This document shows positions 1 through 38,202 of a stretch of DNA of 38,202 nt, piece by piece. The notes beneath the pieces were generated by a model. The model had not been told where the DNA came from, did not search any database, and saw only the letters and a list, made by a program, of their open reading frames with translations. How positions within the stretch are numbered: the stretch's first letter is position 1; every line of letters begins with the position of its first letter. The position numbers and the translations under genes were made by a program. Source of the stretch: a virus; IMG/VR virus record IMGVR_UViG_3300042934_000723, positions 1 to 38,202 of that record, one strand, 5' to 3'.

Positions 1-32
1 GATTTTTTGGGCCGCGCAAAAAACCGGGCGAC
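1..32. repeat. 32-bp direct terminal repeat, left copy
   Basis: Bases 1-32 are identical to 38171-38202. The repeat holds a small dyad (ttttttg at 3-9, caaaaaa at 17-23) and ends exactly at the end of the left arm of the next hairpin (24-53). Either the contig is circular and the assembler left the overlap, or the molecule has a short terminal redundancy. The position between the last early gene and the terminase genes is where a cos or pac site is expected. Confidence 0.9.
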
Positions 33-53
33 AAGGGCGTTTGGGTCGCCCGG
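24..53. other. Perfect hairpin next to genome junction, cos-like candidate
   Basis: Arm ccgggcgac at 24-32 pairs perfectly with gtcgcccgg at 45-53 around a 12-base loop. It also lies just downstream of the leftward P-loop gene (stop at 97), so it could act as a terminator for that strand, but there is no clear T-run. Being next to the terminal repeat and upstream of terminase across the junction makes a terminase-recognition role plausible. Confidence 0.45.
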
Positions 54-96
54 CCCTGCCATCAAAGAATGGTCCGGCCCATCTCGATGATCACGC

Positions 97-534
97 TCAC
101 CAGGACCGGGACGCCTGCGGCATCGCTGCCCGTGAGGCCGCCGGCCGCTGCCGGTACCAGCGGGTGACGACCCGCTTCATCTCCGGGTCACGCATCGCCT
201 CGACGCGGGCCATGACGATCTCCTGCCCAGGGTCCACGGTGACGATCCGGGCGCCGAGGCGCTTGTACTTGGCCATGGCCTTGGCGCTCGGCATGGTGTG
301 GATCAGGTAGACGTCGACCGTGTCACGCAGCTCGAACGCCGCGTCCATCGCGGCATAGCGGGCGCGGTGGGCGACGCGGAGGATCGTCGGGTCCTGGTTC
401 CACGCAGGGGCGCCAGGCCCAGCGAGGGCGCGGGTGATGAGGTCCAGGTCGATGACGATGTCACGCGCTGTGGCGTGCGACTGGATCCATGACGACTTGC
501 CCGAGGCCGGCGGGCCGGTGATCACGTACAGCAC
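97..534 (-). CDS. P-loop NTPase, kinase-like
   Basis: 145 aa. The N-terminus has a Walker A motif, GPPASGKSS at residues 7-15, directly after a short hydrophobic strand (LYVIT), followed by a hydrophobic DLDLI strand, as in small AAA-type or polynucleotide-kinase-like proteins. The C-terminal part is rich in Arg (RVEAMRD, RRVVTRWYRQRP), which fits a lid region. The length suits a single-domain nucleotide or polynucleotide kinase, but the substrate cannot be told. It starts with GTG at 534, a few bases after the stop of the upstream gene (537), so it is probably translated with it. It is the last gene of the leftward early block, and the genome junction follows. Family-level call is firm; the reaction is inference. 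Confidence 0.75.
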   Translation of the reverse strand: MLYVITGPPASGKSSWIQSHATARDIVIDLDLITRALAGPGAPAWNQDPTILRVAHRARYAAMDAAFELRDTVDVYLIHTMPSAKAMAKYKRLGARIVTVDPGQEIVMARVEAMRDPEMKRVVTRWYRQRPAASRAAMPQASRSW

Positions 535-536
535 GG

Positions 537-743
537 TCAGTTACCCGCGAGGTCGACGACGTACTGGACGCTGTCCCCGTCGCGTCCGCTCTGCAGCGCG
601 AGCGTGATGCCGTCGATCTCGATGTGGTCGGTGCCGTAGGCGCAGAGAGTTACCCCGGTCTGTGCCGTGGTCTCGGCCATGCGGTCGAGAGCGTCGGCGA
701 GGCGACGGAGTGTCGCCGCACCCATCAGGCTGGCCACGTTCAC
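537..743 (-). CDS. Small hypothetical protein
   Basis: 68 aa from GTG at 743. This start overlaps the HNH stop codon by four bases (GTGA) and has a purine-rich site (GGAGGTG) just upstream; a longer GTG start at 815 would run 76 bases into the HNH gene and is less likely. The N-terminal half is a predicted helix (LRRLADALDRMAE). The second half looks like beta strands (VTLCAYGTDHIEIDGITLALQ ... VQYVVDLAG). No family recognised. The context, between an HNH protein and a P-loop protein, suggests an early accessory function. Confidence 0.6.
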   Translation of the reverse strand: MNVASLMGAATLRRLADALDRMAETTAQTGVTLCAYGTDHIEIDGITLALQSGRDGDSVQYVVDLAGN

Positions 744-1024
744 CACCTCCGTGAGGCTCGCTGGGTGGCCGCCCTGGCCGCCTGCGGTGTGCGGTTGCCC
801 TTGCTGCTGTTGCACCGGCGGTGCGCCGGCCTGGCGTTGGCCGGGTCAAGCAGGTCGCCGCCGCGGGAGAGTGCGATCTCGTGGTCGAGGGTGAAGGACA
901 GCGGATGGCGTGCGTCGAGCTGGTAGCCGATCTCGTGGCCGCACAGCCAGCAGGGAAGGCGCTGGGCGCGCAGCCAGGCGCAGAGCCGACGGTAGGGGCG
1001 CCCGTTGCGGGGGTTGCCGGGCAC
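740..1024 (-). CDS. HNH endonuclease, small
   Basis: 94 aa from GTG at 1024, chosen because GGGAGG lies about six bases upstream. The protein has the HNH pattern: CWLCG zinc pair (about residues 25-29), then TLDHEIALSRGG (DH catalytic pair near residues 47-48), then an Asn-containing PANARPAHRRCNSSKG segment that supplies the last zinc Cys. The C-terminus is basic. Small phage HNH proteins of this kind nick or cut DNA; near cos sites they often assist terminase in packaging. Here the gene is less than 1.1 kb from the genome junction, which is compatible with that role, although it lies on the early side. A homing function is also possible. Confidence 0.85.
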   Translation of the reverse strand: MPGNPRNGRPYRRLCAWLRAQRLPCWLCGHEIGYQLDARHPLSFTLDHEIALSRGGDLLDPANARPAHRRCNSSKGNRTPQAARAATQRASRRW

Positions 1025-1038
1025 GGGCGCCTCCCTTG

Positions 1039-1320
1039 CTACTGCTCGCCGAGCAGCTCGTCCGGGTCGACGTTGCCGTTCTCGTCGATGATGCCGGTGT
1101 CCTTGAGAGCCTCGGACATCCGGAGGGCGTCGTAGTCGTCCTGTGACAGTCCCTTGCAGGCGTCGGGCCAGTCGGTGGCACTGGCCTGCGTACCGGAGGC
1201 AAGTGCCTTCTGGCAGTCGGTGGCGATCTCTTCCTCGGACTTGTCGCTGCTGCAGGCGGCGAGGCCTGTGACGGCTACGAGGGCGAGCAGGGCGGTGCAT
1301 GCGGCGGTGCGGGTGTTCAT
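1039..1320 (-). CDS. Secreted lipoprotein
   Basis: 93 aa from ATG at 1320 with GGGGGGA upstream. The first 23 residues are a lipoprotein signal peptide: basic N-terminus, hydrophobic core ALLALVAVTG and lipobox L-A-A-C with Cys23 as the lipidation site. The mature part is short, acidic and Ser/Asp/Glu-rich (SSDKSEEE...). Two Cys (in DCQKAL and DACKGL) could form a disulfide. The repeated Asp-containing stretch near the C-terminus (DENGNVDPDEL) resembles an EF-hand-like calcium loop, but only one is seen. The gene stands after a strong terminator (1422-1463), so it probably has its own promoter, as expected for a gene expressed from the prophage. Superinfection exclusion is a reasonable guess, not shown. 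Confidence 0.8.
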   Translation of the reverse strand: MNTRTAACTALLALVAVTGLAACSSDKSEEEIATDCQKALASGTQASATDWPDACKGLSQDDYDALRMSEALKDTGIIDENGNVDPDELLGEQ

Positions 1321-1421
1321 GGTCCCCCCAAGGACGTCAGGCGCTGAGGGGGCATCATCCGGCGCGTCGCGCGGGCCTGGTGGCGGTGTGACCGTCTTGT
1401 GACGGCTGGGCTGGTACGACG

Positions 1422-1463
1422 AAGCCCCTGGCCGGTCGGGTGAGCGATCGGGGCCAGGGGCTT
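1422..1463 (-). terminator. Strong hairpin terminator
   Basis: Arms aagcccctggcc (1422-1433) and ggccaggggctt (1452-1463) form a perfect 12-bp stem with an 18-base loop. It lies between the leftward membrane-protein cluster (ending 1549) and the lipoprotein gene, so it separates these transcription units. The rest of the 1321-1548 gap shows no gene; a tgac/gtca-rich dyad (gtcttgtgac near 1393-1402) may be part of the lipoprotein promoter. Confidence 0.75.
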
Positions 1464-1548
1464 TGTGTGGCTGTTGTGTCCGGGCACGCCGGACGTGAGG
1501 CCAGAATGCGTCATGATCGCGGCGAGTGCAACTACGTACGGTGAGCTG

Positions 1549-2139
1549 CTACGCGATCCGGTGGCGTCGGTTGGTCTCTGACAGGTCGTAGATGATCAGT
1601 CCTCCGTCGGTCCGCTCGACCCGCACCCCCTGTTGGTTGTGTTGTTGTTGCAGGTCAACACCGCCCACAGGGGGCGCAGCAGGGGGCCGGGGGAGGGGCG
1701 GTAGGTCGTCCTTGTGTACGCCTACGCCCGTGCGGGTGCCGCAGCGTACGGCGCGGCGTACGCGGATGCCGAGGGCCTCGAGGAGTGCGCGGGTGACGTC
1801 CATGGACAGGCCGCGGGCGTCGGCGAGGTCGGCGAGGAAGACGTGCGGGTCGGCAAGCTGGTGCATCGTCTGGGCCAAGGGCTCGCGGTCGTCCTGGGCC
1901 TGGTCCTCGTCGGCGGGGCCGCCGCGGCGCCGGGTGATCCACCGGCGGGCCCGCTGCCATCCGTGTGTGCCGAGGACGCCGGTGATGACGTAGGCGGTCT
2001 CGGGCAGGACGGCGACGATCCCCCACATGGCGCCCAGCGCGACGGCGGCCAGGATGGCGCGGGCGGTGCGGTCGCTCATCCCGTCTCGCTCCCCCGGGCC
2101 GTCGGCGGCCGCGGGCTCGGTCTCCTGCGGCACGCTCAT
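1549..2139 (-). CDS. Membrane protein with C-terminal cytoplasmic domain
   Basis: 196 aa from ATG at 2139, which overlaps the stop of the upstream membrane gene by four bases (ATGA). A Pro/Glu/Asp-rich N-terminus (about 25 residues) leads into two hydrophobic stretches, ILAAVALGAMWGIVAVL and TAYVITGVLGT. A soluble part follows, with a helical segment (LADPHVFLADLADARGLSMDVTRALLEALGIRVRR) that could be a small DNA- or protein-binding domain, and then a Pro-rich tail. The last residues (GVRVERTDGGLIIYDLSE) look like a beta hairpin. It is the last gene of the cluster before the terminator at 1422-1463. Its place beside a DUF2637-type gene is typical of Streptomyces mobile elements. Function unknown. 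Confidence 0.7.
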   Translation of the reverse strand: MSVPQETEPAAADGPGERDGMSDRTARAILAAVALGAMWGIVAVLPETAYVITGVLGTHGWQRARRWITRRRGGPADEDQAQDDREPLAQTMHQLADPHVFLADLADARGLSMDVTRALLEALGIRVRRAVRCGTRTGVGVHKDDLPPLPRPPAAPPVGGVDLQQQHNQQGVRVERTDGGLIIYDLSETNRRHRIA

Positions 2140-2642
2140 CCGAATGCCGCCGTGAACCAGGCGCCGAGCAGGTTGACCGAGGAGCCGAGGGGGACGGCGG
2201 CGATGCCGGCCACGGTGCCGGACAGGGCCACGGAGACGCCCGAGAACGCGCCGGCCGCCAGCTTGCCGTTGGACACCTTCGGAGCCCACTTCCACAGGGC
2301 GATCAGCACCATGGTCAGCAGGAACACGATGACGTAGCCGCCGGGTGTGAGGGCGAGCTGCTGGGCGCGGGTGACGTCGGGGGCGGTGCCGCCGACGCCC
2401 CAGACGAGGCCGATGTAGCCGGCCACGTTCGCGGCCCACACGGTGGCCCAGGTGGCCATGCCGAGGGCGGAGATCGAGCCGAGGGCGGCCAGGGCGGCGA
2501 GCATGCCGTACAGGTGGGCCAGGACGAAGGGGACGAGGGCGGCGGGCTGGCGCTTCTCCTTGAGGCACCAGCGCAGGACGAAGGTGAGGACGACGCCGAC
2601 GCCGAGGGCGACTCCTCCGAGGTTGATGGCCATGTAGGGCAT
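2136..2642 (-). CDS. Polytopic membrane protein
   Basis: 168 aa from ATG at 2642; a second ATG at 2633 is possible. At least four long hydrophobic segments are visible: INLGGVALGVGVVLTFVLRW, ALVPFVLAHLYGMLAALAALGSI, TWATVWAANVAGYIGLVWGV and GGYVIVFLLTMVLIALWKW. A Gly/Ala-rich C-terminal segment (GAFSGVSVALSGTVAGIAAVPLG) may be a fifth. The start is two bases after the stop of the 54-aa membrane gene and the end overlaps the next gene, so the three are translated together. Such membrane proteins accompany DUF2637 proteins in Streptomyces integrative elements, where some act in intermycelial spread. No transfer ATPase is present here, so that role is only an analogy. Confidence 0.7.
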   Translation of the reverse strand: MPYMAINLGGVALGVGVVLTFVLRWCLKEKRQPAALVPFVLAHLYGMLAALAALGSISALGMATWATVWAANVAGYIGLVWGVGGTAPDVTRAQQLALTPGGYVIVFLLTMVLIALWKWAPKVSNGKLAAGAFSGVSVALSGTVAGIAAVPLGSSVNLLGAWFTAAFG

Positions 2643-2644
2643 GG

Positions 2645-2809
2645 TCAGTGGCTCCAGACGGTGGCGACGTAGGCCGCGGCGAGGGTGAGTACGGCGACGG
2701 TGCAGATGGCGGGTGCGAGGTAGAGGCCGGGTGCGCGTCGGGGTGCGAGTGCGCGCAGCCCGAGTGCGGCGACGAGTGCGACGGTGGGCCAGACGAGTGC
2801 GGTGCCCAT
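2645..2809 (-). CDS. Small membrane protein, 54 aa
   Basis: Two hydrophobic segments separated by a basic turn: ALVWPTVALVAALGLRAL, then APRRAPGLY, then LAPAICTVAVLTLAAAYVATVW. This gives a hairpin topology. The ATG at 2809 overlaps the stop of the DUF2637-type gene by four bases, and the stop at 2645 is two bases before the next start, so it belongs firmly in this operon. It is not related in sequence to the holin candidate at 19435. No function assigned. Confidence 0.7.
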   Translation of the reverse strand: MGTALVWPTVALVAALGLRALAPRRAPGLYLAPAICTVAVLTLAAAYVATVWSH

Positions 2810-3591
2810 CAGGCGGTCTCGGGCAGGAGCGGCTGGATGCGCTGCGCGCGCTTCTGGCCGATGCGCAGCTCGGTCTGCAGGCGGCGCAGGGATGCGCGCT
2901 GGCCGGTCTCGGCGAGTGCGCGGCGGTTGACCTGGAGTGCGGATGCGAGGAGTGCTGCATCCGCATCCGGGCCGGGCAGTTCGCGTACGACGGATGCGGG
3001 TGTGCGGGGCTCGGGTTGCGGTTGCGGTGCGGGTGCATCCGGGGCCTGAGCTGCGGCGGATGCGGTTGCGCTCTCCTGCGGGTGCGGGTGCGGCGCTGCA
3101 TCCGCCGTGGTGGGCTCGGCGACCTCTACGGCCTGTTCGGCTGCGTGCTCGAAGTCGTCGGCGGGGCGCGGGGGTGTGAGGGCGGCTGCGGTCTGGATGC
3201 GGTGCAGCGTGTCGTGCACCTGGCGCATGAGTGCGCCGAATGCGATGAGTGCGGCGGACGGGGGCACGGCTGCGACGACGTACTCCATCGGTTGCGCCCC
3301 GTTGCCGACGCCGAACACGTTGAGTGCGATGGAGCCGAGGGAGCCGACTGCGGCGAGGGCGTAGGCCCACTTGTCGATTGCGCCTCGCAGGGATGCGCGC
3401 AGCACGAGCAGCTCGCCCGCGACGATGAACAGGTCGACGGTGGCGGGCCAGGCCCAGGCGCGGGCGCCGGTGAGGCCGTTGCTGCTGGCGATGTCGTGCA
3501 GGTGTTCGTAGGACAGCCAGAAGGCGGCGGCGGTGAGTGCGATGGTGACGGCCGCGGCGCCGACGGCGAGGCCTGCGGTCGGGTTCTTCAC
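2809..3591 (-). CDS. DUF2637-like membrane protein with HTH-type tail
   Basis: 260 aa from GTG at 3591 with GAGGAG upstream. The N-terminal half carries four hydrophobic segments, about residues 8-26, 46-66, 75-95 and 103-122. Features are AAFWLSYEHLHDIA at the start and WPATVDLFIVAGELLVLRA in the second segment, which fit the DUF2637 family of actinobacterial plasmids, integrative elements and phages. A long Pro/Ala/His linker follows. The last 45 residues (ADAALLASALQVNRRALAETGQRASLRRLQTELRIGQ, read in parts) look like a helix-turn-helix, so the protein may bind DNA at the membrane. It is the first gene after the terminator at 3615-3650 and heads a four-gene membrane cluster. Confidence 0.75.
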   Translation of the reverse strand: MKNPTAGLAVGAAAVTIALTAAAFWLSYEHLHDIASSNGLTGARAWAWPATVDLFIVAGELLVLRASLRGAIDKWAYALAAVGSLGSIALNVFGVGNGAQPMEYVVAAVPPSAALIAFGALMRQVHDTLHRIQTAAALTPPRPADDFEHAAEQAVEVAEPTTADAAPHPHPQESATASAAAQAPDAPAPQPQPEPRTPASVVRELPGPDADAALLASALQVNRRALAETGQRASLRRLQTELRIGQKRAQRIQPLLPETA

Positions 3592-3614
3592 GGGGCTCCT
3601 CGGAGCGAAGTGGG

Positions 3615-3650
3615 GGCCGCCCCCGCGGGGGGAATGTCGCGGGGGCGGCC
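3615..3650 (-). terminator. Perfect 13-bp hairpin terminator
   Basis: ggccgcccccgcg at 3615-3627 pairs without mismatch with cgcgggggcggcc at 3638-3650. It lies between the 63-aa gene (stop 3661) and the DUF2637-type gene (start 3591), and so probably reduces or ends read-through from the palindrome-controlled promoter at 4.4 kb into the membrane cluster. Confidence 0.75.
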
Positions 3651-3660
3651 GGTCTGTGGG

Positions 3661-3852
3661 TCAGCGGGAGTAGCGGCCGCTGCGGTAGCGCTCGGCGTCG
3701 CGGTCCTTGGCGTCCCAGTCCTGGCCGGCGCGGTCGGCGGCGCGGGCGCCGTCGGTCTTGGACCGGCGGAAGCGGGAGGCGGAGCCGGTGACGCTGGTGC
3801 CGGCGGCCGGGTAGGCCCGGGTGGACTGCGCGGCGCGGGACAGCCAGCCCAT
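3661..3852 (-). CDS. Small basic hypothetical protein
   Basis: 63 aa from ATG at 3852, overlapping the upstream stop by four bases. The sequence is strongly charged and low in hydrophobic residues: a Ser/Ala/Arg first half (WLSRAAQSTRAYPAAG), then SRFRRSK, and a charged C-terminus (DWDAKDRDAERYRSGRYSR). It is probably disordered or nucleic-acid binding. No family recognised. It is the last gene before the 3615-3650 hairpin. Confidence 0.55.
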   Translation of the reverse strand: MGWLSRAAQSTRAYPAAGTSVTGSASRFRRSKTDGARAADRAGQDWDAKDRDAERYRSGRYSR

Positions 3853-4322
3853 CAGTGGTCGCCGCCGGGCTCGTTGCCGTGGACGCGGGCCTGGTGGGCG
3901 AGCTGGGCGCGGCTGGCCTGGGCGTGGGCGTAGTCGACGGCGGCGCGGCCGACGATCTGGCCGGCGGTCGCGGTGCGGTCCTCGGTCCAGGGCGTGGGCG
4001 CGGGCAGGTCCGGCTGCGGCAGGGGCTCGGCGGGTCCGGCGATCTCGCGCAGGAGGGCGGCGTAGGCGCTGCGGGTGATCCGCTCGGTGATCTCCGGGGC
4101 CTGGTCGCGCAGGCGGCGGGCCAGCGGCGGGGACATCGTGGTGGCCTGGATGAGCGCGGTACGGCCGGTGGGAGTGAGGGGCTCGTCGGGCCGGTTGCGC
4201 TCGAGGCGGTCCGCGATCTCGCGGAGCATCTGCGTGGCCTGGGCGTCGAGCTGGCTGGCGGGCCGGCCGTGGCGGGCGAGCGGTGGGGCTTCGTGTGCGG
4301 GGTCGGGCTGGGTACGCTCCAT
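3852..4322 (-). CDS. Hypothetical helical protein
   Basis: 156 aa from ATG at 4322, with AGGAAAGG upstream. Mostly helical by composition: residues 25-45 (LDAQATQMLREIADRLERN) and 60-105 contain heptad-like patterns, and the middle has IQATTMSPPLARRLRDQAPEI. The C-terminus is His/Gln-rich. It is the first gene transcribed leftward from the TTGCCA/TACCTT promoter embedded in the 28-bp palindrome, so its expression should respond to whatever binds there, most simply the divergent HTH protein at 4500. The 5' leader (about 90 bases) holds a 10-bp hairpin. No family recognised. Confidence 0.6.
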   Translation of the reverse strand: MERTQPDPAHEAPPLARHGRPASQLDAQATQMLREIADRLERNRPDEPLTPTGRTALIQATTMSPPLARRLRDQAPEITERITRSAYAALLREIAGPAEPLPQPDLPAPTPWTEDRTATAGQIVGRAAVDYAHAQASRAQLAHQARVHGNEPGGDH

Positions 4323-4358
4323 GGCGGACCTTTCCTGTGATCGCGTTGGACGGGTCCA

Positions 4359-4396
4359 CCCCTCGGCCGGAGTTGCCGCTCCACATGGCCGAGGGG
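4359..4396. other. Leader hairpin between operator and first gene
   Basis: cccctcggcc (4359-4368) and ggccgagggg (4387-4396) form a perfect 10-bp stem, followed by tttt on the plus strand. On the minus strand it falls in the 5' leader of the 3852-4322 gene and could be an attenuator or protective structure. On the plus strand it has terminator form, which would shield the HTH gene at 4500 from upstream antisense transcription. Confidence 0.5.
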
Positions 4397-4417
4397 TTTT
4401 GCCGTTGTGCCGGATTC

Positions 4418-4462
4418 AAGGTAGCGACCTTGTTGCCACGTGGCAACAAGGTCAGACAGGAT
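4418..4462. promoter_or_regulatory. Divergent promoters sharing a 28-bp palindromic operator
   Basis: A perfect palindrome occupies 4426-4453: gaccttgttgccac (4426-4439) directly followed by its reverse complement (4440-4453), with no spacer. It contains both -35 elements. Minus strand: TTGCCA (plus 4441-4446), 17-base spacer, TACCTT (plus 4418-4423). Plus strand: TTGCCA (4433-4438), 18-base spacer, CAGGAT (4457-4462). One bound dimer would therefore block both promoters. The arrangement is typical of an autoregulated repressor and its target operon; the binding protein is inferred to be the product of 4500-4736. Confidence 0.75.
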
Positions 4463-4499
4463 GGTGCCCGTGGCCGACGCCGAACAGGGAGGGCCGGAC

Positions 4500-4736
4500 A
4501 TGGTTTCGTTCCGTGAGCTAGCGCGGAGACTCGTCGCCGACGGGATCGTCGAGCGGATCTCTCACCAGCGGGTCTCGAAGATCGCGCAGGAGGACCCGGC
4601 CTTCCCGCCGGTCGTCCCGGTAGGCAGCTCCAAGGCGGTGGACTACCGCCTCGCCGCGCCCTACTTCCGCAGCCGCGTCACCCGTCCCGGCTGGCGGACC
4701 GACCTCAAGGGCGCACCGCCAGCCGCCGAGGACTGA
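4500..4736 (+). CDS. Small HTH regulator, divergent from membrane cluster
   Basis: 78 aa from ATG at 4500, with GGGAGG about seven bases upstream. A GTG at 4470 in the same frame sits where transcription should start (seven bases after the -10 CAGGAT), so a leaderless 88-aa form is possible. The N-terminal half is an HTH of excisionase or MarR-like small type: FRELARRLVADGIVERI, then SHQRVSKIAQED, then a wing-like FPPVVPVGSSKAVDYRL. It is the only rightward gene between 0 and 14 kb. The stop is seven bases from the end of the convergent gene at 4743. It most likely binds the 28-bp palindrome in front of it and controls itself and the leftward operon. Confidence 0.7.
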   Translation: MVSFRELARRLVADGIVERISHQRVSKIAQEDPAFPPVVPVGSSKAVDYRLAAPYFRSRVTRPGWRTDLKGAPPAAED

Positions 4737-4742
4737 GACCGA

Positions 4743-5570
4743 TCACCCGGGCCGCGCCGCGCCCGCAGCCGGTACCCGGTCGCCGCCTCCCCAGACGTGC
4801 CCGCAGCCACGGCAGTGCGCGGTCGGCTGCGCGCCGGCCCCTCCGTACATGGCGAGGGGACCGCCGCACCGCGGGCACGGCTCCCTCAGCCCGGCCGAGC
4901 CGCCGCGGACGTCCAGTGCCGCCTCGACCCGGGCCGCGGCCCTCCGGGCAACGTCGGCGACGTGCGCGGACAGCGGGCCGGGCATCGGCAGGAACGGGCC
5001 CGGCGCGCCCTGCACCCGGGCGATGAGCCACCAGGCGGTGTACAGCGCATCCGGCCGGGTCCCGGACCAGCGCCAGCGCCGCGGGTCCCTACGGTCCCGC
5101 ATGACCATCAGGTCGTGGCGCGCCCGGTACGCAGCCGAGTAGCCCTCAGACAGCGCCGCCAGCACCGGCTTCTGCACGCCGGCCGCGACGTGGTCGGCGC
5201 AGTCGAGGAGGTCCTGGTGGACCGTGCGCAGCGTCTCGTGGACGGGCAGCCGGATCGGGATGGGGCGCTGGCCGATCTGCGCGGGGTCGCGGTCCTCGCC
5301 GGCCGGGTGGGTGTGGCCGGGGTCGACGTCGCCGCAGTGGGCGCAGCGGTAGCCGATGACGCGGCCGCGGGCGTCGGACAGAGTGGTGAGCGTCTGCGTG
5401 TGGTCGGCGGGGGCGGCGGCCAGCTCCTCCTCGCGCTGCTCGACGTCGCGTACGAAGTCGCTCATCCGGCCGGCGGGCGGCCACGTCGGCGCGGCTTTGG
5501 CGCCCAGGCCGTCGACGAGGTCGGGCCAGTGGCGGATGACCGTGAACAGGTTGCCGGCGGTGGTGGACAT
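4743..5570 (-). CDS. Hypothetical protein with zinc-ribbon Cys pairs
   Basis: 275 aa from ATG at 5570 with GGAG upstream. Residues 76-79 have CAHC in a GYRCAHCGD context, followed by His residues (GHTHPAG). The C-terminus has CPRCGG and CRGCGH, a typical two-knuckle zinc ribbon (about residues 230-255). The middle is helical with many Arg (RARHDLMVMRDRRDPRRWRW), and DALYTAWWLIARVQG suggests a hydrophobic core. Large Cys-pair proteins like this are common in Streptomyces phages, but I cannot assign a function. It is the last gene of the early leftward run and converges on the HTH gene at 4500-4736 with only six bases between. Confidence 0.65.
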   Translation of the reverse strand: MSTTAGNLFTVIRHWPDLVDGLGAKAAPTWPPAGRMSDFVRDVEQREEELAAAPADHTQTLTTLSDARGRVIGYRCAHCGDVDPGHTHPAGEDRDPAQIGQRPIPIRLPVHETLRTVHQDLLDCADHVAAGVQKPVLAALSEGYSAAYRARHDLMVMRDRRDPRRWRWSGTRPDALYTAWWLIARVQGAPGPFLPMPGPLSAHVADVARRAAARVEAALDVRGGSAGLREPCPRCGGPLAMYGGAGAQPTAHCRGCGHVWGGGDRVPAAGAARPG

Positions 5571-5601
5571 CAGTGCTCCTGTGGTGCCTGGTTCTTCGGG
5601 T

Positions 5602-5778
5602 TCACGGTCGGCGGGCGCGCTGGTTGAACAGCTCTTGCAGGGCGTCCAGAAGCGCCTGGTTCATGGCGCGGTCGGCGGATGACCGGTTTGCCTGGCGTCG
5701 GTCGAGGATCCAGGCGGCTGCGGACCAGGCGATGAGGTGAGCGGCGAGGACTACGGCGAGTAGCCATGGGGTGGGCAT
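5602..5778 (-). CDS. Small single-pass membrane protein
   Basis: 58 aa from ATG at 5778, with GGAGCC upstream. Residues 4-23 (PWLLAVVLAAHLIAWSAAAW) form one transmembrane helix. A basic helical tail (LDRRQANRSSADRAMNQALLDALQELFNQ) follows that may be a short coiled coil on the inner face. It starts two bases from the stop of the upstream gene. No family recognised. Confidence 0.6.
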   Translation of the reverse strand: MPTPWLLAVVLAAHLIAWSAAAWILDRRQANRSSADRAMNQALLDALQELFNQRARRP

Positions 5779-5780
5779 CG

Positions 5781-6137
5781 TCAGGGCTCCCTGTGCTGAG
5801 GGTCGAGGCGGGCGACGATGTCGTCGAACTCGCGGCGGGTGTAGTCGGTGCAGCCGACGGCGTGGGCCCGGCCGCAGCTGGACTGGCCGAGCAGGCAGCA
5901 CGGGAACAGCGGGGCAGGCCACTCGCCAAGGGCCCGCTGGCGGGCGACCTCGTGCTCTGCGATCTCCCGGCGGTGCCGGCGGTTGGCCCGCAGGGCGGCC
6001 TCGGTCAGGACCAGGACGCCGGCCCCGAGGAGCGCGGCGTGCGGGTACAGCTCGTGCAGGCCGCAGCCGATACCCGCGGCGGCCAGGAGGACGGCGCCGA
6101 GCGCGGCTGCGTGCTGGTGACGGCGGTGTCGAGTCAC
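5781..6137 (-). CDS. Membrane protein with Cys-rich C-terminal domain
   Basis: 118 aa from GTG at 6137, overlapping the previous stop by four bases (GTGA), with GGAAGAA upstream. After a His/Arg-rich start, two hydrophobic segments (AAALGAVLLAAAGIGCGL and PHAALLGAGVLVLTEAAL) form a hairpin. A soluble part contains FPCCLLGQSSCGRAH and VGCTDY, four Cys and one His that could bind zinc or make disulfides, and a C-terminal helix (REFDDIVARLDP). No family recognised. Confidence 0.6.
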   Translation of the reverse strand: MTRHRRHQHAAALGAVLLAAAGIGCGLHELYPHAALLGAGVLVLTEAALRANRRHRREIAEHEVARQRALGEWPAPLFPCCLLGQSSCGRAHAVGCTDYTRREFDDIVARLDPQHREP

Positions 6138-6235
6138 GGCTTCTTCCTCTCCCAGAAGAGGGCGGCGAGGACCAGGCCTATGAAGGCGAGGAAGCACACG
6201 GTGGGGTAGGCGGCCCCGATGAGGGTGGCGAGCAC
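6134..6235 (-). CDS. Tiny membrane protein, 33 aa
   Basis: GTG at 6235; the stop overlaps the next GTG by four bases (GTGA). The product is almost entirely one hydrophobic helix (TLIGAAYPTVCFLAFIGLVL, continuing AALFW) followed by ERKKP, a positive-inside signal. It starts three bases after the stop of the 39-aa gene. The combination of coupling on the downstream side and a clean membrane-helix pattern supports it being real despite its size. Confidence 0.5.
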   Translation of the reverse strand: MLATLIGAAYPTVCFLAFIGLVLAALFWERKKP

Positions 6236-6238
6236 GGG

Positions 6239-6358
6239 TCACCGCTTCCGCAGGACGCGGACGATGACGGCCGCGGCGGCGCGCAGGTCCTGGTTGTGGT
6301 GGCCGCAGGCGAGTCCGGCGCAGCAGATGACGGCGGCCATGTAGGCGAGGCCGGTCAC
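6239..6358 (-). CDS. Tiny hypothetical protein, 39 aa
   Basis: GTG at 6358 overlaps the stop of the MazG-like gene (GTGA). The sequence has a short hydrophobic first half with Cys residues (YMAAVICCAGLACGHH) and a basic amphipathic end (DLRAAAAVIVRVLRKR). An internal ATG at 6340 would give a 33-aa form. It may be membrane associated. Support comes only from the overlap pattern shared with its neighbours, so confidence is moderate. Confidence 0.45.
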   Translation of the reverse strand: MTGLAYMAAVICCAGLACGHHNQDLRAAAAVIVRVLRKR

Positions 6359-6822
6359 CGCTGTGTCTTCCGGCTGTCGAGGTCGGCGATCCACGCGGCG
6401 CAGACGGCGGCGACCTGAATCAGCTCAGCGCGCAGGCGGACGGGGTCCCGCTCGGCCTCGGCCTCGGCAACCTCCTCGCCGAGGATGTCGGCCCACGTGC
6501 CGTAACCCGCTTCGAGTGCGCTCTCGCACCAGCGCCGGGCGAACTCGGCACGTTCCAGCTGGCTCTCGTTGCCGGTGCCGTCGGGGTGGTGCTGGTCGCC
6601 GAACTTGGCGATCTGGAGCTGGCGTTCGGTGTCGACGGCCTCGGCGAAGGCGCGGACACCGGGGGTGGTGAAGATGGCCGGATAGCTCATGGGTCGGCTC
6701 CTGCGGTGGTTGCGGATGACGGTGCTGAGAGCGAGGGCCCCGGCGGCGAGGAGGAGCAGGCCGCCGAAGCACCAGCAGATGAGGGCGAGGAGGACGTACG
6801 TCCCGGGGCCGGTGCCGGTCAC
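6355..6822 (-). CDS. MazG-like pyrophosphohydrolase with N-terminal membrane anchor
   Basis: 155 aa from GTG at 6822, which overlaps the upstream stop by four bases. Residues 9-36 (TYVLLALICWCFGGLLLLAA, then GALALSTV) form a transmembrane helix followed by RNHRRSR. From residue 45 (internal ATG at 6690, with its own CAGGAG site) a MazG-type domain starts: ERQLQIAKFGDQHHPDG, YGTWADILGEEVAEAEAE (the EExxE metal-binding pattern), and LRAELIQVAAVCAAWIADL. MazG-like enzymes hydrolyse nucleoside triphosphates or (p)ppGpp-type substrates, and phages use them to alter nucleotide pools or starvation signals. The frame is open throughout, so a membrane-bound form and a soluble form by internal initiation are both possible. 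Confidence 0.75.
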   Translation of the reverse strand: MTGTGPGTYVLLALICWCFGGLLLLAAGALALSTVIRNHRRSRPMSYPAIFTTPGVRAFAEAVDTERQLQIAKFGDQHHPDGTGNESQLERAEFARRWCESALEAGYGTWADILGEEVAEAEAERDPVRLRAELIQVAAVCAAWIADLDSRKTQR

Positions 6823-7025
6823 AGGTGAGCCTCGGTGAGGGGGAGTTGCTCGGGCACGGCCGTGACCGGGGCGAGGACGGCGCGGATGCGGGACGGGTTG
6901 CGGCGGATCGCGGCCCGCTGGGCGGGGCTGAGCTTGCGCCAGCAGCGGGATCCGATCCGCCGCGCGCGGGCGGCGGCGGACCGGAGCGGCTTGTGGCACA
7001 GGGCGCACGTGGCGGGGCCGGTCAC
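6819..7025 (-). CDS. Small zinc-binding protein (DUF6011-like)
   Basis: 68 aa from GTG at 7025, overlapping the upstream HNH stop by four bases; its own end overlaps the next GTG. Residues 7-10 are CALC, followed by KPLRSAAARARRIGSRCWRK, with a third Cys in the G-x-x-C setting usual for the short CxxC...GxxC proteins of actinophages. The rest is basic (LSPAQRAAIRRNPSRIRAVL) and could contact nucleic acid. The family name is from memory of the pattern and is tentative. Confidence 0.6.
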   Translation of the reverse strand: MTGPATCALCHKPLRSAAARARRIGSRCWRKLSPAQRAAIRRNPSRIRAVLAPVTAVPEQLPLTEAHL

Positions 7026-7468
7026 GAAGGGGTCCCGAAGATCGCGTCGTACAGGGTGTCGACGCGCTTCTCCCGGGCGCGGTCCGCCCGGTCGGCGTGG
7101 TGGCCCTGCTTCACGCAGTGGTCCCGGCCGCAGGACGGCAGCGCGTTGCCCTCCGGGTCCCGGCCGTTCGCCATGCGGTACGCGAGCCGGTAGGCGGTGT
7201 AGAAGGTGCCGCCGTGGCGGAGGCCCGGCGTGCCGTCCTTCGTGCGGTAGCCGGTCCACTCCATGTGGCCGTCGTCGGTCGGCTTCACCCGCCGCCAGAA
7301 CAGGTCTTCCGGTGTGGCGGCGGGCATCTTCCCCGACCTGGTCTTGGGCAGGCCCAGAGCGGCGCGCGCCGCGGCCACGGTCTTTTCCTCAGCTTTCAGC
7401 TGGCGGGCGATGGCCCGGTTGGAGTGGCCGGCCCGGAGCATCTCGGCAATGTCGGCACGGATCTTCAC
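7022..7468 (-). CDS. HNH/His-Me finger endonuclease with N-terminal HTH
   Basis: 148 aa from GTG at 7468, overlapping the WhiB-Lsr2 stop by four bases. Residues 1-38 form an HTH of the AGHSNRAIARQLKAEEKTV type. From about residue 50 comes a domain seen in many phage HNH proteins: FWRRVKPTDDGHMEWTGY, then TFYTAYRLAYRMANGRDPEG, then LPSCGRDHCVKQGHH, with the Cys/His cluster that binds metal and carries the catalytic His. Such proteins act as homing or packaging-associated nucleases. The HTH may give site specificity. It is embedded in the overlapping early operon, unlike a recently inserted homing gene. Confidence 0.75.
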   Translation of the reverse strand: MKIRADIAEMLRAGHSNRAIARQLKAEEKTVAAARAALGLPKTRSGKMPAATPEDLFWRRVKPTDDGHMEWTGYRTKDGTPGLRHGGTFYTAYRLAYRMANGRDPEGNALPSCGRDHCVKQGHHADRADRAREKRVDTLYDAIFGTPS

Positions 7469-8256
7469 GATGCGCCGCCGCTGGCCTGCGCGGTGGCGGC
7501 CGTCCACTGGTCGACGACCGCCTTGGGCACGCGGCCGGTGGCCGGGCAGTCGACGCCGGTCTCGCGGGCCCAGGCGCGCACGGCGCGCGAGTCGTAGTCG
7601 ACCTTTCGGCGGGGCGCCTTCGCCTTGACGGGGGCGATCTCCTGCTGTCGGCTGCGGAGTTCAGCGAGCCGCTTCTCCAGCTGCTCGGCCTCGGTGGTGA
7701 TGGCGCTCAGCTCCAGGTCGTCGGCGTACCGCTTGCGCAGGCCGGCGAGGATGACGCGGCCACGGGCGGCCTGGTCCTGGACATCGGTGTCCGGGTGCTC
7801 GTCGCCCCATGCCATGAGCTGGCCGACGGGGAGCGCTTCGGCAGTGGCCTGCGCGGTGGGCGTGGACGCGGTGCTCTCGGTGCTCATGGGTTCGGTGGTC
7901 CCTTCTGTCGGCCTGTCCTCGGTGAGGTGAAGGCGGTTGTGGCGGGCGGCTTCCGGGCCGCCCTGGGTGTCGATCTCGTCGAGCAGCTGGCGCAGGGCGG
8001 CGATGGTCACGGGCTTCTCCGTCAGGCCGGCGGCCAGCTCCCGGCGCTCGGCGACGGTGAGCCCGCCCCAGACGCCGAAGCCGGGGTGGTACGTCTCGTG
8101 CGCGAGGGCGTCGTGCAGGCACTCGGCGCGGACCGGGCAGCCCGAGCAGACCTCCATAGCCGCGGTGGTGGCGTGGCCGAAGAACAGGTCGGTGTCGCTG
8201 CCCGCGCATACCGCGTCCGCTCGCCAACCGGTGCGGGGCCGGCGGGCGGTGGTCAT
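7465..8256 (-). CDS. WhiB-like / Lsr2-like fusion regulator
   Basis: 263 aa from ATG at 8256, overlapping the upstream stop (ATGA). Residues 11-75 are WhiB-like: four Cys at 17, 37, 40 and 46 (C...CxxCx5C), which bind a 4Fe-4S cluster in this family, then the GVWGG turn at 61-65. A helical linker (VTIAALRQLLDEID) follows. From residue 124 the frame continues, without a stop, into an Lsr2-like part: GQLMAWGDEHPD, a coiled coil (ITTEAEQLEKRLAELRSRQQ), and a C-terminal AT-hook-like DNA-binding domain (YDSRAVRAWARETGVD...ATGRVPKAVVDQW). An internal ATG at 7887 could also start the Lsr2 part alone. WhiB and Lsr2 proteins are normally separate; here redox-sensing and xenogeneic-silencing modules are joined. 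Confidence 0.85.
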   Translation of the reverse strand: MTTARRPRTGWRADAVCAGSDTDLFFGHATTAAMEVCSGCPVRAECLHDALAHETYHPGFGVWGGLTVAERRELAAGLTEKPVTIAALRQLLDEIDTQGGPEAARHNRLHLTEDRPTEGTTEPMSTESTASTPTAQATAEALPVGQLMAWGDEHPDTDVQDQAARGRVILAGLRKRYADDLELSAITTEAEQLEKRLAELRSRQQEIAPVKAKAPRRKVDYDSRAVRAWARETGVDCPATGRVPKAVVDQWTAATAQASGGAS

Positions 8257-8567
8257 CTGCCCCACTGCCACGCCCCGGGACGCACGACGGGGCGGCGCTG
8301 CGGCCTCGAGGGTTGCCGCGCCTGCGGCCGCGGGCTGCGGCAGGTGGCGGCGTGGGGCATGGCCCGCCACTCGGCACCCTCGAGCGTCGGTCGCTCCGCC
8401 GTGAGGACTCGGGCCCGCAGCGTGCCGGTCCCGTCCGTGTAGATGGCGAGGTTGCCGGCCTCGTCCGGCTTCGCGTTGACGGCCTGACGGCGGCCGTTGA
8501 CGGTGATGGCCCACCGGATGTCGGCGTAGCAGCCGCTACACGGGACGACGTCGTGGTCACTGGGCAT
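8253..8567 (-). CDS. Small Cys-pair hypothetical protein
   Basis: 104 aa from ATG at 8567 with a strong GGAGG seven bases upstream; it overlaps the end of the replication-type gene by 11 bases. Residues 10-13 are CSGC in a VVPCSGCYADIRWAIT context, followed by a beta-rich stretch (GRRQAVNAKPDEAGNLAIY) and, at the end, HAATC. This looks like one zinc-binding unit made from a CxxC and a later HxxxC pair. The tail is rich in Pro, Arg and Gln. Proteins of this kind often precede WhiB genes in Streptomyces elements. Function unknown. Confidence 0.65.
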   Translation of the reverse strand: MPSDHDVVPCSGCYADIRWAITVNGRRQAVNAKPDEAGNLAIYTDGTGTLRARVLTAERPTLEGAEWRAMPHAATCRSPRPQARQPSRPQRRPVVRPGAWQWGR

Positions 8568-10164
8568 GGGTCCTCCGGTCGCTACCGGTCTGGTCGGGGT
8601 CGTGGTGGCCGCGCAGGATCGGGAGTGTCCGCAGCTGGCCGTACAGGTGAAGGGTCAGGACCGGGCCGTGCACGGCGAGCACGGCGCGGATCTCGTCGTC
8701 GCTGGCCTGCTCGCGCTCGCGGTAGGTGAGCTTGCGCGGGAGCGGCCGGGCGCCGGGGGCCTCGAGGTCCTGCGCCTGGTGCAGCCGTTGCTGCCGCTGC
8801 TCCTCGAGGAGCCGGGCCCGCTCGGCGATCTCGGCATCCCGCGCGGCGCGGGCGGCCTCGACCTGCCGGTTGAGGGCGCAGGTCTCGCAGTCGGCGCCGG
8901 TGTCCCAGATGACGCCGCTCTCGCAGCGCACATCGCCGCAGCCGTGGCGTACGAGGGCGGCGCCCAGGAGCCAGCGGCCGACGTCGCGGACCTGGTCGGT
9001 GGTGGCGTAGCGGCGGGTGAGCCGGTCGGTCAGGCGGTCCTGGCTGCCGCCGGGGGCGTCGAGCTGGGCGCCGATCTCGCGGGCGATCCGGCGCAGCATG
9101 TAGGCGCTGAGCGCGGGGAGTTCGTGGTGGACGGGGGCAAGGACGCGCCACACCCTCGGCGACAGCTGCAGGGCAGGGCCGGTGTAGGCGGGCCGGATGG
9201 TGGCCGGGCCCGGGGTGGGAGTCGCGTCATCCGTGCGCAGCACGAGAGCACCGCGGCCGAACGTGTCCGGCACCGGGTTATCCACAGGCGGCGCGACCCA
9301 CTTACGGTCACCTCGCCTACGGCGGATCCCCCCACCCAGCTCCGTCTTCTCACGTCGGTCAGTAGCGAGGTCTTCCTTAGACGCGAGGGATCCGTCAGCA
9401 AGATCCGCACCCGATCCGTCCTGGATGACCGCAGCCGCGCCGTCCCACAGCGGGAGTTGCTCGTCGCCCGGGGCCGGGGCGGCCGGGACGGCGTGCAGGG
9501 GGTGACGGTGCGTCTCGTAGGCGTGCCGGCCGCGCTCGCCCTCGCGGCGGTGTACGGCCAGCCAGCCCGTTGACTCCAGCTCATCGACGAGGCGGCGGGC
9601 CTGGCGCTCGCCGAGGTGCTCGCCGGCACGCCGGCCGGTGTGGTGGCGCAGCATCTCGCCCAGCTCGGCGGCCGTGACCGGGATGCGGCGGGCGGTGCAG
9701 TAGGCCAGGAGCGCGTACAGGCGCAGCAGCCGCGGCGTGAGGGCCTCAGCCGCCCGCACGGGGATGCGCACCCACAGCTCGTCGTCGGTGAGCGGGCGCA
9801 CCGTGCGGTGGGCGGACTGGCCGCGGCCGCCGGGCAGCGTACGGCGGATGGTGGGCACCTCGACCAGGCCGTCGACGTCGTCGGGCTGGGCGAGCTGGCG
9901 CAGGCCCCGCTCGACCGCACTCTTGGACATGCCGAGGTAGCCGGCCATGACGGCGACCTTGGCGGTGCAGCCCTCCGGGCGGAGGGCGAGCGCTGCCACC
10001 TTGACGTAGGCGCTCAGGGCCGCATCGGCGTACTGAGCACCCACGACCAGGCGCAGGGGCACACGGATCGTCGTGCCGCCGCCGTCGCGCGGGCGCGCCC
10101 CGGCAGCCGCAGGGTGCGGCTCGGGGTGCGGTGCAGCCTCGGCTGCGAGCGCGACGGCGGACAT
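8557..10164 (-). CDS. Winged-helix replication initiator-type protein
   Basis: 535 aa from ATG at 10164 (GGAT upstream), the largest early protein. Residues 45-100 form a winged helix (AALSAYVKVAALAL, AVMAGYLGMSKSAVERGLRQL). A second HTH lies around residues 145-205 (LLRLYALLAYCTARR, VTAAELGEMLRHH, ARRLVDELESTGWLAVHRR). After a Pro-rich linker comes a helical part, then a zinc knuckle (HGCGDVRCESG...DCETC) and a charged coiled coil (RDAEIAERARLLEEQRQQ). The architecture resembles phage and plasmid replication initiators or DnaD-like replisome organisers. A DnaA box lies inside the gene at 9278-9286, which supports a replication role. Confidence 0.6.
   Translation of the reverse strand: MSAVALAAEAAPHPEPHPAAAGARPRDGGGTTIRVPLRLVVGAQYADAALSAYVKVAALALRPEGCTAKVAVMAGYLGMSKSAVERGLRQLAQPDDVDGLVEVPTIRRTLPGGRGQSAHRTVRPLTDDELWVRIPVRAAEALTPRLLRLYALLAYCTARRIPVTAAELGEMLRHHTGRRAGEHLGERQARRLVDELESTGWLAVHRREGERGRHAYETHRHPLHAVPAAPAPGDEQLPLWDGAAAVIQDGSGADLADGSLASKEDLATDRREKTELGGGIRRRRGDRKWVAPPVDNPVPDTFGRGALVLRTDDATPTPGPATIRPAYTGPALQLSPRVWRVLAPVHHELPALSAYMLRRIAREIGAQLDAPGGSQDRLTDRLTRRYATTDQVRDVGRWLLGAALVRHGCGDVRCESGVIWDTGADCETCALNRQVEAARAARDAEIAERARLLEEQRQQRLHQAQDLEAPGARPLPRKLTYREREQASDDEIRAVLAVHGPVLTLHLYGQLRTLPILRGHHDPDQTGSDRRTHAQ
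9278..9286 (+). other. DnaA box TTATCCACA, candidate origin element
   Basis: A perfect nine-base DnaA box lies in the middle of the winged-helix gene. The following 150 bases include more A+T than the flanks (cttacggtc, cttccttagac) and a twice-repeated ggatcc. Phage origins often sit inside the initiator gene. Only one perfect box is seen, so this could also be chance. Confidence 0.35.
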
Positions 10165-10183
10165 GACGATCCTTCGGGGTAGG

Positions 10184-10558
10184 TCAGGCGGTGGGAGTCG
10201 AGGAGCCGCTGCCGCAGGTGTGTTCGCGGCCGGCGGTGCGGTAGCCCGCCTCGCAGCACGCGCTCGTCCTGGCGGCGATGGTGTGGACGGCCTGCTCGTA
10301 GGCGGCGAACATCTTTTGGATGAAGTCCTCAGCGGCTTCCGGGCCCCCGGCGACGGCGAGAGTGGCCATGACGGCGCCGAAGATTTCCGGCGCCAGGCAG
10401 GCGGGCAGGAGCACGCCGAGTTCCTCGGCGCTCTCGCCGTTGATCAGGTGAAGGACGATCGACGGGGTGCCGTGGCCGCACCGGTGCTCGGTGTCGACGC
10501 CGGCACCGCCAGTCGTGGCGTGGAAGTAGCGGGCGGGCGGGGTGGACCTGATCTCCAT
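10184..10558 (-). CDS. Hypothetical early protein
   Basis: 124 aa from ATG at 10558, with GGACAG upstream. The first third is beta-like (RYFHATTGGAGVDTEHRCGHGTP, read in parts) and the middle helical (AEELGVLLPACLAPEIFGAV, AEDFIQKMFAAYEQAVHTIA). Five Cys residues (RCGHG, PACL, SACCEAG, HTCGSG) are spread along the chain. A hairpin terminator lies just upstream (10584-10620), so expression may be set separately from the genes before it. No family recognised. Confidence 0.6.
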   Translation of the reverse strand: MEIRSTPPARYFHATTGGAGVDTEHRCGHGTPSIVLHLINGESAEELGVLLPACLAPEIFGAVMATLAVAGGPEAAEDFIQKMFAAYEQAVHTIAARTSACCEAGYRTAGREHTCGSGSSTPTA

Positions 10559-10583
10559 GACTGTCCTTCTGTGAAGGGGTGGG

Positions 10584-10620
10584 CGTCGGGCGGGCGCGGG
10601 TGGTCAGCGCCCGCCCGACG
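10584..10620 (-). terminator. Perfect 14-bp hairpin terminator
   Basis: cgtcgggcgggcgc at 10584-10597 pairs exactly with gcgcccgcccgacg at 10607-10620, loop nine bases. It lies between the stop of the 175-aa winged-helix gene (10623) and the start of the next gene (10558), and so divides the early leftward region into two transcription blocks. Confidence 0.75.
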
Positions 10621-10622
10621 GG

Positions 10623-11150
10623 TCAGGCGTGCCGGTTGCGCAGGACGCGGATGTCCTCGAGGAGCCCGGCCGGGATGACGAGGTCAAAGGCGGTGGCGCC
10701 GGAGCGCAGGGTGCGCTCGATGAGCCAGCCGCGGGTACGCAGGACCTCGATGGCGACCAGGACCTGGGCGGTGGGCAGGCCGGTGGAGTCGGCGATGGCC
10801 TCGGCGTCCGGCTGCTGGTCGGCCTGGATGCGGCCGCTGGCGTGGTGCGCGCGCCACATCAGGTCGTGGCCGACGAGGCGGGCCGGAGCGGGCATGCGGC
10901 TGAGGATCATGCCGTGCCGGTAGTAGGGGCGGAAGTGCTCGTACTTCTCGAGGACCCCGGGGGCGATGGCCTGCTCGAGGGTCAGGTCGCGGCGGACGTA
11001 CGGCTGGCGCCGGCGCTGCTGGCGGGGCTCCTCGGCGCGGGCGCTGGTCTGCCGCTGCCTCCGCTCGGCGGCCGGGGCGGGCTTCGCGGGGGCGGGGCGG
11101 CGGGCGAGGTCGGCGGGGCTCGGGGTGCGGGCGGCGGCCGGTGCGGTCAT
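10623..11150 (-). CDS. Winged-helix DNA-binding protein
   Basis: 175 aa from ATG at 11150, overlapping the upstream stop by four bases (ATGA). Residues 1-55 are Ala/Pro/Arg-rich and probably disordered. The C-terminal 110 residues hold a helical core (LEQAIAPGVLEKYEHFRPYY, LVGHDLMWRAHHASGRI) and a winged helix (EAIADSTGLPTAQVLVAIEVL, then RTRGWLIERTLRSGATAFDLVIP). This pattern is seen in phage replisome organisers and some repressors. With the 535-aa protein it probably forms the replication pair, but a regulatory role cannot be excluded. Confidence 0.6.
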   Translation of the reverse strand: MTAPAAARTPSPADLARRPAPAKPAPAAERRQRQTSARAEEPRQQRRRQPYVRRDLTLEQAIAPGVLEKYEHFRPYYRHGMILSRMPAPARLVGHDLMWRAHHASGRIQADQQPDAEAIADSTGLPTAQVLVAIEVLRTRGWLIERTLRSGATAFDLVIPAGLLEDIRVLRNRHA

Positions 11151-11395
11151 GTCGGATCCTGTTCGTGCTCGGTGCCGGTGGGGGCGGCGGCCTCGGTGTC
11201 GGTGCCAGCAGCTGGGGGCTGGCGATGGATCGGCCAGCCCGGCCCCGGCGGGGACTCGGGCCGACCGGCGGCGGCGTTGGGGGTGTGCAGGGCGCACCGC
11301 CAGCCGCACGGGTAGAGGCGAGTGCCGGGGGTGTGCGGGCGGGTCAGCACCCCGCACACGCCGTCCACGCCTGGGATCCGCGGCCCGTCCCTCAC
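11147..11395 (-). CDS. Small Cys-containing protein
   Basis: 82 aa from GTG at 11395, overlapping the upstream stop (GTGA); its stop overlaps the next ATG (ATGA). The first 40 residues contain GVDGVCGVLTRP and YPCGWRCALHTP, a three-Cys, one-His set that can bind zinc. The second half is Pro/Gly-rich with no clear fold. Similar short proteins with this CG...CGWRC pattern are common in Streptomyces genomes, but I know of no function. The tight two-sided overlap is the main support. Confidence 0.6.
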   Translation of the reverse strand: MRDGPRIPGVDGVCGVLTRPHTPGTRLYPCGWRCALHTPNAAAGRPESPPGPGWPIHRQPPAAGTDTEAAAPTGTEHEQDPT

Positions 11396-11826
11396 GCGGA
11401 TGCGCTCCGGGTTGTACCGGGGATGGCCGTGAGGGCCTCGGCCCACGCCTGGTCGGTCATCGTGCTGACGTGGTGCTCCCACAGGCCGGCCAGGCCCTCG
11501 ACCGACCGGGTCCGCGGGGTGCGGCCGATGCCCTGCCCGCACTGACAGGAGCCGAGGAGATCGACGCCGACGGTGCGGATGATCAGCGCGTGGCCGTCGG
11601 AAGGGAGAGGAGTGGACAGCGTCCCCGCGGGGATGTCCTTCTCCTCTTCCTTCAGGGCGGTGTCGATCGCCTCGGCCAGCTGCGGCACGGTCGCCGTCCA
11701 CTCCGCGAGGGTGCTGCCCGCGCCGACGCCCTGCACCAGGCGCTCACGCAGCTCGTGCGCGAGGACCGGGCGAAGCAGGCGCGGGCGGCGCAGCACGGCG
11801 GCGATGACCTCGGTACGCGAAGGCAT
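11392..11826 (-). CDS. Hypothetical helical protein
   Basis: 144 aa from ATG at 11826, overlapping the upstream stop. The first 60 residues are helical (RTEVIAAVLRRPRLLRPVL, AHELRERLVQGVGAG, VPQLAEAIDTALKEEEKDIP). A middle beta part (HALIIRTVGVDLLGSCQCGQGIGR) has a CQC pair. The end is helical again (AGLWEHHVSTMTDQAWAEAL). No family recognised; it belongs to the run of overlapping early genes. Confidence 0.6.
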   Translation of the reverse strand: MPSRTEVIAAVLRRPRLLRPVLAHELRERLVQGVGAGSTLAEWTATVPQLAEAIDTALKEEEKDIPAGTLSTPLPSDGHALIIRTVGVDLLGSCQCGQGIGRTPRTRSVEGLAGLWEHHVSTMTDQAWAEALTAIPGTTRSASA

Positions 11827-12248
11827 CAGCCTTCGCCGTCCTCGCCCTGGTCACCGGCCGCGCGCCACGCGGCCGCCTCTTCTGCGTCCAGAGCACGCGA
11901 CCCATACACCTCGATCCGGACGTCGTCGAGGGCGGTCTCACACGTCACGGCCTCGTAGACGTAACCTCCGCAGTCCTTGGTGCTCGATTCCGTATCGGCG
12001 CACAGGGCCTCAGCCCAGGCGTGCACGCCGTCTACGTCGTGCGCGCGCAGCTCCAGCCGCGGCTGACCGGTGCGCTCGCCGTCGTGGTAGGCGGTGGCGT
12101 ACATCCCGACGGACGCGGTGCGCACGGTCAGATGCGGGTGCTCGGCGACCAGGCGCCGGGCCATCTGACCGGCGCGGAAGGCGGCGGACTCCATCTCCGC
12201 GACAGCCGTCAGCAGCACGTGAGTCGTGGTCTCGGTGGTCAGTTGCAT
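11826..12248 (-). CDS. Hypothetical early protein
   Basis: 140 aa from ATG at 12248; the start lies ten bases inside the preceding gene. The first half is helical (THVLLTAVAEMESAAFRAGQ, then MARRLVAEHPH). The second half reads as alternating strands (LTVRTASVGMYATAYHDGER, LELRAHDVDGVHAWAEALCA). The acidic C-terminus (AAGDQGEDGEG) is probably flexible. No family recognised. Confidence 0.6.
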   Translation of the reverse strand: MQLTTETTTHVLLTAVAEMESAAFRAGQMARRLVAEHPHLTVRTASVGMYATAYHDGERTGQPRLELRAHDVDGVHAWAEALCADTESSTKDCGGYVYEAVTCETALDDVRIEVYGSRALDAEEAAAWRAAGDQGEDGEG

Positions 12249-12490
12249 GAGGGCCCCTTGCTGTGGCGTGCGCGGTACGGCTGCACGCGGGAGATGGTCG
12301 TGAGCGGCTGCAGGTCCTCGAGGTCGGCCGGGCAGACCGGCTGCTCGACGGTGAGCTGGGGCGCGGGCGCCGGAGCGCGGTGCGGCAGACCGTCGAGTGC
12401 GGTCTTCATCGCGACGGCGACGACGGTGAAGAAGCCGGCGCCCACCGTGGCCGCGCGCAGCCACTCGGCGGTGCTGGCGGCCGCGTTCAC
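12239..12490 (-). CDS. Small membrane-associated protein
   Basis: 83 aa from GTG at 12490, overlapping the upstream stop (GTGA). Residues 10-28 (LRAATVGAGFFTVVAVAMK) form a probable transmembrane helix. A Pro-rich linker and a charged end follow, with one Cys in QPVCPADLEDL and one near the C-terminus. It ends ten bases inside the next gene. No family recognised. Confidence 0.5.
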   Translation of the reverse strand: MNAAASTAEWLRAATVGAGFFTVVAVAMKTALDGLPHRAPAPAPQLTVEQPVCPADLEDLQPLTTISRVQPYRARHSKGPSCN

Positions 12491-13026
12491 GCCGTCGTCC
12501 GTTCCGAGATCAGGCCGATGAGGCGGGCGGCGCCGCGGTCGGTGAGCAGCTCGGGCACGCCTTCGCCGCGGAGGTGGACGGTGACGCCCTCGCAGGTGCC
12601 GGTGCCGGTGAGGGCGTTGCCGACGGTGGCCAGGGTGTCGGTGGGGACGCCCATGCGGTGGAGCCACCAGCGCCAGCAGTCGAGGGACTGCGGCCGGACG
12701 GTCAGGTCGAGGATGTCCGGGGCGGGCACGTCGGTGGCGGTGACGTCGTGCTGGGCCATCCGCAGTTGCAGAGCCAGGCGGGCGGCGGGGGAGTCGAGGT
12801 CGACGTCCAGGCCGGTGTAGATGGTGCAGCCGTCGAGGTCGGTCACCTCGTACGGCACGGGCTCCAGCTCGGTGACCGTCGCGTCCGCCTCGGCGAGCAA
12901 CGCGGCGATGGCCGGGGTGAGTTCGACGGCCAGGCGCTCGAGGTGGTGGCCGTCCAGCGGCAGGTCGAGCGTCGCGGTGGCGGTCTGCAGGATGGTGTGC
13001 AGCTGGTGCTGCAGGGCGCGGCTCAT
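12487..13026 (-). CDS. Hypothetical early protein
   Basis: 179 aa from ATG at 13026, overlapping the upstream stop (ATGA). The N-terminal 45 residues are helical (LQHQLHTILQTATATLDLP, LERLAVELTPAIAALLAEAD). The middle is strand-rich (VTDLDGCTIYTGLDVDLD, VTATDVPAPDILDLTVRP) with a Trp-rich patch (CWRWWLHRMG). The last 40 residues (GTCEGVTVHLRGEGVPELLT) look like a beta hairpin plus helix. No family recognised. Confidence 0.6.
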   Translation of the reverse strand: MSRALQHQLHTILQTATATLDLPLDGHHLERLAVELTPAIAALLAEADATVTELEPVPYEVTDLDGCTIYTGLDVDLDSPAARLALQLRMAQHDVTATDVPAPDILDLTVRPQSLDCWRWWLHRMGVPTDTLATVGNALTGTGTCEGVTVHLRGEGVPELLTDRGAARLIGLISERTTA

Positions 13027-13454
13027 CGGGCACCGCCCGGCGCCTTAACCAGGGTGATGGCGGGCACGGGCGCGGGGGCGCCGCCGTCCAGCAGCTGCGC
13101 GGCGTCGTCCGGGGTGAGCAGGGCGCGGGCGATGAGGGGGATGCCCTCGACCGAGCCGCGGCACTCGACCCACACGGCGGCGGCGTGCTCGGCCTGGTCG
13201 CGGATGACCTCGACGTCGGCGATGCGGGCGACCTCGAGGACGCCGCGTCCCGCGTCGAGGCCGGTACCGAAGTGCAGACGGAGGCCGTACGCGCCGCGGT
13301 CGCCGCGGGCCTCGACGTCGTGGGGCAGGACGGTCAGCCGGTCCACGATGCGCCCGGCGAGCGCGGCCGCCCGCTTGTAGGCGGAGCGTTGCGCGGTGTG
13401 CGTCCTGATGGACGTGGGTGCGGTGGCCGGGGCGGGCTGGGTAGCCTGGGACAC
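13023..13454 (-). CDS. Hypothetical early protein
   Basis: 143 aa from GTG at 13454; a weak AGG site lies upstream. A Thr/Ala/Pro-rich start is followed by a helix (RSAYKRAAALAGRIVDRLTV). Alternating strands come next (YGLRLHFGTGLDAGRGVLEV, EVIRDQAEHAAAVWVECRGS, and a final VPAITLVKAPGG). It is the first gene after the 94-base gap behind the excisionase-like gene, where an imperfect GC-rich hairpin (about 13498-13533) could act as an attenuator. No family recognised. Confidence 0.6.
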   Translation of the reverse strand: MSQATQPAPATAPTSIRTHTAQRSAYKRAAALAGRIVDRLTVLPHDVEARGDRGAYGLRLHFGTGLDAGRGVLEVARIADVEVIRDQAEHAAAVWVECRGSVEGIPLIARALLTPDDAAQLLDGGAPAPVPAITLVKAPGGAR

Positions 13455-13547
13455 GTGAGCCTCATTTCGCAGTGGTGAGGTGAACCGTCTTGATCAGGGG
13501 CCGTACGGACCGGGCATGGTCCGCGCGGCCCTTCGGCGTGTGGGGGG

Positions 13548-13793
13548 TCAGGAGGCGGCAGCGAGCTGGTCTTGCTCGGCCATCCAGGCCTTGACCTCAG
13601 TGAGGTCGAAGCGGCGGATCTCCTTCTTCTGGGCCTCGCTGGTCGACTTGAGGCGCTCGACCGGCATGCCCTGCTCGATCCACTGGAGGACGGTCCAGTC
13701 GGAGACGCCGTAGTACGTCTCCAGCTCCTTCTGGCTGAGCAGCGGGAGGAGGCCGGCCGGGAGGGGGACGCGACGATCAGCCTTCTTCGGCAT
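13548..13793 (-). CDS. Excisionase-like HTH protein
   Basis: 81 aa from ATG at 13793; the start lies within the end of the XRE gene (17-base overlap). The middle has a MerR/Xis-type HTH: LSQKELETYYGVSDWTVLQW, then IEQGMPVERL, then a wing with basic residues and FDLTEVKAWMAEQ. This is the pattern of recombination directionality factors that partner tyrosine integrases, and of small phage regulators. As the second gene of the lytic promoter, next to the immunity switch, it is the best candidate for excisionase in this window. A regulatory role only is the alternative. Confidence 0.65.
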   Translation of the reverse strand: MPKKADRRVPLPAGLLPLLSQKELETYYGVSDWTVLQWIEQGMPVERLKSTSEAQKKEIRRFDLTEVKAWMAEQDQLAAAS

Positions 13794-14091
13794 CGCGGGT
13801 TGACCTTTCGAGAATCGAAGTCGAAGCTACGGGCATGTCAAAGAGGTCCTGGAGGGGTGCGTTCGTCCTCCGGTGCAGCGCTACGGCAACGACCCAGGCG
13901 GTTTCCATCTCGCATCGCTCGCGTGCGGTCTTGCCCCGCCCAGTGATGCGGCCGATCGTTGAGGCGCTGACGCCCTTGCCGGTGGGGTCCACTTCCTTGG
14001 TGGCCTCGGCGAGTTCAGGGCCGGTGAGGCCGGCGCGGACCATCGCGTCTCTGAGGGGCGCGCCGTTGCGCTTGCGGTGCAGCTTGGTCAT
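13777..14091 (-). CDS. Cro-like XRE-family regulator
   Basis: 104 aa from ATG at 14091. A longer in-frame TTG at 14175 is rejected because those bases are the -35 TTGACA of the gene's own promoter. The N-terminal half is an XRE-type HTH: LRDAMVRAGLTGPELAEATK, then a long loop, then GVSASTIGRITGRGKTARER. Next comes a helix (ETAWVVAVALHRRTNAPLQDLF), as in Cro/CI-like proteins. It is transcribed leftward, divergent from the CI-like gene at 14358, and heads the early operon, so it is the counterpart in the lysis-lysogeny switch. Confidence 0.75.
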   Translation of the reverse strand: MTKLHRKRNGAPLRDAMVRAGLTGPELAEATKEVDPTGKGVSASTIGRITGRGKTARERCEMETAWVVAVALHRRTNAPLQDLFDMPVASTSILERSTRDAEEG

Positions 14092-14139
14092 CCATGAACC
14101 CCGGGCCGTGGTGGCTGGATTGCGCCTCGGCTGAGGCGT

Positions 14140-14175
14140 TTCGATATTTCTACTTTCGAAATCGAAGTCTGTCAA
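14140..14175 (-). promoter_or_regulatory. Early leftward promoter with operator repeats
   Basis: Minus-strand -35 TTGACA (plus 14170-14175), 17-base spacer, -10 TAGAAA (plus 14147-14152). The spacer contains tttcgaaa, an eight-base palindrome (14154-14161), and ttcgat/atcgaa arms at 14140-14145 and 14161-14166. The same atcgaa core recurs at 14221 and near 13813. This is the best -35/-10 match in the window and should drive the XRE, excisionase-like and following early genes. Confidence 0.7.
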
Positions 14176-14307
14176 CAGTCGCGCCGAGCCATGCCGAGTC
14201 CAGCCGGGTTACGTGCGTTAATCGAAAGCGTGTTCTATGGTGGCGGCATATGCCCTGCACAACGGCGCGTAACGGGGAGGTCGCGCGCCGCCAAGTTCGA
14301 GCCAGTG

Positions 14308-14336
14308 CTTCTACTTTTACTTGCGAAAAGTAGAAG
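14308..14336. promoter_or_regulatory. Perfect 11-bp inverted repeat, repressor operator candidate
   Basis: cttctactttt (14308-14318) and aaaagtagaag (14326-14336) are exact inverted repeats around acttgcg. The repeat lies just upstream of the CI-like gene, and the spacer carries its probable -35 (TTGCGA, 14321-14326). Part of the arm (tctact / agtaga) also appears in the leftward promoter (ttctact at 14149-14155), so the same protein may bind both. Confidence 0.65.
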
Positions 14337-14350
14337 ACGACGGGCACTCT
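14321..14350 (+). promoter_or_regulatory. Candidate promoter of the CI-like gene, leaderless mRNA
   Basis: TTGCGA at 14321-14326, 18-base spacer, CACTCT at 14345-14350, then seven bases to the GTG at 14358. No ribosome-binding site precedes the GTG, so transcription starting at the GTG itself is likely, as for several phage repressors. The -10 is weak, and another -10-like TAGAAG at 14331 is possible. Confidence 0.45.
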
Positions 14351-14357
14351 TGCCTGC

Positions 14358-14729
14358 GTGGAGACTCCCGAGCCCGACGCCCCCACCGGCGAGACCTTCG
14401 CGCAGGCACTCGCTGCGCTCAAGGACGACTACCGCATCAGCGAGAACAAGATCGCTGAGCGCATCGGCGTCCACGTCTCCACCGTGAACAACTGGGCCCA
14501 CGGCAAGGCCAACCCGCGGCCGGCCGCCATCCGCTCTCTGGCGCAGGCCTTCCCCCGCTTCACTGAGGCGCGCCTATTCGCAGCTGTCGGAAAGAGGGCG
14601 CCCGCCCCGCTTCCGCCTGACCGTCGTGACGCTGTGCTCCAGGTCTTCGACCGCCTCACCGAGGAGCAGCAGAACATGCTCCTTATCCAGGCCAGCGCAG
14701 TGGCCGACAGCAACGACCAGTCAGGCTGA
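14358..14729 (+). CDS. CI-like XRE-family repressor
   Basis: 123 aa from GTG at 14358, with no ribosome-binding site (probably leaderless). Residues 14-58 are a classic HTH_3 domain: FAQALAALKDDYRISENKIA, ERIGVHVSTVNNWAHGKANP and RPAAIRSLAQAF. The C-terminal 45 residues (DAVLQVFDRLTEEQQNMLLI) are a helix pair that may dimerise. There is no LexA-type Ser/Lys peptidase domain, so induction would not go through RecA cleavage of this protein. It points rightward into the integrase region, opposite to the early operon, and probably silences the leftward promoter by binding the repeats at 14140-14336. Confidence 0.75.
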   Translation: METPEPDAPTGETFAQALAALKDDYRISENKIAERIGVHVSTVNNWAHGKANPRPAAIRSLAQAFPRFTEARLFAAVGKRAPAPLPPDRRDAVLQVFDRLTEEQQNMLLIQASAVADSNDQSG

Positions 14730-14930
14730 CGCCGCATCAACAAGAGGCGTACAACCCTCCCGTCTCCCTAGCGGTCTCAGCTACTTGGGCTTGGTCACGC
14801 TCCGTCAGGCTCCGTTGCAAAATCCATACCGGACGGTCGCAGATTCCACTTTCAACGGGTACCGTCGAGCGCACGGCCGATGCTCCCCCATTGGTCCACC
14901 TCAGCCACACGTGCAACCCGGGGGAGCCCT

Positions 14931-15182
14931 ATGTGCATCCGCGTCCAGTACGTACCTCGCCACCTGCTCGAGGACCCGTACGACGCCTCACACCAGGTCG
15001 TCACTCTGCCTGACACCCTGCGAGAGCAGTACGCCCTGCGAGCCCTCCGGACCGTACTTGGCGAACTCGGCATCCCCCAGGCGCGCTTCGGTGCACGCTG
15101 CTGGTGCGGAGAGCAGATAGGCCTGCTCCCGCTCATCCCTCAGCAGCGAAGGAGTAACGAGGTGAGCAACCTTGGCGCGTAG
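14931..15182 (+). CDS. Small protein coupled to integrase
   Basis: 83 aa from ATG at 14931 with GGGGGAG seven bases upstream. Its stop lies 11 bases inside the integrase gene, so the two are co-translated. The protein has a basic, helical middle (DTLREQYALRALRTVLGELG) and a CWCGE motif. No family recognised. Short genes in this position, upstream of tyrosine integrases, are seen in actinobacterial elements; some may help integration or excision. The 200-base gap in front (14730-14930) has no gene I can support. It holds possible promoter pieces (ttgcaa near 14815) but no convincing pair. Confidence 0.65.
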   Translation: MCIRVQYVPRHLLEDPYDASHQVVTLPDTLREQYALRALRTVLGELGIPQARFGARCWCGEQIGLLPLIPQQRRSNEVSNLGA

Positions 15183-16479
15183 GGCTACCAACAACCCACG
15201 ACAGCTCAAGTCCAAGTCATGCGGGTGCGAGCTGTGCATGGACGCCTTCCCGCCGGAACAGCACGGTGAGCGCCGGCGCCGCCGTGACTGCATCGGATCC
15301 TGGCAGGCCCGCTACCGGGACGCTGACGGGCAGCAGAAGGCCAAGAACTACCCGAAGAAGAAGGACGCTGACGCCTTCCTGGACAGGACCCGGGAGGCGG
15401 TCCGCTCCGGTACCTACCTTGACCCCAAGCGCGGCGAGGTCACCCTCTCCGCATGGTGGGCGGAATGGTGGCCGGGCCACGAGCCCGAGCGGCCGACCAC
15501 CCGCAACCGCAAGCTGTCCTCCTGGACTTGCCACATCGAGCCCAAGTGGGGGAAGCGCAAGCTGGTCTCCATCCGTCACACCGAGGTCCAGGCCTGGATG
15601 CGCACGGAGGTGAAGGGCCACGCCACGCAGATCAAGGTCCGCGAGCTGTTCCGCGCGCTGATGCGGGACGCGGTGGTGGACGAACGGATCCCGAAGAACC
15701 CGTTGGACGCCGTCACCATCACCGCCGCGGCCCCGACGAAGCACCCCGACGAACTGCGGCCCCCCACGGAGGAGCAGTACGCCGCGATCCGCGAGGCCAT
15801 CCCCCTCTGGTACCAGCCTCTCGTCGACTTCGCGCACGAGACCGGGATGCGCTGGGGCGAGATCGTCGGCCTGCGCGCCTGCTACCTCGACCTCGAGGAG
15901 TGCGCCGCCGAGGTGCGGCACATCCTGGTGGACGACCGCGGGACCATCGTCCGCCAGCGGATGCCGAAGACCCTGGCCGGCTACCGCACCGTGCCTCTCA
16001 CGGCCGCCGGGGTGGAGGCAGCGAAGCTGGCTCTGGAGCGGCTGCCCGCCTCGAGCACAGTGACTGACGTCCAAGCCGGCCTGTGCCCCGAGGAACTGGT
16101 GTTCCGTGGGCCGATGGCGGGCGAGGCCCGGCTCATGAAGGGCGAGCGGACCACGCTTGACGGCGTGCTGCGCGGCAACAACTTCCGCCGGCGGATCTGG
16201 ATTCCCGCGATCAAGGAAGTGGGATTGGCACGGCTCATCAAGGACCCGGACACGGGGCGCGAGGAGTACTGGCCTCGCTTCCACGACTACCGGCACGCAT
16301 TGGCGAGCCGCCTGCACGCCCGCGGGGTGAGCGAGAAAGACGTCCAGCTCGTGCTTGGACAGGAGCGGGGCGGCCGGGTCACCTGGCTATACACGCACGG
16401 CACCGAGGGTGCGGCCGACCGGGTGCGCCAGGCGCTCGAGGGCGGCGGCGACGCTCGCCACCTGCGAGCCGTCTCGTGA
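15172..16479 (+). CDS. int: Tyrosine site-specific integrase
   Basis: 435 aa from TTG at 15172, chosen for GAGGTGAG just upstream and overlap with the preceding gene. Residues 1-60 are an Arg/Lys/Cys-rich arm-binding part (CGCELC Cys cluster near 18-22; WQARYRDADGQQ). Residues 88-180 form the SAM-like core-binding domain (LSAWWAEWWPGH, VQAWMRTEV). The catalytic domain shows R227 (TGMRWGEIVGLR), K266 (MPKTLAGYRTVPL), H371-x-x-R374 (HDYRHALAS) and the nucleophile Y407 (YTHG). The usual LGH motif reads LGQ, so Gln397 replaces the second His. It catalyses recombination between attP, 160 bases downstream, and a host tRNA-Ala gene. Confidence 0.95.
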   Translation: MARRATNNPRQLKSKSCGCELCMDAFPPEQHGERRRRRDCIGSWQARYRDADGQQKAKNYPKKKDADAFLDRTREAVRSGTYLDPKRGEVTLSAWWAEWWPGHEPERPTTRNRKLSSWTCHIEPKWGKRKLVSIRHTEVQAWMRTEVKGHATQIKVRELFRALMRDAVVDERIPKNPLDAVTITAAAPTKHPDELRPPTEEQYAAIREAIPLWYQPLVDFAHETGMRWGEIVGLRACYLDLEECAAEVRHILVDDRGTIVRQRMPKTLAGYRTVPLTAAGVEAAKLALERLPASSTVTDVQAGLCPEELVFRGPMAGEARLMKGERTTLDGVLRGNNFRRRIWIPAIKEVGLARLIKDPDTGREEYWPRFHDYRHALASRLHARGVSEKDVQLVLGQERGGRVTWLYTHGTEGAADRVRQALEGGGDARHLRAVS

Positions 16480-16521
16480 CCGCAGACAGGGCGGGAGTCC
16501 ACAACGATTCCACAAAACCCC

Positions 16522-16602
16522 CTCGGAGCCACTCGGCACGACTCGGCGTGACCGGGGTTCTCGGTGACGCGAGCCGTTGACCTGCGCTCGGAGCCACTCG
16601 GC
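16522..16602 (+). repeat. Paired 16-bp direct repeats, candidate integrase arm sites
   Basis: ctcggagccactcggc occurs at 16522-16537 and 16587-16602. After each, a further ctcggcg follows within a few bases (16542 and 16607). The spacing of 65 bases and the location between integrase and the core fit arm-type binding sites. Confidence 0.55.
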
Positions 16603-16638
16603 GAGGCTCGGCGAAAGCCGGATCTAGGTGCATGTGAT

Positions 16639-16680
16639 TTTGCATGGCAGATGTCAGGGGTTCGACTCCCCTAGGCTCCA
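16639..16680 (+). other. attP: attP core: 3' half of tRNA-Ala(TGC)
   Basis: The sequence follows a tRNA from the anticodon loop to the discriminator: loop tttgcat with anticodon TGC (16641-16643), 3' anticodon strand ggcag, variable atgtc, T stem agggg/cccct with loop ttcgact, acceptor strand aggctcc and discriminator A (16680). The 5' half is absent: no ggagcct/D-arm and no ctgcc partner strand upstream. This is the usual form of a phage attachment site that restores the host tRNA upon integration. No CCA is encoded. Confidence 0.85.
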
Positions 16681-16693
16681 CAGCAGGTCAACC

Positions 16694-16719
16694 GCCCTCC
16701 GAGGTCATCCTCGGAGGGC
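16694..16719 (+). terminator. 11-bp hairpin terminator after attP
   Basis: gccctccgagg (16694-16704) and cctcggagggc (16709-16719) pair exactly around tcat. It follows the integrase and the tRNA fragment and probably ends integrase transcription; after integration it may serve the restored tRNA gene. Confidence 0.7.
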
Positions 16720-16731
16720 GCTTCCATGATC

Positions 16732-16753
16732 AGAGTCCGCATAGAGTCCACAT
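16732..16753 (+). repeat. Tandem 11-bp near-identical repeats
   Basis: agagtccgcat at 16732-16742 is followed at once by agagtccacat at 16743-16753, one difference in eleven. The place, just to the right of the attP core, suggests the second arm-site set of the integrase or an excisionase site. Confidence 0.45.
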
Positions 16754-16795
16754 CCCCAGGCGCAGCCCGCCTTTGGACTCACCCGTCCGGGGGAC

Positions 16796-16823
16796 TGGAC
16801 TACCTGCACAGGGAACGTAGAGT
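16796..16823 (+). promoter_or_regulatory. Candidate rightward promoter
   Basis: TGGACT (16796-16801), 16-base spacer, TAGAGT (16818-16823). It is followed 10-20 bases later by GAGGAGG and a short reading frame, and then by a terminator at 16927-16955. Confidence 0.45.
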
Positions 16824-16846
16824 GTCGCGGACGAGGAGGGCAGGTT

Positions 16847-16900
16847 GTGTCTCCCCACGCACGCCTGAGACGCGCTCCTCGTGATCCTGTGCGGAGTTGA
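16847..16900 (+). CDS. Possible 17-aa basic peptide
   Basis: GTG at 16847, seven bases after a strong GAGGAGG; stop TGA at 16898-16900. The peptide is Arg/Pro-rich (SPHARLRRAPRDPVRS). With its own promoter-like sequence before it and a hairpin after it, this looks like a mini transcription unit. It could equally be a leader of a small RNA. Coding is suggested only by the ribosome-binding site. Confidence 0.3.
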   Translation: MSPHARLRRAPRDPVRS

Positions 16901-16926
16901 CGGGGAAGGTCAGCCCCACAGGCGAG

Positions 16927-16955
16927 GGCCCCCACCGGTTATGTCGGTGGGGGCC
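16927..16955 (+). terminator. 11-bp hairpin terminator
   Basis: ggcccccaccg (16927-16937) and cggtgggggcc (16945-16955) pair exactly with a seven-base loop, followed by ttctgg. It ends the short unit that begins near 16830. Confidence 0.7.
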
Positions 16956-16974
16956 TTCTGGCGTACAAGGTAGA

Positions 16975-17004
16975 CCGCCCCGGAGGCAGACGCCTCCGGG
17001 GCGG
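16975..17004. terminator. 13-bp hairpin, possible bidirectional terminator
   Basis: ccgccccggaggc (16975-16987) and gcctccggggcgg (16992-17004) pair exactly around agac. It could end leftward transcription from the TTGTCT/TTTAAT promoter-like pair at 17143-17171. From here to 17199 I see no supported gene. The segment 17139-17200 is clearly richer in A+T than its surroundings and is probably regulatory. Confidence 0.6.
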
Positions 17005-17142
17005 GACGCCTTGACCGAGTCTTAGCGTCTAACGGCCGGAACGGTGGAGACGCGTACACCGTCCGGCCGCTTCGGGTACCGCACAGCGGCCCGACGGCGT
17101 GGGCGCTGAGGCGGTGGTAAGCGGATTCCCCCGCCCGAGATC

Positions 17143-17171
17143 ATTAAATTTGCCTGGCCATGCAAAGACAA
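17143..17171 (-). promoter_or_regulatory. Candidate leftward promoter and XRE operator
   Basis: Reading leftward, TTGTCT, a 17-base spacer and TTTAAT (plus 17143-17148) make a good sigma-70-type match. A dyad tttgc/gcaaa (17149-17153, 17162-17166) with central tggcca lies in the spacer, in front of the rightward XRE gene. A further 12-bp palindrome, gagcacgtgctc (17194-17205), overlaps the XRE start. Confidence 0.4.
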
Positions 17172-17199
17172 GGGGTCATGATCACGCAAGCGTGAGCAC

Positions 17200-17430
17200 G
17201 TGCTCGATCCCATGCCCGACTGGGTTTTATCCCGCCGCCGGCAGATCGGGGAGCGCATCCGTAGCGCGCGCCGCACGGCGGGTCTGTCTCAGCTGGAGCT
17301 GGCCATCCGCGTCGGCCGCGACCATCGCACCGTCCACCGGTGGGAGTACGCGACCGCCGACCCGTCACTGTCCGACCTGCTGCTGCTTGCAGCCGCGCTC
17401 GGCGTACCGCTGCCCGAGCTGGTGAAGTGA
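17200..17430 (+). CDS. Small XRE-family HTH protein
   Basis: 76 aa from GTG at 17200 (an ATG at 17212 is possible; neither has a clear ribosome-binding site). Almost the whole protein is one HTH_3 domain: IGERIRSARRTAGLSQLELA, IRVGRDHRTVHRWEYATADP and SLSDLLLLAAALGVPLPELV. It is distinct from the two XRE proteins of the immunity region. It is located between attP and the late genes, with palindromes over its start, so it is likely autoregulated and expressed in the prophage. It may control lysogeny functions or host genes. Confidence 0.75.
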   Translation: MLDPMPDWVLSRRRQIGERIRSARRTAGLSQLELAIRVGRDHRTVHRWEYATADPSLSDLLLLAAALGVPLPELVK

Positions 17431-17473
17431 GCGGCCGCCCCCGACGGGGGTGGCGGGGACGGCCGCCGTCTGG

Positions 17474-17509
17474 CCCGCTACCGGCGCCGTCGGAACTTCC
17501 GGTAGCGGG
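17474..17509. terminator. Bidirectional hairpin terminator
   Basis: cccgctaccgg (17474-17484) and ccggtagcggg (17499-17509) are exact inverted repeats. They lie between the convergent XRE gene (stop 17430) and the leftward 70-aa gene (stop 17513). Confidence 0.75.
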
Positions 17510-17512
17510 GGC

Positions 17513-17725
17513 TCATTCAGACCACTCCACGCCCTTGACGGACGTGGGCTTGGCCCGGCCGGTGTAGTAGTCGACGTGCTCGGAGTCGGTGTGCGGCTGC
17601 CGAGTGCAACGGCCGAGGCCCTTGGGGTGCTCCAGCCAGCAGTAGCCGGCCGCGCGGCCACCGGACTGCTGAGCACGCAGCGCGCGCGCCAGCAGGCTCA
17701 TGTCCTTGTCGGTGGTCCGGGTCAT
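17513..17725 (-). CDS. Small Cys-containing hypothetical protein
   Basis: 70 aa from ATG at 17725, overlapping the upstream stop (ATGA). The start is a helix (DKDMSLLARALRAQQSGG), followed by YCWLEHP, GRCTRQPH and H in DSEHVDYYTG, a Cys/His set compatible with one metal site. It is translated with the Cys-rich protein before it. The pair recurs, in my memory, in Streptomyces chromosomes beside small regulators, but I know of no function. Confidence 0.6.
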   Translation of the reverse strand: MTRTTDKDMSLLARALRAQQSGGRAAGYCWLEHPKGLGRCTRQPHTDSEHVDYYTGRAKPTSVKGVEWSE

Positions 17726-18063
17726 CGCCACTCCTGCCGGACGAGGCGGAACAGGGCGCGGTGGACGTCGCAGGCGGCGGCGTCGTCGGCGCACTGCGTG
17801 CAGGTCGCGGCGTGCACGAACAGGGCATCATGTGCCCGGCTGGCCGCGCAGGTCCGGCAGGACCGGGGGAACCACCGCTCGTCTCCGTCGCGCTGCTCGT
17901 CCATGCTCAGGGACGACTCGCCCGTCAGCGGGGCTCGGCACCAGACACAGCACGCGCCGCGCTGCTGAGCGTCGGGCAGATCCTCGCGCTGCGGCAGAGC
18001 CAGCACAGCGAGTACTTCCTGGGGGATCGCGTCTACGGACGTATGGGCGGTACCGTGCGCCAT
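17722..18063 (-). CDS. Cys-rich zinc-finger-like protein
   Basis: 113 aa from ATG at 18063 with TGGAG upstream. After a helix (DAIPQEVLAVLALP) come CCVWC (residues 38-42), CRTC and, near the end, CTQC plus CDVH, about eight Cys/His ligands forming two zinc sites. SMDEQRDGDERW between them is charged. It is divergent from the GntR gene, whose operator lies 135 bases away, and is therefore a possible target. Proteins with CVWC-type pairs beside GntR regulators are common in Streptomyces accessory regions. Confidence 0.65.
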   Translation of the reverse strand: MAHGTAHTSVDAIPQEVLAVLALPQREDLPDAQQRGACCVWCRAPLTGESSLSMDEQRDGDERWFPRSCRTCAASRAHDALFVHAATCTQCADDAAACDVHRALFRLVRQEWR

Positions 18064-18197
18064 GTCGACTCCAGTCAGTCGGCCACGCCCCGGGCCGTGT
18101 CAGCGGCCGCGGGGGCTTTCCATGTGGTGACCGTACGCCGCTTGTCAGGTGTTGTCATGTGACGTCAGCCGACGAGAGGCATCGACGTAGCACACCT

Positions 18198-18216
18198 ACG
18201 GTCGATATATGACCGT
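18198..18216 (+). promoter_or_regulatory. GntR operator overlapping a leaderless start
   Basis: ACGGTC (18198-18203), seven-base spacer, GACCGT (18211-18216), with atatat in the centre. The repeat covers the -10 TACGGT (18197-18202) and the ATG (18209), so its binding would stop transcription of the GntR gene. Upstream, gtca-tg-tgac (about 18154-18163) and the palindrome tgacgtca may be further sites. No good -35 is seen. Confidence 0.55.
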
Positions 18217-18451
18217 GGACCTCGACGGACCCGAGCCGCTGTACGAACAGATCGCCACGATCCTCGCTGCCCGCATCACCGACGGCACGTACCTGCCGCG
18301 CCGCCGGATCCCCTCGGAGGCGGACATCGTCGCTGAGTTCTCGGTGTCGAGGCCGACCGCACGGGCGGCCGTGCAGCTGCTCATCGAGCGCGGCCTGGTC
18401 CACACAGTGCGCGGCAAGGGCTCGTTCGTGGTGGACTCCCCCCGGACATGA
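18209..18451 (+). CDS. GntR-family regulator, DNA-binding domain only
   Basis: 80 aa from ATG at 18209; no ribosome-binding site, probably leaderless. The whole protein is the GntR winged helix: LYEQIATILAARITDGTYLP, RRRIPSEADIVAEFSVSRPT, ARAAVQLLIERGLVHTVRGK and GSFVV. The effector-binding domain of full GntR proteins (about 230 aa) is missing. Such short forms occur in Streptomyces elements (compare KorSA-type regulators, which are longer). It probably controls itself and perhaps the divergent Cys-rich pair. Confidence 0.85.
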   Translation: MTVDLDGPEPLYEQIATILAARITDGTYLPRRRIPSEADIVAEFSVSRPTARAAVQLLIERGLVHTVRGKGSFVVDSPRT

Positions 18452-18457
18452 CGAAGC

Positions 18458-18487
18458 GGCCCCGCCCTCCCGAAGGAGAACGGGGCC
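18458..18487. terminator. Hairpin between convergent genes
   Basis: ggccccg (18458-18464) and cggggcc (18481-18487) pair around a 16-base loop. It lies between the GntR stop (18451) and the end of the late operon (18492), and so probably ends late transcription. Confidence 0.65.
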
Positions 18488-18491
18488 AACA

Positions 18492-19166
18492 TCACGGGTA
18501 CTGACGGCGCGTGGGGTCGAGGCCGGCGGAGAGAAGACCGCCCCCGCCCCCGTTGCCGGGCTGTGGATCGGGTGCTCCGTCGCGGCGGCACACGAGGGCG
18601 TCCGGATCGTCGGCTGGGGGCTGGAGGCTGTAGCCGTCGGGGCAGGCAGGGCCGGGTGCCCCGGGTTCGCCGCGAGGCCCCTGCTCCCCGCGTTCTCCCT
18701 GTGGGCCTGGCGGCCCGGTCACGGTGTCGCCCGGCGGTCCCTGCGGTCCCACAGGTCCTGGCACGGTGGAGTCGTCGCCGTCCCGGCCGGGCGCTCCGGA
18801 CGCGCCGGGTGACGGGGTGATGGTGGGCGCCGGCCGTCCAGGTTCTCCCTGCGGACCGCGGGGACCCGGGATCGGCACCGGCACCTCGGCGCGGGCAGGC
18901 AGGTCATCGACCGCGTCGGACGGATCCGGCGCGACCGGCGTCTCACCCTCACTCCTCACCTGCGTCCTCAGCTCACGTACGTCTGTGGCCAGCGTCGTCA
19001 CGGCCTGGCCGCGCCGGTCCGCCTCGGCCGCGAGCTGGTCGGCGCGGCTGGTCTCGGCGTCGATACGCCCCCAGACGATGACGACCGCGCCGGACAGGGC
19101 GACCAGCCAGCACAGCAGCGCCAGCGGGCGCCAGCGGCGGGCCAGCGCCCGCTCTGTCCGGGTCAC
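18492..19166 (-). CDS. Collagen-like membrane protein
   Basis: 224 aa from GTG at 19166, overlapping the upstream stop (GTGA), with GGAGGA upstream. Residues 14-33 ([20 protein letters not shown]) are one transmembrane helix. Residues 38-72 form a coiled coil ([20 protein letters not shown]). From 101 to 172 there are three blocks of Gly-X-Y triplets, 101-110, 121-130 and 137-172 ([20 protein letters not shown] and onward), broken by Pro/Thr linkers. The end has two Cys (175, 193) and a Gly-rich run. Collagen-like proteins form trimers and occur in phage tail fibres; here the membrane anchor and the place after the holin genes suggest a cell-envelope role in or near lysis. It is the last late gene. 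Confidence 0.75.
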
Positions 19167-19426
19167 GATGGTCCTCCGGGTGGGATGAGTGCGCGGAGCC
19201 GGGCAATCTCCGCCTGGTCTGCGGCCCGCAGCGCCGACTGTTCGGCAAGCTTGGCGTTCAGCTCGGTGCGCTCGGCCTTGAGGGCGTCACGCTCCTCCTG
19301 CAGATCGTTGGTGAGCGAGCTGTAGCCGGTCAGGGCGTTTTCGCCGCGCTTCCCGAGGTACGCCACCACGCCGCCGACGACCGCTCCTACGCCCACGAGC
19401 AGGCTGCCGAGGGTGGTGGCGTCCAA
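19163..19426 (-). CDS. Holin-like membrane protein with coiled coil
   Basis: 87 aa from TTG at 19426, chosen for GGAG eight bases upstream. Residues 5-24 ([20 protein letters not shown]) are one transmembrane helix, followed by [14 protein letters not shown] and a long coiled coil ([39 protein letters not shown]). One membrane helix with a cytoplasmic coil resembles several small phage lysis accessory proteins. It lies directly between the holin candidate and the collagen-like gene, so a second holin, antiholin or spanin-like role is likely. Streptomyces lacks an outer membrane, so a true spanin is not expected. Confidence 0.65.
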
Positions 19427-19434
19427 GGTGGCTC

Positions 19435-19626
19435 CTACTGCTGGCGCGCGGTGCTGGCCGGCCGGTTGGGCACGGCCCACGTGATGCCCCAGGCGGCGAG
19501 TACGGCGAGCGCGATGGTGACGCCCTCACCGGTGGTCAGGACGCTGTCCTGCGCGGCCGTGGCGAGGGCTGCCGAGCCTGCGGCGATGCCGGACACGGCA
19601 GCCTTGGCGACGCTGCTGATCTTCAT
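19435..19626 (-). CDS. Holin
   Basis: 63 aa from ATG at 19626. Two hydrophobic stretches (AKAAVSGIAAGSAALATAAQ and EGVTIALAVLAAWGITWAV) are separated by DSVLTTG, with a short basic tail. Size, topology and position straight after the endolysin fit the small class II holins of actinophages, which open the cytoplasmic membrane to release endolysin. No other gene in the window matches as well. Confidence 0.7.
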   Translation of the reverse strand: MKISSVAKAAVSGIAAGSAALATAAQDSVLTTGEGVTIALAVLAAWGITWAVPNRPASTARQQ

Positions 19627-19667
19627 GACGATCCGTTCTTCGAGTTGGGATGGGCATGCGGTGCCGG

Positions 19668-20591
19668 TCAGGAAAAGAGCCGACGCCAGGTCTCGGGGCC
19701 GGGGTATCCGTCAGCGCCCGCGCCGGTCCACGTCTGGGCGCGTTGGAAGGCGGCGACAGCGCGACGGTCGGACTCGGTCCAGCGGGGGCCGGGGCCGACG
19801 GAGTAGTACTTGCCGTAGCCGCGCTTCACCAGCTGCTTGCCCAGCTGGGTGACGTAGTTGTTGGACTGCCCCAGCGCGAAGTGCTTTCGGCCGGGGAAGG
19901 CGGGGATGGCCGCCGCGGGCGGGTTCGTTGGCTTGGGCAGGTTGAGCGCGGCCCGTGCCAGAGCGAGCAGCTCGGGGAAGTCGATGGCGCCCGGGTCGCC
20001 GTGGTCGTTCTCCGGAACGTGCATGTGCCCGCACACGCCCTTGAACGCGGGCCACGTGGTGGCGGACATGCGCTGGCCCGCGCCGTTGGCGTACGACGAC
20101 GGGTAGGCCGGCCACCTCGAGGGCCCGGACAGCGGGACACCGTGCTCCTCGTGCAGCCAGGCCAGGAAGTCAGCCAGATCTCTCTTCGCCCAGTCGGGAG
20201 CCTCAGGCCAGTAGATGTGCTGGTAGCCAGCCTTGACCCACTTGGCATGGGTGGCGGGGTCGCAGGTACCGACCAGCTCCGCCTGGACCACGTTGAGCGT
20301 GTTCGTCTCGACGCCGCCGTACCGGTTGGCCAGGGCCCGCGCCGAGGAGTCGATGCGGAAATGCTGGTACCAGCGCAGCCTGCGGCTGGCGAAGTCGGGG
20401 ATGGCGGTCAAGTTGGGGGCGCTCGCGCCCTTCCTGCCCTGGCTGTCGACGTAGTTCGGGACCGTCCGGCCCTCGGTCGTGTGCAGGCACGCGACGTTGA
20501 CCTCCATCGCGGTGGCGTCGAAGTCGTCCTCGTACCAGTACGAGACGTGGTCGGCGCCGGGGTAGTACTGGGGGCCGGTTCTGGTCGTCAT
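19668..20591 (-). CDS. Endolysin: N-acetylmuramoyl-L-alanine amidase
   Basis: 307 aa from ATG at 20591, overlapping the stop of the small gene before it. Residues 20-205 are an amidase_2/PGRP domain with zinc ligands H37 (CLHTTEG), H189 (GHMHVPEND) and D199 (HGDPGAIDFP). From about 235 there is a peptidoglycan-binding domain (LGQSNNYVTQLGKQLVKRGY, WTESDRRAVAAFQRAQTWTG, YPGPETWRRLF). It cuts the amide bond between muramic acid and L-Ala in the host wall at the end of infection. The usual Streptomyces-phage order (endolysin, holin) is kept. There is no signal peptide, so it needs the holin. Confidence 0.9.
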   Translation of the reverse strand: MTTRTGPQYYPGADHVSYWYEDDFDATAMEVNVACLHTTEGRTVPNYVDSQGRKGASAPNLTAIPDFASRRLRWYQHFRIDSSARALANRYGGVETNTLNVVQAELVGTCDPATHAKWVKAGYQHIYWPEAPDWAKRDLADFLAWLHEEHGVPLSGPSRWPAYPSSYANGAGQRMSATTWPAFKGVCGHMHVPENDHGDPGAIDFPELLALARAALNLPKPTNPPAAAIPAFPGRKHFALGQSNNYVTQLGKQLVKRGYGKYYSVGPGPRWTESDRRAVAAFQRAQTWTGAGADGYPGPETWRRLFS

Positions 20592-20830
20592 CACACACGC
20601 TCCGGCCAGGTCCACACCGCAGGCGTGCCCTCGATGCCGTCGAGGTTCTCGCGGAGCACGACGGACGTGCGCCAGGTGATGGACTCGCTGTCGTGCAGGA
20701 CGCGAACGTTGACCGTGGTCTCGGACCACACGCGCGTGATGACGGCCGGGGCGACGGTGGCGCCGTTGTTGGTGGCCGGGTCCATGGGGACGTGGACGAT
20801 CCGCCCAACGGACGGAAGTTGCTGCGACAC
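20591..20830 (-). CDS. Small hypothetical late protein
   Basis: 79 aa from GTG at 20830 with GGAGG six bases upstream; the end overlaps the endolysin start (ATGA). The sequence is beta-rich (VGRIVHVPMDPATNNGATVA, VITRVWSETTVNVRVLHDSE, WRTSVVLREN), like an SH3- or OB-type small barrel. Such a gene is common upstream of endolysins in Streptomyces phages, but I do not know its role. Directly upstream lies a terminator (20855-20876), so it may be transcribed with the lysis genes from a separate promoter. Confidence 0.65.
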   Translation of the reverse strand: MSQQLPSVGRIVHVPMDPATNNGATVAPAVITRVWSETTVNVRVLHDSESITWRTSVVLRENLDGIEGTPAVWTWPERV

Positions 20831-20854
20831 GGGACCTCCAGAGGCATGAGAAAA

Positions 20855-20876
20855 CCCCGGCCATTTCGGCTCGGGG
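20855..20876 (-). terminator. Terminator before the lysis genes
   Basis: On the minus strand CCCCG-A-GCC / GGC-CGGGG form a stem with one bulge and a five-base loop, followed by TTTT (plus aaaa at 20851-20854). It is the clearest intrinsic terminator of the late region and separates the propeller gene from the lysis cassette. Confidence 0.65.
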
Positions 20877-20895
20877 CGTCAGAGGGAACGAGGGT

Positions 20896-21984
20896 TCAGC
20901 GGCAGGCGTAGGAGACAGGCGGGACCCAGACACGTCCGTCCCCTGGCGCACCCGTCGTGGGCGAGTAGGAGAGCGGGGACAGCAGGGTCCCGGCACCGGT
21001 CTCGTTGCGCTGGCCGATCCACAGGTCCGTGCCCTGATACGGGACACCGTCCACCACGCTCACCGTGCGAGCCTGGCCGCCGCAGCCGAGGCTGACGTCC
21101 CGGCGTCCGCCGGGCGGCGCGGACCAACCCAGGTTTGCGGGCGCGGTCCACGGCCCGGTCAGGGACGGGGCGGTGGCGTAGCCGGTCGGGGTGCCGCTGC
21201 AGTAGCCGCACTTCTCGGAGTACGTCATCACCCACGTGCCGGTCGCCTGGTCCTGCCACGCCCCGACGCCCTCAACCTCGGTGAGCCCCGCCAGCGCAGC
21301 CGACCCTTGGCCTGTGCTGTTGGCCCAGTTCCAGTCCAGGCGGTCGACGGCGAGGGTGCCGCCGTAGCTACAGATGATCGCCGCGCCGACCCCGTCGGGG
21401 ACGAGGGCGAAATCGCCGTTCTCGCCGTTGCACTGGGTGAGGCGCGGCTTGTAGGTGGAGCCGTGGGGCGCGCCCGCCCCCGTGCCGCACGGGCCGGCCG
21501 GGCCGTTGCAGCCCATCAGCCAGTACGCGTGCGTGGTCGTGCTGGTACGGGCGTCGGGCATGTTGAAGTACAGGATCCATACGCCGTCGTGGCGTTGGAC
21601 GAGACGTGGGTTGAAGCAGCCGTGGCCGTTCGTCAGCGCGCACTCGGCGGCGAAGGTCCGACCGGTGTAGGGGTTGACCTCGCTCACCGGGAACAGCGTC
21701 TGCGGGGTGGACCAGGGTCCGGCGAGGGAGGGTGCGGTGGAGACTCCGAATCCGCACCAGGGCGAGGGCTGGTACCACTGGAATCCGCAGCTGTAGCGGG
21801 ACCCGACGAGGTAGTACGTGCTGCCGTCCTCGTAGACCATGCCGTCGTGCAGGTCGAGCCCGTCGATGGCGACCGGCTGGGGCCCGGTGGCGGGCTCGCC
21901 GTCGGAGACTGCTGGGGTGCCCGCGCCGAGCAGCGCGGCGGCGGTGAGAACTAGAGCGGCCAGGAGGACGTAGGCACGGCGCAC
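20896..21984 (-). CDS. Secreted GH43-like beta-propeller protein
   Basis: 362 aa from GTG at 21984 with AGGAGG upstream. Residues 1-26 are a Sec signal peptide (MRRAYVLLAALVLTAAALLG followed by AGTPAVS). The mature part has the repeated blade pattern of five-bladed propellers: LHDGMVYEDGSTYYLVGSRY, VSTAPSLAGPWSTP, VQRHDGVWILYFNMPDA, GAWQDQATGTWVMTYSEKCG and TAPSLTGPWTAP. This matches GH43/GH62-like glycosidases, which act on arabinose- or xylose-containing polysaccharides. The Cys residues (13) suggest disulfides. A Sec signal is unusual for a virion protein, so it may be secreted from the cell. It lies between minor tail genes and lysis genes. Confidence 0.75.
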   Translation of the reverse strand: MRRAYVLLAALVLTAAALLGAGTPAVSDGEPATGPQPVAIDGLDLHDGMVYEDGSTYYLVGSRYSCGFQWYQPSPWCGFGVSTAPSLAGPWSTPQTLFPVSEVNPYTGRTFAAECALTNGHGCFNPRLVQRHDGVWILYFNMPDARTSTTTHAYWLMGCNGPAGPCGTGAGAPHGSTYKPRLTQCNGENGDFALVPDGVGAAIICSYGGTLAVDRLDWNWANSTGQGSAALAGLTEVEGVGAWQDQATGTWVMTYSEKCGYCSGTPTGYATAPSLTGPWTAPANLGWSAPPGGRRDVSLGCGGQARTVSVVDGVPYQGTDLWIGQRNETGAGTLLSPLSYSPTTGAPGDGRVWVPPVSYACR

Positions 21985-22047
21985 GCTGGCCTCCTTTCAG
22001 GTAGGCGAGCGTTGCGGGTTGCGACGCGAATGGCCGGCGTCGGCGGC

Positions 22048-22554
22048 TTACACGAGGCCCCAGGCGGCGATGTGCCGGTAGTCGAACGTTGCGGTGCTGG
22101 CGGAGTTGACCCTGTGCTTCGTGGTGATCGTCAGCGTCTCCCCGGCGACGAGCCCGGTCAGGCGCTTCGTCAGGCACAGCGACAGGTTCGTCGTGCCGGA
22201 GCCACTCCAGATCAGAGCGGCGCCGTCGTTCGCCGAGTACACAGTCCCGGAGGTCGATCCGACCGCCTGCCAGCTGGTGATCGTGTTGAGGGACCCGCTG
22301 TTGCGTTGCGTCGAGCGGACGGAGATCATCACTGATCCCGACGGTGGGACGGTGATCGCCAGGCTGAAGGCGCCACCGCTGGCGTCCGTGAACGTGGTGG
22401 ATGCGGTGGTGCGTGTCGTGGTGTCCTCGGCCTCCCCGTTGGCCACGGTGATGAGGTCGTTCACGTCCTCGGCCAGGGTCTGCCAGTGTTCCCAGGTCCG
22501 GGTGTGGTCTGTGCTCTCCGGGTACGTGATGCCCTTGGCGGTCTGCTGGGTCAT
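22048..22554 (-). CDS. Minor tail / receptor-binding type protein
   Basis: 168 aa from ATG at 22554. A short helical start (GITYPESTDHTRTWEHWQTL, AEDVNDLITVANG) is followed by a Thr/Ser-rich beta domain (TTFTDASGGAFSLAITVPPS, VMISVRSTQRNSGS, VYSANDGAALIWSGSG, GETLTITTKHRV). This is the usual pattern of the small tail proteins at the end of actinophage tail modules; the N-terminal part resembles the region that joins to the tail tip. It is the last structural gene before the secreted propeller. Confidence 0.65.
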   Translation of the reverse strand: MTQQTAKGITYPESTDHTRTWEHWQTLAEDVNDLITVANGEAEDTTTRTTASTTFTDASGGAFSLAITVPPSGSVMISVRSTQRNSGSLNTITSWQAVGSTSGTVYSANDGAALIWSGSGTTNLSLCLTKRLTGLVAGETLTITTKHRVNSASTATFDYRHIAAWGLV

Positions 22555-22555
22555 C

Positions 22556-23359
22556 TCATCGTCTCCAGTTGATCGTCAGCGACCACGCGGCGGACCAGGA
22601 GGCGCGTCCGGCGAGTCGGAGGTAGGGGGTGTCGGCCGTGAGGCTGATGGCGAGTCCGCCGCGGGTTCCGTCGACCATGGCCTGCGCCCAGCTGACGGGG
22701 ATGGCGAACGCGTTGTTCGTCGAGTTCACCGCGAGGCTCGGCCCGCTGGTGGTCTCGTTGAGGGTGGGCGCGCCGGCGGGCCGGGTCGGCTGGGACACCA
22801 GCCGCAGCGTGGCTGTGCGGGCCGCGAAGTCTCCGCCGCCCAGGCGCCGTACCTGGATGCTGGCGCTGGTGACGGTGGCTCCGGCAAGGGTCCGGGGTGT
22901 GGTGCCGTAGAAAGCACAGCCCGTCATCCGGCCGTACGACGATCCGGCGTAGCGGCCCTGGTAGGTGTCGAAGCTGTTGATGGATCCGCCGTCGGAGCGC
23001 CAGCTCCCGTCACGGTAGGTCGAGGTGGCGACCGGCGCGCACACCAGCCGGCCGGTCTTGACGATGGGCTTGGGGTCGGGTGAGACGTCGCCGCCGTCCG
23101 GACCGCTCCCGGCGGCCGGAGGCGTCGGCGGCAAGGACGGCGCCGCGGGGACTTTCGCGATCGCCCAGTAGGTGGCGCCGCGCCGGATCAGCAGCAGCTG
23201 GTCGTTGGCGGCGACGGTCAGGCCGGTCACGACCCGGGCGGTGATCTCGATGCCGCCGATCCGTGCGATGCAGGCGCCGGACGCGGACGCGGTGAGGGCC
23301 ACGCCCTGCAGCGCGCCGAGCCCGGCTGTGGTGACGCGGGTGTCTGCTAGGTCGGCCAT
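22556..23359 (-). CDS. Minor tail protein
   Basis: 267 aa from ATG at 23359, overlapping the upstream stop. The N-terminal 75 residues form a small beta domain (VALTASASGACIARIGGIEI, VVTGLTVAANDQLLLIRRGA). A Pro/Gly-rich linker (PAAPSLPPTPPAAGSG) leads to a larger Ser/Thr/Gly-rich beta domain (TATSTYRDG-type strands, GSINSFDTYQGRYAGSSYG, TSASIQVRRLGGGDFAA), which looks like a carbohydrate-binding jelly roll. It probably contributes to host-wall binding at the tail tip. Confidence 0.7.
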   Translation of the reverse strand: MADLADTRVTTAGLGALQGVALTASASGACIARIGGIEITARVVTGLTVAANDQLLLIRRGATYWAIAKVPAAPSLPPTPPAAGSGPDGGDVSPDPKPIVKTGRLVCAPVATSTYRDGSWRSDGGSINSFDTYQGRYAGSSYGRMTGCAFYGTTPRTLAGATVTSASIQVRRLGGGDFAARTATLRLVSQPTRPAGAPTLNETTSGPSLAVNSTNNAFAIPVSWAQAMVDGTRGGLAISLTADTPYLRLAGRASWSAAWSLTINWRR

Positions 23360-24438
23360 CAGATCACCCTCACGGTCAGCGTCATCGCGCCGGGCGAGTA
23401 CGGCAGCGACAGCGACTCAATGACACACGGCTGCGCGATCAGCCCCGCCCCGGTCACCGACACCACGTCCCCGGGCATCAGCCCCGGGTGAGGCACCAGC
23501 GTCACCGTCAGCGTCCGTGCCGCCGTTCGCCGCAGCCGCAACAGCGTGGTCGCGGCCGCGGTCCGGCATTCGGTGATGGTGCGCAGCAGCGGCGACTGCA
23601 TGCGGTACGGGACAGGCAGCGGGTTGAAATTGCCGCCGGCGCGCAGGGGGCTGCCGGCCTGCTGGTCGTAGGCGACGCCTTGGATCTGGTTGCCGGAGGA
23701 GTCCTCGCCCTGCGCGACGACGGCGGTGTACGCGCCGTCACGGCTGGCCGATCCCTTCCACTGGACCACGGTGCCGCCGACACCGTCCGTCAGGTTCAGG
23801 ACGGGAGTCCCGCCGTCGACCAGCGGTGCCACGTGCAGATAGCCGTCCTCGGTCACCGTGGCATCGGCGGGCCAGGCGTCGAGCAGCTCGCCGAGCGCGC
23901 CGAGGCGTTCGGTGTCCCACTGCATACCCAGCGGCACGGACCGGTCAGTGAGACTGCTGTCGATGGATACGGTGAGCGCGGGCTCGACCAGGGCGCGCGC
24001 GGTGCTGGCGAACGTGTCGGTGCTGGCCGGCTGGAAGGGGGCCACGAAGTCGGCCTCTTGGATGAGGGAGAGGAGCCCGGACGCGGTGACGGTGACGGTG
24101 TCGCCGTCCATGTCGGTGTCGGTGATCAAAAACCAACCCCGGTTGATCCACTCGGTGTGAGTGCCGACGTCTACGCCGTAGTCGATGCGGAGCGTCTGCC
24201 CGTAGGCGGCGAGCGGATGGTCAGTCTCGATCGGCTCCCAGCTGGTGCCACGGTCAACGCTCGGGACAGAGAGCGTGATCCGTTCCGGTACGGCCAGGGA
24301 CCGGTCCCGGGTCTCGCTGCCGTCGGCGATGGGGATGTCGTCGGCGATGAGCCGGCCGCCGAACCAGGACTCGGCCCTGACCCGCATGGTGAAACTGCGC
24401 TGCACTACGGCGAGCGCCTCGTCGGACATATCGAGCAC
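23359..24438 (-). CDS. Tail protein (DUF5047-like)
   Basis: 359 aa from GTG at 24438; ATG at 24429 is an alternative. The chain is mainly beta with conserved features of actinophage tail-hub proteins: VVQRSFTMRVRAESWFGG, a long domain with DYGVDVGTHTEWINRGWFLI, TVTASGLLSLIQEADF and, near the end, HPGLMPGDVVSVTGAG. These fit the DUF5047 family of Streptomyces phages, probably a tail-hub or baseplate-like protein. It follows the 489-aa tail protein by three bases. Confidence 0.75.
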   Translation of the reverse strand: MLDMSDEALAVVQRSFTMRVRAESWFGGRLIADDIPIADGSETRDRSLAVPERITLSVPSVDRGTSWEPIETDHPLAAYGQTLRIDYGVDVGTHTEWINRGWFLITDTDMDGDTVTVTASGLLSLIQEADFVAPFQPASTDTFASTARALVEPALTVSIDSSLTDRSVPLGMQWDTERLGALGELLDAWPADATVTEDGYLHVAPLVDGGTPVLNLTDGVGGTVVQWKGSASRDGAYTAVVAQGEDSSGNQIQGVAYDQQAGSPLRAGGNFNPLPVPYRMQSPLLRTITECRTAAATTLLRLRRTAARTLTVTLVPHPGLMPGDVVSVTGAGLIAQPCVIESLSLPYSPGAMTLTVRVI

Positions 24439-24441
24439 GGC

Positions 24442-25911
24442 TCACGCCCCAAAATCAAACATGGCGATGTCGAGCAGGGTGCCTGTGAAGTCGTCCGCCA
24501 GGTCCTGCAGCGAGCTGTAGTTGTCGGCGATGTCCTGGAGAGTGAATCCCGCCGCCTCGAGAACGTCAGGCCACGGCTCCGTCTCATAGGTCTCCAACTG
24601 CCAGTAGCGCAGCCCGTCGTACCAAGTGCGGTCCTCCGTGTCGGAGACGACCGCCAGATGGTTGTCGACACCCGCCATCGTGACCTGCTTGCGGATGAGG
24701 AGGACGCCCTCGGTGGCCGCGGCCAGCACAGCCTGTAGCGCGTCGCCGTCCGCCTCGGTCAGGGTCCGCACGGTCACCGTGGCCTGAGCCCCTGAGCGCG
24801 GCTTGCTGACGGCGACGATCCTGCCGCCCACGTTGAACACCGTGCTCTCGCGTGAGCGTTTCTTGCTGGGCCAGGACTGGATGACGACGGCGGCACCGAT
24901 GCCGCGGACCGCGTCGGAGATGACGTCGGAGGCGACCGTCGAGGTGATCGGGCTGGAGTAGATGTTCCAGTGCAGGCCGTTGACGTCGGTGAGCACTGCC
25001 AGGTAATCGAGCTCGACGCCGAGCGGCTGCTCGGCGTCGATGCGCAGCAGCGCGTCCAGGCCGGCCACGCTGACGTCGGTGGCCGCCCGCACTGGGGTGA
25101 GCGTGGTGCCGACCTGCCGGTACAGGGTGACGGCCGCGATGTTGTCGGCGAGGAGGCCGGTCGTGGTGAGCAGGTTGCGGGGAGGGAACACCGACTGCGC
25201 GAAGGCCTCCATGTCGGCGGCGGCCTCCCGGATCCGCAGCACGCCGGCCACGCCGGTGGAAGCGGCGGACAGCGTGGCCGCCATGGTCGGCGCCTGCGTG
25301 CCAGTGCCGGAGGACACGGAACAGGTGGCGCAGACGAGGCGGGCATCGTGTCCGTCTGTGACCGCGTCGTCGGCCCGCTCTGTGACTGCACCGAATGTGA
25401 CGCCCGTCGCGGTGATGGCCTCCGCGCTGACCGTGGCCGTCGACAGGGGGATGCCGTAGCCGATGACAGCGAAGTCGCCGACGGCCCACGTGAGGGCCGT
25501 GCCGGACACGGCGGAGAAGCCGGTGCCGCTGGAGGTGTCCTCGGCGAACCCGAACGCCCACCGCCAGCCCGTGCCCGCACTGCGGGCCAGGATGCTGATG
25601 CGCCCGGCGATCAGTGATCCCGTCGACCCGGACGGGATGTGCGTGGTCGGGGTGGCGTCCGCGCCGAGCAGTACGCGGGTGAAGAACGTGACGCGACGCG
25701 GGCCAGCCGCAGCCCCGAACACGCCCCCGCCGCCGGAGAGGGAACCTGCGTAGTTCCACCCCGACGGCGTGCTGGGTACCGATTCGTCGGTGTGCGCGGA
25801 CACGACCTGGAGGACGGCGAGGCGGTCGACGGTCGCGCCCGCCGGGTAGGCGGGCGTGATCGTGTCCGCGTGCGTGGACAGCGCACCGATGCCGATGTAC
25901 GAGACAGTCAC
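24442..25911 (-). CDS. Minor/distal tail protein
   Basis: 489 aa from GTG at 25911, directly after the tape-measure stop. The first 230 residues are a Thr/Ser/Gly-rich beta domain (VSYIGIGALSTHADTITPAY, LAVLQVVSAHTDESVPSTPS, WAVGDFAVIGYGIPLS) of the type found in phage tail adhesins. The second half (about 250-489) has two further beta domains and ends in a helical tail (FTLQDIADNYSSLQDLADDF) that may plug into the hub. By position (first gene after tape measure) it is the distal tail protein or its adhesin-extended form. Confidence 0.75.
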   Translation of the reverse strand: MTVSYIGIGALSTHADTITPAYPAGATVDRLAVLQVVSAHTDESVPSTPSGWNYAGSLSGGGGVFGAAAGPRRVTFFTRVLLGADATPTTHIPSGSTGSLIAGRISILARSAGTGWRWAFGFAEDTSSGTGFSAVSGTALTWAVGDFAVIGYGIPLSTATVSAEAITATGVTFGAVTERADDAVTDGHDARLVCATCSVSSGTGTQAPTMAATLSAASTGVAGVLRIREAAADMEAFAQSVFPPRNLLTTTGLLADNIAAVTLYRQVGTTLTPVRAATDVSVAGLDALLRIDAEQPLGVELDYLAVLTDVNGLHWNIYSSPITSTVASDVISDAVRGIGAAVVIQSWPSKKRSRESTVFNVGGRIVAVSKPRSGAQATVTVRTLTEADGDALQAVLAAATEGVLLIRKQVTMAGVDNHLAVVSDTEDRTWYDGLRYWQLETYETEPWPDVLEAAGFTLQDIADNYSSLQDLADDFTGTLLDIAMFDFGA

Positions 25912-28704
25912 TCAGCGCCTCCCCACTTTCGCCCGGTACGCCTGACGCTGCTCGGACTCGCGGATCATCGGCGTCGTCTCGACGCGGACGATGTCCCGGA
26001 TCTCCTGATCCCCGATGAACACCCGCACCTCGACATCTCCGCTCCCGCCCCGGCTGGTGGCGGCAGTTGCCGCCGCGGCGGGCAGGCCGGGCTGGGCTGT
26101 GTCCCGTCCGACGGGCAATCTGCCTTCGTTCACGGCGTCCATGAAGTTCCGCCCGTACTTCGCGACGGACGCCGCCTTGATCATGTACTCGCCGTCAGAG
26201 CCCCACAGCAGGATCGAGTCCGACGTCGACGTGCCCGGCCCGCTCAGCAGCCCGCCGCCCGGGTAACCCGGGATGGGACCGCCCTGGGCGCGCCGGACGA
26301 CCGGGCCGCCCCGCGCCAGCAGGCCGGCCTGCGCCAGCCGTTTGTCCATGTTCGCCGCAACGTGGATGGACAGGGTCCGGCCGTGCATGCGGTCGACCGC
26401 GGCCTGAGCCGCTGCGACCTTCTTCGTCAGGTCCGAGATCTCGCCCTTGATCCGCGCGGTTTTCGACGACGGCGCCGCTGCCAGCCGCCGTTTCGCGTCG
26501 GCCAGCTTCGCCTTCAGGTCCTCGAGGTCGCCCTTCAGACTCGCGGTCTTGTCCGGGGTCTTGAGGATCTGGGCGGCCAGCGCTGCGGCCTCCTGTCGGG
26601 TGAGGCCCATCTGCATCGCGTTCTTGATGAGTTGCTGCCGGCCGCGCTCGTAGATCCCGCTGACCTCAGCCCAGGTACCGCCCGACTCCCGGGTGGCCGC
26701 AGCCGCGGAATCGGTTTTCGCCGCGAGGTCGTTGAGTGCCTGGGCCGCCGTGCGCTGCTTCTCGGTGTTGAGGACGAGCTGGCCGCCCTGCATATCGAGG
26801 ACGCCGGCATTCTCCTGCGCGGCTTTCGTCGCCGCATCGATCGCGGCTTCGAAGCCGATCATCCCGCTGAGTCCCTGCTGGTTGACGTCGTTCAGCGCCT
26901 GGATGCTCTGCCGCAGCCCATCAGCGCTGGCCTTCTGGGCATCGAGCTGGACCTGCACCTCCTGCGCCTGCACCCCGAACAGGCCCATGCTTTCGGCCGC
27001 CAGCTGCTGCTCGAGGGCCTGACCGGCGAGCGCCGCCTTGTAGTCGTCGAGCTGGGCCTCTACCTCCTTGGCGGTGAAGCCCTGTTCCTTCAGCGAGGCC
27101 TCGACTTGGGCGAGGGCGGCCGCAGCGAGATCTGCCTTCCCGCCGGAGACGAGACCAGCCAGGGCCTCGTCCAGAGCGCCGATGTCTTCCTTGGCGTTCT
27201 TGACCGGAGTGCTGTCCCAGTTGCCTAGGCCTCCCAGGGTCACGACCCACTGCTGGACCTGGTCCAGGCCCTGCGGGTCGGTCACCTTCTGCAGGCTGTC
27301 CGCGAGCCCGGACAGGTCTCCGCCATACGCGCGCAGTGCCTCGCCGCCGACCTTGCCCGACCGGCCCAACTCCATGAGCGACGTCGACAGCTTGTCGACG
27401 TCCGGCGTCGGCTTCTGGCTGCCGGAGGACAGCATGTCCAGGCCGATCAGCAACAGCCCGATACCCGTCCCCGCCATGGCCAGCTTGGCGCCGCGGGAGA
27501 GACCGCCGATCGCGGCGGTGACGCCGCCGATCGCGCCGGGCGCACCGGCGGCCGCCGCGCGCATGGCCCCTACCTGGATGCCGAGCGCGAGGAGGGCGGC
27601 CCGGGCCGCGTCGGTGCCCACGGCGGCCAGACGCACGACCTTGATGGCGATGGCCAGTTGCAACAGAGTGGCGATCGCCTCAGGTGGCACCGCCGACACA
27701 ACCCCCGACAGGGCGTTGATGACCTCGAGCATGCCGACACCGACACCAGAGCCTGCCTCCAGAACGTGCAGCAGGGAGTCGGCGACGTTCTCCAGCGTGT
27801 CGAAGACGATGGGCCCGCTCGCCTGGGCAAAGTCCCAGAACTCCCGCAGCGCTCCGCCGTCGAACTCGTCGCTGTTGAGCTTGGCCAGGAAGATGGTCAG
27901 CTCGTCGACAGCGTGGTCGAGGGTGCGGTCCGCGAAGGTCGTCACCCGAGTGTTCAGGGCGTCGAAGCCGGGAGTGGAGATGGCCCCGCCGACCATGGTG
28001 ATCAGCCGGTCGAACTGCGTACTCGCACCCTTTACGAGCCCTGTGGTGTGGGGCAGCAGGGCGTTGGCGACGGCGACGCCCTTGGTGAAGGGGCCCATGA
28101 CGTCGCCGGACAGCTCGTCGGACCACTCCTTGAAATTGTCCTTCAGCAGACCCACAGCGACGGCGGCCTCGCGCGTCTCGGGCGGCAGGGCGGCGAGCGC
28201 CTTCTGGTAGGCGACCTGGGCCTTGGCCGCTTCCTCGGACGCGGCGCCCGAGGTGCGCACGGCTTCCTCGTACTTGTCCTGCGCGGCGGTGGCCTCGCCG
28301 ATGGCAGCGATCTGCGGACCCAGGGCGAGACCGTAGGCGGCAGCGGACAGCGCGACCGCGCCGAACTGGACGGCGAGCGTGCCAGCCGCGCCGGCGAGGC
28401 CGGCCACCGCCGGGATGGCCGCTGGGGCAAGACTGATCAGGCTGGCCTTGACGGCCTCGCCGAGCTTCCCTGCCGAGTCCGAAAGATCACGGAAGGCCGC
28501 ACGAGTGGCGTCCGTGCGGTCGGTGAGGCGCCGCTCGGCGTCGGCCGTCGACAGCATCCGGCCCTGCAGGTCACGCAGTCGGCCGTCAGCGTCAGCCGTG
28601 ATGCCGGCCATCCGCAGCCGCAGCCGGTCCGCACTGTCTGCGGTGCCGTTCATGACGCGGGTCAGCTCGTCGCGTCCGGCCAAAGTGAAGGTAAGACGCT
28701 CCAC
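25912..28704 (-). CDS. Tape measure protein
   Basis: 930 aa from GTG at 28704 with GGGAGGGAG upstream. A helical start (LTFTLAGRDELTRVMNGTAD) is followed by two hydrophobic Ala/Gly-rich regions (about residues 90-130 and 360-420; for example AGLAGAAGTLAVQFGAVALS and GLLLIGLDML). Long coiled coils follow (DLKAKLADAKRRLAAAPSSK, AAQAAVDRMHG), and the C-terminus contains DSILLWGSDGEYMIKAASVA, a motif seen at the end of many actinophage tape measures. At 930 aa it predicts a tail of roughly 140 nm if the usual 0.15 nm per residue holds. It is the longest gene in the window, as expected for a siphovirus. Confidence 0.9.
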   Translation of the reverse strand: MERLTFTLAGRDELTRVMNGTADSADRLRLRMAGITADADGRLRDLQGRMLSTADAERRLTDRTDATRAAFRDLSDSAGKLGEAVKASLISLAPAAIPAVAGLAGAAGTLAVQFGAVALSAAAYGLALGPQIAAIGEATAAQDKYEEAVRTSGAASEEAAKAQVAYQKALAALPPETREAAVAVGLLKDNFKEWSDELSGDVMGPFTKGVAVANALLPHTTGLVKGASTQFDRLITMVGGAISTPGFDALNTRVTTFADRTLDHAVDELTIFLAKLNSDEFDGGALREFWDFAQASGPIVFDTLENVADSLLHVLEAGSGVGVGMLEVINALSGVVSAVPPEAIATLLQLAIAIKVVRLAAVGTDAARAALLALGIQVGAMRAAAAGAPGAIGGVTAAIGGLSRGAKLAMAGTGIGLLLIGLDMLSSGSQKPTPDVDKLSTSLMELGRSGKVGGEALRAYGGDLSGLADSLQKVTDPQGLDQVQQWVVTLGGLGNWDSTPVKNAKEDIGALDEALAGLVSGGKADLAAAALAQVEASLKEQGFTAKEVEAQLDDYKAALAGQALEQQLAAESMGLFGVQAQEVQVQLDAQKASADGLRQSIQALNDVNQQGLSGMIGFEAAIDAATKAAQENAGVLDMQGGQLVLNTEKQRTAAQALNDLAAKTDSAAAATRESGGTWAEVSGIYERGRQQLIKNAMQMGLTRQEAAALAAQILKTPDKTASLKGDLEDLKAKLADAKRRLAAAPSSKTARIKGEISDLTKKVAAAQAAVDRMHGRTLSIHVAANMDKRLAQAGLLARGGPVVRRAQGGPIPGYPGGGLLSGPGTSTSDSILLWGSDGEYMIKAASVAKYGRNFMDAVNEGRLPVGRDTAQPGLPAAAATAATSRGGSGDVEVRVFIGDQEIRDIVRVETTPMIRESEQRQAYRAKVGRR

Positions 28705-28722
28705 CGGCTTGCTCCCTCCTGG

Positions 28723-29294
28723 TCAACGGGTGGCGGCGTGCCGGTCGATCCACGCGACGAGGCGCAGGAAGCGGTCGACGGACAGCCGGTCGATCTCGGA
28801 GGGCTGCATGTGCAGGTAGTGCATGAGCAGCGGCTCGTACTCGCAGATCAGGCCGCGGAGTCCTGGCGGTCGGGAGCCAGGTGGCCTTTTCCCAGATCGT
28901 CGAGAGCCCGGTCGACGTCGGCCCGGTCGTGTGCGAGTTTGCGCAGGTGCGGTAGCAGCGCATCGATCGCGCTGTCCTCGTTCTTGGCGAGGGCCTCGGA
29001 CATGAGGTTGGCCAGGACCTCGTCGATCTCGAAGCGCTCGATCCCCACCCTCAGCCGTCGCCGCCACCCGGGAACGTCGAAGTCGGTGAAGGCCAGGTCC
29101 TTCTGCTCGCGACGGCGGAACGCCCACAGCAGGGCCCGCATGGCGGTCGGGTCCTGCGCACGCAGGCGGTCCTCGATCGCCCGCCACGGCACGCCGTCCA
29201 TGGCGTCCTCGACGGCGGCCGCCTCGATCGCCGACAGGTCGTCGGTCGAGTGCCTCTGCTCGGTGCCGTCGTCCTGCTTGTACGTGATGATCAT
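28723..29294 (-). CDS. Tail assembly chaperone, frameshifted long form
   Basis: Made by -1 ribosomal slippage on the transcript of 28848-29294. The shift site GGGAAAA (plus 28887-28893) is in the right phase, G_GGA_AAA. Reading then continues in the other frame: RPPGSRPPGLRGLICEYEPL, LMHYLHMQPSEIDRLSVDRF, LRLVAWIDRHAA, and stops at 28723. The long form would be 190 aa, sharing its first 136 or so residues with the short form. Both proteins assist tape-measure and tail-tube assembly. The extension adds a compact helical domain, as in other gpG/gpGT systems. Confidence 0.8.
28848..29294 (-). CDS. Tail assembly chaperone, short form
   Basis: 148 aa from ATG at 29294. The start is a short strand pair (MIITYKQDDGTEQRHSTDDL) followed by helices (IEAAAVEDAMDGVPWRAIED, RLRAQDPTAMRALLWAFRRR, FEIDEVLANLMSEALAKNED). 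The end (DDLGKGHLAPDRQDSAA) contains the slippage codons for GGA-AAA. Size, helical make-up and the place just before the tape-measure gene match the gpG-type chaperones of siphoviruses. Confidence 0.85.
   Translation of the reverse strand: MIITYKQDDGTEQRHSTDDLSAIEAAAVEDAMDGVPWRAIEDRLRAQDPTAMRALLWAFRRREQKDLAFTDFDVPGWRRRLRVGIERFEIDEVLANLMSEALAKNEDSAIDALLPHLRKLAHDRADVDRALDDLGKGHLAPDRQDSAA
28887..28893 (-). other. Programmed -1 frameshift site GGGAAAA
   Basis: On the coding strand the heptamer G GGA AAA is in frame with the short chaperone (codons for Leu-Gly-Lys). A slip by one base joins it to the overlapping frame that ends at 28723. A GC-rich sequence follows, which could fold as the stimulatory structure. 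This is the standard decoding signal between tail chaperone genes. Confidence 0.85.
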
Positions 29295-29307
29295 TCGTTG
29301 TCTCTTC

Positions 29308-29817
29308 TCACTGAAGGTCGCGGCGGACGTCGGCGAGAACCCGCCCGACTTCGGCCCGCATGCGCGGGGTGCCGGCCGCAACGGTCTTGGTCCACCAGCC
29401 GGTCGGCCGCGCCCACTGGGTCGCCCAGCGCTTTCGGTTGCCGAACGTGGGATGGCGCAGACGGCCCTCGTCGATGCGGGCGGCCACGCCGGCAGTGATG
29501 TCTGCCGGCAGGCGCGAGTGGTCCAGCCACACCCTCGCGCCGGGACTGGCGCCCTGACGCACACTGACCCGCACCGCCCCGGCCAGGGTCGCGCGCAGCG
29601 GCCTGGTGGTCGGCGAAGGTCCGCCCCGGCCTTTGCGTCCCGCGCCGGGTACCTGAACGCTGCGGATCGCGCGCTGCAGGTCCTTCTGCAGCGGCTCGGC
29701 CGCCCGCCGTATCCGGCGGCTGGTGTTCTGCCGCAGCCGCGGGCCGCCCGCCGCACGCATGCGGCGGGACAGCTCGATCAGCTGGCCGGTGCCGAGGATC
29801 TGTACCGAGACCGGCAT
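29308..29817 (-). CDS. HK97 gp10-like tail completion protein
   Basis: 169 aa from ATG at 29817, four bases after the stop of the major tail gene. The start (VSVQILGTGQLIELSRRMRA) is followed by a basic helix (RLRQNTSRRIRRAAEPLQKD), a loop and strands around RVWLDHSRLPADITAGVA; the end is also basic (MRAEVGRVLADVRRDLQ). This is the pattern of HK97 gp10/tail-component proteins. Here it comes after the major tail protein rather than before it, so it may be a tail-terminator or an accessory of the tube. Confidence 0.7.
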   Translation of the reverse strand: MPVSVQILGTGQLIELSRRMRAAGGPRLRQNTSRRIRRAAEPLQKDLQRAIRSVQVPGAGRKGRGGPSPTTRPLRATLAGAVRVSVRQGASPGARVWLDHSRLPADITAGVAARIDEGRLRHPTFGNRKRWATQWARPTGWWTKTVAAGTPRMRAEVGRVLADVRRDLQ

Positions 29818-29820
29818 GGG

Positions 29821-30303
29821 TCAGGCCGCCGGGATGGTGACGTTCTCGGCGGGCTCGGAGGTGATGGCGAACTGGGCCATGATCTGGGCCGCGCTGTCGA
29901 GTTCGCGGACCTTGGCCTGCGAGGTGACCGTGACGGGGTAGACGTCCATGGTCTGTGCCGGGACGTCGCCCTCGTCCATCCACACGATGAAACCGGTGGC
30001 CTCACGGATCAGGAGCGACCGCACGTCGTCTCCGTCCGCCGATGCCCAGAACGTCAGCGAGGACTCGGCTGCGGTGATCTCGCCGCCGACGACCGGCGTG
30101 AACCGGGAGCCGAGCGTCGGGGTGGGCACGGTGCTGGACGTGGTCTGCCAGCCCGCCATGGCGCCCGTCTCGCCCTCCAGCGCCGTGCCCGCGTTGATCT
30201 CGGGCCGGGTCACCGCGGACTTGTTCGCGATCGACGGCAGCCACAGAACCTTCGTGGTGCCGCGCCGGTAGTAGCGGACCGACGTGTTGATCGGAGTCGA
30301 CAT
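29821..30303 (-). CDS. Major tail tube protein
   Basis: 160 aa from ATG at 30303, overlapping the stop of the previous small gene. The sequence is beta-rich with the features of tail tube proteins: VRYYRRGTTKVLWLPSIANK at the start, EINAGTALEGETGAMAGWQT, a long hairpin region (PVVGGEITAAESSLTFWASA) and a final strand pair (DVYPVTVTSQAKVRELDSAA, QIMAQFAITSEPAENVTIPA). Length and position before the tail chaperones support the call. It forms stacked hexamers around the tape measure. Confidence 0.8.
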   Translation of the reverse strand: MSTPINTSVRYYRRGTTKVLWLPSIANKSAVTRPEINAGTALEGETGAMAGWQTTSSTVPTPTLGSRFTPVVGGEITAAESSLTFWASADGDDVRSLLIREATGFIVWMDEGDVPAQTMDVYPVTVTSQAKVRELDSAAQIMAQFAITSEPAENVTIPAA

Positions 30304-30473
30304 CAGTTCTCATCTCCACTCTTGGTCGGCCGGCGGCGCCTGGCCGCGGCCTGCGTTGTGCTCTTTGCCTCGTCCGCCCGCTGCCAGCCCGACGCCTGGT
30401 AATGCGGCACCGACACCTCGTCCACCTCGATCCGCTCGCTCAGCTCGGGGTGGCACATCGTCACCCGGCTCAC
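30303..30473 (-). CDS. Small neck/tail-module protein
   Basis: 56 aa from GTG at 30473, which overlaps the upstream stop (GTGA); the end overlaps the major tail gene start (ATGA). The core CHPELSERIEVDEVSVPHYQ, followed by ASGWQR, matches a short motif often found between connector and tail genes of actinophages. The tail is basic (ARRRRPTKSGDEN). It probably has a structural or assembly role. Confidence 0.65.
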   Translation of the reverse strand: MSRVTMCHPELSERIEVDEVSVPHYQASGWQRADEAKSTTQAAARRRRPTKSGDEN

Positions 30474-30802
30474 TGCGGCACCCGGATGACGCACACCGTC
30501 ACCGACGTGACCGCGTCGTAGGTGATCGCAGCTCGGCCGGTGCTCGGGTCGCGGTACCGAGACGTGACAGGGATCGCCTTCTCAGCGCCCGCCGGTACGG
30601 CGACCGCCCGGTCCGCGACGGCCAGGTCACCGTCGACGACGCTGGGCGTCGCCAGCGTCACCGTGTGGCTGGAGGCGTCGCCGTTCTTCACCAGGAGCAC
30701 CACGCCCGCCCCCGTCTCGCAGGTGTCCCCGCCGCCCGCGGCCGCCGCGAACGTCACGGTCCCGCCGGTCAGTCCCAGCACAGTTGTCGTCAGCGCAGCC
30801 AT
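30470..30802 (-). CDS. Hypothetical structural protein, Ig-like
   Basis: 110 aa from ATG at 30802. A short hydrophobic start (LTTTVLGLTGGTVTFAAAA) is followed by beta strands (GAGVVLLVKNGDASSHTVTL, GDLAVADRAVAVPAGAEKAI, TYDAVTSVTVCVIRVPQ) of an immunoglobulin or jelly-roll type fold. The position in the neck region suggests a head decoration or tail-terminator-like protein. No family named. Confidence 0.65.
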   Translation of the reverse strand: MAALTTTVLGLTGGTVTFAAAAGGGDTCETGAGVVLLVKNGDASSHTVTLATPSVVDGDLAVADRAVAVPAGAEKAIPVTSRYRDPSTGRAAITYDAVTSVTVCVIRVPQ

Positions 30803-30819
30803 AGCTCGCCGCCCTCTCG

Positions 30820-31272
30820 TTAGATGAATCCACGGCCAGCCACAGTCAGCAGCAGCCGCGCCTGGGCCCCGTCCTCGGTCTGGTCCTGCACCAGCCGCGT
30901 CCCGGTGATCGCCGCCTCGAGAGACGGCAGGCCGAGGCTGGGCTGCTCGTTCAGCCATGCCACGACCCGGGCACTGATCTCGTACACGCGGTTGCGGGCG
31001 GCCACGATGTCGGTGTCACCCCGGTTGGCGATCGCGGCGACCGTGATCTCGAACGCTTCTTCGCGGCCGACGCCGAGGCCGGCGAAGTCGGCGAGGGACT
31101 GGGCTGCTTCGAAGTCGCCGGACGGGTCGCCGTCGAACCCGACTACCAGCCAGTCCGGGGCTTCGGTGTCCGAGACCTGGGGGCCGTCGCAGACCTCGAC
31201 GCCGGCCAGGCCGCTGTCGGTCTGGCCGAGCGCGACCAGGGCCTCGATCACAGCGGGAATGCGGGAGTTCAT
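30820..31272 (-). CDS. Tail terminator-like protein
   Basis: 150 aa from ATG at 31272, overlapping the connector stop (ATGA). The start is a helix (NSRIPAVIEALVALGQTD), followed by strands (DWLVVGFDGDPSGDF, AFEITVAAIANRGD) and a helix (VAARNRVYEISARVVAWLNE). It ends with paired strands (GTRLVQDQTEDGAQARLLLT, VAGRGF). Order and fold pattern fit tail-terminator proteins that cap the tube at the neck. Confidence 0.65.
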   Translation of the reverse strand: MNSRIPAVIEALVALGQTDSGLAGVEVCDGPQVSDTEAPDWLVVGFDGDPSGDFEAAQSLADFAGLGVGREEAFEITVAAIANRGDTDIVAARNRVYEISARVVAWLNEQPSLGLPSLEAAITGTRLVQDQTEDGAQARLLLTVAGRGFI

Positions 31273-32096
31273 CAGGCGATACCTCCAGGGTCGCGGTTGG
31301 CCTGCAGCAATTGCAGGGCCCGGTTCGGGATCGCATAGCCCAGCCCCGGAATCTGCTCGGAGACGCTGTAGTCGTCGCCGCCGCCCGGGAGGGCGCCGCT
31401 GCGGCTGGGGTGCTTGGTACGCCACAGGTGCTGGAGGATCAGCTTTCCGGCCAGCGCGATGTTCGCCGTCACCGCCTGGCGGCCCGCCTGGTAGACGACG
31501 CGGTACGGGCCCGGCCAGAACGCCAGTCCGTCGTTGCGGCGCAGCACGCCGGAGTCCGGGTCAATGTCGAGGGCAGAGGACGGGATGGCCTGTTGCCACG
31601 GCTCCACGCCGGTGATCGAGGTGACGGACAGCACCGGCGTGGTGTGCAGCAGCATCCGCCCCGTGCCGCCGTTGGTGACCTCGGTAACGGCGCGCGCAAC
31701 GACCGGGCCGGTGAAGAACTCCACAGCGGTGGTCGTGGCTTCCACATAGGTGCGCAGTTCCTCGTCGGTGCCAGGAGTGGTGATCCTCAGCTGTGTCTTG
31801 GCGTCGGCGAGAGAGAACAGCAGCGGTGGCATCGCGTCGCGGACGTCGAGGACATCGGTGTAGGCGCAGGCGGGTGAGGTGAACACCCAGCGGACCGTGT
31901 GGCGTCCGGCCTGAGTGGTGGTGTAGTCGCTCGTGTACTGCCCGGTGAATGCCGGAGGGTTGGTCACGGCCGGGGTGACGGTCGTGCCGTCCGGCAGCGT
32001 GATGGTCAGGGTGACGCCGACGGCGTCGGTAGCCGTGCCCCCCGGTTCGGTACAGGTCGCAGTCAGACGCGCGGTGTCGCCGAGGTCGAACGGCAC
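31272..32096 (-). CDS. Head-tail connector with Ig-like N-terminus
   Basis: 274 aa from ATG at 32096. Residues 1-85 form an Ig-like domain (LTATCTEPGGTATDAVGVTL, TVRWVFTSPACAYTDVLDVR). From about 92 there is a gp6/gp15-type connector: LLFSLADAKTQLRI, GTDEELRTYVEATTTAVEFF, then GYAIPNRALQLLQANRD. The helical gp6-like part docks below the portal. The Ig-like extension is not general and may reach the capsid surface. Confidence 0.75.
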   Translation of the reverse strand: MPFDLGDTARLTATCTEPGGTATDAVGVTLTITLPDGTTVTPAVTNPPAFTGQYTSDYTTTQAGRHTVRWVFTSPACAYTDVLDVRDAMPPLLFSLADAKTQLRITTPGTDEELRTYVEATTTAVEFFTGPVVARAVTEVTNGGTGRMLLHTTPVLSVTSITGVEPWQQAIPSSALDIDPDSGVLRRNDGLAFWPGPYRVVYQAGRQAVTANIALAGKLILQHLWRTKHPSRSGALPGGGDDYSVSEQIPGLGYAIPNRALQLLQANRDPGGIA

Positions 32097-32108
32097 GGCT
32101 CTCCCCCT

Positions 32109-32579
32109 CTACTGCTGCGGCGGGGCGAAGCGGGCCAGCTGCTCGTCGCGCGCGTTGAGGATGCCGGCGCGCGGTGTCGGCGCCGCGGCCTCTGCGTCCA
32201 GGACCCGCCGCACCTCGTCCTCGTCGCCGCATCCCTCGAGGTAGGCCAGCACCTGCTTGACGTTGTGCTCGTGCGGGACGAACGTCGCGGGCTCCTGCTC
32301 ACACGGCCCGCCCGGGTCCGCCTCCACAAGCGATTCGCGCTCGAGGGCCTGGCGCAGCTCGCGCGCCTGCACGGCGGCCTGGGCGGCGCGCACGTCCTGG
32401 CCCTCGTCCACGTACTCGGCGGACTTGGCCTCGAGGTCCTCGGCCTTGGCCTCGATCTCACCGCGTACGCGGTCGATCTCCTCGCGTACGGCGGCCGCGC
32501 GTTCGGTGCGCTGGTTGCGGTCCTCGCGCGCGTACTCCGCCTGGTAGCCGGCCAGTTCGGCCAGCAGGTCATGTGCCAC
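32109..32579 (-). CDS. Coiled-coil protein next to capsid gene
   Basis: 156 aa from ATG at 32579. The first 95 residues are a long charged coiled coil (LLAELAGYQAEYAREDRNQR, VREEIDRVRGEIEAKAEDLE, AQAAVQARELRQALERES). A linker with one Cys and a C-terminal helical part (HNVKQVLAYLEGCGDEDEVR) follow; ending residues are Pro/Gln. It lies between a terminator (32605-32642) and the connector gene. It may be an assembly or head-completion factor; the C-terminal unit could bind DNA. No family recognised. Confidence 0.65.
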   Translation of the reverse strand: MAHDLLAELAGYQAEYAREDRNQRTERAAAVREEIDRVRGEIEAKAEDLEAKSAEYVDEGQDVRAAQAAVQARELRQALERESLVEADPGGPCEQEPATFVPHEHNVKQVLAYLEGCGDEDEVRRVLDAEAAAPTPRAGILNARDEQLARFAPPQQ

Positions 32580-32604
32580 GTCGGTACTCCCTCTCGGGCG
32601 CAGG

Positions 32605-32642
32605 ACGGCGCCGGTACGCCCCTGCGGGAGTACCGGCGCCGT
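32605..32642 (-). terminator. Perfect 13-bp hairpin after the capsid gene
   Basis: acggcgccggtac (32605-32617) and gtaccggcgccgt (32630-32642) pair exactly around a 12-base loop, just after the capsid stop at 32655. No T-run follows. It probably gives partial termination or mRNA protection, so that capsid mRNA exceeds that of the downstream connector genes. Confidence 0.7.
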
Positions 32643-32654
32643 GAGGTGGGTGGT

Positions 32655-34136
32655 TCAGAATCCGGCGGTCGGGATCATGCCGGTGCCGGACACAACGCTG
32701 ATCGACTTGGGCAGCCGGTCCGGCATGAACGCCAGGTAGTTGTAGAGCTGGAAGCGGACCTGCAGCGTGCCGGAGAGAACCTCCTGCAGAACGCGGGTAC
32801 GCATGGCGCCCTCCCACAGGTACAGGTCCGAGGTGCGCGCGGTGATGATGCGCGTCTCGTTGGTGCCGGCCCCGAGGTTGGAGGGGATGTTGCCGTCGAG
32901 CAGGACCGGGGTGCCCACGGTCAGGCGGCCCACCGGCCCTTCGGCGATCTCGCCGGTCTGCAGCGCGAGCGGGTTGAAGGGCCCGTTCTGCTCGGGCAGG
33001 ATCAGCGGCCGGTTGGCCGTGTCGAGCTGGGCGGCCGCCCAGTACCAGACCGACGGCGTCACGAAGGTGGCGAGCGCCGGCATCTTGCGGTTGGTGAACA
33101 CCTGGCTGACCGACTGGATCCACGGCACGTGCATCTCGGGCAGCGTCGGAGTGGCGTCGGTGTACGTGATCGCGTTGATGCCGGAGGTGTTCAGGACGCC
33201 GGTCACCTGGCCGGACGCACCCGAACCCGAGATGAGCTGGCTGTCGACGCGCTGGTTGTAGTCGGCGACCAGGTCGGCGAACACGATCTCGTCGAACGCG
33301 ATCGGCGACTGGTCGAGCAGCTGCATCGCCACGTCCTGCTGACCGGCGATCGTTCGCACCGGGGCGGTGACGAACGTGTCGGTCATGTCCGTGGAGGTGA
33401 CCGCCGCGGCGTCCGCGGTCTGCATGCCAGTCGCCGTACCGGTGGCGATCTTCGGCAGGTTCACCGAGTCGGTGCCCGTGGGCAGCGGCATGTTGCGCAC
33501 GGCGTTGGCGAAGGGGCGGCCGTAGCGCGGCAGGTCGATGTACTCGTCGATCAGCCAGAGCGGCGGCACGAAGTATCCGCCCTGCCCGTCCGTCCTGTTC
33601 GGGTTGACCCGCTTCTCGAACACGGACTCGCGCTGCCGCTCGGACAGGCCGGAGACGGTGCGCAGCTCGCGCTGTGCGGCCTCCTCGCGCCTGCGCTCGC
33701 GGGCGGGCAGCTCCACACGCAGCTCGGTCGCGTGGCGCTGCAGACGGGCCATGGCGGCCCCGTCGTTGCGCAGCTGACTGTTGGCCAGGTCCATGAAGTA
33801 GGAGTGGCCGTTGCCGCGCTGGTAGGTGAGCGGCTCACTGGTGACGCGGGCGCCGGTGGGCTGCGGGCCCTCCTGCCCGAACTGGGTGCGCAGTTCCGCC
33901 GCGCGGGCGTCGCGTGCCTCGGTCTCCTCGACCTCCTTGATGCGGCCGGACAGGGACTCGATCTCCTCGTCCTTGGCCTTGAGGGCGGAGCGCGCCTCGT
34001 TGAAGGAGGTGGTCTCCTCCTCGTTGAGGTTGCGGTTCTCCTTCGTCGGCGTCTCGATGACGGCGTCGAGCGCGGTCTTCAGTGCGGTCCGCTCTTCGAG
34101 CGCGGCCTGCATCTGCTTCCGCAGGAATGCGAGCAT
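32655..34136 (-). CDS. HK97-type major capsid protein
   Basis: 493 aa from ATG at 34136, with AGGAGC upstream; a longer frame without a ribosome-binding site is rejected. Residues 1-100 form a long coiled coil (LRKQMQAALEERTALKTALD, EIESLSGRIKEVEETEARD) equal to the delta scaffold domain removed by the protease. A linker with many charged residues follows. From about 190 comes the HK97 fold: GGYFVPPLWLIDEYIDLPRY, VRTIAGQQDVAMQLLDQSPI, a P-domain-like stretch, and near the end IITARTSDLYLWEGAMRTR. It forms the icosahedral shell. The hairpin at 32605-32642 follows the gene. Confidence 0.9.
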   Translation of the reverse strand: MLAFLRKQMQAALEERTALKTALDAVIETPTKENRNLNEEETTSFNEARSALKAKDEEIESLSGRIKEVEETEARDARAAELRTQFGQEGPQPTGARVTSEPLTYQRGNGHSYFMDLANSQLRNDGAAMARLQRHATELRVELPARERRREEAAQRELRTVSGLSERQRESVFEKRVNPNRTDGQGGYFVPPLWLIDEYIDLPRYGRPFANAVRNMPLPTGTDSVNLPKIATGTATGMQTADAAAVTSTDMTDTFVTAPVRTIAGQQDVAMQLLDQSPIAFDEIVFADLVADYNQRVDSQLISGSGASGQVTGVLNTSGINAITYTDATPTLPEMHVPWIQSVSQVFTNRKMPALATFVTPSVWYWAAAQLDTANRPLILPEQNGPFNPLALQTGEIAEGPVGRLTVGTPVLLDGNIPSNLGAGTNETRIITARTSDLYLWEGAMRTRVLQEVLSGTLQVRFQLYNYLAFMPDRLPKSISVVSGTGMIPTAGF

Positions 34137-34275
34137 GTCGGCTCGCTCCTTCCATTTGGATCGGATGGGGTGGTCGCGCCTGCGGTCCGTCTCGGGTGGT
34201 GGCCCAGGTGGTGGCACGCGAAAGCGCGCTCCGGCGTGGGCTCCGGCGCGTCAGGTGGTGCAGGCAGCGGTGCGG

Positions 34276-34950
34276 CTACAGGCCGAGAAGAACGGCCTGA
34301 GCCTGGTAGAGGGGCATGCCCGCGGGTGCGGGCTGCGGGGCCTCGAAGCGGCGGGCCAGGCGCTCGTACAGCGCGCGGGCCTCCTGCTCGTCGAGGCGGT
34401 CGAAGTCGGCCGAGCGCATCGCCGGCGCGACCGAGGTGGCGGGGTTGGCCCCGAAGTTGACGACGCTGACGTCGCCGCGGTGGAGGTCGACCTCGAGGAT
34501 GTCGCGCTGGTCGTAGTCCGGGGACCACATCTGCCGCGTCACCCGGAACGCGAAGCTCATCTCGTCGACGGCGCCGTCCTCGATGGCGGTGACCATGTCG
34601 CGCACGTCGCCGCGGCCGATGTTGACGTCGGCCTCCATGTGCAGGCCGGTGTCGTCCTCGGACAGCCGCAGGCTGCCGGCCTTGGTGTACGCCATGGCCA
34701 GGCCGCCGTGATTGAGGAGCAGCTGCACCTGGGGGTTTTCCCCGAGGGTCTTGGTGAACGCCCCCGCGCGGACGACCTCGGCGTACGGGCCGAGCCAGTC
34801 CCACATTTCGAAAGGCTCCTCGGTCACCGAGGCATAGCCCTCGATGCTCGAGACGCCGGCGGCGCCGGCCTTGGCCCGTACTTCCAGCTGGACGGGGAAG
34901 GCCCGGCGCACAATGCCGGTGACCTTGGCCCGCTGGCTCTTGTCGCTCAT
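34276..34950 (-). CDS. HK97-type prohead protease
   Basis: 224 aa from ATG at 34950, overlapping the portal stop (ATGA). The serine-protease pattern is visible: H81 in LLLNHGGLAMAY, S132 in VDEMSFAFRVT, and the third catalytic position in HRGDVSVVNFGANP, where Asp160 replaces the Glu usual in this family (EVSVV). It cuts the capsid delta domain during maturation. The 139-base gap to the capsid gene (34137-34275) has GC-rich direct repeats (ctccggcg twice, ggtggtgg twice) but no terminator I can support. Confidence 0.9.
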   Translation of the reverse strand: MSDKSQRAKVTGIVRRAFPVQLEVRAKAGAAGVSSIEGYASVTEEPFEMWDWLGPYAEVVRAGAFTKTLGENPQVQLLLNHGGLAMAYTKAGSLRLSEDDTGLHMEADVNIGRGDVRDMVTAIEDGAVDEMSFAFRVTRQMWSPDYDQRDILEVDLHRGDVSVVNFGANPATSVAPAMRSADFDRLDEQEARALYERLARRFEAPQPAPAGMPLYQAQAVLLGL

Positions 34951-36098
34951 TCGACCTTCTCCTCTGGTCCGGGCTTCCCCGTCTCCACGGGCTTGTCACC
35001 CCACTCGACGGGCTGCCAGTCCTCGGCTTCGCGTACCTCGTTGATGACGCGGAACTGGTTGCGCAGCGCGATGGCGTGCGCGCGGTAGCGGGTCAGCAGG
35101 TCGGTGCGGACCAGCGCGGCCCGGTTGAAGCGGGCCTGCCGCTCCGGCGGCAGCAGGCTCGACAGGGCCCGCTCCGTACGCACCAGCCACGGGTCCGCCG
35201 CGTACGTCAGAAAGTCGAGCGAGCGCTGCTCGATGTTGCTGTACGTGAGCGAGCCGCCCGTCTCGTACCCGAAGATCTCGGCGTAGCCGGGCCCGAAGAT
35301 GCGGCAGCACTCGGCCGCGGTGTACCCGTGCGTCTCGAGGAACTGGGACTCGTTGGCCTTGACCTGGACGGCGGCGAACTTCCAGTCGCCGCCCAGGACG
35401 ACGGGCTCACGCCGGCCGCGGATGGCGGCCATGAAGCGTTGCTTCGCCGTGTTGGCCTGGGCCTGGTTGAGGCTCTGGGACGTCGACAGGATGCCCGTGG
35501 GGTGGGCGCCCTCCTCGAACCACTGCGCACCGAACTGCATCGCGGCGATGCCGGTCCCGATCGTCAGGGCATGCAGGGCGATCGGGGACATGCCCAGCAT
35601 CCGGCCGGGCACGGGATGCACCCGCCGATGCCACATCTGCGACTGGTCGGTCAGCGTCTGCCCGTTGACACTCCACTGTGCGTGGCCGTCGATCTGACTG
35701 AGGCGGACCTCGTCGGGGTGCTGCAGCACGATCTGTGTGGGCGTCCCGCGCATCCGGTCGAAGTCGGCGGCCAGCCCGTAGCTGTTGCCGCGCAGCATCG
35801 CCGAGTAGATGTACTGGTTCGTCCAGTCGGGCAGGCCGTGTCCGTCGCCGCCGAGGTCGGCAAGCCACGGCGGCTGCGGGTACTTCCCGCCCTGGTTGTC
35901 GATCACCTGGAGCGGCATGCACTCGGCGATCGTCGCGGTGAGATTCACACACGCCCACACCGCGACCTTCTGCAGGCTGGCCTCGGTACGGGACAGGTTG
36001 ACCCGTGCGTAACTGCTGCCGTCGGAGTTGGCGGGGATCGGCGGGTTGGGGAAGGTGAACGCCCGCCGCTCGGGCGCCGTGCCCAGGAGATAGCTCAC
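34947..36098 (-). CDS. Portal protein
   Basis: 383 aa from GTG at 36098, which overlaps the preceding stop (GTGA). Features of HK97-type portals: KVAVWACVNLTATIAECMPL near residue 45, NQYIYSAMLRGNSYGLA, a wing region, MWHRRVHPVPGRMLGMSPIA, then the tunnel-loop-type helix (AQANTAKQRFMAAIRGRREP). The C-terminal clip region (GSLTYSNIEQRSLDFLTYAA) matches the SNIEQ motif typical of the family. It forms the dodecameric DNA gate and the base for connector attachment. Confidence 0.95.
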   Translation of the reverse strand: MSYLLGTAPERRAFTFPNPPIPANSDGSSYARVNLSRTEASLQKVAVWACVNLTATIAECMPLQVIDNQGGKYPQPPWLADLGGDGHGLPDWTNQYIYSAMLRGNSYGLAADFDRMRGTPTQIVLQHPDEVRLSQIDGHAQWSVNGQTLTDQSQMWHRRVHPVPGRMLGMSPIALHALTIGTGIAAMQFGAQWFEEGAHPTGILSTSQSLNQAQANTAKQRFMAAIRGRREPVVLGGDWKFAAVQVKANESQFLETHGYTAAECCRIFGPGYAEIFGYETGGSLTYSNIEQRSLDFLTYAADPWLVRTERALSSLLPPERQARFNRAALVRTDLLTRYRAHAIALRNQFRVINEVREAEDWQPVEWGDKPVETGKPGPEEKVE

Positions 36099-36328
36099 TG
36101 CTCGCCTCCCTTCTTCGGGGCGCGGCCCGGGTGCCGGGCGGTGACGACGTCGGCGAGGATCAGCGCCCCGGCGGCCAGGAACCCGGCAGGCCGCCAGGCC
36201 AGCCACGCGCCGTACGCCACCAGGCCCAGACCCGCCAGGCCGGGCAGCGCCCGCAGCAGGCCTGCCGTGACGACGCCCGCGGCACCAGCTGCGGCCAGCT
36301 GCCAGCGCCGGACACGGTCGCTGCGCAT
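36095..36328 (-). CDS. Small membrane protein between terminase and portal
   Basis: 77 aa from ATG at 36328 with AAGGGAT upstream. Two hydrophobic segments (WQLAAAGAAGVVTAGLLRAL and GLAGLGLVAYGAWLAWRPA, then GFLAAGALILADVV) are present, and the end is basic (TARHPGRAPKKGGEQ). A membrane protein in this spot is unexpected for the packaging module, though I recall similar genes in Streptomyces phages. It may be a small lysis- or membrane-related protein expressed with packaging genes. Coupling to the portal by GTGA overlap supports that it is translated. Confidence 0.6.
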   Translation of the reverse strand: MRSDRVRRWQLAAAGAAGVVTAGLLRALPGLAGLGLVAYGAWLAWRPAGFLAAGALILADVVTARHPGRAPKKGGEQ

Positions 36329-36338
36329 AAGGATCCCT

Positions 36339-37868
36339 TCACCAGATGTTGTCCATCGGATCGCTGTCCTCCTCGATCTCGACGCCCAGGCCCCACTTCG
36401 CCAGCGTCACCGCGACAAGCGGGCTGATATCGACGTTCACGCCGCGCCGGGCCCAGGCCCACGCATCGCCGAGCGGGCGCTTCTGCGCGCCCGCCAGGGC
36501 CGCGGCGAGCGGCGCCTGGTCGAGGTGGGACATGGTCTGCTCGGTCGCGGCGTCGTAGAACTGGCCGCATGCAGCGGCGACCTCGCGCACCTTGGGCGAG
36601 ACGATCTTCACGCCGAGCCGCGCCGCCAGCTGCTCGATGAGCGAGCCGGCCGGACCGCCCGCGTCGACGACCCAGCAGCGCGGGCGATGCCGCTCGTGCA
36701 GCTCTGCCGCCCGGTCCAGCAGCCAGCCCGTGCCGGGCCGGTGGTCGATCACCTCAACGTGCGTACCGCCCCGCCAGGGACCGGCCACGCCGATCGCCGC
36801 GTGGCTGCGCTCCGGCGTCATGTCGATGGCCATGGCCAGCGAGCCTTCCGGGGCGGAGTCCGCAGCTGCCAGTGCCCGCCACACAGCCTCACCGAGGACC
36901 TGCCAGGTGTCGGCCGTGAGGGCCGGGTAGTCGCCCACGCCGAGCCGCTCGCGGGCGTAGCCGGTCGCACTCAGCGTGACGCGCTCGTTGGCGACCTTCG
37001 CCAGCGTGAGCCGATAGCCGATGGCGGGGTTGGACTTCAGCACCGCTTCGTCGGACGCGGTGTCGTCGTGGGCCGTGCAGTCGGGCGGGCACTCGTCGAC
37101 GTGGGGGTCGACCGACCACTCGAAGTAGGCCAGCGAGGGGTCCGGCACGCCGGCCTCGATGGCGGCCAGGGCCCGGTGCCGCAGCCGGGCGAGCTGGACG
37201 GACGGGGCACCGATACCCGCGCTGCCCAGGTACCAGATCTGCGGATCCTCAACGGCCGCCATGGTGGGCAGGAGCGCGTCCATCTCGTCGTCGCCGAGCA
37301 CCATGTCCTCGTCGAGCATGTTCGCGTTACCGGTGAAGCCTCGGCCGGAGCCCTTGGAGCGGGCGATGAACTGCAGGATCTGCCCGGTGTGCAGCTCGAT
37401 CAGTTCCTCACCGACCGTATACCGGTACTGCTTGACCCGTTTATGCAGGTCAGGGCATCCACGGATCAGTTTCTCGATCCGCTTGAAAGCCTTCTTCGCA
37501 GTCTTGAACTCATGGGCACTGTGAAGGATCAGATCCTCGCCACCGAGGAACAGGCCCCACAGCTCCCGCGCTTCGATGATCGCGCCCTTGCCGTTCTGCC
37601 GTGGCAGGTTGACCGCGACTTCGAACGACGCCCAGGACCCGTCAGGCCTCTCGCCCATGCCGACGCGCAGGACGTGCTGCTGCCACGGGTCTAGGTGCAG
37701 GCCTGCCTTCGCCGCGAGGTCGATCGCCTCCTGTCCCGCGGTGGACACCGATGGGGGCGCGATCTCGATCGGCGGCGTCTGCCAGCCGTACACACGGCCG
37801 TCCTCAGCCTTCTGCGGCCCGCTCACGGGCAGCTGCCCGGCGCTTGGCTCGCTGCTCAGCAAAGTCAT
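36339..37868 (-). CDS. terL: Terminase large subunit
   Basis: 509 aa from ATG at 37868. GTG at 37793 (after a GAGGA site, ten bases past the small-subunit stop) would give 484 aa and avoid a 65-base overlap, and is perhaps the better start. The ATPase domain shows Walker A PRQNGKG (residues 89-95 of the long form), Walker B ANMLDED (182-188) and LGSAG coupling motif. The C-terminal nuclease has acidic motifs AMAIDMTPERSHAAIG and CWVVDAGGPAG. It pumps DNA into the prohead and cuts it at the packaging site. Confidence 0.95.
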   Translation of the reverse strand: MTLLSSEPSAGQLPVSGPQKAEDGRVYGWQTPPIEIAPPSVSTAGQEAIDLAAKAGLHLDPWQQHVLRVGMGERPDGSWASFEVAVNLPRQNGKGAIIEARELWGLFLGGEDLILHSAHEFKTAKKAFKRIEKLIRGCPDLHKRVKQYRYTVGEELIELHTGQILQFIARSKGSGRGFTGNANMLDEDMVLGDDEMDALLPTMAAVEDPQIWYLGSAGIGAPSVQLARLRHRALAAIEAGVPDPSLAYFEWSVDPHVDECPPDCTAHDDTASDEAVLKSNPAIGYRLTLAKVANERVTLSATGYARERLGVGDYPALTADTWQVLGEAVWRALAAADSAPEGSLAMAIDMTPERSHAAIGVAGPWRGGTHVEVIDHRPGTGWLLDRAAELHERHRPRCWVVDAGGPAGSLIEQLAARLGVKIVSPKVREVAAACGQFYDAATEQTMSHLDQAPLAAALAGAQKRPLGDAWAWARRGVNVDISPLVAVTLAKWGLGVEIEEDSDPMDNIW

Positions 37869-38091
37869 CAACCATGTCCCCCTTCCCGGCGACAGGGGCC
37901 AGGGCCCGCAACTCGCGCATGACGGCACGCAGTTCCCGGGCAGCGGTGGCCTTGGCCGCAGGATTCTTCGCCGAGGCGTCGACAGCACGGGCGAGACTGG
38001 CCGCGAGCGCGATCATGCCGGGCGCTATTTCGTCGGCGTGAAGGCTGTCGATTTCGATCTTGATGGCGTTGGCGACGAGCCCCATGATCAC
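37804..38091 (-). CDS. terS: Terminase small subunit
   Basis: 95 aa from GTG at 38091 (ATG at 38085 is an alternative; GGGGGTGA lies in front). The first half (IEIDSLHADEIAPGMIALAA, SLARAVDASAKNPAAKATAA) and RELRAVMRELRALAP match the short helical proteins that precede TerL in actinophages. The C-terminal tail is basic (RAKRRAAARERAAEG). It is the first late gene; upstream lie repeats and a palindrome that may be its binding sites. It recognises the packaging site and feeds it to TerL. Confidence 0.7.
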   Translation of the reverse strand: MIMGLVANAIKIEIDSLHADEIAPGMIALAASLARAVDASAKNPAAKATAARELRAVMRELRALAPVAGKGDMVDDFAEQRAKRRAAARERAAEG

Positions 38092-38099
38092 CCCCGGTG

Positions 38100-38129
38100 G
38101 TGACGCAGTGTCACATCACGCAGAGTGAC
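38100..38129. repeat. Interlocked inverted repeats upstream of terminase
   Basis: gtgac-gcagt-gtcac (38100-38114) is followed by gtcac-atcacgcaga-gtgac (38110-38129), so the gtcac arm is shared. In direct orientation, tgacgcagtg and tcacgcagag are spaced by 16 bases. These lie just upstream of the small terminase gene and are candidates for TerS binding or for a late regulator. Confidence 0.5.
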
Positions 38130-38132
38130 GGC

Positions 38133-38162
38133 CACTAAAAAGTCGAACTGAGTTCGCGTGAA
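38133..38162 (-). promoter_or_regulatory. Candidate late promoter with 13-base palindrome
   Basis: On the minus strand TTCACG, a 17-base spacer and TTTAGT. The spacer contains cgaactgagttcg (38144-38156), an exact inverted repeat around one base, which may be an activator or repressor site. It is the only promoter-like arrangement I see before the late operon that starts at 38091. Confidence 0.4.
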
Positions 38163-38170
38163 ATGATCTT

Positions 38171-38202
38171 GATTTTTTGGGCCGCGCAAAAAACCGGGCG
38201 AC
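38171..38202. repeat. 32-bp direct terminal repeat, right copy
   Basis: Identical to bases 1-32. Joining the two copies places the hairpin at 24-53 about 110 bases upstream of the small terminase gene. Confidence 0.9.

Follow-up and report, generated by a model that had tools for sequence, protein, structure and literature searches.

The phage genome analysed here carries a gene in which a WhiB domain is fused in frame to an Lsr2-type DNA-binding domain. Comparison with related sequences indicates that this gene very probably encodes two nested products, a 263-aa fusion protein and, starting at an internal ATG (position 7887), the 140-aa tail on its own. The window, 38,202 nucleotides long, is a whole IMG/VR virus record and belongs to a temperate Streptomyces phage. 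As for function, we propose, with a probability of roughly 45%, that the gene acts as an early regulator with two products, in which a WhiB7-like head would dock on a sigma factor, the tail would hold AT-rich promoters, and the free tail would compete or co-assemble with the fusion.

The gene is read on the minus strand, from an ATG at 8256 that overlaps the stop of the preceding gene (ATGA) to a stop at 7465 (Table 1). The initial annotation had described this 263-codon frame, naming no strand, together with the cysteines C17, C37, C40 and C46, a GVWGG motif, and an Lsr2-type C-terminal domain with the ATGR-VPK signature, and all of these are found in the protein. The cysteines are spaced C17-x19-C37-x2-C40-x5-C46, in agreement with the WhiB pattern C-x(14-22)-C-x2-C-x5-C, and the GVWGG motif agrees with the WhiB turn G[V/I]W[G/A]G. 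In terms of Pfam families, the predicted match to WhiB (PF02467) is clear, at 66 bits against a cut-off of 23.6 (E 4e-18). The Lsr2 half was expected to match PF11774, which gives no match to the window protein at E<=1, and it is recognised instead by Lsr2_DNA-bd (PF23359), with 37 bits against a cut-off of 26.9 (E 2e-9). GC3 stays between 0.89 and 0.96 along the whole gene, junction included.

Table 1. Features of the fusion gene and its surroundings, in window coordinates.
Feature	Position	Strand	Details
Full gene, WhiB-TIAALR-coiled coil-Lsr2 (coiled coil probable)	7465-8256	-	263 aa
WhiB domain	8035-8226	-	residues 11-74; Cys17/37/40/46, GVWGG 61-65; Pfam, alignment
TIAALR module, short helical	7924-8010	-	residues 83-111; model helices 85-97, 101-105
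Candidate internal start 1, GTG (Val83)	8008-8010	-	GGAG 6 nt upstream
Internal Shine-Dalgarno of start 2, GAAGGGAC	7898-7905	-	position conserved
Internal start 2, ATG (Met124)	7885-7887	-	ATG/GTG in 33/33 loci
Predicted short product (linker, long helix, Lsr2 DNA-binding domain)	7465-7887	-	140 aa
Long helix, probable coiled-coil oligomerisation segment	7636-7788	-	residues 157-207; AlphaFold model
Lsr2 DNA-binding domain	7495-7596	-	residues 221-254, hook TGR (240-242); Pfam, PDB 2kng
Next gene, HTH-HNH-endonuclease-like	7022-7468	-	GTG start overlaps the stop of the fusion gene (GTGA)
Preceding gene	8253-8567	-	104 aa, phrog_5984
HTH repressor-like gene	14358-14729	+	
Phage integrase	15172-16479	+	

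The fusion is recurrent. Relatives were collected from scans of viral and genome contigs, a sample of Streptomyces genomes and a phage collection. WhiB is in frame with the same core in 13 non-identical Streptomyces phage or prophage loci, window included, and in at least 20 further relatives the core has no WhiB in frame with it. One of the fused copies is gp52 of the cultured Streptomyces phage Kromp. Two of the 13 depart from this form: in locus L008 the core is reduced to its first part and the Lsr2 domain is missing, and in L091 the Lsr2 end is frameshifted. A sequencing error or lost stop hidden between the two parts is rejected by the 12 other in-frame fusions, one of them in a cultured phage. 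Nor do all relatives have two separate genes, since fused and WhiB-less forms are mixed. The joining of the two domains, as first annotated, is therefore genuine.

The core is present in 11 of the 394 genomes of the Streptomyces sample. Outside Streptomyces, a class-level sample of 395 genomes yielded no relative beyond the seed genome, and in a genus-level DNA search the short matches outside the known loci were nearly all limited to the WhiB region. The poorly resolved core tree requires about 5 label changes, and well-supported branches impose at least 2 of them. The fused copies are therefore not a single clade, and one common origin of the fusion is rejected on the same count. Between fused pairs dN/dS is below 1, not strongly so (about 0.4-0.9 for the WhiB part).

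WhiB-less proteins start at M/V-TIAALR, which corresponds to Val83 of the window protein. The codon for this residue (GTG 8010) is a second candidate internal start, absent from the initial annotation. Judging from the sequences, TIAALR is a mobile N-terminal helical module. It is seen joined to varied partners, namely HTH-HNH, another protein, HTH-Lsr2 or a bare Lsr2 domain (L009 5001-5642, L008 4983-5927, L051 3734-4405, L038 and L039). In L009 the module is joined to an HTH-HNH protein, and L008 consists of WhiB and TIAALR with another protein replacing the Lsr2 part. In three loci an HTH-HNH module, which in the window is the separate next gene, sits in frame with WhiB on one side and the core on the other, giving long one-frame proteins of about 450-504 aa (L016 3020-4531, L024 3017-4528, L034 3068-4417). 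A separate WhiB-like gene (5636-5797) lies directly 3' of a WhiB-less core gene in L005.

The internal ATG at 7887 (start 2) had been suggested as a source of free Lsr2-like protein, and the comparison of loci indicates that it is almost certainly a real start. The position is ATG in 24 and GTG in 9 loci, which makes 33 of 33, with the residue chosen by eye from the alignment in each locus and the loci partly related, so not fully independent. The start is preceded by a ribosome site (GAAGGAC, GAAGGGAC, GAAAGGAC, GAAGGAGC or similar) that is kept amid a variable linker. In a first set of 28 loci, pairing of the Shine-Dalgarno sequence with the 16S tail averages -8.7 kcal/mol; the corresponding mean at control codons is -3.4 (sd 2.8). 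Apart from this site, few codons of the core are ATG (6 of 3978), and start 2 is the strongest in-frame start candidate in 25 of the 33 loci, where 8.9 are expected.

The decisive evidence comes from codon choice in the few codons of the ribosome site, and this test is the least affected by relatedness or by the choice of residue by eye. Arginine is encoded by AGG in 13 of 15 cases, compared with 16 of 819 in the rest of these genes (P 5e-19), glycine by GGA or GGG in 14 of 15 compared with 65 of 431 (P 1e-10), and glutamate by GAA in 27 of 37 compared with 122 of 526 (P 1e-9). These codons show that selection acts on the nucleotides of the internal start and its ribosome site, and not solely on the protein.

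The Val83 codon (start 1) is ATG or GTG in all 23 loci that have the TIAALR module. In the fused genes start 1 was lost in 7 of 13 and start 2 was kept in 13 of 13. A different downstream protein begins at the same ATG in L008, so start 2 looks like a gene boundary. All these loci, whose linkers have several lengths, keep an open frame that runs from upstream across start 2, which points to a need for the joined product as well. Since start 2 is conserved, codon-selected and kept in every fused copy, both products are very probably made.

The AlphaFold model of the window protein, built with 29 sequences, has low confidence in the WhiB half. The long helix has a mean pLDDT of about 95-98, and the Lsr2 helices at residues 223-233 and 245-260 are also confident. 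The Lsr2 domain agrees with PDB 2kng, the C-domain of Lsr2, with an rmsd of 0.5 over 33 columns (Foldseek E 0.26, probability 1.00). The same entry is matched by sequence, and it is the sole meaningful match in a fold search with the whole model. In the model, helices stand where the beta-sheet dimerisation domain of Lsr2 would be, and the long helix probably replaces that domain as a coiled-coil oligomerisation segment. Silencing by Lsr2 needs its dimerisation/oligomerisation domain.

An AT-hook-like Q/RGR motif is absent from the window protein, which has TGR in its place, so binding to AT-rich DNA may be weak. RGR or QGR is found in 8 of 22 WhiB-less relatives and in none of the 11 fused copies scored (one-sided P about 0.02 by hand, uncorrected for relatedness). 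Next to the WhiB domain there is no RGRP AT-hook of the WhiB7 subclass; the Lsr2 domain lies about 150 residues downstream.

With regard to the WhiB head, W11, F25, F26, V62 and W63 of the window protein align with W3, F17, F18, V59 and W60 of WhiB1, which contact sigma region 4 (PMC7363131, PMC10245118). By this alignment the head is a candidate for docking on sigma region 4, and it may carry a [4Fe-4S] cluster. In 8 of the 13 fused copies R or Y stands at the position of W63, which means that sigma docking may fail for the family as a whole. The window copy, having kept W63, is a better candidate for docking than many of its relatives.

An exact 32-base direct repeat is present at the two ends of the window (1-32 and 38171-38202). 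The repeat shared by the ends makes it probable that the genome is complete or almost complete; the repeat itself probably reflects a circular or complete phage genome, or else an att site or an assembly overlap. A Cro-like gene, divergent from the repressor-like gene, and an excisionase-like HTH gene head a long set of minus-strand genes. The fusion gene belongs to this set and does not adjoin the repressor or the integrase. Kromp has the same local order, with an HTH gene that matches window 8904-10168, one small gene and the WhiB-Lsr2 gene. The gene order in both phages places the fusion in the early operon, not on the repressor side, and from this position it would be expressed early.

The most AT-rich 100 bases, at 14141-14240, have 51% GC, compared with a window mean of 71% (sd 5), and tie for the lowest GC with 38081-38180 at the right end. 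The first of these segments, between the Cro-like and repressor-like genes, would be a natural candidate target of the fusion. A perfect inverted repeat, CTTCTACTTTT-7-AAAAGTAGAAG, is located close by, between the same two genes, at 14308-14336 and is a likely operator. Scanning the immunity region for promoters and terminators found nothing. Near the late genes, the minus strand encodes a collagen-like Gly-X-Y repeat protein (18492-19166; weak Pfam Collagen match).

The intact sigma contacts and the place in a Cro-led early operon favour a WhiB7-like sigma-docking regulator. WhiB7 binds region 4 of SigA through its WhiB domain, and its AT-hook grips AT-rich DNA just upstream of the -35 element (PMC3905903, PMC10245118). 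In the mechanism that we propose, the first product would be the 263-aa protein, with the WhiB head linked through the TIAALR helices and the long helix to the Lsr2-type DNA-binding domain, and the second would be the tail alone. The head would dock on the principal sigma factor, as WhiB7 does, and the tail would hold AT-rich promoter DNA. Host RNA polymerase would then be directed to, or held at, phage or host promoters. The free tail would compete for the same DNA, or mix with the fusion through the long helix, and would thereby set the dose. A more specific version is doubtful: here the selected internal start would provide a WhiB7-like sigma-docking activator together with its own DNA-binding antagonist, and the ratio of starts, perhaps also the state of the cluster, would set a switch between lysis and lysogeny or for host takeover.

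Four other readings were considered. An unlikely one is that both products, long and short, act on incoming phage DNA by displacing or poisoning the Lsr2 of the host. Filament growth could be stopped by a DNA-binding domain that lacks the Lsr2 oligomerisation domain, the gene is located in the early operon, and passages of a survey of phage WhiB and Lsr2 proteins propose that expressing a different silencer disturbs silencing complexes (PMC8612146). However, known dominant-negative forms retain the N-terminal dimerisation domain and not the DNA-binding domain (PMC7074111), and the WhiB head would be left unexplained.

The initial annotation raised the idea of a redox-gated silencer, in which AT-rich DNA would be silenced by the Lsr2 part and redox state or NO would switch this silencing through the WhiB cluster. 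The four cluster cysteines are present, WhiB clusters are NO-sensitive (PMC7363131), and the phage Lsr2-like protein CgpS keeps a prophage silent, as stated in the survey passages (PMC8612146). This idea is nevertheless not well supported and appears quite improbable, considering that the Lsr2 dimerisation domain is absent (Pfam finds PF23359 only), the hook is TGR with RGR or QGR in no fused copy scored, and the gene belongs to the early operon on the Cro side, away from repressor and integrase.

We also give little credence to a dominant-negative WhiB, whose head would mimic a host WhiB, shut down the developmental regulon and block superinfection, while the tail only positions the head. The WhiB of phage TM4 (WhiB-TM4, cited in passages of PMC8612146) is a precedent and the sigma contacts are intact in the window copy, but many relatives have no WhiB head and the tail is the conserved part. 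Finally, it is very unlikely that the internal start is a relic of gene joining and that one fusion protein is made: WhiB-less relatives do share the site, whose origin may therefore have nothing to do with the fused gene, but it persists in every fused and WhiB-less copy, rare AGG codons included, whereas the surrounding linker diverged and start 1 decayed in 7 of the 13 fused copies.

In terms of previous reports, the survey describes a Ku–Lsr2 fusion and no WhiB–Lsr2 link in its passages, and its term counts, supplement aside, likewise give no mention of a WhiB-Lsr2 fusion (PMC8612146). Titles and abstracts from a search of the open literature contain no description of such a fusion, and in the paper on prophage Samy WhiB or Lsr2 occurs in a citation only. 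These proteins are already grouped by PHROGs under phrog_472, “WhiB transcriptional factor”, of which the window protein is a member (E 4.9e-75). The phrog_472 profile has 523 positions and represents the long WhiB-HTH/HNH-TIAALR-Lsr2 form, with L016 aligning to positions 38-520; it is explained by the long proteins of L016, L024 and L034; the window protein differs from that form in having no middle HTH-HNH piece. The label hides both the Lsr2 half and the second product.

Among known proteins, Kromp gp52 (MH744420) shares the WhiB-Lsr2 core fusion, with 43% identity over 91% of the protein, and is likewise preceded by an HTH gene and one small gene; it differs in a degenerate TIAALR module, having lost start 1 and kept start 2. 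Phage and host Lsr2 and CgpS have the same C-terminal Lsr2 DNA-binding domain (2kng fold), whereas the fusion has no PF11774-type dimerisation domain and carries a long helix and a TGR hook. The Ku-Lsr2 of cluster J mycobacteriophages, as described in the survey passages (PMC8612146), also joins a phage Lsr2 DNA-binding domain to a functional domain, although its partner is Ku, which binds DNA ends, and not WhiB.

WhiB7/WblC has the same combination of a WhiB iron-sulfur domain with sigma contacts and a C-terminal element that binds DNA in the minor groove. In contrast, the fusion has an Lsr2 domain on a long helix in place of the RGRP hook, is phage-borne and has a nested second product. According to the authors of the WhiD study, most WhiB proteins have no distinct DNA-binding motif, and WhiB itself depends on WhiA (PMC7363131). 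Most of these proteins would presumably require a partner, WhiA for example; in these phages a fusion has provided one, and the nested start, if true, would let a single message yield both an activator and its competitor.
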